This document shows positions 1 to 37,382 of a stretch of DNA of 37,382 nucleotides, piece after piece. The notes beneath the pieces were generated by a model that did not search any database, was not told where the DNA came from, and was given only the letters and a program-made list of their open reading frames with translations. The stretch is from a virus: positions 1 to 37,382 of IMG/VR virus record IMGVR_UViG_3300020164_000004. One strand, 5' to 3'. The stretch's first letter is position 1; each line of letters opens with the position of its first letter. The position numbers and the translations under genes were made by a program.

Positions 1-330
1 GTAGTATCTTCCGCTGGTTCTGGAAAATATTATCCAACACTGGTTTCAAATCCATCTGGAAATTTACCTGCACAAACCTATAATAATTTTAATATTGATT
101 TATCAACAGGAACATTAAATGTACCTAACATAAATGCCGCATCAATTCTTTCAAATAATGCTCCAATGGCGGTTCAAGCAGCAGGGGGAGCAATAATTGA
201 AAATGCTTATATGATATATAATTCATATACTATTACAAGTGGAAGAAACGCAACATCATATGGACCAATAACATTGGATAAAAATGTTTATGTTACTATT
301 CCAAAAGGATCAAAGTGGCGAATTTTCTAA
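1..330 (+). CDS. C-terminal part of a tail-fibre-like virion protein (5' end outside window)
   Basis: An open frame runs from base 1 to a TAA at 328-330 without a start, so this is the last 109 residues of a longer gene. The sequence is rich in Ser, Thr, Asn and Gly with alternating hydrophobic residues, the composition of beta-rich phage fibre proteins, and it ends in a compact segment (PKGSKWRIF). It precedes a run of fibre-like genes on the same strand. A fibre or virion role is inferred from composition and position; no named domain is recognised. Confidence 0.6.
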   Translation, partial: VVSSAGSGKYYPTLVSNPSGNLPAQTYNNFNIDLSTGTLNVPNINAASILSNNAPMAVQAAGGAIIENAYMIYNSYTITSGRNATSYGPITLDKNVYVTIPKGSKWRIF

Positions 331-334
331 AGAT

Positions 335-398
335 TATAAATATAATAAATATATAAATATTCCAACAATACCTTCTATAAATAAAAAAGATATAAATA
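335..398 (+). promoter_or_regulatory. Cluster of four T4-type late-promoter octamers
   Basis: TATAAATA occurs exactly at 335-342, 352-359, 376-383 and 391-398, all in the 86-bp gap between two genes. This is the -10 element used by the T4 late sigma factor gp55, which needs no -35 element. The last copy lies 18 bp before the ATG at 417, with a GAGGA ribosome-binding site between them. Which copies are active is unknown; the gap is AT-rich, so one or two may be fortuitous. Confidence 0.7.
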
Positions 399-416
399 AA
401 CGAGGATGATAATAGC

Positions 417-632
417 ATGAGTGGTTTAGTAATATCCGGAGATATCTCCGGAACAGTAACAATATCGGCACCAGTGAACGCCAATAATGTATCAATAACC
501 CTACCAAACACATCCGGAACAATGTCAACAACGGATAGTTCTGGCAATTTATATATATCAAATACGGTCTATCAAAATGGTGTTGCGGTTCCAACACTAG
601 TGACACTGTTAACATATCAAATGGCACTATAG
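417..632 (+). CDS. Short fibre-like virion protein, possibly the first part of a frameshifted gene
   Basis: A 71-residue frame starts after a GAGGA ribosome-binding site. Its start (MSGLVISGDISGTVTIS) resembles N-termini of small tail-fibre-associated proteins of T4-like aquatic phages. The last ten residues (VTLLTYQMAL) are unlike the rest. The frame two bases on reads SDTVNISNGTIEIYNHETT, which fits the family better and leads to the downstream gene. Either this is a genuine short protein, or two indels near 595 and 677 split one gene of about 230 codons into this frame and the one at 645. Confidence 0.5.
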   Translation: MSGLVISGDISGTVTISAPVNANNVSITLPNTSGTMSTTDSSGNLYISNTVYQNGVAVPTLVTLLTYQMAL

Positions 633-644
633 AGATTTATAATC

Positions 645-1115
645 ATGAAACAACTTTTAACATCTTTCTCACCACCGTTTAATCCAACAGCAAAAACTTT
701 GGATTTTACGATGTATCCTTTTGGATTCAGTATTAATAGATTATATGCGATTATAAATGTAACACAAGGTGTTCCAATTTATATTGCCGGAGCTCCCGGT
801 TTGGGATACTCTGCATTGAATGTGGGATTAGGTGGAACCACCAACTCAGTTGTTACGTTACAGTTCAACACATCATCACATAACTCTTCAGATTTACTAA
901 ATATATATTATGACACTGCCCCTGGCATCGAATCAAACAATATAAAAGAATTCGGTGGCCAGATAGAAATGATGCAAGAAAGTATTGACCAGGTGTTGGT
1001 TGAATTGAAAACTATGAATTTTATTTTAGCGCAAGGACTAAATATAAATATTGATGACATACAGTCAATCAGAAATGACGTTAATAACCCACAGAATGTT
1101 AATTCTGTTTACTAA
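645..1115 (+). CDS. Putative virion structural protein
   Basis: 156 residues. The centre (TLDFTMYPFGFSINRLYAI) and the following beta-rich segment with IYIAGAPGLGYS and LNIYYDTAP match a type of small structural protein I associate with T4-like phages of aquatic bacteria. The C-terminal third is helical (EMMQESIDQVLVELKTMN) and could form a coiled coil. It lies in the same reading frame as the preceding gene, separated by one TAG at 630-632, and has only a weak ribosome-binding site, so it may be the distal part of one frameshifted gene. The specific role in the virion is unknown. Confidence 0.55.
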   Translation: MKQLLTSFSPPFNPTAKTLDFTMYPFGFSINRLYAIINVTQGVPIYIAGAPGLGYSALNVGLGGTTNSVVTLQFNTSSHNSSDLLNIYYDTAPGIESNNIKEFGGQIEMMQESIDQVLVELKTMNFILAQGLNINIDDIQSIRNDVNNPQNVNSVY

Positions 1116-1139
1116 TTTAATTAAAGAGGAAATAATAAT

Positions 1140-1778
1140 ATGTTAATTCAAGGTCAAGTTGGTCCATCAAGTGGACAGTCGGTTCAACCAGGTACTACAC
1201 CTGCTGTTCGTTTAGGACAACTAGGTGATTTGATTGCTTCAGAACTACATGGTCGTTTTTACGAAACCAATTATCGTGGTGCATTATTCAGTACCTTTAT
1301 CAACGCAGTAACGATTGCATCAACCCATGTAACTCCAATTGCAGCTGGTACTGGAACACCAATTCTTGGTATCTATAATCCTGCTGGTTCTGGTAAGAAC
1401 TTAGCATTGGTTCGTGTTCAACAGGCAACCACTTCTGGTACTCCAGGTGGTCCTTTGATTTGGAACGTTATTCCTAACCCACAGAACATCACTGCAACTT
1501 TCACTGCTGCTTACAATAACTTCAACTTAACTCAGCAGGGTTCGGCAACTAAGATTTGGAACAACACCGCTATTACTGGTTCTACTGCGGGTACTGCATT
1601 CCGTAATGCTGGTGGTTCTGCCGCTGTTGCTGCAACTGGTGCCATTTTGACTTATACAGAACAGTATGACGGTGCGCTTATTGTCCCACCTGGTTATATG
1701 CTTGCGCTTGCTGCTACTGCCGCAGGTACTTCACATGTAATCAACTGCTATGCAGAATGGGAAGAAGTTCCAGTTTAA
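1140..1778 (+). CDS. Putative virion structural protein
   Basis: 212 residues behind a strong ribosome-binding site (AAAGAGGA). The protein is rich in Ala, Gly and Thr, with no signal peptide or membrane segment, and ends in a hydrophobic beta-rich section (ALIVPPGYMLALAATAAGT) followed by CYAEWEEVPV. It resembles small virion proteins that lie beside fibre genes in T4-like phages. Its codon use (many GCT, GGT, ACT) is more like the major capsid gene at the far end of the window than its neighbours, which suggests high expression. A strong terminator follows directly. Attachment or decoration function is inference. Confidence 0.55.
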   Translation: MLIQGQVGPSSGQSVQPGTTPAVRLGQLGDLIASELHGRFYETNYRGALFSTFINAVTIASTHVTPIAAGTGTPILGIYNPAGSGKNLALVRVQQATTSGTPGGPLIWNVIPNPQNITATFTAAYNNFNLTQQGSATKIWNNTAITGSTAGTAFRNAGGSAAVAATGAILTYTEQYDGALIVPPGYMLALAATAAGTSHVINCYAEWEEVPV

Positions 1779-1794
1779 TCTGAAATCTTCTGAG

Positions 1795-1822
1795 AAAAGA
1801 CCACTTCGGTGGTCTTTTTTTT
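1795..1822 (+). terminator. Rho-independent terminator with UUCG tetraloop
   Basis: A stem GACCAC/GTGGTC (1799-1804 with 1809-1814) closes a TTCG loop at 1805-1808, extends by A-T pairs, and is followed by eight T residues (1815-1822). The c(UUCG)g loop is an unusually stable tetraloop. It ends the transcript of the gene stopping at 1778. Confidence 0.92.
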
Positions 1823-1836
1823 GTCTATATATTTTA

Positions 1837-1844
1837 TATAAATA
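1837..1844 (+). promoter_or_regulatory. T4-type late promoter -10 (TATAAATA)
   Basis: An exact TATAAATA lies between the terminator at 1795-1822 and the fibre gene starting at 1870, the expected place for a late promoter driving the fibre gene and the propeller genes behind it. Confidence 0.8.
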
Positions 1845-1869
1845 GAAATATATTCTATAGAGATTAAAT

Positions 1870-3417
1870 ATGACAACAAAAGTCACATCATCAGTATTAT
1901 CGTTATCTGATATTGTATATACAGGTAACTTAACAACTTCAGCAACCAATAGTATAATTAATATTGGTTCTGGACAATTTTACAAAAGTAATACTGGTAA
2001 TGTTGCCATCGGCAAAACAAATCCTGCATATCTTCTTGATGTTAATGGTACAATATCCGCAAATTCTTTTGTTGCAACGGCAAATGTTTCTGCATCAAAT
2101 TTTATTGGTTCTGGATCTGGATTAACCTCTATACCAAACTCCGCATTAGTCAATACGTCTATTACTATTAATGGAACAACAATACCATTAGGTGGTTCAA
2201 CTACCATTTCTGCTGGTGCAACCATAACAGATGATACAACAACCAATGCTTCTCGTTATGTTATGTTGGGGCAGGCAACTTCTGGTTCTTATTTGGTTGC
2301 AAATACTTCCAGTACGAAATTAACATATAATCCAAGTACTGGTACACTTACATCAACAGCGCTCTCCACATCAACTACCTCGTTAAATAGCGGCGTCTTT
2401 GTTGCAGCAACTTCGGGACAAGTTTTATTAACCGCAAACACTGGGCCAGGGGCTTATAATCCTATAGTACAGTCGGGTGACCAATTATTGATGTTCAACT
2501 CCGGAGCAAGGGATACAGGAGTACTATCTATTGCTCCTTGGTCCATAACGGCATTCGGTCTGAGAATGGTCCAGTCCACTAGCACAGCAACATTAACAGG
2601 AACATTAGCCGCAACAGCATTTGCTGGTTCTGGTGCATCACTAACTTCTATTCCTAATTCCGCATTAGTTAATTCATCTATTACTATTAATGGAACAGCA
2701 ATTTCTCTTGGATCTTCTGGGTCAATTTCTGCTGGTGCAACCATAACAGATGATACCACAACCAATGCTACTAGATATGTCATGCTGGGCACCGCAACAT
2801 CCGGTTCATATACAATAGCCAATACTTCAAGTACAAAATTAACGTATAATCCAAACACTGGCACATTAAGTGCGACAGCATTTGCTGGTTCTGGTACAGG
2901 ATTAACATCTATACCAAACTCATCTTTATCTAATTCATCTATTACAATTAATGGGTCATCAGTATCGTTAGGTGGTTCCACAACTATATCTGCTGGTGCA
3001 ACCATAACAGATGATACCACAACCAATGCTACTAGATATGTCATGCTGGGCACCGCAACATCCGGTTCATATACAATAGCCAATACATCTTCTTCTAAAT
3101 TGTATTTTAATCCAAGTACAGGTACAACATATTCTACTTTGTTTCAATCATTATCTGATGAAACACAGAAAACCAATTTGACTCCTATTGTCAATGCAAC
3201 AGACACACTCAAACAAATTGATGGGTTTGAATTTGATTGGAGAGATAATGGATTAAAATCTGCTGGTGTTATCGCCCAAGAATTAGAAAAGATATTACCT
3301 TGGTTGGTTTCTGAGAATGATGGTGTTAAGAGTGTGAACTATTCCGGTTTAATTGCATATCTCATACAATCTAATAAGGAATTAGCTGATAGAATAGAGA
3401 AGTTGGAGAATAAGTAA
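1870..3417 (+). CDS. Tail fibre/spike protein with S74 intramolecular chaperone
   Basis: 515 residues. The body is beta-rich with three tandem copies of a unit of about 87 residues (LTSIPNSALVN, then ITDDTTTN, then RYVMLG, then SGSY). From residue 429 the C-terminus is a Peptidase_S74 intramolecular chaperone domain: SDETQK gives the Ser429/Lys434 pair spaced as in endosialidases, followed by FEFDWRDNG, AGVIAQELEKILP and a final helix ending in LADRIEKLENK. In this family the domain helps the fibre trimerise and then cleaves itself off before the Ser. This is therefore a trimeric receptor-binding or side fibre, with its mature end near residue 428. The stop overlaps the next ATG by one base. 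Confidence 0.88.
   Translation: MTTKVTSSVLSLSDIVYTGNLTTSATNSIINIGSGQFYKSNTGNVAIGKTNPAYLLDVNGTISANSFVATANVSASNFIGSGSGLTSIPNSALVNTSITINGTTIPLGGSTTISAGATITDDTTTNASRYVMLGQATSGSYLVANTSSTKLTYNPSTGTLTSTALSTSTTSLNSGVFVAATSGQVLLTANTGPGAYNPIVQSGDQLLMFNSGARDTGVLSIAPWSITAFGLRMVQSTSTATLTGTLAATAFAGSGASLTSIPNSALVNSSITINGTAISLGSSGSISAGATITDDTTTNATRYVMLGTATSGSYTIANTSSTKLTYNPNTGTLSATAFAGSGTGLTSIPNSSLSNSSITINGSSVSLGGSTTISAGATITDDTTTNATRYVMLGTATSGSYTIANTSSSKLYFNPSTGTTYSTLFQSLSDETQKTNLTPIVNATDTLKQIDGFEFDWRDNGLKSAGVIAQELEKILPWLVSENDGVKSVNYSGLIAYLIQSNKELADRIEKLENK
2728..3086 (+). repeat. Perfect 98-bp direct repeat inside the S74 fibre gene
   Basis: Bases 2728-2825 and 2989-3086 are identical (offset 261 bp, 87 codons). 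A more diverged third copy of the encoded unit starts near 2210. The identity includes silent positions, which indicates recent duplication or conversion. Confidence 0.9.
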
Positions 3418-4592
3418 TGTCAGGATTTAACGAAGCATCAGAAGGTGACTTTGATAGAGTATTCTTTACTAATACTGAGTTATTTGAAAACTTTGTCGGT
3501 ACTACTTTATGGTCATGGGGTTATAATGGTTATGGTTCATTAGGAGATAATTCCACTGTTGATAAATCCAGTCCAGTAACCACAGTAGCTGGAGGTACCA
3601 ATTGGAAACAGGTAGCATGTGGTTATTATCACACAGCAGCTATTAAAACTGATGGTACCTTATGGACATGGGGATTTAATGGTAATGGTGGATTAGGAGA
3701 TGGCACCATTGGTGGTAAATCCAGTCCTGTAACAACAGTAGCTGGTGGTACTAATTGGAAACAGGTAGCAGGTGGATCATATCATACAGCAGCTATTAAA
3801 ACTGATGGTACTTTATGGACATGGGGAAATAATCCTTATGGTGCATTAGGAGATAATACCACTGTTAATAAATCCAGTCCAGTAACCACAGTAGCTGGTG
3901 GTACCAATTGGAAACAGGTATCAGGTGGTTATGGTCATACAGCAGCTATTAAAACAGATGGAACTCTATGGACATGGGGAAATAATTTTTATGGTGGATT
4001 AGGAGATAGTACCACTGTTGATAAATCCAGTCCAATAACTACAGTAGCTGGTGGTACCAATTGGAAACAAGTGGCAGGTGGAAATTATCACACAGCAGCA
4101 ATTAAAACAGATGGCACCTTATGGACATGGGGATTTAATGCTTATGGTGGATTAGGAGATAATACTACTGTTAATAAATCCAGTCCAATAACAACAGTAG
4201 CTGGAGGTACCAATTGGAAACAGGTAGCATGTGGAACATATTCCGCAGCGGCAATTAAAACAGATGGTACCTTATGGACATGGGGAATGAATAATAGTAA
4301 TCGAGGAGTAGCATACGGCCAGCTTGGTGACGGGACTTCTATCCATAGATCATCACCAGTAACCACAGTAGCTGGTGGTACCAATTGGAAACAGGTAGCA
4401 GGTGGTGGTACTCTTACAGCAGCTGTTAAAACTGATGGTACTTTATGGACATGGGGATGGAATTTTTATGGTAACTTAGGAGATGGTACCACTGTTAATA
4501 AATCCAGTCCAGTAACCACTGTTGCTGGTGGTACTAATTGGAAACAGGTAGCATGTAGTGTTGGTAACCCAGCAGCACTAGGACAGAACTAA
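3417..4592 (+). CDS. RCC1-type beta-propeller protein 1 (putative phage adhesin)
   Basis: 391 residues: an N-terminal leader of 30 residues, then seven tandem RCC1-like units of about 51 residues. Each unit runs LWTWG, then N..G.LGD, then KSSPVTTVAGGTNWKQV, then HTAAIKTDGT. Seven units match a closed seven-bladed propeller. The last unit is degenerate (CSVGNPAALGQN). RCC1 propellers are interaction platforms; the eukaryotic RCC1 function does not apply here. It is translationally coupled to the S74 fibre gene by a TAATG overlap, and two similar genes follow, so a role as a tail-tip or fibre-tip adhesin is inferred. No signal peptide is seen. Confidence 0.85.
   Translation: MSGFNEASEGDFDRVFFTNTELFENFVGTTLWSWGYNGYGSLGDNSTVDKSSPVTTVAGGTNWKQVACGYYHTAAIKTDGTLWTWGFNGNGGLGDGTIGGKSSPVTTVAGGTNWKQVAGGSYHTAAIKTDGTLWTWGNNPYGALGDNTTVNKSSPVTTVAGGTNWKQVSGGYGHTAAIKTDGTLWTWGNNFYGGLGDSTTVDKSSPITTVAGGTNWKQVAGGNYHTAAIKTDGTLWTWGFNAYGGLGDNTTVNKSSPITTVAGGTNWKQVACGTYSAAAIKTDGTLWTWGMNNSNRGVAYGQLGDGTSIHRSSPVTTVAGGTNWKQVAGGGTLTAAVKTDGTLWTWGWNFYGNLGDGTTVNKSSPVTTVAGGTNWKQVACSVGNPAALGQN
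3507..4580 (+). repeat. Array of seven RCC1-coding units of about 153 bp (gene 1)
   Basis: The unit is nearly identical at DNA level, with blocks such as ACCAATTGGAAACAGGTA and GCTATTAAAACTGATGG recurring. Differences cluster in the codons around the WG..N, LGD and GG..HT positions. The same unit recurs at 5369-6448 and 7559-8640. Confidence 0.9.
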
Positions 4593-4617
4593 AATATAAT
4601 ATATAAAGAGAATCAAT

Positions 4618-5247
4618 ATGCAATATGTATTAATTAACGACAATTTTGTAATTAATGGTCCAAGAACTTGGAATGCTCGTTCTTTTGAATCCACTCTAGA
4701 AGATGATTTAGAGATTACTTACAAACTTCCATTACAAAAGACCGATAATGATCCTATTGTTATTGATGAGAATACTAGAATTCTTGCTGCTGAATACATT
4801 TATCCTGGTTACAATGAAAAGATTGAGTACCTTCACGGTCCATTCTGGGATTACTCTAATGATTTTGCGACAGGAACATTCCAGATTCTACCAAAAGACA
4901 TTGATTGGGTAAAATCAAACTTATTAACAGAAGTTGCAGGTATTAGATACTCAAGAGAAATCTCTGGTGCCAATACCGCAATACAGAATACCACAGTCAC
5001 GATTGATACTTCTAGAGGAACTAGAGATATCTTTGTACAGAAATATTTGTTAATGGGTGATAATGATACTGTACAATGGAAATTCCCAGAAGCATGGTTA
5101 ATATTAACAAAGGCAGAATTGGGAGAAGTTGTTAACGCAGGAGTTACTCATGTACAAAGTCAATTTGATTGGGAAGTAACCAAGAGTACTGAGATCAATA
5201 ATTGCGTGACTTTAGAAGAATTAGACGCAATCAAACTAGACGAATAA
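4618..5247 (+). CDS. Hypothetical phage protein, possibly DUF4376-like, between propeller genes
   Basis: 209 residues, AAAGAG ribosome-binding site. The C-terminal half (about residues 113-195: REISGANTAIQN, then TIDTSRGTRDIFVQKYLL, then AWLILTKAELGEVV, then HVQSQFDWE) has the layout I associate with DUF4376, a domain common in proteins encoded beside phage tail-fibre genes. The N-terminal half is acidic and not recognised. It is followed by propeller gene 2 after one base, so the two are probably translated together. A tail-fibre assembly or accessory role is inferred. The DUF assignment is tentative. Confidence 0.55.
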   Translation: MQYVLINDNFVINGPRTWNARSFESTLEDDLEITYKLPLQKTDNDPIVIDENTRILAAEYIYPGYNEKIEYLHGPFWDYSNDFATGTFQILPKDIDWVKSNLLTEVAGIRYSREISGANTAIQNTTVTIDTSRGTRDIFVQKYLLMGDNDTVQWKFPEAWLILTKAELGEVVNAGVTHVQSQFDWEVTKSTEINNCVTLEELDAIKLDE

Positions 5248-5248
5248 A

Positions 5249-6451
5249 ATGACAGCTAATACCAATTATCTAGATTCAACCGGAACTGATTTATCTAATG
5301 TCTATGTGACAAAAGAATATATTATGGATTGGTATCCAGATTTGGTGCCACAGTTACAAACTCCTCAGTTGTGGACATGGGGATTAAATATTTTTGGTGA
5401 ATTAGGAGATAATACCACTGTTAATAAATCCAGTCCAGTGACCACAGTAGCTGGTGGTACTAATTGGAAACAGGTGGCAGCTGCAATATTTCGAACGCAA
5501 CAGACAGCAGCTATTAAAACAGATGGTACCTTATGGACATGGGGACATGGTTCTTTTGGTGAATTAGGAGATAATACCGCTGTTAATAAGTCCAGTCCAG
5601 TAACAACTGCTGGTGGTGGTACCAATTGGAAACAAGTGGCATGTGGTTATTGGAATGCAGCAGCTATTAAAACAGATGGTACTTTATGGTCATGGGGATA
5701 TAATGGTCAAGGTGAATTAGGAGATAATACCGTTGTTACTAAATCAAGTCCAGTACAACCAACTGGTGGTGGTACCAATTGGAAACAAGTGGCATGTGGA
5801 TATCATACAGCAGCTATTAAAACAGATGGTACTTTATGGTCATGGGGATATAATAGTAATGGTCAATTAGGAAATAATACCGTTGTCAGTAAATCAAGTC
5901 CTGTAACCACAGTTGCTGGTGGTACCAATTGGAAACAGGTAGCATGTGGTTATAGTCATACAGCAGCTATTAAAACAGATGGTACCTTATGGACATGGGG
6001 ATATAATGGTTATGGTCAATTAGGAGATAATACCACTGTTGATAAATCCAGTCCAGTGACCACAGTAGCTGGTGGTACTAATTGGAAACAGGTATCAGGT
6101 GGATCTTTCCATACAGCAGCTATTAAAACAGATGGTACTTTATGGACATGGGGATCTAATGGTATTGGTGCATTAGGAAATAATTCCACTGTTGACATAT
6201 CTTCTCCAGTAACAACTGCTGGTGGTGGTACCAATTGGAAACAGGTATCAGGTGGAAATTATCACACAGCAGCTATTAAAACAGATGGTACTTTATGGTC
6301 ATGGGGATATAATAGTAATGGTGCATTAGGAAATAATACCACTGTTGATAAATCCAGTCCAGTGACCACAGTAGCTGGTGGTACTAATTGGAAACAGGTA
6401 GCAGGTGGTAATTCTCACACAATCGCCATCTCTGAATCTGAAGGTTGGTAA
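5249..6451 (+). CDS. RCC1-type beta-propeller protein 2 (putative phage adhesin)
   Basis: 400 residues: a 40-residue leader, then seven RCC1-like units starting at LWTWG (residue 41), with the same conserved core (KSSPVTT, GGTNWKQV, TAAIKTDGT) as its neighbours. Unit 1 has a longer loop (AAAIFRTQQTAA), and some units carry PTGGG or TAGGG in place of TVAGG. The leader contains DLSNVYVTKEYIMD, similar in pattern to the leaders of propellers 1 and 3, which could be the shared attachment site to the virion. Start codon one base after the preceding stop. Adhesin function is inferred from location and fold. Confidence 0.83.
   Translation: MTANTNYLDSTGTDLSNVYVTKEYIMDWYPDLVPQLQTPQLWTWGLNIFGELGDNTTVNKSSPVTTVAGGTNWKQVAAAIFRTQQTAAIKTDGTLWTWGHGSFGELGDNTAVNKSSPVTTAGGGTNWKQVACGYWNAAAIKTDGTLWSWGYNGQGELGDNTVVTKSSPVQPTGGGTNWKQVACGYHTAAIKTDGTLWSWGYNSNGQLGNNTVVSKSSPVTTVAGGTNWKQVACGYSHTAAIKTDGTLWTWGYNGYGQLGDNTTVDKSSPVTTVAGGTNWKQVSGGSFHTAAIKTDGTLWTWGSNGIGALGNNSTVDISSPVTTAGGGTNWKQVSGGNYHTAAIKTDGTLWSWGYNSNGALGNNTTVDKSSPVTTVAGGTNWKQVAGGNSHTIAISESEGW
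5369..6448 (+). repeat. Array of seven RCC1-coding units (gene 2)
   Basis: Tandem units of about 153 bp with the same near-identical core DNA as at 3507-4580 and 7559-8640. The three arrays form 21 homologous units within 5.2 kb. Confidence 0.9.
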
Positions 6452-6455
6452 TCCT

Positions 6456-6971
6456 ATGTCAATATTGAAAACTATGACAATTGATGGTTTCTACACACAA
6501 GAAGAAGCCACAAGACTTGAGAATGTAACTTTCAATTTACAATATGTACCAACAGAATTCGGTGAAGAAATTCCACAATTCAATATGGTACCAGAAAACT
6601 CCAATGAGTTATTCTCCAAAGTATTGAAACTTCCTGTAACAGTCAAAGATGAACAATCTGGTGTATTCAGATTACCAAACAGATCCAATTTTATACACTT
6701 TGAGGGGTTTGACACATTAAATGAATGGCTCTTTGTAGTTGCTATTCAGCAGTCCACATTTAATATATTTGAACACCAATCAGGTGTTACTACTGCATTA
6801 GAAGGTTATCAATTTAATTATATGAATTTGTTTGAATGGGATTTAATGTGTAATTATGTACTGAAACCGGGACAAGGTGTATTTTTTAGACCTTGGTTAT
6901 TTCATTCTTTTGATTCTGGATTAATTCAAATTTTTAGGTTAGAGGAATCTACGCGAGTAACAGAAGGATAA
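6456..6971 (+). CDS. Hypothetical protein, possible cupin/2OG-oxygenase-like fold
   Basis: The ATG at 6456 is preferred over one at 6405 that would overlap the propeller gene by 47 bases; it gives 171 residues. The pattern FIHFEGF, then NEWLFVVAIQQSTFNIF, then LKPGQGVFFRPWLFHSF, then IQIFRLEE looks like the strands of a double-stranded beta-helix with His residues near each end, as in phage 2-oxoglutarate/Fe(II) oxygenase relatives. A canonical HxD pair is not clear, so catalytic activity is doubtful. The last residues (STRVTEG) appear to replace an older end: the second 39-bp repeat copy still encodes LEENDHKL and a stop in this gene's original frame. Confidence 0.5.
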   Translation: MSILKTMTIDGFYTQEEATRLENVTFNLQYVPTEFGEEIPQFNMVPENSNELFSKVLKLPVTVKDEQSGVFRLPNRSNFIHFEGFDTLNEWLFVVAIQQSTFNIFEHQSGVTTALEGYQFNYMNLFEWDLMCNYVLKPGQGVFFRPWLFHSFDSGLIQIFRLEESTRVTEG

Positions 6972-7461
6972 ATCTAAACAATATTATGATAATGAGAAAT
7001 GTAAATAGAGATATAATTAAAAGAAATGTTGATGAATGGACTGCACAAAGTCCACACGCAACAAAGGAACAAATATTTCAACAAGTATGTAATGAATTAG
7101 ATTCGGGAAGTAGTTTTGCATTACAATATGAAAATTTCATTATGGTAACAAAACCTATTAATAATTGGGTAGGAGAAGTTCATATATTCTCGGAAAATAA
7201 AAAAAGTTCTGTGATTGCATTTAAAAGTATAACACAATATATTTTTGAGAATACTCCTGCCATCAAATTATACGGTAAATTTTCCAATAAAAAGATTTTA
7301 AGTTTAATATTAAAATCCAATTGGAAACATGAAGGTACATTAGAGAAAACATTTGTTTGTATGAATGGTGAATTAAAAGATTTATATATTGCTGGAGTTA
7401 GTAAGGAAGATTTTATTAAATGTTTGATTCTGGATTAATTCAAATTTTTAGGTTAGAGGAA
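6909..7461 (+). repeat. 39-bp direct repeats flanking an inserted gene
   Basis: Bases 6909-6947 and 7423-7461 are identical over 39 bp (offset 514). Copy 1 encodes SFDSGLIQIFRLEE near the end of the upstream gene. Copy 2 contains the last codons of the gene at 6986-7438 in another frame and supplies the AGAGGA ribosome-binding site of propeller gene 3. The arrangement is a duplication made when the 514-bp segment entered. Confidence 0.93.
6986..7438 (+). CDS. Hypothetical protein on an inserted segment, GNAT-like C-terminal pattern
   Basis: 150 residues; ATG at 6986, with a second ATG at 6992. It is not confidently recognised. The section KLYGKFSNKKILSLILKSNWKHEG followed by LEKTF has the N..S....K.GWK.EG-like end of GNAT-type acetyltransferases, but the acetyl-CoA loop is not evident. 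The gene lies on a 514-bp segment bounded by 39-bp direct repeats and has lower GC and more Lys and Ile than the propeller genes around it, so it is likely a later insertion. Its final codons (KCLILD, stop) are made by the repeat itself. Confidence 0.5.
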   Translation: MIMRNVNRDIIKRNVDEWTAQSPHATKEQIFQQVCNELDSGSSFALQYENFIMVTKPINNWVGEVHIFSENKKSSVIAFKSITQYIFENTPAIKLYGKFSNKKILSLILKSNWKHEGTLEKTFVCMNGELKDLYIAGVSKEDFIKCLILD

Positions 7462-7462
7462 A

Positions 7463-8665
7463 ATGACCACAAACTTTAAAGTAAATCAGTCTATCGGTAA
7501 CTATCAAGTTGACATTGATGATATTCTGATAAGAAGAGAGTATTTTAGTGATGGTGGATTGTGGACATGGGGGTCCAACACCTATTTAGGCGTTGTGGCG
7601 AGAGGACAACTTGGTGATGGAACCACCGTTAATAAATCCAGTCCAGTAACAACTGCTGGCGGTGGTACTAATTGGAAACAAGTAGCAGGCTCTACTGGTG
7701 GTTATCATACAGCAGCTATCAAAACAGATGGCACTTTATGGACATGGGGATATAATGGTTATGGTAACTTAGGAGATAATACCAATGTCGCTAAATCCTC
7801 TCCAGTAACAACAGTAGCTGGAGGTACCAATTGGAAACAGGTAGCATGTGGTTATAGACATACAGCAGCTATTAAAACAGATGGTACCTTATGGACATGG
7901 GGATATAATGGTTATGGTAACTTAGGAGATAATACCGCTGTTAATAAATCCAGTCCAGTAACAACTGCTGGTGGTGGTACCAATTGGAAACAGGTAGCAG
8001 GTGGATATTTTCACACAGCATCTATTAAAACAGATGGTACCTTATGGACATGGGGGTATAATAATTATGGCGGATTAGGAGATAATACCACTGTCAGTAA
8101 ATCCAGTCCAGTAACAACGGTAGCTGGTGGTACCAATTGGAAACAGGTATCAGGTGGTCAATATCACACAGCAGCTATTAAAACAGATGGCACTTTATGG
8201 ACATGGGGATATAATGGTTATGGTAACTTAGGAGATAATACCACTGTTGATAAATCCAGTCCAGTAACCACAGTAGCTGGTGGTACCAATTGGAAACAGG
8301 TAGCATGTGGTTATAGACATGTAGCAGCTATTAAAACAGATGGTACTTTATGGACATGGGGATATAATGGTATTGGTGCATTAGGAGATAATTCCACTGT
8401 TGATAAATCCAGTCCAATAACAACAGTAGCTGGAGGTACCAATTGGAAACAGGTATCAGGTGGTCAATATCACACAGCAGCTATTAAAACAGATGGCACT
8501 TTATGGACATGGGGATCCAATAATGTTGGTCAATTAGGAGATAATACCAATGTTAATGGATCCTCACCAGGAACTACAGTAACAGGTGGTACCAATTGGA
8601 AACAGGTAGCATGTGGACCTGTCAGCACATTCGCAATCACAGACCTCACCATAGGAACATACTAA
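7463..8665 (+). CDS. RCC1-type beta-propeller protein 3 (putative phage adhesin)
   Basis: 400 residues: a 32-residue leader, then seven RCC1-like units. Several units share the identical string LWTWGYNGYGNLGDN. Loop positions differ from propellers 1 and 2, and unit 1 has an insertion (YLGVVARGQ) also seen in unit 6 of propeller 1 (NRGVAYGQ). The ribosome-binding site AGAGGAAA lies in the 39-bp repeat. Like the others it has no signal peptide, as expected for a virion part. It is the last adhesin-type gene before the sulfotransferase cassette. Confidence 0.83.
   Translation: MTTNFKVNQSIGNYQVDIDDILIRREYFSDGGLWTWGSNTYLGVVARGQLGDGTTVNKSSPVTTAGGGTNWKQVAGSTGGYHTAAIKTDGTLWTWGYNGYGNLGDNTNVAKSSPVTTVAGGTNWKQVACGYRHTAAIKTDGTLWTWGYNGYGNLGDNTAVNKSSPVTTAGGGTNWKQVAGGYFHTASIKTDGTLWTWGYNNYGGLGDNTTVSKSSPVTTVAGGTNWKQVSGGQYHTAAIKTDGTLWTWGYNGYGNLGDNTTVDKSSPVTTVAGGTNWKQVACGYRHVAAIKTDGTLWTWGYNGIGALGDNSTVDKSSPITTVAGGTNWKQVSGGQYHTAAIKTDGTLWTWGSNNVGQLGDNTNVNGSSPGTTVTGGTNWKQVACGPVSTFAITDLTIGTY
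7559..8640 (+). repeat. Array of seven RCC1-coding units (gene 3)
   Basis: Third array of about 153-bp units, sharing near-identical DNA blocks with the arrays at 3507-4580 and 5369-6448. Units 2, 3 and 5 are almost the same over their first 60 bases. Confidence 0.9.
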
Positions 8666-8690
8666 ATATTTTCTTTTACTATGGTGAATT

Positions 8691-9464
8691 ATGAAAAGCT
8701 ACAATTTCATCTCAGGGTTGCCGCGATCAGGATCAACCCTTTTGACTTCAATATTGAATCAAAACCCAAACTTCTATTCCAATATTTCAAATCCTCTTGC
8801 TAGATTTGTAAGATCAATCATTACTGAATCTCATGCTGGTCCTGGATATCACCTTCAATGTCCAGAAAACAAAAGATTTGAATTGATTCAAAATCTAATC
8901 TCAACATACCATTCAGATGTTACACAAGAAGTATGTTTCAACACCAATCGTGGTTGGACCGCACTTCTTCCTATTTTAGAAAAAACACATCCTGATGATA
9001 AAATCATTTGTTGCGTCAGAGATATTCGGTGGGTACTAGATTCATTTGAAGTTCTATTCAGAAAGAACCCATTTCAACTCTCTAGAATGTATTCTGATGA
9101 TGAAGCACAGTCTGTTTACACCAGAGCATATGCTTCTATGTCACCAGGACACACGGTAAGATTCGCATATGACGCTCTCAAAGAAGCAATCACTGGCCCA
9201 CAGAAACACATGATTATGCTTTTGGAATACGAACAACTTGCAAAGTATCCAGAACAAACCATGAAGGCACTATATAATTTTATTGATGAACCATATTACC
9301 AACATGATTTTGATAATGTAGAATGTACATATGATGAATATGATATGGATGCTGGTATTAATGGATTACACACCATCAGAAGAAAAGTAGAATATATTGA
9401 AAGAGATCCAATTCTGCCTCCTGACCTTTGGAATGAGTTTTCCGACCTTGAAGTTTGGCGATGA
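8691..9464 (+). CDS. PAPS-dependent sulfotransferase
   Basis: 258 codons. The N-terminus carries the 5'-phosphosulfate-binding loop GLPRSGSTLL (residues 9-18), and CVRDIRWVLDSFE (108-120) is the 3'-phosphate-binding motif with Arg110 and Ser118. These place it in the sulfotransferase superfamily (Sulfotransfer_3 type), which moves sulfate from PAPS to a hydroxyl or amine of a glycan, protein or small molecule. It is soluble, with no membrane anchor. It is the first gene of a tightly packed modification cassette and its stop overlaps the next start (ATGA). The acceptor is unknown; a virion glycan or adhesin residue is suggested by context only. Confidence 0.88.
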   Translation: MKSYNFISGLPRSGSTLLTSILNQNPNFYSNISNPLARFVRSIITESHAGPGYHLQCPENKRFELIQNLISTYHSDVTQEVCFNTNRGWTALLPILEKTHPDDKIICCVRDIRWVLDSFEVLFRKNPFQLSRMYSDDEAQSVYTRAYASMSPGHTVRFAYDALKEAITGPQKHMIMLLEYEQLAKYPEQTMKALYNFIDEPYYQHDFDNVECTYDEYDMDAGINGLHTIRRKVEYIERDPILPPDLWNEFSDLEVWR

Positions 9465-10168
9465 TTAATATAATTTATAGAGTTTGTGAAAATGAAACAG
9501 ATGGTAATTTTAAAGATTGTAGACCTAGTTGGTTCAATAAACTAAACTGTTTAAAATCTTTCTTAACTTCAGTCGTATACGCTGGAAATAATGTTGATAA
9601 ATTAATATTTTTACATGATGGGCCTGAAGGACTATTATTTGATTACATCAACAACTGTAAAGTAAAATCAGAAATCATTAAAATTAATCTCAGAAATCAA
9701 ACTCAGAGTTTATTTAAATCTGTTGAAATTGCAAACTATCTATGTCTATCCACAGAAAGTGATATCTATTTTATTGAAGATGATTATTTACATCAAAAAG
9801 ACTCTGTATTAAAATTATCAAAAGCGGTAAAGACTTTTGGCTTGGTTACCGGATATGACCATCTTTACAGATATATTCCAGTTAACCCACCAGATGTGGA
9901 ATATCCTTTGAAAATAGTATTTGATGGTGAAACTAATTTACATTGGAGAACAACTGAATCTACCACACATTCTTGGTTAACAAGAAATGATATCTATAAA
10001 AAAATATCAAATGAAATTTTAAATTTTGGACTGTGGGATATAGGTCTTTTTATTGAGTTACACAGACAAGGATTTTCATTATGGAGTCCAATGCCCGGTT
10101 TAACAACTCATGTAGATAATCTAATGTCTCCAGGTATTGATTGGGAAAAATTTAATAATGAAATATAA
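9461..10168 (+). CDS. GT-A-like glycosyltransferase
   Basis: ATG at 9461 overlaps the sulfotransferase TGA; an upstream TTG at 9455 is less likely. 235 residues. The section DIYFIEDDYLHQ (about 101-112) supplies an acidic EDD motif like the metal/nucleotide-sugar site of GT-A enzymes, after KLIFLHDGPEG, a typical strand-loop for the nucleotide-binding half. GLVTGYDHLYRY and GLTTHVDN recur in the N-terminal half of the protein at 12367-13761, so the two are paralogues. Transfer of a sugar to a phage or host surface structure is inferred; donor and acceptor are unknown. Confidence 0.65.
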   Translation: MINIIYRVCENETDGNFKDCRPSWFNKLNCLKSFLTSVVYAGNNVDKLIFLHDGPEGLLFDYINNCKVKSEIIKINLRNQTQSLFKSVEIANYLCLSTESDIYFIEDDYLHQKDSVLKLSKAVKTFGLVTGYDHLYRYIPVNPPDVEYPLKIVFDGETNLHWRTTESTTHSWLTRNDIYKKISNEILNFGLWDIGLFIELHRQGFSLWSPMPGLTTHVDNLMSPGIDWEKFNNEI

Positions 10169-10493
10169 AACATTTCAACTTAAAGCTGTTACCGTAGAAA
10201 GAGATATTCCAGAAACAAATCCAGATTGTCATTCAGTGAAATGTACTGAATGTTGTGAGAGACTTTCTCCTTTCCTGACAGAACAGGAATTTCTTTCGGG
10301 TAAATATATCTACACTTTCCTTAATGTCGGTGATGAGAGAAAACCAGCCATTGCAATTCCCAGAACAGATAGAGGTTGTATCTACCTGGATGAGAATAAA
10401 ATGTGTACTATATATGAGTATAGACCTTTGGCGTGTAGACAATTTGACTGTAGGTTGGGACACCATCCAAATATAGAAAATAAATTTATTTGA
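10158..10493 (+). CDS. YkgJ-family cysteine-cluster protein
   Basis: ATG at 10158, overlapping the glycosyltransferase stop, is preferred to a longer non-ATG start; 111 residues. Cysteines C24, C29, C32 and C33 (CHSVKCTECC) are followed by GCIYLDENKMCTIYEYRPLAC and FDC, the CxxCxxCC-type metal or Fe-S cluster signature of PF03692 (YkgJ). That family also includes the flagellin lysine methylase FliB, but this protein is too short to be a full FliB. Role in the cassette unknown; a metal/Fe-S partner of a modification enzyme is possible. Confidence 0.78.
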   Translation: MKYKTFQLKAVTVERDIPETNPDCHSVKCTECCERLSPFLTEQEFLSGKYIYTFLNVGDERKPAIAIPRTDRGCIYLDENKMCTIYEYRPLACRQFDCRLGHHPNIENKFI

Positions 10494-10500
10494 GGTTATT

Positions 10501-11049
10501 ATGAAATTGAATATTGGTGCCGGTGATACTCGGTATAATGGTTTTTTGAATTGTGATTATGATGAACATTCAAATCCAGATTATGTTTTTGACCTAGAAA
10601 AAGATCCATTTCCATTTGAAGATAATTCCATAGAAGAAGTTATTGCCCATCATGTTCTGGAACATATGGGTGAAGGTTATTTTCATTGCCTCCAAGAACT
10701 ATACAGAGTGTGTAAACATGGTGCAATGATTGATATCAGAGTTCCACACCATAGACATGATCATTTTATCAACGATCCAACACACCGCAGAGCAATCACT
10801 CCCGGTGGACTTTGGTTATTCAGTAAAAAATATAATGATACTGCAAAGGAACAAGGTGCTGCCGCTTCTAGACTCGCATATTACTATAATGTAAACTTTG
10901 AAGTTCTAGATGTTATCAATATTCCAAGTAAAGAATATATAAAGGTGTTTGAAGGCAAAACTGTCCAAGAAGTTGAACAGTATATGCATGAACACAATAA
11001 CATCATTGAAGAAGTGAATATTAAACTAATAGTGATCAAAGATGATTGA
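10501..11049 (+). CDS. Class I SAM-dependent methyltransferase
   Basis: 182 residues. LNIGAGDTRYNGFLNCDYD (3-21) is motif I with the acidic residue closing strand 2, DLEKDPFPFEDNSIEEVIAHHVLEH (31-55) covers motifs II and III in the type-11 methyltransferase style, and the helix LQELYRVCKHGAMIDIRVP follows. Such enzymes are common in glycan gene clusters. The acceptor is unknown. RBS GAGGTTATT just upstream; the stop overlaps the next gene by 8 bases, indicating coupled translation. Confidence 0.8.
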   Translation: MKLNIGAGDTRYNGFLNCDYDEHSNPDYVFDLEKDPFPFEDNSIEEVIAHHVLEHMGEGYFHCLQELYRVCKHGAMIDIRVPHHRHDHFINDPTHRRAITPGGLWLFSKKYNDTAKEQGAAASRLAYYYNVNFEVLDVINIPSKEYIKVFEGKTVQEVEQYMHEHNNIIEEVNIKLIVIKDD

Positions 11050-12370
11050 TGGAAAAAGTTTAAAATATGTCATCACCAACCTCACATCAAACGAAAAACA
11101 AAAATTAGCTCACGAAGTTCTTGATCTATTTGCTTCAAAGGCAGATTGTACCGCAGATTTTGATGTTCTAGGTGAAATTGCATTAAAGGCACAACATCAT
11201 GCCCTCAGACTTAGGTGTGCTATCCACACTTATACTAGAGCAACAACATCTGAACAGTTGTTTAATGCAAGAGAAAACCTATACACTTGTTACAATACTC
11301 TGAACTATCCAGAAAAGGCACTGTTCTATATTGAACAAAATCTTAAAGTTAAACCCAATGATTCAGACACACTGTTGAATAGAGCATTCAATCTGGCTTT
11401 AATGGGCAAAAGAACAGAAGCAGAAGAGATTATTCAAAATGTTTCAACATCAGATCCAAAAACTGCCGAAAATATTGAGTTTGCTTTATCTGGAAAGTTA
11501 TTAAGAGAGGGTCATACAACCAAAGGAATCAATGGGTTTATCAGTTCTTTCAAGCCAAAGAACCATTTGTTTGAAGATCAGTTAAAACTAAAATTCTGGG
11601 ATGGATCTCCACAACCAGGAAGGACTATTGTTATTAATGGTGAAGGTGGTATTGGTGACGAACTTATCAATATAAGATTCATGGACAAATTTAAAGAATG
11701 GGGTATGAATCCAATTCTATATTCATCTTGGAGTATGTATCGTCCTGATACTGTCGATTTATTCAAGAGACATGGACACATTGTTGTAACTACTCCATAT
11801 TTCTTTAAAAAAGATTATCTATGGACACATATGATGAGTATTCCAGGATATCTTGGTCTAAAAGAAAAAGATTTGTGGAATGGACCATATTTAAAACCAT
11901 TGAGAAATCCAAAGAACAATCTAAAAGACAAAAACAAGTTAAGAATAGGAATTAAATGTAGTGGTAATCCATATTTTGAACAGGACATTTACAGAAGTAT
12001 TCCTATAGATGAAATGATAGATGCAATTCCTAAAGAGTTTAGTATCTATTTCTTTGATAAAGAAAAGGAATATCCTGGAACCATACCATTAAAAGATAAA
12101 TTGAATACATGGGAAGACACACTAGATTATATTGACCAAATGGATGTTATATTAACCTCATGTACGAGTTTACCACATGCAGCCGGTGCAATAGGAAAGA
12201 AAACAATTGTATGTGTACCTATCGCAAAGTATTACACTTGGATATCAACCAGAACGAATGAAACAACTCCTTGGTATGGAGACAACTTCACAGTATTGGA
12301 TCAGACTGAGGTGAGAAGTTGGAAAGAACCATTGCAAAGAGCAAATCAAATATTAAGAGAAATGATATGA
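11042..12370 (+). CDS. TPR-repeat plus GT9-like (heptosyltransferase-type) glycosyltransferase
   Basis: 442 residues. Residues about 70-190 are helical pairs of TPR type (CYNTLNYPEKALFYIEQNL, KPNDSDTLLNRAFNLALMG). From about 195 the fold is GT-B: GEGGIGDELINIRF (200-213), IGIKCSGNP near 303, RSIP, and DVILTSCTSLPHAAGAIGKKTIVC with TPWYG near the end. This is the TPR-GT9/heptosyltransferase-like architecture frequent in bacterial and phage glycan clusters. An NDP-heptose donor would fit the HldD-like gene nearby, but that link is inference. Confidence 0.78.
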   Translation: MIDGKSLKYVITNLTSNEKQKLAHEVLDLFASKADCTADFDVLGEIALKAQHHALRLRCAIHTYTRATTSEQLFNARENLYTCYNTLNYPEKALFYIEQNLKVKPNDSDTLLNRAFNLALMGKRTEAEEIIQNVSTSDPKTAENIEFALSGKLLREGHTTKGINGFISSFKPKNHLFEDQLKLKFWDGSPQPGRTIVINGEGGIGDELINIRFMDKFKEWGMNPILYSSWSMYRPDTVDLFKRHGHIVVTTPYFFKKDYLWTHMMSIPGYLGLKEKDLWNGPYLKPLRNPKNNLKDKNKLRIGIKCSGNPYFEQDIYRSIPIDEMIDAIPKEFSIYFFDKEKEYPGTIPLKDKLNTWEDTLDYIDQMDVILTSCTSLPHAAGAIGKKTIVCVPIAKYYTWISTRTNETTPWYGDNFTVLDQTEVRSWKEPLQRANQILREMI

Positions 12371-13761
12371 TAGACATACATTATGCAATACAAACTTGTG
12401 ATGTTTTTTCCAATCAACGACAAGAAAGATATTGTTCAAATAATAGAACATTGATATCCAAGAAGTGTATTAAGTCTTTCCTAGAATCAGTCAATTATGT
12501 ATCCAAAAAGAAACCAGAAGTCAATCACACAATAAAATTATTTGATGACCACTCATCTCAAGAACTTGTGGATTTTTTGAAGCAATGTATTTCAAACTAT
12601 TCATCAGATAACATTAAAATAGAACTAGAATCTTTATCTGAATCTGGAATAATGCAATCAATTGGTTCTTGTTATTCTTGGTTAAAAGAAAATGGAAAAG
12701 ACCTAGTTTATCAGGTTCAGGATGATTATCTTTTTGAAGAAAATGCGATCTATGACATGATTGACATTTTCATGCAAGTATATTCTGATGTAGGAACAAT
12801 GCCAATAGTGACAGGTTATCATGATCCGCGATATTGGAGAATGGACTCATATCGTTATAAGTCAACACCAAGAATGGTAATTCCTGGAATCAACCAATAT
12901 TGGATGCAGTGTTTTGATATATCCTGTTCGTTCATGACAGGACACCAACAGTTAGTTCAAAATTGGGATATGTTAGAATACTTTTTAACTCTAGATCCAA
13001 CTGATGAAGATAAACTGGAGAATGTTTCTCTGAACCGAATTTTAGTAGACAGAGGACAATTAGGACTGATGCCCTTCAACTCTCTCACTTTACATATGCA
13101 AGGTGAATCAGAAAAAGATCTTTATATTGATTGGACGCGATTGTGGAGTAAACAGGAGGTTGAGTCAATCAATTTACCAGAGAAGGTTGTTTTAAATATT
13201 GGTTCGGGTAAAAACAAACTCAATTTTAATAGTCTAAAGGATTTTAAAGAGATTTCTTATGATGCAGATGTTAAGTTGAAACCAGATATCGTTGGAGACA
13301 TTCTGAAACTTGATGTCTTGAATAAAGAATCTGTTGATGTTATTTGGGCATCTCATATTGTGGAACATCTACACACAAAACAAGTTCCTAATGTTTTACA
13401 GAATATCAATAGAATTTTAAAGAAAGATGGTCTTGGAATAATTGTGGTGCCAAATATAAAAGAGATTGGTAAAGAGTTGTTCTTGGGAAAAATACATAAA
13501 TCAGTATATCTGTCTGATGCAGGACCAATAACTCCAATGGATATTCTATATGGTGCGGTAAATTTATCCGAAAATAATGACTTTATGATGCATAAAACAG
13601 GATTCACAGAAGAGTATGCTTCAGAATTATTAGGTTCTTTAAATATTAATGGTTATGTTAAATCTGTTGGTCATAATTTATTCATATTGATATGTAAAAA
13701 TGATATAGATAAATTATGTGTAAATGTGGATGATGTTATGGAAGATGTTTTTAGTCAATAG
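12367..13761 (+). CDS. Glycosyltransferase-methyltransferase fusion protein
   Basis: The ATG at 12367 overlaps the previous TGA (ATGA) and is preferred to one at 12319; 464 residues. Residues 1-265 form a GT-A-like domain with VYQVQDDYLFEE (QDD 118-120), MPIVTGYHDPRYW and NSLTLHMQG, homologous to the glycosyltransferase at 9461. Residues about 272-440 are a class I methyltransferase: VVLNIGSGKNKLNF (motif I), SVDVIWASHIVEHLH, LKKDGLGIIVVPN. The two activities probably act one after the other on the same glycan, adding and capping a sugar. It converges with the - strand epimerase gene, the 3' ends overlapping by 11 bases. Confidence 0.75.
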   Translation: MIDIHYAIQTCDVFSNQRQERYCSNNRTLISKKCIKSFLESVNYVSKKKPEVNHTIKLFDDHSSQELVDFLKQCISNYSSDNIKIELESLSESGIMQSIGSCYSWLKENGKDLVYQVQDDYLFEENAIYDMIDIFMQVYSDVGTMPIVTGYHDPRYWRMDSYRYKSTPRMVIPGINQYWMQCFDISCSFMTGHQQLVQNWDMLEYFLTLDPTDEDKLENVSLNRILVDRGQLGLMPFNSLTLHMQGESEKDLYIDWTRLWSKQEVESINLPEKVVLNIGSGKNKLNFNSLKDFKEISYDADVKLKPDIVGDILKLDVLNKESVDVIWASHIVEHLHTKQVPNVLQNINRILKKDGLGIIVVPNIKEIGKELFLGKIHKSVYLSDAGPITPMDILYGAVNLSENNDFMMHKTGFTEEYASELLGSLNINGYVKSVGHNLFILICKNDIDKLCVNVDDVMEDVFSQ

Positions 13762-14572
13762 CACAAGAATATTTCTGATAATGTTCCTTTAGGTTATCCG
13801 GCATAGGTATCCATTCAATAACATCCGGAGAACCACCAACTTCTAAAGCAACTTCGTAAAAAGATTTTGCTTTAGAAGTACCAATATCATAAATGCCATT
13901 TGGCTGATTATACCATATTTTTAACTTTTTGTCAATTAACTCTCCAACAGAAATAAAATCTCTAAAGAATTCTTTAGATCCTTCAAATAGTTTTATTTTA
14001 CCAGTTTCTTCCAATTGCTTTTTGAATTTGGAATATGGACTAGCCTGATCACCTTTATGATCTTCATTCGGTCCATAAACATTAAAGTATCTCATTCCTT
14101 GTAGTAATTTTGGTGGTCTTTTACTATTAATCACCAAATCAGCAACATAATCTATGTTTGCTTTAGATTTAGCATATAAATTTAATGGGTTTAATGGTTT
14201 ATCTTTTTGATGCCAAACTTCTTTTTGTGGATTTCCATAAACACTCGCCGAACTAGCATAATGTAAAGGCATATTATTATCCCTACAATAATAAATGAGA
14301 TTTAATGTACACTCAACGTTTTTTTCTAATAGTTTGTTCCAATCTGTTTCTGTTGTTGATGATATTGCCCCCTCATGAAAAATATTAGAAACTCCAAAAC
14401 AATAATTATCTAAATTATCATAAAAATCATCAGCATATATAAAATATATTTTTGAGTAATCAATATAATCTCTTTTAACATAATCAACCGCAATCACTGT
14501 TTTATTTAATTGTAGTAATCTATTGACCAAATTGGAACCAATAAATCCACAAGCACCAGTTACTACAATCAT
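13751..14572 (-). CDS. hldD: ADP-glyceromanno-heptose 6-epimerase-like protein, short at the C-terminus
   Basis: 273 residues, extended SDR fold. TGACGFIG gives the NAD(P)-binding GxxGxxG (Gly6, 9, 12); HEGAISSTTETDW, YASSASVYG, LYAKSK (Tyr133/Lys137), RYFNVYGPNEDHKG (Lys173), LFEGSKEFFRDFISVGE and NGIYDIGTSKAKSF follow E. coli HldD closely. That enzyme converts ADP-D-glycero- to ADP-L-glycero-D-manno-heptose for LPS inner core. It lacks about 40 C-terminal residues relative to the 310-residue E. coli enzyme, ending at YQKYSCAID where its 3' end overlaps the convergent gene. Whether it is active is unclear. It is one of only two convincing - strand genes in the window. Confidence 0.82.
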   Translation of the reverse strand: MIVVTGACGFIGSNLVNRLLQLNKTVIAVDYVKRDYIDYSKIYFIYADDFYDNLDNYCFGVSNIFHEGAISSTTETDWNKLLEKNVECTLNLIYYCRDNNMPLHYASSASVYGNPQKEVWHQKDKPLNPLNLYAKSKANIDYVADLVINSKRPPKLLQGMRYFNVYGPNEDHKGDQASPYSKFKKQLEETGKIKLFEGSKEFFRDFISVGELIDKKLKIWYNQPNGIYDIGTSKAKSFYEVALEVGGSPDVIEWIPMPDNLKEHYQKYSCAID

Positions 14573-14597
14573 AAAAATACCGAGAAATTAATATATA

Positions 14598-14605
14598 TAT
14601 AAATA
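14598..14605 (+). promoter_or_regulatory. T4-type late promoter -10 (TATAAATA)
   Basis: An exact octamer 35 bp before the ATG at 14640, in the divergent gap between the epimerase gene and a fibre-like gene. The sequence after it (GATTAAAGAACAAA) is almost identical to that after the octamer at 16049. Confidence 0.85.
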
Positions 14606-14639
14606 GATTAAAGAACAAATTTGTAGGAGATATAGAATA

Positions 14640-16040
14640 ATGTCAAGTAATAGTTTTAGAGTTGCGTCCGGATTAATTATTGAAGATCCTAACAATCCAG
14701 GTTCAATATTATTCTCTATAGACTCCAGCAATAATGTAATAAACAGTCCATCAACCATCTCAGTCAACGCATCAACCGATGCTTTCCGCATCTTACAGAC
14801 TGGTTCGGGTAACGCTTTGGTTGTGGAAGATGCAACAACTCCGGATACATCGCCTTTTATTGTGGATTCTAATGGGAGACTTTCTGTTGGAAATAAAAAT
14901 AATTTAATTAACTTCCCAAATGCTTTAGCAGTAACATCAAATACTGCTTCTGGAATCCAAAAGAATGAAAATCATAACATTGGTATTATGGCAGAAGGTA
15001 CTGCTAATTCATCAAACACATTAATCTATGGAGTTGGGGTTTACGGGGCTGGATATACTGCTTCCGCAACTAGATGTGGAGGAGTAATTGGTGAAGGGCA
15101 TGTAAGTGCTAGTGCGGATACAGGATCAGCAATTGGAGTTCGTGGTTATGCTAATGACACACACTCTGGTGGTTTGAACATTGGTGTTTTAGGAGAAGCA
15201 TCTGGTAGCAATACTGGTAACTACGCTTTCTATTCCAATACCACAGTTGGTGCAAATAATTATAATTTATATATTGCAGGATCTGCTCCTAATTACTTTG
15301 CAGGTGTTGTAGGGGTTGGTCCTTCAACTTCTAGTAATTTTATTCGCTTTCCAAATGCCCAAGTAGTAGTATCAAATACTGCTTCTGGAATCCAAAAGAA
15401 TGAAAATCATAACATTGGTATTATGGCAGAAGGTACTGCTAATTCATCAAACACATTAATCTATGGAGTTGGTGTTTATGGTGCTGGATATACTGCTTCC
15501 GCAACTAGATGTGGAGGCGTAATTGGTGAAGGACATGTAAGTGCTAGTTCTGACACAGGATCAGCAATTGGTGTTCGTGGATATGCTAATGATGTCCACT
15601 CTGGAGGACTCAATATTGGTGTACTTGGTGAAGCATCTGGTAGCAATACTGGTAACTACGCTTTCTATTCCAATACCACAGTTGGTGCAAATAATTATAA
15701 TTTATATATTGCAGGATCTGCCCTTAATTATTTGGGTGGAGATATTTGTATTTCTGGGGTGATTTCAACCAACGCTACTGCTCCAACTATCGCAGCATCA
15801 AGCGCCATTGCCCCAACCAAAATGATTACTTTTATTTCTGGTACTGCCGCACCAATTGCCAATATTACACCACCAAGTACGATTGCCTCTTGTGGGGGTG
15901 GACAAATAACACTTTTACCAACCGCAACATGGACAACAAACACCGCAGGTAATATTGCGCTATCTTCTACCGCAGTTGTCAATAAAGCACTCATTATGAC
16001 TTGGGATGGACTAACTAATAAGTGGTATCCTAGTTATTAA
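14640..16040 (+). CDS. Fibre-like virion protein with internal domain duplication
   Basis: 466 residues, RBS AGGAGA. Residues about 99-216 and 244-361 are two near-identical beta-rich domains (start NTASGIQKNENHNIGIMAEG, end YNLYIAGSA). The C-terminal 90 residues (SAIAPTKMITFISGT, GGGQITLLPTATW, ALIMTWDGLTNKWYPSY) form an end domain I associate with fibre proteins of T4-like aquatic phages. The N-terminal SNNVINSPSTISVNASTD section suggests fibre shaft. It has its own late promoter. A role in the tail fibre or a head decoration fibre is likely; the exact location in the virion is not known. Confidence 0.7.
   Translation: MSSNSFRVASGLIIEDPNNPGSILFSIDSSNNVINSPSTISVNASTDAFRILQTGSGNALVVEDATTPDTSPFIVDSNGRLSVGNKNNLINFPNALAVTSNTASGIQKNENHNIGIMAEGTANSSNTLIYGVGVYGAGYTASATRCGGVIGEGHVSASADTGSAIGVRGYANDTHSGGLNIGVLGEASGSNTGNYAFYSNTTVGANNYNLYIAGSAPNYFAGVVGVGPSTSSNFIRFPNAQVVVSNTASGIQKNENHNIGIMAEGTANSSNTLIYGVGVYGAGYTASATRCGGVIGEGHVSASSDTGSAIGVRGYANDVHSGGLNIGVLGEASGSNTGNYAFYSNTTVGANNYNLYIAGSALNYLGGDICISGVISTNATAPTIAASSAIAPTKMITFISGTAAPIANITPPSTIASCGGGQITLLPTATWTTNTAGNIALSSTAVVNKALIMTWDGLTNKWYPSY
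14936..15720 (+). repeat. 350-bp direct repeat within the fibre-like gene
   Basis: Bases 14936-15285 and 15371-15720 (offset 435 bp, 145 codons) are nearly identical, differing mostly at silent positions near GGTGTTTATGGTGCTGG and AGTTCTGACACAGG. Homologous recombination between the copies would add or remove exactly one in-frame domain. Confidence 0.9.
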
Positions 16041-16048
16041 AATTACAA

Positions 16049-16056
16049 TATAAATA
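16049..16056 (+). promoter_or_regulatory. T4-type late promoter -10 (TATAAATA)
   Basis: An exact octamer in the gap after the stop at 16040, followed by GATTAAGGAACAAA, matching the downstream bases of the 14598 promoter at all but one position. Confidence 0.85.
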
Positions 16057-16115
16057 GATTAAGGAACAAACAATAGTATATGGAAATTTTTAACTTTAAA
16101 TTTTTGAGGAATATT

Positions 16116-16778
16116 ATGTCAAGTATTGTAAAAGAAAATCTAATTCTAAATTTTGAAACAAAGAAGGATCAAGGATCTTTTTGGTCCGACACATCCGGAC
16201 AACAAAATAAAGGAGTATTCGTCGGTTCGCCAACATATTGTCCAGAAAATAAGGGATCATATAGTTTTAATGGTAATGGACAATATGTCAGATTGCCACA
16301 AGATTTTATTGATGTAACAAAGTCATTTTCTTCGGTTTTTGTATTTAAAACAAAAACCCCAGGAATAATCTTTGGTCAAACCGCAATCCCAGATTTTGAT
16401 GCAGCAACAGGATATGTTCCAGCATTATATGTTGACACCAATGGAAAATTAAGAACTTCGTTTTTCTGGAATGAAAGTGTTGCTCCAGCAACATCAGAAA
16501 TTTCGGTAAATGATGATAAGATCCATGTTGTAATTGTTGTGGTTGAAGATAACATTCAAAAAACATATCTAGATGGGGCATTGATAGGTTCTATAGAAAT
16601 GAAGCAAAATCCATATTCTAATAAATATTTTTATTATGTTGGAGGCGGCAAGGTTGTAAATTGGGAATTTGCCCCACCAACAAATTTCTTTTTTGGAAAT
16701 ATCTATAATGTTGCGTTCTACGATAAAGCATTGACTAAAGAAGAAGTTGCTAAAAATTATAAAGCATTAAAGAGATAA
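16116..16778 (+). CDS. LamG/concanavalin-like domain protein (putative virion lectin)
   Basis: The ATG at 16116 with GAGGA just upstream is preferred over one at 16080, which has no ribosome-binding site; 220 residues. The pattern LILNFETKKDQGSFWSDTSG, YSFNGNGQYVRLP, VVVEDNIQKTYLDGALIGSIE and FFGNIYNVAFYDKALTKEEVAKNY is that of a LamG/concanavalin-type jelly roll (Laminin_G_3-like), in which a final strand and helix follow 'iyNvafYdkaLt'. Such domains bind sugars or proteins and occur in phage fibre and capsid decoration proteins. Carbohydrate binding at the cell surface is inferred. Confidence 0.75.
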   Translation: MSSIVKENLILNFETKKDQGSFWSDTSGQQNKGVFVGSPTYCPENKGSYSFNGNGQYVRLPQDFIDVTKSFSSVFVFKTKTPGIIFGQTAIPDFDAATGYVPALYVDTNGKLRTSFFWNESVAPATSEISVNDDKIHVVIVVVEDNIQKTYLDGALIGSIEMKQNPYSNKYFYYVGGGKVVNWEFAPPTNFFFGNIYNVAFYDKALTKEEVAKNYKALKR

Positions 16779-16793
16779 GTTAAAAATCTGACT

Positions 16794-16833
16794 CATAAAC
16801 CACATTTATACTTTATTTTAGATGTGGTTTATG
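16794..16833 (+). other. 12-bp perfect inverted repeat (hairpin) before the endonuclease gene
   Basis: CATAAACCACAT at 16794-16805 pairs perfectly with ATGTGGTTTATG at 16822-16833 around a 16-base loop. No T-run follows, so it is not a standard terminator; GATATAAT follows directly. It may end the upstream late transcript by another route, protect its 3' end, or regulate the endonuclease gene starting at 16864. Confidence 0.7.
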
Positions 16834-16863
16834 ATATAATTGTATTAATTTAAATCTAATTTT

Positions 16864-18384
16864 ATGATTGTGGAAAAATTCATACAACAAAATCTGCTAG
16901 ACAAAAATTCCAATATTCAATCGACGAAGACAAAGGAAGAATGGTTCATTAAAAATTGCTATGAAAAAGAATATTTGGAAATACTATCAAAAACTGAATT
17001 CTTAGACTCCCCAACATTTCCCCAAAGAATTTATCATATATTAAATTCCGTTGAAGTGCGGATTTTGTGTCCAAATTGTAATCTCAAGTCTCCAACTTTT
17101 GAATCCTATAATAAAGGATATAGGACATTTTGTTCTCCAAAATGCCAATCAAATTATACAAAGGAAAAAAGAAACCAGACTATTATAGACAAATATGGAG
17201 AACATCCATTTTGTAAAACATCTACGATAGAAAAAAGAAAACAAACTTGCCTTCAAAAATTTGGTTCGGAATTTCCATTTCAGAGCAAAGAAATACAAGA
17301 TAAGCAAAAAGAAACGATGTTAGATTCTTATGGAGTAATAAATCCATCAGAATTACAAGAAGTAAAAAACAAAAAAGTAAAAACTTGCCTAAACAATTGG
17401 AAAACCGAATATCCAATTCAATCTAAACAAATACAAGAAAAATCCAAGAATACTAATATTCAAAAATATGGAGTTGAATATTTTTTTCAATCGGATGAAT
17501 TTAAAGAGAGTATTAAAGGTTACATTTACCCAACACAATCAACTGGTGAAATTGAAGTTTTTGAATATATTAAATCAATAGTAAATTCAGAAATTGAACA
17601 GGGTAATAGAACAATTCTAAAAGGAAAAGAATTAGACATTTTAATAAAAGATAAAAATATAGCAATTGAGTATTGTGGTCTATATTGGCACTCAAACAAA
17701 TTTAGAAATAATTCATACCATAAACAAAAATTTAATCTATGTAAAGAACAAAACATCAGATTAATAACCATCTTTGAAGATGAATGGGTGTATAATAAAG
17801 AACTTGTAAAAACAAAATTGGCACATATTTTAAATTTAAACACTTCCAAAAAGATATTTGCTAGGAAATGCTCAATTAAATCATTGAATAATAAATATAA
17901 ATCAGAATTTTATAATAAATATCATATACAAGGCGATGGAAATTCTTCAATTAATATAGGACTCTATTATAATGATGAATTAGTTTCTTCTATTGGTTTT
18001 AAGAAAAGACGCCAAGGAATATATGAATTGGACCGATACGCAACAAAATATATTGTTGTTGGAGGATTTAATAGACTACTTAATCATTTCAAATCCAATT
18101 TTACTTGGACAGAAATAATAACTTTTGCGGATTTAAGATGGCATCTTGGAGAAGTATATCAAAATTCTGGATTTAAATTAGAAAAAACTCTACTACCGGA
18201 CTATTATTATCTTATAAATAATAGAAGAGTTCATAAATTTAATTTTAGAAAATCATCAATCAAAAAGAAATTCTCCGATTCATATGATGAAACTTTATCT
18301 GAATCTGAAAATATGGATAAAATAGGAATTCTTAAAGTATATGATTGTGGAAAAATTAGATTTAAATTAACCAATATAAATTAA
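16864..18384 (+). CDS. Homing-endonuclease-like protein (Vsr/EDxHD-type nuclease) upstream of gp13
   Basis: 506 residues, Lys- and Asn-rich. A zinc finger (C69, C72, C90, C94) is followed by four repeats of the type KYGxxxxFQSxExxxKxxxT (about 105-215), probably DNA-reading units. The nuclease core is ELDILIKDKNIAIEYCGLYWHS (Asp258, Glu269, His276) to IRLITIFEDEW (299-308), a layout like the Vsr-related I-Bth0305I family. Residues 345-506 (HIQGDGNSSINIGLYY, YELDRYATKYIVVGG, TFADLRWHLG) are a domain shared with the protein at 35744-37336 and look GNAT/Mom-like. It is a free-standing gene between virion genes, as homing endonucleases of T4-like phages often are. Confidence 0.8.
   Translation: MIVEKFIQQNLLDKNSNIQSTKTKEEWFIKNCYEKEYLEILSKTEFLDSPTFPQRIYHILNSVEVRILCPNCNLKSPTFESYNKGYRTFCSPKCQSNYTKEKRNQTIIDKYGEHPFCKTSTIEKRKQTCLQKFGSEFPFQSKEIQDKQKETMLDSYGVINPSELQEVKNKKVKTCLNNWKTEYPIQSKQIQEKSKNTNIQKYGVEYFFQSDEFKESIKGYIYPTQSTGEIEVFEYIKSIVNSEIEQGNRTILKGKELDILIKDKNIAIEYCGLYWHSNKFRNNSYHKQKFNLCKEQNIRLITIFEDEWVYNKELVKTKLAHILNLNTSKKIFARKCSIKSLNNKYKSEFYNKYHIQGDGNSSINIGLYYNDELVSSIGFKKRRQGIYELDRYATKYIVVGGFNRLLNHFKSNFTWTEIITFADLRWHLGEVYQNSGFKLEKTLLPDYYYLINNRRVHKFNFRKSSIKKKFSDSYDETLSESENMDKIGILKVYDCGKIRFKLTNIN
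18213..18220 (+). promoter_or_regulatory. TATAAATA inside the endonuclease gene, possible late promoter for gp13
   Basis: An exact octamer lies within the coding sequence, 178 bp before the gp13 start. No other late-type octamer lies between 16864 and gp13, so it could drive the neck genes. It may equally be a chance match in AT-rich coding DNA. Confidence 0.35.
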
Positions 18385-18397
18385 CCGGAATTGATTA

Positions 18398-19144
18398 ATG
18401 TCAAAAGTAAGATCAAGAGAAGAACTAAAAGACTATTGTCTTCGTAGACTAGGCTTCCCTGTCATTGAAATTAATGTTTCAGAAGAGCAAATTGAGGATA
18501 GAATTAGTGACGCATTTCAATACTATACAGAATATCATTATGATGCCATAGAAACAGTCTATTTAAAGCATTTAGTAACCGCACAAGATATCGCTAACAA
18601 ATATCTAACCATTGATGATGGTATCATTAATATTATAAGAATTTTTCCATTATCTTCAACATGGACCAAATCGTACATGTGGGATATTCGATACCAACTA
18701 CGACTCCATGAATTATGGGATTTCACATCTGTTAATCTAACTAATTATTCTATAACGATGCAGCATTTGAGAAGTTTGGAATTGATGTTTACTGGCGAAG
18801 TTCCAGTTAGATATCAAAGACATACAAATAGATTATATCTTGATTTAGCATGGGGAACGACAGAGTTACCAGAAGGATCTGTAGTCATTGCCGAAGGGTA
18901 TAAAATGATTGATCCAGAATTATATACTGATGTTTACGATGATCGCATGGTAAAAAAATTAGCAACAGCATTCCTAAAAAGGCAATGGGGAGAAAATTTA
19001 CGCAAATTCCAAGGAATTTCTCTTCCTGGAGGTGTCACTCTAAATGGTGACAACATTTATGAAGATGCCGTCAGAGAAATAACACAAATTGAGTCTGAAA
19101 TGCAGGATAAGTACGAAATCCCATGTCAATTTTTTATAGGATAA
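18398..19144 (+). CDS. gp13: Neck protein gp13 (head completion)
   Basis: 248 residues (T4 gp13 is about 309). The N-terminus SREELKDYCLRRLGFPVIEINVSEEQIEDRI followed by DAFQYYTEYHYDAIE is the conserved start of the gp13 family. In T4, gp13 with gp14 closes the packaged head and forms the neck that joins the tail. It is followed after 4 bases by the gp14 homologue, as in T4. Its ribosome-binding site is weak (CGGAA), and it lies just 13 bases after the endonuclease stop. Confidence 0.92.
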   Translation: MSKVRSREELKDYCLRRLGFPVIEINVSEEQIEDRISDAFQYYTEYHYDAIETVYLKHLVTAQDIANKYLTIDDGIINIIRIFPLSSTWTKSYMWDIRYQLRLHELWDFTSVNLTNYSITMQHLRSLELMFTGEVPVRYQRHTNRLYLDLAWGTTELPEGSVVIAEGYKMIDPELYTDVYDDRMVKKLATAFLKRQWGENLRKFQGISLPGGVTLNGDNIYEDAVREITQIESEMQDKYEIPCQFFIG

Positions 19145-19148
19145 GGGA

Positions 19149-20024
19149 ATGCCTACAAATCCGTTCTTTAATTTCTATAAAAACAAACCGGAACAAAATC
19201 TTGTTGAAGATTTGATCCATGAATCCATCAAAATGATGGGGTTTGATTGCCATTACATTCCAAATACAAATCAACAATCTAGAGATTTACTTTTTGGTGA
19301 TGATCCACTAAAAAAGTTTGATGTGGCATATCCTATTGAATGTTATCTTTCAAATTCGGTTGATCCTGGAATGAATAATGATTTCTTTTCTAAGTTTGGA
19401 TTAGAAATTAAAAACTCAATTAGAATTCAAATTCCAAGAAGAGCGTTCGCCAAAAGAGTACCACAAGATACTCACATAAGACCACTAGAAGGGGATTTGG
19501 TGTATATTCCTTTCCTATCTGGCACCGGTGAACTTTATGAAATTAAATATGTAAATGATGCGGCAGATTTCTTCACATTTGGAAGAAAATATCCTTATTA
19601 TTGGGAACTTGAACTAGAACTCTTCAAGTATTCACATGAAGATATTGAAACCGGAATTCCAGAAATTGATGTTGTTAATACAGATGATGCATATTCAATC
19701 ATCTACACATTTGGATCTGGATCTGGAAATTATGTTTTGGGGGAAATTGTTTATCAAGGAACATCTATTGAAAATCCAATAGCATTTGGTAAAGTTCAAG
19801 AATGGGACTTACCAAACACTTCAATAAGATTGACAAATATTTCTGGTATATTCTCAAATACTTCGTTAGTAATTGGAGCAACAAGTAATGCTAGATATTC
19901 AATTTCAACATATGATCCTATAAACGAACCTAAGATTGAAAATGCCTGGGACAATAAAGTGATTGAAGATGAAACCGATTTGTTTATTGATAAATCAGAA
20001 GTTAACCCATTTGGTCTACTATAA
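19149..20024 (+). CDS. gp14: Neck protein gp14
   Basis: 291 residues (T4 about 256). The start MPTNPFFNFYKNKPEQNLVEDLI, the section ESIKMMGFDCHYIPN, and GDLVYIPF with LYEIKYVND and PYYWELELELFKYSHEDI are hallmarks of the gp14 family. It partners gp13 in completing the head and making the head-tail connector. An additional C-terminal region (about 190-291: GSGSGNYVLGEIVYQG, ASIRLTNISG-like) holds a small beta-domain also seen in the next gene (NEVVYQGINF), probably a shared accessory domain. Translation is coupled to gp15 by a one-base TAATG overlap. Confidence 0.92.
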   Translation: MPTNPFFNFYKNKPEQNLVEDLIHESIKMMGFDCHYIPNTNQQSRDLLFGDDPLKKFDVAYPIECYLSNSVDPGMNNDFFSKFGLEIKNSIRIQIPRRAFAKRVPQDTHIRPLEGDLVYIPFLSGTGELYEIKYVNDAADFFTFGRKYPYYWELELELFKYSHEDIETGIPEIDVVNTDDAYSIIYTFGSGSGNYVLGEIVYQGTSIENPIAFGKVQEWDLPNTSIRLTNISGIFSNTSLVIGATSNARYSISTYDPINEPKIENAWDNKVIEDETDLFIDKSEVNPFGLL

Positions 20025-21088
20025 TGTCTACATTAACACATTATCACAAAACGATAAGAAAAATTAATGCTGCTTTTGCTTCATTGTTTAATAATATAGT
20101 ACTAATTCGCTATAATCCAGATGGATCGGAAAACCAAAGATTGATCGTACCTATTGAATTTGGAGATAAAGAAAAGTATTTAAAAAGATTGGAAGGAGAT
20201 CCGGAACTCCACAAAAAGATTCAAGTTCTATTACCAAGAATGTCATATGAATTAACTGGATTTAAATATGATGCTAGTAGGAAATTAAATACAAACAATT
20301 TAAATTTTGCTTCTAGTTCATCTTCCGATAAGGTTTTATCGCAATACAATCCAATACCATATGATTTCAATTTTGCTTTAACCATCTATACAAGAACTGT
20401 TGAGGATGGAAATCAAATTCTTGAGCAAATCATTCCATATTTTACTCCAGATTATTCATTAAGATTGAATTTAATTCCAGAAATGAATATTACCAGAACA
20501 GTTCCAATAGTTTTGGATTCTGTTCAACAAATGATTGATGCTGATGGACCATTCAATTCTGAAGTTAGAACTGTCATGTGGACTTTAGGATTTAATGTTA
20601 AAGCATTTATTTTTGGAGCAGTAAAAGATTCTCCAATCATTACAAATAATGCTAGTGGGAATGGTGGAGTTCAAATAAATATAAGAACAAATTCTGGAAA
20701 TAATATTTCGGATGAAAAGGATTTTGCTGGTGTTTGTTGTGAAGGTAATATGTCCAGATCATTTATTATGTCTCCAACATGTAATAATGATTATGCTCCG
20801 AATGAAGTTGTATATCAAGGAATAAACTTCAATAACGCATATGCTTCTGGTAGAGTATATAACTGGAACAATAAATCAAACACTTTAATATTAACACAGA
20901 TATGTGGAGACTTTAGGTTAAACCAACCAATCGTAGGAACAGATACATTAACAATGAGAATACCGCAAGCAAATGCTGCAAATTCAGTCATTGAAATGAA
21001 AATAACAACAGTTCCGCAACCAAATACAGCAACAGCTAATTCATGTTGGGTAGCAAATACGACAATTAAAGAGTTTCCAAATAAATAA
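20024..21088 (+). CDS. gp15: Tail sheath stabiliser / tail completion protein gp15
   Basis: 354 residues (T4 about 272). The N-terminal 205 residues match the gp15 family: KTIRKINAAFASLFNNIVLIR, LIVPIEFGDKEKYLKRL, VLLPRMSYELTGFKYDASRKLN, YNPIPYDFNFALTIYTR, QILEQIIPYFTPDYSLRLN. In T4 gp15 caps the tail end and binds the neck. Residues about 235-354 are an added region with NEVVYQGINFNNAYASGRVYNWN, echoing the EIVYQGTSIENPIAFGKVQEW section of gp14, so the two neck proteins carry related extra domains. Confidence 0.92.
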   Translation: MSTLTHYHKTIRKINAAFASLFNNIVLIRYNPDGSENQRLIVPIEFGDKEKYLKRLEGDPELHKKIQVLLPRMSYELTGFKYDASRKLNTNNLNFASSSSSDKVLSQYNPIPYDFNFALTIYTRTVEDGNQILEQIIPYFTPDYSLRLNLIPEMNITRTVPIVLDSVQQMIDADGPFNSEVRTVMWTLGFNVKAFIFGAVKDSPIITNNASGNGGVQINIRTNSGNNISDEKDFAGVCCEGNMSRSFIMSPTCNNDYAPNEVVYQGINFNNAYASGRVYNWNNKSNTLILTQICGDFRLNQPIVGTDTLTMRIPQANAANSVIEMKITTVPQPNTATANSCWVANTTIKEFPNK

Positions 21089-21102
21089 TTTTTACATTAA
21101 TA

Positions 21103-21546
21103 ATGAGTAGATTTGACAAGAACATGGAGGAATTCTTTGACGTTCCTCCATCAAATTCGGACAACCTTCCGGAAATAAAAGATTCAAACGAAGTAATTCC
21201 CCATGAAACTCTAGATGCGGATTTTAAAAAAGATTACGAAACCGCAAGAGAAAATTTCCATGAATTGATAGAGAAGGGAAAAGAAGCAATTGAAGATATT
21301 TTGGCAATTGCTAAAGATTCCGAAAAAGGTAGAGATTTTGAAGTTGCCGCAACATTATTAAAAACAGTAGTTGAAGCAAACGAAAAGATGATTGATTTAC
21401 ATAAGAAAATCCGAGATATTGCCAACTATTCGCAAGAAAGTGAATCTAAAACAACAATTAAAAATGCCCTGTTTATTGGTTCAACGACAGAACTCAGTAA
21501 GTTGGTAAAAGAATTGAATTCTAAAGATATAACACCAGATCAATGA
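21103..21546 (+). CDS. gp16: Terminase small subunit gp16
   Basis: 147 residues (T4 164). Acidic N-terminus, then a long helical section (YETARENFHELIEKGKEAIE, then EVAATLLKTVVEANEKMIDLHKKIRD) typical of gp16, which forms rings that regulate DNA recognition and the packaging motor. The place, directly before gp17 with a 4-base ATGA overlap, confirms it. No clear Shine-Dalgarno sequence is seen before the ATG. Confidence 0.88.
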   Translation: MSRFDKNMEEFFDVPPSNSDNLPEIKDSNEVIPHETLDADFKKDYETARENFHELIEKGKEAIEDILAIAKDSEKGRDFEVAATLLKTVVEANEKMIDLHKKIRDIANYSQESESKTTIKNALFIGSTTELSKLVKELNSKDITPDQ

Positions 21547-23270
21547 GCATTGAATCTTCATATAGAGCAAATCCCCAACTTAAAGCAGAAGGGGTCAAAA
21601 TTGAATTTACTCAAGATCAAGTTGAAGAGTATATAAAGTGCTCTCAAGATCCAATCTATTTTATTCAAAACTTCGTTAAGGTTGTTCATGTCGATCATGG
21701 AGTAATCCCATTCAAAATGTGGGATTTCCAACAAGACATGGTTAAAACGTTCCACGAAAACAGATTCTCTATTGTTAAGTGTCCTCGACAGGTTGGTAAA
21801 ACAGTATCTTCTGTAGCATATATTCTTTGGATGACTCTATTTAATTCCGATCAGAATATTGCTATTCTAGCAAATAAAGGAGATCTAGCACAAGAAATTC
21901 TTGATAGATATCAATTAGCATACGAAAACCTACCCATGTGGTTACAACAAGGGGTTAGGGTCTGGAATAAAAGATCTATCGAATTGGAAAATGGATCAAA
22001 GGTATTAGCATCTGCTACATCGTCAAATGCCATTCGAGGCGGATCTTTTACTACAGTTTTTCTCGATGAATTTGCATTCGTTCCTCCAAATATAGCAGAA
22101 GGGTTCTTTACTTCAGTTTATCCTGTAATTTCATCTGGCAAATCCACAAAGATGATTATCGTATCAACTCCAAATGGTATGAATCTATTCTATAAGATGT
22201 GGACAGATTCCGTTTCAAATAGAAGTGAATATAAAAATTTCAGTATTCATTGGTCAATGGTTCCTGGAAGAGATCAAAAGTTTAAAGAACAAACTATTAA
22301 AAATACTTCAGAGAGACAGTGGCAACAAGAATTTGAGTGTAATTTCTTAGGATCAACCAATACCTTGGTATCTGGAGAAAAATTAGCATCCTTGGCATAT
22401 CAAAGTCAAGTCGGAAAATATTCCGACATGATAATATATGAACAACCAGTAAAAGACACTATTGATGATGATACTGGAGAACCTCTAACAAAAGATCAGT
22501 TATATGCTATAACAGTGGATGTTTCTGAAGGAAAGAATCTTGACTATTCTGCGTTTTCTGTTTTTGATATTTCTGGAATGCCATATAGACAAGTTGCTGT
22601 ATATAGAAATAATACCATTGCTCCGATGCTTTTTCCATCAATAATTAAAGCATGTGCGGAATATTATAATAATGCTTACGTCTTGATTGAAATAAATATG
22701 AATCCCCAAATTGCAGATATTCTTTCTGAAGATTTAGATTATGAAAATGTTTTAAGAGTATTTACTGGGAATAAGAAACCGCAGACATTATCAATGAAAG
22801 GGGGAAGAGGCATTGCCCAAGGATTAAAAATGTCTCCTTTGGTGAAGAGAATTGGATGTTCAACATTGAAAACTCTTATTGAAAATGATAAATTAATTAT
22901 TAGTGATTTTGAAACCATTTCCGAAATGACAACATTTGTTCAAGAAGGTCCATCATACAAAGCGGAAGAAGGATGTAATGATGACTTAGCGATGACTTTA
23001 GTTATATTTGGTTGGTTAGCAACCCAAAAATTATTTAAAGAAATTGTTGAACATGATTTAAGAAAACAATTACAAATTGAAAATTTTGATTTTATTGAAG
23101 ATGAAATGTTGCCAGTATTGGGACCAACAACAGGACTTGAAACAAAACATTTCATTGAAGATGGGGCAGTTTGGGTTGAAACGACATCATCAGATCCATA
23201 CAGACAAATTTTTAATGAGTTGTTTAGAGATGGCAATGACATAAAAGAAAACCAAAATGAATTCTTCTAA
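21543..23270 (+). CDS. gp17: Terminase large subunit gp17
   Basis: 575 residues (T4 610). The ATPase has Walker A PRQVGKT (81-87), Walker B TVFLDEF (Asp175, catalytic Glu176) and coupling motif STPNG (208-212). The RNase H-like nuclease has YAITVDVSEG (Asp326), LIEIN (Glu383) and NDDLAM with the final acidic residues. It powers DNA translocation into the prohead and makes the headful cuts. The intact motif set and length indicate a working gene without intron or intein. Confidence 0.96.
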   Translation: MSIESSYRANPQLKAEGVKIEFTQDQVEEYIKCSQDPIYFIQNFVKVVHVDHGVIPFKMWDFQQDMVKTFHENRFSIVKCPRQVGKTVSSVAYILWMTLFNSDQNIAILANKGDLAQEILDRYQLAYENLPMWLQQGVRVWNKRSIELENGSKVLASATSSNAIRGGSFTTVFLDEFAFVPPNIAEGFFTSVYPVISSGKSTKMIIVSTPNGMNLFYKMWTDSVSNRSEYKNFSIHWSMVPGRDQKFKEQTIKNTSERQWQQEFECNFLGSTNTLVSGEKLASLAYQSQVGKYSDMIIYEQPVKDTIDDDTGEPLTKDQLYAITVDVSEGKNLDYSAFSVFDISGMPYRQVAVYRNNTIAPMLFPSIIKACAEYYNNAYVLIEINMNPQIADILSEDLDYENVLRVFTGNKKPQTLSMKGGRGIAQGLKMSPLVKRIGCSTLKTLIENDKLIISDFETISEMTTFVQEGPSYKAEEGCNDDLAMTLVIFGWLATQKLFKEIVEHDLRKQLQIENFDFIEDEMLPVLGPTTGLETKHFIEDGAVWVETTSSDPYRQIFNELFRDGNDIKENQNEFF

Positions 23271-23347
23271 ATAGATTTATCGTCAAAAACTTGGTTTTAC
23301 TAAATAATTAAAAGAAAGCACATATTTTTTAATTAGGAGATTCACAT

Positions 23348-25123
23348 ATGGCGATTTTAAATCAATTAAGTCCAGGTGTTGTAGTTAACGAAGTTGATTT
23401 AACTACTATTGTCCCTGGCGTTTCAACCTCAAGAGGGGGATTTGTTGGTCAATTCAATTGGGGTCCAGTATTAGAACCAAGATTAATTGATAATGAAACT
23501 GGTCTAATCAACACCTTCAATCTTCCGTTTGATAGTTCACTAAACTCTTTTGTTGGAACATCATTCTTCTCTTGCGCCAACTTCTTATCATATTCATCAA
23601 CAATGTTTATTGTTCGTGTTGTTGGTACTGGAGCAAAGAATGCTGGAGCAAACTCCAACAATACTATCGCAATCAATAACGAAACGGCATTTGAAACCAC
23701 ATATCTTTATGCCAACAACAATAATTCTTTTGGATCATTTGTTGCGAAATATCCAGGACAACTAGGAAATGGACTAAAGATTTCTGTATGTTCTGATAAA
23801 AATCAATTTGCTGATGCGAATGGCGTTGGAATCTGGAGCTATGCCGGATACTTTGATAATGCCCCAGGAACTTCAGATTATGCGAAAACTCTTGGATCTG
23901 CTAACGACGAAATGCACATTGTCGTTGTTGATACTCTAGGACGTTTTACTGGAGTCGCAAATACAGTTGTTGAAAAGTTTTCATTTGTTTCTAAGGCACT
24001 TGATGCTGTTGGGGTTGATGGACAAAGTTCATACTATAAAAACGTATTGGCACGCAATTCACAATATGTATACGCAGTTGATCCTGTTGATTTTGCAAAT
24101 ACAAAGGCAACTTGGGGAACAGCAACATATTCAACTCCTTCTTATGCCATAACAACAAACCAAACTGTTCAATTAGGTGGTGGATCTGATGGATCTATAC
24201 TAACCGCTGGAAATATTGAATCTGGTTGGGATTTATTTAAGAATAGAGATACCTATGATGTTTCTTTTATGGTTATGGGTGCAGCAACGGATATTTCAGT
24301 AGCAATTCCAAAATATGTTATTGATAATATTGTAGATGGTTCTTCAGCATCTTCACCAATTCAAGGTAGAAGAGATTCTTTAGTATTCCTATCTCCAAGA
24401 TTCTCTGATGTTGTCAATCAACCTGGACAAGAAGCAACAAACATTGTTAATAACTTCTTAATTGCTCTAGATAAAAGTTCTTCTTATGCGGTTATGGATT
24501 CTGGTTGGAAATATCAGTATGATAAGTATAACAACATTTATCGTTGGGTTCCATTAAATGCCGATATTGCTGGACTATGTGCTATTACTGACGTTCTAAG
24601 AGATCCTTGGTGGTCACCAGCAGGTTTCACCAGAGGAAGAATTAAGAACGTAACCAAGTTAGCATGGAATCCAAACCAATCTGAAAGAGATTTCATTTAC
24701 CCACGTGGTGTAAATCCGGTTGTTTCTTTCGTCGGCGAAGGTCCAGTTCTATTTGGCGATAAGACTCTACAAGCAAAACCATCTGCATTTGACAGAATCA
24801 ATGTTCGTAGATTGTTTATCACTCTAGAAAAAGCAATTTCTAAAGCATCACAATATTCTCTATTTGAATTTAATGATTCATTTACCAGAGCACAATTTGT
24901 TGCTACAATTGAACCTTATCTAAGAACTGTTCAAGGTAGAAGAGGAATCTATGACTTTAAGGTTGTTTGTGACGAAACTAACAATACTGGAGATATTATT
25001 GATCGTAACGCATTTGTTGGTGATATCTATATCAAACCATCACGTTCAATCAACTTTATTCAGTTAAACTTCGTTGCTGTTAGAACCGGAGTTGAATTCT
25101 CAACAGTAATTGGACAATTCTAA
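23348..25123 (+). CDS. gp18: Tail sheath protein gp18
   Basis: 591 residues (T4 659), RBS TAGGAGA. LSPGVVVNEVDLTTIVPGVSTSRGGFVGQFNWGP at the start, and RGRIKNVTKLAWNPNQSERD, YPRGVNPVVSF, FGDKTLQAKPSAFDRINVRRLF near residues 435-500, with a C-terminal LNFVAVRTGVEF, are the core of the gp18 family. Sheath subunits contract to drive the tube into the host. A strong terminator follows the gene, separating it from the tube genes. Confidence 0.95.
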   Translation: MAILNQLSPGVVVNEVDLTTIVPGVSTSRGGFVGQFNWGPVLEPRLIDNETGLINTFNLPFDSSLNSFVGTSFFSCANFLSYSSTMFIVRVVGTGAKNAGANSNNTIAINNETAFETTYLYANNNNSFGSFVAKYPGQLGNGLKISVCSDKNQFADANGVGIWSYAGYFDNAPGTSDYAKTLGSANDEMHIVVVDTLGRFTGVANTVVEKFSFVSKALDAVGVDGQSSYYKNVLARNSQYVYAVDPVDFANTKATWGTATYSTPSYAITTNQTVQLGGGSDGSILTAGNIESGWDLFKNRDTYDVSFMVMGAATDISVAIPKYVIDNIVDGSSASSPIQGRRDSLVFLSPRFSDVVNQPGQEATNIVNNFLIALDKSSSYAVMDSGWKYQYDKYNNIYRWVPLNADIAGLCAITDVLRDPWWSPAGFTRGRIKNVTKLAWNPNQSERDFIYPRGVNPVVSFVGEGPVLFGDKTLQAKPSAFDRINVRRLFITLEKAISKASQYSLFEFNDSFTRAQFVATIEPYLRTVQGRRGIYDFKVVCDETNNTGDIIDRNAFVGDIYIKPSRSINFIQLNFVAVRTGVEFSTVIGQF

Positions 25124-25145
25124 CAGTATAATAGTATGAAATTGG

Positions 25146-25183
25146 ATAGGTCAAGGTTGAAATATACCTTGACCTATTTTTTT
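25146..25183 (+). terminator. Rho-independent terminator after gp18
   Basis: ATAGGTCAAGG (25146-25156) pairs perfectly with CCTTGACCTAT (25167-25177) around a 10-base loop and is followed by a run of T. Confidence 0.93.
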
Positions 25184-25201
25184 ATTCAAAAATTAATTTG
25201 T

Positions 25202-25209
25202 TATAAATA
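25202..25209 (+). promoter_or_regulatory. T4-type late promoter -10 (TATAAATA) for gp19
   Basis: An exact octamer between the gp18 terminator and the first tail-tube gene, 40 bp before its ATG. Confidence 0.88.
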
Positions 25210-25249
25210 CTGTTATTAAAAAAATATTTATTATCATAAGGAGAATAAA

Positions 25250-25795
25250 ATGGCTTTTAACATCAATACTTTCATTACAAATATGAAAAATGATGGGTTT
25301 CGTCCTAATTTGTTTGAAGTTACTATAACTTTACCAACTGGAACCCCATCAAATCAATTCACATTCAAAGCAAAAGCAACCACAATTCCTGGATCATCTA
25401 TAGGAACCGCGCCACTTTTCTATTTTGGTCGCCAAGCAAAATTTGCTGGTAATAGACAATTTGATAACTGGCAAGTTAATGTAATCATGGATGAAGATGA
25501 TTTTACTTCTTCCGGAACAAGAGGTATGTTTGAGCGATGGTCTTCTTTAATTAACAGTCATGTTAATAATGTAAGAGACACAAATTTTACACAACCAAAT
25601 GGATATCATGGCGAAGGAAGAATTGTTCCTTTCGGTAAGGATGGAAGACAGTTAAATACAGTATATACAATGTCAGGATGTTATCCAATTGATATTGGCG
25701 CAATGCCTTTAGATTGGGGTAATAATGATGCCATTGCAGAATTCCCTGTTACATTTGCAATGCAATGGTGGACCAGTTCAGCAAGCGTAGTATAA
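25250..25795 (+). CDS. gp19: Tail tube protein gp19, copy 1
   Basis: 181 residues (T4 163), RBS AAGGAG. Family features: NDGFRPNLFEVTI, FTFKAKATTIPGSSIGT, FYFGRQAKFAGNRQFDNWQVNVIMDEDDF, RGMFERWSSLINSH, and the C-terminal DIGAMPLDWGNNDAIAEFPVTFAMQWW. It forms the inner tube through which DNA passes. A second, clearly homologous copy follows. Confidence 0.94.
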   Translation: MAFNINTFITNMKNDGFRPNLFEVTITLPTGTPSNQFTFKAKATTIPGSSIGTAPLFYFGRQAKFAGNRQFDNWQVNVIMDEDDFTSSGTRGMFERWSSLINSHVNNVRDTNFTQPNGYHGEGRIVPFGKDGRQLNTVYTMSGCYPIDIGAMPLDWGNNDAIAEFPVTFAMQWWTSSASVV

Positions 25796-25805
25796 TATAT
25801 AATAG

Positions 25806-25836
25806 ATGGTTGGAGATATATTCTCCAACCATTTTA
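25806..25836 (+). terminator. Hairpin/terminator between the two tail-tube genes
   Basis: ATGGTTGGAGA (25806-25816) pairs with TCTCCAACCAT (25822-25832) around a five-base loop, followed by TTTTATTTTA. Probably a partial terminator that lowers expression of the second copy. Confidence 0.8.
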
Positions 25837-25853
25837 TTTTAAAGGAAGTAAAT

Positions 25854-26390
25854 ATGGCATTTAATATCAGTTCATTTTTAGGGAATATGATTGGCGATGG
25901 ACTTCGCCCAAATCTATTTGATGTTAGAATGATAGTTCCAACTGGAGGAAATCTCCAAGATTTTACATTTAAAGCAAGAGCAACATCAATTCCATCATCA
26001 TCCATTGGGGTCGCAACAGTCTATCATTATGGAAGAGCCATAAAACTAGCTGGTAATAGAACTTTTGATAATTGGGCAGTTACTGTACTTTTGGATGAAA
26101 ATGATTTGGGTCCAGCAGGAACCAGAGGAATGTTTGAGAGATGGTCATCTTTTCTAAATACTCAAGTAACCAATACAAGATTAGCAGTTGCTCCACTAAC
26201 TTATATGGGAAACGCAGAAATAGTTCCCTATGGTAAGGCTGGAATACCACTACCAAGTTATTTTATGGATTTTTGTTTCCCAATTGATGTTGGTGCTGTC
26301 AATTTAGATTGGGCAGATAATGATAGAATTGCAGAATTCACCGTCACATTCGCATACCAATGGTGGAGAAGCGTTTCCGCAACATATTAA
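25854..26390 (+). CDS. gp19: Tail tube protein gp19, copy 2 (paralogue)
   Basis: The ATG at 25854 with AAAGGAAG upstream is used; an ATG at 25806 lies in the hairpin stem. 178 residues. It has the same plan as copy 1 (GDGLRPNLFDVRM, FTFKARATSIPSSSIGV, GRAIKLAGNRTFDNWAVTVLLDENDL, RGMFERWSSFLN, DVGAVNLDWADNDRIAEFTVTFAYQWW) but is clearly diverged, so it is an old duplication. It may be a minor tube or tube-end subunit. Confidence 0.92.
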   Translation: MAFNISSFLGNMIGDGLRPNLFDVRMIVPTGGNLQDFTFKARATSIPSSSIGVATVYHYGRAIKLAGNRTFDNWAVTVLLDENDLGPAGTRGMFERWSSFLNTQVTNTRLAVAPLTYMGNAEIVPYGKAGIPLPSYFMDFCFPIDVGAVNLDWADNDRIAEFTVTFAYQWWRSVSATY

Positions 26391-26430
26391 ATATATAATG
26401 TATACATTTTGAAAAAGGAAAACTAAAATT

Positions 26431-29400
26431 ATGGCAGAAAAAAGTAGATTTAATATCTTTGGGTTCCAAATTGGAAAAAAAGATAAAGATGGAAATGATC
26501 AATCGGTTCAACCATCATTCATACCACCATCAAATGAAGATGGGGCATATACTGTCACATCAGCAGCCCAATTCGGCACTGCCGCAATTGATATGGATGG
26601 TTCTGCAAAAAATGAAATTGAATTAATTACAAGATATAGAGAAATGGCGATGCAACCGGAAGTTGAATCTGCCATTGAGGATATTGTAAATGAGGCAATT
26701 GTCAGAGATGATGACGGAAAGAGTATTGAAATTATTTTAGATGACTTAAAACAACCAGACAAGATTAAAAAAGCAATCTCCGACGAGTTTGAAACTATTA
26801 TCAAACTTCTGAATTATTATAATATGGGATCAGATATCTTCCGTAGATATTATATTGATGGAAGATTATTTTACCATGTTGTAATTGATTTACAAAACCC
26901 ACAAAAAGGTATTCAAGAATTAAGATATATTGATCCAAGAAAGATCAAAAAAGTTAGAGAAATAAGAAAACAAAAAGATACTACAACAGGTATTGAGGTA
27001 GTTACTCAATCCACTGAATATTTTGTTTTTTCCGATAAGATGACTACTGGGGCATCAAGTCCAATGAGTTCTACTGTTGGGGGAGTAAAAATTGCTCCAG
27101 ATTCAATCATTAATGTTAATTCGGGATTGATGGATTCAAGAAGAGGTATGATACTATCATATCTTCACAAAGCAATCAAACCTTTGAATCAATTAAGAAT
27201 GATTGAAGATGCTGTCGTTATTTATAGATTGAGCAGAGCCCCAGAAAGAAGAGTATTCTATATTGATGTTGGGAATCTACCAAGAATTAAAGCAGAACAA
27301 TATGTTCGTGATATCATGACCAAGTATAAGAATAAACTTGTTTATGATGGACAAACTGGTGAAATTAGAGATGATAGACGACACTTGGCAATGACAGAAG
27401 ATTTTTGGATGCCAAGAAGATCAGATAACAAATCTACAGAGATTACAACGCTTCCGGGCGGGTGCTTTTCAATGGATACAAAAGTTTCTCTTTTAGATGG
27501 AAGAGAATGTTCAATACGAGAAATTGAAAGCGAGTTGAATATTGGAAAAGAGCTTTGGACATATTCTTGCGAACCAAAAAACGGAAAAATTGTTCCTGGG
27601 TTAATTTCTTGGGCAGGCGTTACTCAAAAATCTGCAAAGGTCATGGAACTTACTTTAGATAATGGTGAAATTATAACATGTACACCAGAACACAAATTTC
27701 CAATATATGACCAACAATATAAAGAAGCAAAAGATTTTGTTGTTGGGGAATCTTTAATTCCTTTATATAAAAGAAAAACTCCACTTTCAAAAAATTCAAC
27801 CCTTGAGTATGAAGAATATTTTGATAATGAAGAAAAAGTTTGGAAATTTACTCATAGAACAGTTTCTGATTATTTGAAAGACGTTGGAGTCAATTATAAC
27901 ACATATAATGAAGATTTTTCTGATGGAAAATATGACGTCCGACATCATATTAATTTTAATCGTTTTGATAATTCCCCAAACAATTTATGTTTTATGTCTT
28001 GGAGAGATCATTCAAAACTCCACCAAGATAATATAAAATTACTACATGAGAGAGAAGATTATATTGAAAACTTAAAATTTGGCGTGAACAAATACTATGA
28101 AAACAGGACCGACGAAGAAAAACAAGAACATAGCAACCGCTCTAAAGATATATGGACTAAGTTTTCAAACGAAGAATATAAGAATGTTTGTTCAAAAATA
28201 AGTATCGGAATGAAAACATTTTGTGATAATCTTGATGATGAAGCAAAACATTTAAGAGCAGAAAGGTGTTTAAATAATTCCTCATTGGGAGGACAAGCAT
28301 ATTCCGAAAAATTAAAAAATGATGAAGATTTTAGGAATTATATTTGTGATATAAGAAAAAGTGTATGGACTGATCAAAGAAAACTAGAAACAGCAAAAAC
28401 TTTTTCTGAATTTAATAAAAAGAGATGGGAAGATGAGACTACAAGAATAACTCATAGAGAACAGCAAAAGGTAATTTTTTCTCATGATATGCTTCTTTTT
28501 ACTATTGATTTAGTAAAAGGAAAAACCACACATCAAGTTACATTATGTAATGTGTTAAATGAATTAAATAATAATTCGGAGTTACTGGATCAGTTAAAAA
28601 ATCTTAATTCCGATAAATCTGTTCCTAATTGGTGTATTAATGATGGGTTTACTGCGACATTAATACCAAAAATGGTTAAACAATTTGGATATGAGTCGTG
28701 GAAGGATTTTAGAATTAAAGAGAGTTTACACAATCACAGAATTGTAAAAATCAGATATTTGGAAGATCCAATTGAGGTTGGAACATTAACAATTGATTTT
28801 AATGAACACTATCATAATTATCACACATTTGCTCTAAGTTGTGGAGTTTTTACTTTCAATTCTAATCTTGGACAAATGGAAGATGTTAATTATTTTGAAA
28901 GAAAGTTATATAAGTCTCTAAATGTTCCAGTCTCCAGATTAGATCCATCACAACTTCCGGTTTCTATTGGGAGATCTAATGAAATTACTAGAGATGAATT
29001 AAAATTCTCTAAGTTTGTTGAGAAATTGAGATATAAATTTGCGGAACTATTTGACCAAGCATTAAGAATACAATTAGTTTTAAAAGGAATTTGTACGGAA
29101 GAAGAGTGGAAAGAATTTAACGAAAAAATATCCTATGATTTTATCAAGGATAATAATTTCGTAGAACTAAAAGAAGCAGAAATGATGCAGGAGCGTTTGG
29201 GAGTTCTTGCTATTGTTGATCAATATGCTGGTAAGTATTATTCAAAACGTTGGATTCAACAACACATTCTTCGGTTGAATGATCAAGAAATTGAAGAGAT
29301 GGAAGATGAAATTCAAGAAGAAAAACAAGTAGATTTCCATCAGCAAACAGAAGATCAAGAACGACAAATCCTTCTTCAGAAACAAGCAAGTGATTTCCAA

Positions 29401-29538
29401 GAAAAGGTAAATCCTCAACAAAATCAACAAGTTGGTGGACAAGAACAAGGACAAGAACAGGAAACCGAGCAACCAGAAGAACAAGAAGAAACTGCACAAC
29501 AACCTGTTAAAAGAAATACAAATCCATATAATATTTAA
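26431..29538 (+). CDS. gp20: Portal protein gp20 interrupted by an intein
   Basis: 1035 residues as translated. Residues 1-344 and 811-1035 are the gp20 portal (RYREMAMQPEVESAIEDIVNEA, LRYIDPRKIKKVREIRK, YLHKAIKPLNQLRMIEDAVVIYRLSRAPERRVFY, then SNLGQMEDVNYFERKLYKSLNVPVSRL). Joined, they give 569 residues against 524 in T4. Residues 345-810 are an intein inserted in the conserved LPGG-NLG loop. The portal is the DNA gate at the head vertex, so it must splice to work. The C-terminus is a Gln/Glu-rich tail (QVGGQEQGQEQETEQPEEQEE). Confidence 0.94.
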   Translation: MAEKSRFNIFGFQIGKKDKDGNDQSVQPSFIPPSNEDGAYTVTSAAQFGTAAIDMDGSAKNEIELITRYREMAMQPEVESAIEDIVNEAIVRDDDGKSIEIILDDLKQPDKIKKAISDEFETIIKLLNYYNMGSDIFRRYYIDGRLFYHVVIDLQNPQKGIQELRYIDPRKIKKVREIRKQKDTTTGIEVVTQSTEYFVFSDKMTTGASSPMSSTVGGVKIAPDSIINVNSGLMDSRRGMILSYLHKAIKPLNQLRMIEDAVVIYRLSRAPERRVFYIDVGNLPRIKAEQYVRDIMTKYKNKLVYDGQTGEIRDDRRHLAMTEDFWMPRRSDNKSTEITTLPGGCFSMDTKVSLLDGRECSIREIESELNIGKELWTYSCEPKNGKIVPGLISWAGVTQKSAKVMELTLDNGEIITCTPEHKFPIYDQQYKEAKDFVVGESLIPLYKRKTPLSKNSTLEYEEYFDNEEKVWKFTHRTVSDYLKDVGVNYNTYNEDFSDGKYDVRHHINFNRFDNSPNNLCFMSWRDHSKLHQDNIKLLHEREDYIENLKFGVNKYYENRTDEEKQEHSNRSKDIWTKFSNEEYKNVCSKISIGMKTFCDNLDDEAKHLRAERCLNNSSLGGQAYSEKLKNDEDFRNYICDIRKSVWTDQRKLETAKTFSEFNKKRWEDETTRITHREQQKVIFSHDMLLFTIDLVKGKTTHQVTLCNVLNELNNNSELLDQLKNLNSDKSVPNWCINDGFTATLIPKMVKQFGYESWKDFRIKESLHNHRIVKIRYLEDPIEVGTLTIDFNEHYHNYHTFALSCGVFTFNSNLGQMEDVNYFERKLYKSLNVPVSRLDPSQLPVSIGRSNEITRDELKFSKFVEKLRYKFAELFDQALRIQLVLKGICTEEEWKEFNEKISYDFIKDNNFVELKEAEMMQERLGVLAIVDQYAGKYYSKRWIQQHILRLNDQEIEEMEDEIQEEKQVDFHQQTEDQERQILLQKQASDFQEKVNPQQNQQVGGQEQGQEQETEQPEEQEETAQQPVKRNTNPYNI
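27463..28860 (+). mobile_element. Intein with HNH homing endonuclease in gp20
   Basis: Residues 345-810 of the precursor (466 residues). Block A starts at Cys345 (CFSMDTKVSLLDGRECSIREIE); block B is DNGEIITCTPEHKFPIYD, with the Thr-x-x-His of active inteins. Blocks F/G are PIEVGTLTIDFNEHYHNYH and GVFTFN, ending in Asn810 before Ser+1. The usual penultimate His is Phe. The endonuclease is HNH type: RHHINFNRFDNSPNNLCFMSWRDHSKLHQ around residues 504-532, followed by repeated helical NUMOD-like segments (EEYKNVCSKISIGMKTF) that likely read DNA. Boundaries follow from restoring the conserved portal sequence. Confidence 0.92.
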
Positions 29539-29577
29539 TAAATACTCAATACTCAAAAATCTTAGAGGAAACTTCTA

Positions 29578-30468
29578 ATGAACGAACATATTAAAAACGC
29601 AACCGATTACGCATTTTCTGATAATGTTGCCGATATGACTAAGGAACTTGAAAATGCGCTTCAGTATAAGATCATTAATGCTTTGGAGCAACAAAAAATC
29701 GCAATTGCTCAATCTTTAATGAATACTAATGAATCCTATGAAGAAGAGTTGGAAGAAGAATATGGGGATATGTCTCATGCAGCAAAAGAATTAGTTCTTC
29801 ATGCTGATAATGATTCAAATTTACATTTCTCAAGTCATCATCCTATCATGAACAATTTGAGAAGCAAGATGAAATCTGGAAAATATGAACCAGAAAAGGC
29901 AATCAAACTTTGGGCATATCACTCAGATCGTGCAGCACAATCTTACGCAAAAAGTCATGGTGATGGAACTCCTTGGCACAAAATGTTTTCACCTAAAGAT
30001 AGAAAGCAAGCAGCTGCTCATTGGGAAGATATGCACAGACATGAACTAAATGAAGAATTATGTGGAGATCAACATAAGATTGATGCTAATAAAGATGGTA
30101 AAATTTCTTCTCATGATTTCAAAATTTTAAAAAAAAAGAAAGTTCAAAGAGAAGCATACATTGAAGAAGTTCTAAAAGTTTCTGATGGAGTTGATGCTTG
30201 GATTCATGATTTTGTTCATTCTGAAAACCCAAAGTTTGAAGGAAAGTCAAAGAAAGAAAGAATTCAAATGGCATTAGGAGCATTTTATGCTGCTAAGAAA
30301 GATACCAATGAATCTTGGGATGATGAAGATGATGCTGATGTTCGTAAGGCAGATGCCGAATTAAAAAAGATGAAGGCAAACCCAATTAAGGCAGCAAAAG
30401 GTGTTGATCCAGACAAAGACATCTCCAAACTTGCGAAAAAAGAACCAAAAGAAGTTGAAAATGATTAA
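29578..30468 (+). CDS. Prohead core protein, gp67-like, with EF-hand-type loop
   Basis: 296 residues, RBS AGAGGAAA. The first 60 residues (HIKNATDYAFSDNVADMTKELENALQYKI, then LEQQKIAIAQSLM and an acidic stretch) resemble T4 gp67, the small internal core protein encoded just after gp20. The rest is extra: a Lys/His-rich section (AHWEDMHRHELNEE), a canonical calcium-loop pattern DANKDGKISSHD from residue 169, and a helical VDAWIHDFVHSENPKFEGKSKKERIQMALGAFY segment. T4 gp67 is about 80 residues, so this is a much longer relative or a fusion. Confidence 0.65.
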   Translation: MNEHIKNATDYAFSDNVADMTKELENALQYKIINALEQQKIAIAQSLMNTNESYEEELEEEYGDMSHAAKELVLHADNDSNLHFSSHHPIMNNLRSKMKSGKYEPEKAIKLWAYHSDRAAQSYAKSHGDGTPWHKMFSPKDRKQAAAHWEDMHRHELNEELCGDQHKIDANKDGKISSHDFKILKKKKVQREAYIEEVLKVSDGVDAWIHDFVHSENPKFEGKSKKERIQMALGAFYAAKKDTNESWDDEDDADVRKADAELKKMKANPIKAAKGVDPDKDISKLAKKEPKEVEND

Positions 30469-30874
30469 TCTTCAAGAGAAAAAGGGAGAGATATTAAAAG
30501 ATCCTCCCCAAACCCTAATTCTCCAAAGAAAGGCAATACAAACCTTTTTGGGTAGTCAAAAGGTTGTTTTATACTACTGCCCAACATTAAAAAGATATTT
30601 TTCTTTTACATATGGTAAAGATGGTATAGAACTTATGGAATCTGATTTCTCAATAATAGAAAAATTAAAAAACATTAATAATGTTGAAACATTATATTTC
30701 AATGATGGAACTTCCATAAATATAGATAAAGAATGTTCAAATCATATTTTAGAACTCTATTCCGAATTATCGGAAGGAAAGTGTGATTTTGAAGAATTTA
30801 TTTTGGAGTCGGATAAAAATTTCTTGGACATTTTAGAATATTCAGTAAACAAATTTAAACAGGAAACAAAATGA
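30461..30874 (+). CDS. Hypothetical protein between core genes
   Basis: The ATG at 30461, overlapping the preceding stop by 8 bases, is chosen; 137 residues. It is not recognised. It is Lys/Glu/Ile-rich, without signal or membrane segment; VVLYYCPTLKRYFSFTYGKDGIEL suggests a small beta-sheet, followed by a helical C-terminus. Translation is coupled on both sides (ATG overlaps at 30461 and 30871). Position suggests a head-assembly accessory role, but nothing in the sequence specifies it. Confidence 0.6.
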   Translation: MINLQEKKGEILKDPPQTLILQRKAIQTFLGSQKVVLYYCPTLKRYFSFTYGKDGIELMESDFSIIEKLKNINNVETLYFNDGTSINIDKECSNHILELYSELSEGKCDFEEFILESDKNFLDILEYSVNKFKQETK

Positions 30875-31410
30875 GCGTTTCAAGAATAAAATATATTAAA
30901 CAATACGTTCCGGTTAGTTCATATACATATGACTCCGGAAATAGTGTTGTATCAATTACAACATCCTCGAACCATCTCTTGTTTAGTGGAGTTCCAATCT
31001 TTTTAACTTCAGATAAACAATATTCAGCATATAATACTGTTGCTACAGTAATTTCTGCGAATACAATAACTGCTCCAGTTACAGCAGTAAATTATATTCA
31101 AGGATTGACTCATGTTGGTTTATTTGGATATCTACCAACACAAATTGGTGCACAAGAAGCACAAACTTTACCAAGAGCAACCGGAACACAATCTGTTGTT
31201 CAATCGTATGTAAATGGAGCGGGTGGTGCAGAATATGGTATTGAAGTTTCTTTAGATACGTCACATTGGATTGCTGTTAATACAGTTACTCATGGAGCAA
31301 CATCAGGTAACACAATGTACTCTACTATATCCCCAGGTTGGGCATATATGAGAGCAAATGTTACTTCTATTGGTACAAATACCAATCTAGTAATTATGAC
31401 TGGAGAATAA
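30871..31410 (+). CDS. Putative virion structural protein
   Basis: 179 residues, RBS AGGAAA, ATGA overlap with the previous gene. Beta-rich with many Ser, Thr and Val (SVVSITTSSNHLLFSGVPIFLTSD, ANTITAPVTAVNYIQG, GAEYGIEVSLDTSHWIAVNTVTHG, NTNLVIMTGE), as in phage head-fibre or decoration domains. No T4 homologue is recognised at this position. A head decoration or completion role is inferred from the neighbours. Confidence 0.55.
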   Translation: MSVSRIKYIKQYVPVSSYTYDSGNSVVSITTSSNHLLFSGVPIFLTSDKQYSAYNTVATVISANTITAPVTAVNYIQGLTHVGLFGYLPTQIGAQEAQTLPRATGTQSVVQSYVNGAGGAEYGIEVSLDTSHWIAVNTVTHGATSGNTMYSTISPGWAYMRANVTSIGTNTNLVIMTGE

Positions 31411-31411
31411 A

Positions 31412-31828
31412 ATGTTAACTTCTGCGGAATGTTATTCAAAGTATGGAAACCCATTCAAGGAAACTTGGATGAAAGTTTGGGTTGTCCCAAACTATTTACA
31501 TATTGGACCAATTCCAAAGAAAATTTATTGTAATAAAGATTTGGTTGTTCCACTAACAAATGCGTTTGAAAATATTATTAAAGATGGATTATCCGACCAA
31601 TTAAAGACATGGGATGGTTGCTTCAATATTAGATCAAAAAGAGGAGCAAAATCTATGTCATTACATTCTTGGGGAATTGCCATTGATATAAATGCCGCAT
31701 GGAATAGATTTGGCAAAAAACCAACAATGTCACCAGAACTTGTTAAATGTTTTGCAGATGTTGGATTTGATTGGGGTGGAGTTTGGGGTAAACCGGACGG
31801 AATGCACTTCCAACTATCAAAAATTTAA
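31412..31828 (+). CDS. M15-family zinc peptidase (putative peptidoglycan hydrolase)
   Basis: 138 residues, RBS GGAGA. SMSLHSWGIAIDINAAWNRFG carries the SxHxxGxAxD signature (His85, Asp92), and KPDGMHFQ gives Asp129 and the third ligand His132: the zinc site of M15 peptidases (VanY/L-alanyl-D-glutamate peptidase type, M15_4-like). They cut peptide cross-links in peptidoglycan. There is no signal peptide or cell-wall-binding domain. Its position among head genes rather than beside a holin suggests either a misplaced endolysin or a virion-linked wall enzyme. Stop overlaps the next ATG by one base. Confidence 0.85.
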   Translation: MLTSAECYSKYGNPFKETWMKVWVVPNYLHIGPIPKKIYCNKDLVVPLTNAFENIIKDGLSDQLKTWDGCFNIRSKRGAKSMSLHSWGIAIDINAAWNRFGKKPTMSPELVKCFADVGFDWGGVWGKPDGMHFQLSKI

Positions 31829-32232
31829 TGAAAAATATGAACAAGTTAGACAAATTGGTAGATAATATAATATCTGGAAATTTAATTGATTCTAAAGAAT
31901 TGGTTGAATCTTTATTATATGAAAAATGCGATTCCAAAATGAAGAAGAAGAAAAAAGAAATTGATATTTCTGCACATGCTACAGACTCTCCTGGATTTGG
32001 AAATCCAGACGGATTGGGATCTTCAGATTCTGGAGGAGATTCTGGAGGATCTTCGGATTCTGGAGTCAATGAAGGAAATGGATTAGGACTAGCACCAAAT
32101 TTTATTTTAAAATTAAGAAGACATATTAAGTGGACGCATCCAGAAATTTCTAGAGAAAAAAATAATGCTCATAGAGAAAAATTAGAAGTAAAGTTGGATT
32201 CTATGGCGAAAAAGAGATTCAAAAAACTTTAA
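31828..32232 (+). CDS. Prohead core protein, gp68-like
   Basis: 134 residues (T4 gp68 about 141), directly before the gp21 protease as in T4. The start MNKLDKLVDNIISGNLIDSKELVESLLYEK resembles the gp67/gp68 type of internal core protein. A Gly/Ser/Asp linker (about 50-85) leads to a basic C-terminus (LKLRRHIKWTHPE, MAKKRFKKL) that could bind DNA or scaffold. The assignment rests on position, size and composition. Confidence 0.6.
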   Translation: MKNMNKLDKLVDNIISGNLIDSKELVESLLYEKCDSKMKKKKKEIDISAHATDSPGFGNPDGLGSSDSGGDSGGSSDSGVNEGNGLGLAPNFILKLRRHIKWTHPEISREKNNAHREKLEVKLDSMAKKRFKKL

Positions 32233-32251
32233 TTTAAAAAGGAAACAAAAA

Positions 32252-32914
32252 ATGAAACTTTTAAAAGAAGATATTGAAGATTTTGAAGTCATTACAGAAT
32301 CAACATCTTCAGGCAATAAAAACTATTTTATCCAGGGCCCATTCATGCAGTTTGGCGTTCAAAATAGGAACGGTAGATTGTATAATGAAAATGTTATGGT
32401 TCCGGCAGTTCAAAAATATATTGACGAATTAGTCAGTAAAAACAGAGCGGTTGGTACATTAGGACACGAAGATTCGCCAAAGATTTCGGAAAATAAGATT
32501 TCTCATATTATTACTGAATTGAAAATTATTAATGATGGAAATGGAGTTGGAAATATTTGGGGCAAAGCAAAAGTTCTTGAAACAGCGTCTGGTAAAGAAC
32601 TTAAAGCTTTGATTGATGGAGGAGTTTCTTTTGGTTGTTCTTCAAGAGCATTAGGTTCTTTGAAGGAAGAAAATGGTATCAAAGTAGTACAAAACGATTT
32701 TACAATCTCTTGTATTGATGCTGTTTTACAACCTTCTGGAATTTCTTGTTGGGTTGATGGCATCATGGAAGATGTAGATTGGGTATTTGTAAATGGACAA
32801 GGTTGGGTCCAACAATATAGAGAAGAAACAAAGAAAACTCTACAAAAGACCAAATCAAAAGATATTGAAGCAGTCGCTTTAAGAATATGGGAAAATTATA
32901 TCAACAAACTATAA
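32252..32914 (+). CDS. gp21: Prohead core protease gp21
   Basis: 220 residues (T4 212), RBS AAAAAGGA. QGPFMQFGVQNRNGRLYNENVM, TLGHEDSPKISENKISHII (His72) and GGVSFGCSSRALGSL (nucleophile Ser130 or Ser131), with ISCIDAVLQPSG, are the conserved elements of the gp21 serine protease, which has the herpesvirus-assemblin-type fold. It degrades the scaffold and trims gp23 after (I/L)-x-E before DNA packaging. Confidence 0.93.
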   Translation: MKLLKEDIEDFEVITESTSSGNKNYFIQGPFMQFGVQNRNGRLYNENVMVPAVQKYIDELVSKNRAVGTLGHEDSPKISENKISHIITELKIINDGNGVGNIWGKAKVLETASGKELKALIDGGVSFGCSSRALGSLKEENGIKVVQNDFTISCIDAVLQPSGISCWVDGIMEDVDWVFVNGQGWVQQYREETKKTLQKTKSKDIEAVALRIWENYINKL

Positions 32915-32937
32915 TTAATTGTTAAAAATATTATTTT

Positions 32938-32945
32938 TATAAATA
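32938..32945 (+). promoter_or_regulatory. T4-type late promoter -10 (TATAAATA) for gp22
   Basis: An exact octamer 43 bp before the gp22 ATG, in the 74-bp gap after gp21. Confidence 0.85.
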
Positions 32946-32988
32946 ACATTATATAGTATTATATTAAGTAAATCTAAGGAGATTATAA

Positions 32989-34365
32989 ATGTCAAAACTA
33001 AACTTATCTGAGGCTGCTGCGGATATTCTCAACAAGAGTTTCTCAGATGCTAAGGCAAAAGAAGAAAAATTTGGTGTTGGTTATCAACCAAAAGTTTCTA
33101 CATCACAACAACAAGTTGTTGATGCTGGAACCGCTGGTCATAAGACAACAGGCAACAATTACGATGCTACTAAGGGCGTTCCAACCGCAACTCCTCCTGG
33201 AGCAACTCCTCCAGTTGGTTCTGAAAAGTGGGGCGACAGTCCATCAAAGGGCGCAGATGCTTCTACATATAAATCACAACCTGCTGAAAAGGGCGTTTTA
33301 GTCCAACCAGAAGATGGCGAAATGTCTGCAAAAGATATCGCTGATCGTAAGAAGGGACCAAAGGTTAAGCAAACTTTTTCTGCTAATAAGGGCGCAATCG
33401 TTCCAGAATCTTCGGAAGGAGATGATGAATGGGAAGATGAAGACGAAGAGGATGAAGAAGAACTAGAAGAAGCTTCTCATGAAGAAGTTGAAGCAGATCT
33501 AAAGTCTCTTTCTGACAAAGAATTCATGTCAAAATACAACATGTCTAAGAAAGATGCTAAGGCACACCTTTCTGATGAAGAAGATGAAGACGATGAAGGC
33601 GAAGAAGGTTGTAAAGTTTCTGATAAGATGAAAGAAAAGATGAAGGAAGATGTTGATGCTATGCTTTCTGGTGAAAATCTTTCAGAAGAATTCAAGCAAA
33701 AGGCTGCAATGATCTTTGAAGCTGCTGTTGAAGCAAGAGTAGAAGAAATTGCTGTTGAACTTGAAGAAAAGTATACTCAAGAATTTGAAGAAACTCTAGA
33801 AGTAGTTAAGGAAGACTTTGCTTCTAAACTAGATTCATATCTAGATTATGTTGTAGAAAATTGGATGGAAGAAAATAAACTTTCCATTGAAAAAGGACTT
33901 CGTTCGGAAATCGTAGAAGATTTCATCGGAGCATTAAAGAATGTGTTTGTTGAACATTATATTGATATTCCAGAAGACAAGGTTGACATCGTTGAACAAC
34001 TAGTTGAAAAAGTTGATGAACTAGAAGATCAAGTCAACGAACAAATTCTAAAGAATATTGATCTAAAGAAATCTTTAGCAGAACAACAAAAAGTAGAAGT
34101 TATTCATTCTGTTTGTGAAGGACTATCACTTTCTCAAGTTGAGAAAATCAAGTCACTAGCAAAGAATGTTGAATTTGTTTCTGAAGAAGATTTTGGGGAA
34201 AAACTAAACTCTATCAGAGAAAGTTATTTTCCATCTGGTGTGAAGCAAGCAACTACTGAGTCATTAAATGACACAATTGAAGTCGATGAAGATTATACGA
34301 CAAAAGTTGTCGATCCCTTAATCGAACAATATGTTAATAAAATCTCAAAACTAACTAAATTTTAA
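32989..34365 (+). CDS. gp22: Prohead scaffold protein gp22
   Basis: 458 residues, much longer than T4 gp22 (269). An N-terminal low-complexity part, a strongly acidic centre (residues about 145-205) and a long helical C-terminal half (EEFKQKAAMIFEAAVEARVEEIAVELEEKY, LDSYLDYVVENWMEENKLSIE, LYEDLEDQVNEQI-like coil) match the scaffold family, and TTKVVDPLIEQYVNKISKL is the typical end. It builds the internal core on which gp23 assembles and is then digested by gp21. The extra N-terminal 140 residues are the odd part. Confidence 0.9.
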   Translation: MSKLNLSEAAADILNKSFSDAKAKEEKFGVGYQPKVSTSQQQVVDAGTAGHKTTGNNYDATKGVPTATPPGATPPVGSEKWGDSPSKGADASTYKSQPAEKGVLVQPEDGEMSAKDIADRKKGPKVKQTFSANKGAIVPESSEGDDEWEDEDEEDEEELEEASHEEVEADLKSLSDKEFMSKYNMSKKDAKAHLSDEEDEDDEGEEGCKVSDKMKEKMKEDVDAMLSGENLSEEFKQKAAMIFEAAVEARVEEIAVELEEKYTQEFEETLEVVKEDFASKLDSYLDYVVENWMEENKLSIEKGLRSEIVEDFIGALKNVFVEHYIDIPEDKVDIVEQLVEKVDELEDQVNEQILKNIDLKKSLAEQQKVEVIHSVCEGLSLSQVEKIKSLAKNVEFVSEEDFGEKLNSIRESYFPSGVKQATTESLNDTIEVDEDYTTKVVDPLIEQYVNKISKLTKF

Positions 34366-34370
34366 TTTTT

Positions 34371-34378
34371 TATAAATA
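34371..34378 (+). promoter_or_regulatory. T4-type late promoter -10 (TATAAATA) for gp23
   Basis: An exact octamer directly after the gp22 stop, 28 bp before the gp23 ATG and followed by an AAGGAGAT ribosome-binding site: the expected strong late unit for the major capsid gene. Confidence 0.92.
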
Positions 34379-34406
34379 AGTAATAACCATTAAGGAGATA
34401 CCAACA

Positions 34407-35696
34407 ATGTACTTAAACGAAGACCAAATCGTAGAAAAATGGAGTCCAATTCTGGATCACCCAGAATTAGCTCCAATCACAGACCCATACAAGAAAGCAG
34501 TTACTGCTATGATTCTTGAGAATCAACAGAATGCGATGGATTCTGAAAGAGGAGCAATCAACGAAACCGCACCAACCAACGTTTCTGGTGGTTCGCAAAA
34601 CTTTGATCCAATTCTAATCAGTCTAGTTCGTCGTTCACTTCCAAACCTAATTGCATATGACGTTGCTGGCGTTCAACCAATGACTGGTCCTACTGGACTA
34701 ATCTTTGCTCTACGTTCACGTTACGCTACGCAATCAAGTGGAGAAGCATTCTATGATGAAGCAAATACCATTTTCTCTGGTATTATCGGAACTTCTATCA
34801 ACTCTGATACTTCTACTAACCCAGCTGCTAACGTTGCTAACTCTGCTGCTTTCACTACTGGTAAAGGATACAAGACCTCTGACGCAGAACAGTTAGATAC
34901 TGCTACCTTCCCACAAATGGCAATCAGCATTGACAAAGTAACTGTTACTGCTAATACCCGTGCGTTAAAGGCAGAGTACTCACTAGAACTAGCACAAGAC
35001 TTGAAGGCAATTCATGGTCTTGACGCTGAAACCGAACTAAGCAACATTCTTTCTACTGAAATCCTAGCGGAAATTAACCGCGAAGTTATCCGTACAATCT
35101 ACACTGTTGCGAAGCCAGGTGCACAATGGGGTACTGTTACTCCAGGCGTATTTGACCTAGATACCGATTCTAATGGTCGTTGGTCAGTTGAACGTTTCAA
35201 GGGTTTAATCTACCACATTGAACGTGAAGCGAACGCAATTGCGAAAGAAACTCGTAGAGGGAAGGGTAATATCCTTATCGTTTCTTCTGACGTAGCATCT
35301 GCACTAGCAATGGCAGGTGTACTACAGTACACTCCAGCACTATCTGCTGATCTACAAGTTGACGATACTGGTAATACTTTCGCTGGTCTATTACATGGTC
35401 GCATCAAAGTTTACATCGACCCATACTTCGGTGGAATGAGCGCAGGCACTGAACTAGTTACTGTTGGTTATAAGGGAACTTCTCCTTATGACGCAGGACT
35501 ATTCTACTGTCCGTATGTTCCTCTCCAAATGGTTCGTGCGGTTGATCCAGGTACTTTCCAACCTAAGATCGGGTTCAAAACTCGATATGGTATGGTAGCA
35601 AACCCATTTGCTGAAGGTACTACACAAGGATCAGGTGTTCTAAACGCTCGTAGAAACGTTTACTACAGAATCTTTACTGTTAAGAACATCATGTAA
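34407..35696 (+). CDS. gp23: Major capsid protein gp23
   Basis: 429 residues (T4 521). FDPILISLVRRSLPNLIAYDVAGVQPMTGPTGLIFALRSRY and the C-terminal NPFAEGTTQGSGVLNARRNVYYRIFTVKNIM are the gp23 signature. The N-terminal 53 residues are the removable assembly peptide: AINE (50-53) fits the gp21 site (I/L)-x-E, before TAPTNVSGG, as in T4. Codon use is shifted to highly used codons (GCT, ACT, CTA), as expected for the most abundant virion protein. Confidence 0.96.
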   Translation: MYLNEDQIVEKWSPILDHPELAPITDPYKKAVTAMILENQQNAMDSERGAINETAPTNVSGGSQNFDPILISLVRRSLPNLIAYDVAGVQPMTGPTGLIFALRSRYATQSSGEAFYDEANTIFSGIIGTSINSDTSTNPAANVANSAAFTTGKGYKTSDAEQLDTATFPQMAISIDKVTVTANTRALKAEYSLELAQDLKAIHGLDAETELSNILSTEILAEINREVIRTIYTVAKPGAQWGTVTPGVFDLDTDSNGRWSVERFKGLIYHIEREANAIAKETRRGKGNILIVSSDVASALAMAGVLQYTPALSADLQVDDTGNTFAGLLHGRIKVYIDPYFGGMSAGTELVTVGYKGTSPYDAGLFYCPYVPLQMVRAVDPGTFQPKIGFKTRYGMVANPFAEGTTQGSGVLNARRNVYYRIFTVKNIM

Positions 35697-35720
35697 TCTT
35701 AAAATAACGAAAGTTATTAT

Positions 35721-35745
35721 AAAGGGGTCTTCGGACCCCTTTTTT
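35721..35745 (+). terminator. Rho-independent terminator with UUCG tetraloop after gp23
   Basis: AAAGGGGTC (35721-35729) and GACCCCTTT (35734-35742) close a TTCG loop, followed by T residues. A smaller hairpin with a GAAA loop (AATAAC/GTTATT, 35703-35718) lies just before it. The stop codon of the convergent endonuclease gene (35744-35746 on the - strand) lies in the T-run. Confidence 0.93.
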
Positions 35746-37336
35746 ATTTCTTTAATACGAATTTTATCTTTCCGCAGTCATAAATTTTAGGAATTCCAAT
35801 CCGTTTCATATTTTGAGATTCAGATTCATTTGGATCATATTCATTCGGAAAGTGTTTTTCTATTAATTTTTTTCTGAAATTAAATTTGTGAATTCTTTTA
35901 TTTCTAATAACATATGAATAATCTGGAACTAATATTTTATCCTCAATAAAACCGTTTTTATAGTAAGATTCTCCATCATGCCATCTTAAATCGGCAAAAG
36001 TTATTATTTCATCCCAATTATAATTAGATTTAAAATGTGCTAGTAATTTTGAAAAACCCCCAACAATAGTATATTTTGTCGCATATCTTGTAAGTTCAAA
36101 TTTATTATTTTTATGATTTATAAATCCCATTACTGCAACCAGGGCATCGCTATAATAAAGTCCAAAATTTATTGAACTGTTTCCATTTCCTTGTATATGA
36201 TAGGAATTAAAAAAATCTATTTTATCTTTACCAACATAATCAACTTTACAGTTTCTCGCATATATTTTCATATCATAATTATGTCCTAATATATGAGATA
36301 TCTTTTTCTTTGTTAGTTCTTTATTATTAACCCATTCATCTTCAAATATAGTCAATAACCTAATTCCATTATTTTTACAGATAGTATATTTTTCTTTATG
36401 TTGATTTCTTCCTCTATATTTTTCTTGATGCCAATATAGTCCACAATACTCTATACCAACTTTTAATTCTTCATTAAATATATCAATCTCAATTCCAAAA
36501 ATTCTTTCCTTTTTAAATCCATCTTTTAGGGAATTACAAAAATTTAATATTTCCGTTTCTGCTTTCGATGTGCTTCCAATCGGATGATAATGAACTCCAT
36601 ATTTTTTTATAAATGTATTTTTTATTTTTTCTTTTATATCTTCCAATTCAAAGATATGATTAACTCCATATCTTTCAATATTTTTTTCGATAATTTTAGG
36701 CAAAACTTTGATTTTTATTGTATTAGAATGATTTAATTTTTTAATATTATATTCATCAAACCATTTTGATATGGTTACATTAGATACATTAAAAATTTTA
36801 CCAATATCAACAAGGGTTTTTGTTTTATACAATTTAATAAGGGTTTCTTTATCTGGAATTTCTTCTTTTTTATTCTTTACATTAGTTTTTTTTACTTCAA
36901 TACAAAATTCAACCAATTTTTTTGTTATTGGTACTGGAGAGCATCCTAATTCTTGTGCAATCAATTCTTTTGATTTTTTTAAAGTGATTCGTTGCTCATA
37001 TAACCATTCCTTATCATTAAGAAATTTTTGATATGGTTTATCCGAATCTTTATTTGCGCGAGAACACTCAGACCCACAATAATCTGAGAATCCTTTTGCT
37101 GGGTAATCTGCTTTATATTTTACAAGATTATTACAACATTTACATTTGGGGATTGTATGTACTTCATTGAAAATACAATAATATCTTAAAGATAGAGGAA
37201 CTATGGTATAAACATTAAGAAAGGAAGTTTCTTCCATTAAAATGGATTTAAATTTCAATTCATTAGAATTTTTTGATACGGACAATTTTATTGGTTTTAT
37301 TAAAGTACAAAACTCTACAATTTCTTTTGAATACAT
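35744..37336 (-). CDS. Homing-endonuclease-like protein behind gp23, paralogue of the one at 16864
   Basis: 530 residues. Zinc-finger cysteines C65, C68, C87 and C91 are followed by two helix-turn-helix-like segments (SKELIAQELGCSPVPITKKL near 122-141; TLVDIGKIFNVSNVTISKWF near 174-193) and two KYG repeats (223-250). The nuclease core is GIEIDIFNEELKVGIEYCGLYWH (Asp285, Glu296, His303) to IRLLTIFEDEW. The C-terminal 170 residues (YHIQGNGNSSINFGLYY, FELTRYATKYTIVGG, TFADLRWHDG, RIHKFNFRKK) closely match the gene at 16864. A typical free-standing selfish gene next to a conserved capsid gene. Confidence 0.8.
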   Translation of the reverse strand: MYSKEIVEFCTLIKPIKLSVSKNSNELKFKSILMEETSFLNVYTIVPLSLRYYCIFNEVHTIPKCKCCNNLVKYKADYPAKGFSDYCGSECSRANKDSDKPYQKFLNDKEWLYEQRITLKKSKELIAQELGCSPVPITKKLVEFCIEVKKTNVKNKKEEIPDKETLIKLYKTKTLVDIGKIFNVSNVTISKWFDEYNIKKLNHSNTIKIKVLPKIIEKNIERYGVNHIFELEDIKEKIKNTFIKKYGVHYHPIGSTSKAETEILNFCNSLKDGFKKERIFGIEIDIFNEELKVGIEYCGLYWHQEKYRGRNQHKEKYTICKNNGIRLLTIFEDEWVNNKELTKKKISHILGHNYDMKIYARNCKVDYVGKDKIDFFNSYHIQGNGNSSINFGLYYSDALVAVMGFINHKNNKFELTRYATKYTIVGGFSKLLAHFKSNYNWDEIITFADLRWHDGESYYKNGFIEDKILVPDYSYVIRNKRIHKFNFRKKLIEKHFPNEYDPNESESQNMKRIGIPKIYDCGKIKFVLKK

Positions 37337-37352
37337 TTTACTTAAATAAATA

Positions 37353-37360
37353 TATTTATA
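37353..37360 (-). promoter_or_regulatory. T4-type late promoter -10 on the - strand
   Basis: TATTTATA on the + strand reads TATAAATA on the - strand, 16 bases upstream of the ATG at 37336. If used, the leader would be only about 10 bases, with no clear Shine-Dalgarno sequence. Confidence 0.6.
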
Positions 37361-37382
37361 ATAATCCTATTTTTGACTGTTG

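Follow-up and report, generated by a model that had tools for sequence, protein, structure and literature searches.

RCC1-type propeller genes beside an S74 tail-fibre gene in a T4-like phage as candidate jointly displayed adhesins

Gene content and order of the locus

The stretch of DNA that was analysed, called here the window, comprises positions 1-37,382 (37,382 bases) of the IMG/VR record IMGVR_UViG_3300020164_000004. A preliminary description of the sequence had placed the locus in a T4-like phage, and since the window encodes matches to a T4-type sheath, sheath stabiliser, terminase, scaffold and major head protein, this holds. That the virus is a cyanophage is unsupported because the counterparts of its major head protein in phages of Methylophilales, Stenotrophomonas, Pelagibacter and Synechococcus are all about as close to it, at 61-64% identity.

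The genes of interest lie on the plus strand in the order S74 fibre, gene A, DUF4376, gene B, two ORFs, gene C and sulfotransferase. The S74-chaperone tail-fibre gene (1870-3417; 515 aa) matches PF13884 (E=6.8e-11) and PHROG tail fibre and baseplate wedge families, and it lies directly 5' of gene A, as had been described, with the start of gene A at 3417 overlapping its stop by 1 nt. Gene A (3417-4592; alpha class) encodes a 30-aa N-terminal tag (3417-3506) followed by seven RCC1 blades (seven PF00415 matches, and PF25390). Downstream of it is the gene for a 209-aa DUF4376 protein (4618-5247; PF14301, E=1.4e-8; phrog_10508, a tail-fibre match, E=4e-8), possibly a tail-fibre assembly factor. 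Gene B (5249-6451; beta class) has a 40-aa tag (5249-5368) and seven blades (PF00415 seven times; PF25390, E=2e-109). It is followed by a conserved ORF (about 6459-6971), which is without a Pfam or PHROG match and is found in the same place in many relatives, and by a second ORF of 150 aa (6986-7438), which has no assigned family and, among the loci fetched, has a counterpart only in the nearest relative, L003. Gene C (7463-8665; gamma class) has a 32-aa tag (7463-7558) and again seven blades (PF00415 seven times; PF25390, E=4e-109), and the sulfotransferase-family gene (8691-9464; PF13469, E=1e-15) comes next. Genes A, B and C are all intact. They had been called tandem genes with coupled starts. 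They are not arranged head-to-tail because the DUF4376 gene parts A from B and two ORFs part B from C, and coupling fits gene A, with its 1-nt overlap, and gene B, which starts 1 nt past the DUF4376 gene, but not gene C, which is preceded by a gap of 24 nt.

RCC1 repeats and predicted fold

The three ORFs (A, 391 aa; B, 400 aa; C, 400 aa) gave 21 PF00415 matches, each of which exceeded the Pfam cut-off, and thus the earlier count of 21 units with seven in each gene was borne out. The units are 50-59 aa long with a mode of 51. Matches to WD40_RLD, the RCC1-like domain, ranged from E=1.9e-77 to 2e-109, and the PF25390 scores were 261-367 bits against a cut-off of 150. Each gene therefore has the seven PF00415/PF25390 repeats of about 50 residues that define an RCC1-repeat (RLD) seven-bladed propeller, and this signal is far beyond chance. 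Structure prediction, which had been proposed as a check with failure to close as the refuting outcome, gave AlphaFold (AF2) models of A (pLDDT 87.2, pTM 0.86) and C (pLDDT 87.6, pTM 0.85) that close as seven-bladed propellers and lie near solved RCC1-type structures. The model of gene A matched HERC2 RLD2 (7q40_A) with a VIA Z of 55, while the Foldseek matches of gene C in the PDB were UVR8, HERC1/2, RCC1 and BLIP-II, with TM 0.8-0.9 to RLD structures. Gene B, judged from its similar repeat structure, is probably a seven-bladed propeller as well. Although BLIP-II and the eukaryotic RCC1, UVR8 and HERC2 RLD proteins share this fold with the window proteins (VIA Z 33-55), they have only about 18-31% identity to them and belong to unrelated contexts and functions; Ran binding and nucleotide exchange, as in RCC1 proper, are not expected in a phage. 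Since the bacterial RCC1 relatives are spread over many phyla at 53% identity or less, a donor cannot be named. A cysteine recurs just past blade strand 3, in 9 of the 21 window blades and in 681 of 1523 blades overall, and so a propeller may carry several cysteines in a ring.

The cassette in related phages

A homology search for RCC1 arrays beside S74 genes, which had also been suggested, recovered the same cassette in the cultured phage S-SRM01 and in dozens of IMG/VR contigs. Of 68 IMG/VR loci, many share with S-SRM01 the order S74, alpha, DUF4376, beta, other gene(s), gamma, often with a sulfotransferase gene 3' of gamma, S-SRM01 included. In 27 of 34 loci the S74 gene immediately precedes alpha, for the most part overlapping it by 1-8 nt, and S-SRM01 is a 28th such locus by Pfam; DUF4376 is directly downstream of alpha in 31 of the 34. 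The cassette is not unique to the window but is ordinary for its phage group. S-SRM01 (NC_070963) is a Kyanoviridae cyanophage of Synechococcus whose RCC1 genes, gp335, gp337 and gp344, carry no annotation beyond 'regulator of chromosome condensation'; the S-SRM01 genome paper does not mention RCC1 (PMC8557907). Like the window it has an S74 fibre gene, RCC1, a hypothetical protein, RCC1, other genes, RCC1 and a sulfotransferase, with 64.5% protein identity to gene A at the best place, but it has more genes between beta and gamma and its alpha gene has six detected blades.

The RCC1 genes split into three classes, alpha, beta and gamma, by their short N-terminal tags. The preliminary description had proposed that the proteins are either interchangeable or jointly displayed. 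Because 22 distinct genomes have kept all three tag classes, joint display fits better and interchangeability less well. A search with a 42-aa tag found S-SRM01 as its sole match, and a weak one, and among the non-RCC1 proteins of the loci there was one weak match to the tags and none that was convincing. The tags of the three classes may be akin: comparison of the alpha and beta profiles gave a probability of 73%, but the beta-gamma result is not reliable, as some tags of the beta class had been sorted into the gamma set.

Propellers inside fibre proteins

Two relatives carry the propeller within the S74 fibre itself. In L027 the S74 fibre of 1117 aa consists of an N-terminal domain, collagen repeats, a seven-bladed propeller and S74, while in L032 a fibre of 2445 aa has 28 blades, equal to four propellers, spaced by collagen and linker segments and then followed by S74 (these two viruses are also represented by the assemblies L023 and L033). 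Both fused fibres are followed by RCC1-alpha and DUF4376 genes. The propeller is the same, but these viruses have it fused inside a fibre, up to four in a chain, whereas the window encodes it as a protein of its own. These fusions inside S74/collagen fibres are the strongest evidence that the propeller may be a fibre-head module, which in the window would be encoded separately. In L057 a propeller is joined to an fn3 domain and in L017, as judged by eye, to a glycine-rich domain. Blade number is strongly quantised, 111 of 128 distinct complete ORFs having 7 blades and 10 having 14, 21 or 28. In L017, L026, L034, L047, L051, L063 and L066 the beta or gamma position is taken by a protein of two or three propellers (14, 20 or 21 detected blades), which suggests gain of whole propellers.

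Variation is concentrated in loops of one predicted face

Genes B and C of the window were compared with those of L003, which does not cover gene A. Between these close relatives the tags are almost unchanged and the propellers are about 80% identical; the neighbouring genes have 89-99% protein identity, save for the more distant ORF at 13751-14572, and the dN of flanking genes is 0.002-0.060. In the loops after strands 1 and 3 dN was 0.266 (C) and 0.319 (B), as against 0.035 and 0.036 in the loops after strands 2 and 4 and 0.054 and 0.070 in the strands. The loops after strands 1 and 3 of a four-stranded meander are on one face and those after strands 2 and 4 on the other, and thus the two variable loops should share one face, a placement taken from strand order and not from coordinates. 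When 1531 blades were aligned by HMM alignment, the six positions of highest entropy (6, 8, 9, 19, 40 and 41) all fell in the loops after strands 1 and 3. With three independent close pairs pooled, 31.7% of loop positions on the variable face differed compared to 10.4% on the other face (Fisher p=5e-9). The pair L043/L044 was left out of the final test because the two are assemblies of a single virus that differ by one SNP in 17 kb; this SNP, at position 2766, alters an amino acid in one of the variable loops of the beta propeller. In the variable loops dN/dS between the window and L003 is about 0.9-1.1, and therefore positive selection is not demonstrated. Moreover, positional orthology of blades with L003 was not detectable (synonymous difference 0.179 versus 0.186, p=0.41), which makes dN/dS by blade position hard to interpret and no proof of selection.

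Blades are alike within a genome

In 224 of 231 genome pairs blades were closer to each other within a genome than to the same blade in the other genome. The synonymous difference was 0.33 between classes within a genome, whereas the same blade compared across genomes gave 0.494, a value near saturation. Codon usage as the sole cause of this likeness would predict 0.495 within a genome, and since 0.33 was observed, this explanation was rejected and the result points to homogenisation or turnover of blades within each genome. Recombination among near-identical scaffold DNA would most simply account for it. One loop of blade 5 in gene C of L003 has exactly the DNA sequence of a loop in blade 5 of gene B of the window, and apart from this case no direct blade swaps were seen. 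No match to RVT_1 (reverse transcriptase) was found in the window record, in the complete S-SRM01 genome or in six related contigs, which are possibly fragments, and with no reverse transcriptase in these eight records the propellers were not retained as targets of a diversity-generating retroelement.

RCC1 proteins described in other phages

RCC1 genes have been annotated in several phages, and the earlier statement that no phage set of this kind had been described is too strong in view of S-SRM01, GAP32 and PollyC; it stands insofar as no paper describing an RCC1 adhesin set was found in the open literature searched, outside which most subscription journals lie. In several papers the term RCC1 turned out to be a strain or locus name. 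Within the same literature we found no description of the group-wide pattern, namely, the three-propeller cassette, its tie to S74 and collagen, the variation on one predicted face and the homogenisation, for which we infer the function discussed below. GAP_001 of phage GAP32, an RCC1/BLIP-II-type protein that mass spectrometry detected in the virion, is multicopy in relatives (PMC5259590), but GAP_001 and the RCC1 families of Rak2-like jumbo phages belong to another phage group and resemble the window proteins weakly, at 20-21% in the fold search. Jumbo phage phAPEC6 has eleven RCC1-like proteins, for which DNA ordering was proposed (PMC7247149). Pseudomonas phage PollyC has RCC1 units in gp38, a protein whose N-terminus is probably that of a T7 tail fibre (the match is just under the Pfam cut-off), but unlike the window it is a podovirus with a single such gene. 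A beta-propeller in a phage receptor-binding protein is known from the RBP platform of Staphylococcus phages 80alpha and phi11, where it was proposed to bind the teichoic acid sugars of the cell wall (PMC7048315); that propeller differs in having five blades, in its family and in its trimeric stem.

Proposed role of the three proteins

As expected for phage receptor-binding proteins encoded in a tail-fibre module, the S74 gene is directly upstream and the gene order is conserved. We propose, with a probability of roughly 0.7, that the three genes code for tail-associated, jointly displayed adhesins with a variable receptor-facing side. Each protein would consist of a short N-terminal tag, perhaps the attachment site, and one closed seven-bladed RCC1-type propeller. 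Since the tags are class-specific and conserved, the three proteins probably hold three fixed places and are shown together. Because the genes are separate from the S74 fibre here and the tags have no convincing non-RCC1 carrier, attachment to the virion is something that we infer, and the focus of variability on loops suggests that the proteins may bind a host receptor. The blade scaffold is nearly fixed, each blade varying in its loops after strands 1 and 3, and the resulting fourteen variable loops per propeller, arranged around one face, would contact the cell-surface receptor. Near-identical scaffold DNA in the 21 blades could let recombination copy, convert or swap blades both within and between the three genes. 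That this is a widespread adhesin system with a fixed scaffold, diversified by blade swapping or conversion among the three genes and not by reverse transcriptase, we put forward only tentatively; if true, it would be a recombination-driven repertoire on a repeat-protein scaffold, in which three co-displayed proteins together carry about 42 variable loops.

Other roles have to be weighed against this. The propellers could be structural or decoration proteins of the virion or organisers of packaged DNA, for which the GAP32 virion protein (PMC5259590), the DNA-ordering proposal of the phAPEC6 authors (PMC7247149) and the placing of these families under DNA metabolism in PHROGs would count; but the site beside the S74 fibre gene and the fusions inside collagen/S74 fibres speak against it, and a DNA-organising surface would not need variability confined to loops, so we consider such a role improbable. 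RCC1-fold proteins are general binding platforms, and BLIP-II, which binds beta-lactamases, is among the structural matches. There is accordingly a small chance that the propellers act outside the virion, in the infected cell or after release, for example as decoys or inhibitors like BLIP-II, although the place in a tail module, the coupling to the fibre gene and the fibre fusions of relatives argue otherwise. It is similarly unlikely that the three proteins are alternatives used singly, or spare blade cassettes that vary one expressed fibre: the homogenisation of blades across the three genes and the loop shared by gene C of L003 and gene B of the window would agree with this, but the separate conserved tags with their own operon places in 22 distinct genomes and the intactness of all three window genes favour joint use.

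If the propellers are tail adhesins as we propose, many annotations of phage RCC1 genes, which are now filed as 'regulator of chromosome condensation' or under DNA metabolism, need change, and a role in host recognition that can be tested falls to a cassette common in aquatic phages. The layout in L027 and L032 is that of a propeller on collagen. Engineered repeat-protein binders would find a natural analogue in this scaffold, whose strands are fixed and whose loops are free.

Other genes of the window

Sulfotransferase and methyltransferase-like genes lie 3' of the cassette (8691-11049), here and often in relatives, and their products could modify sugars of the virion or of the host surface. 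Two genes match homing-endonuclease PHROG families (16864-18384, plus strand, and 35744-37336, minus strand), one of them close to the tail and terminase genes and the other beside the major head gene.
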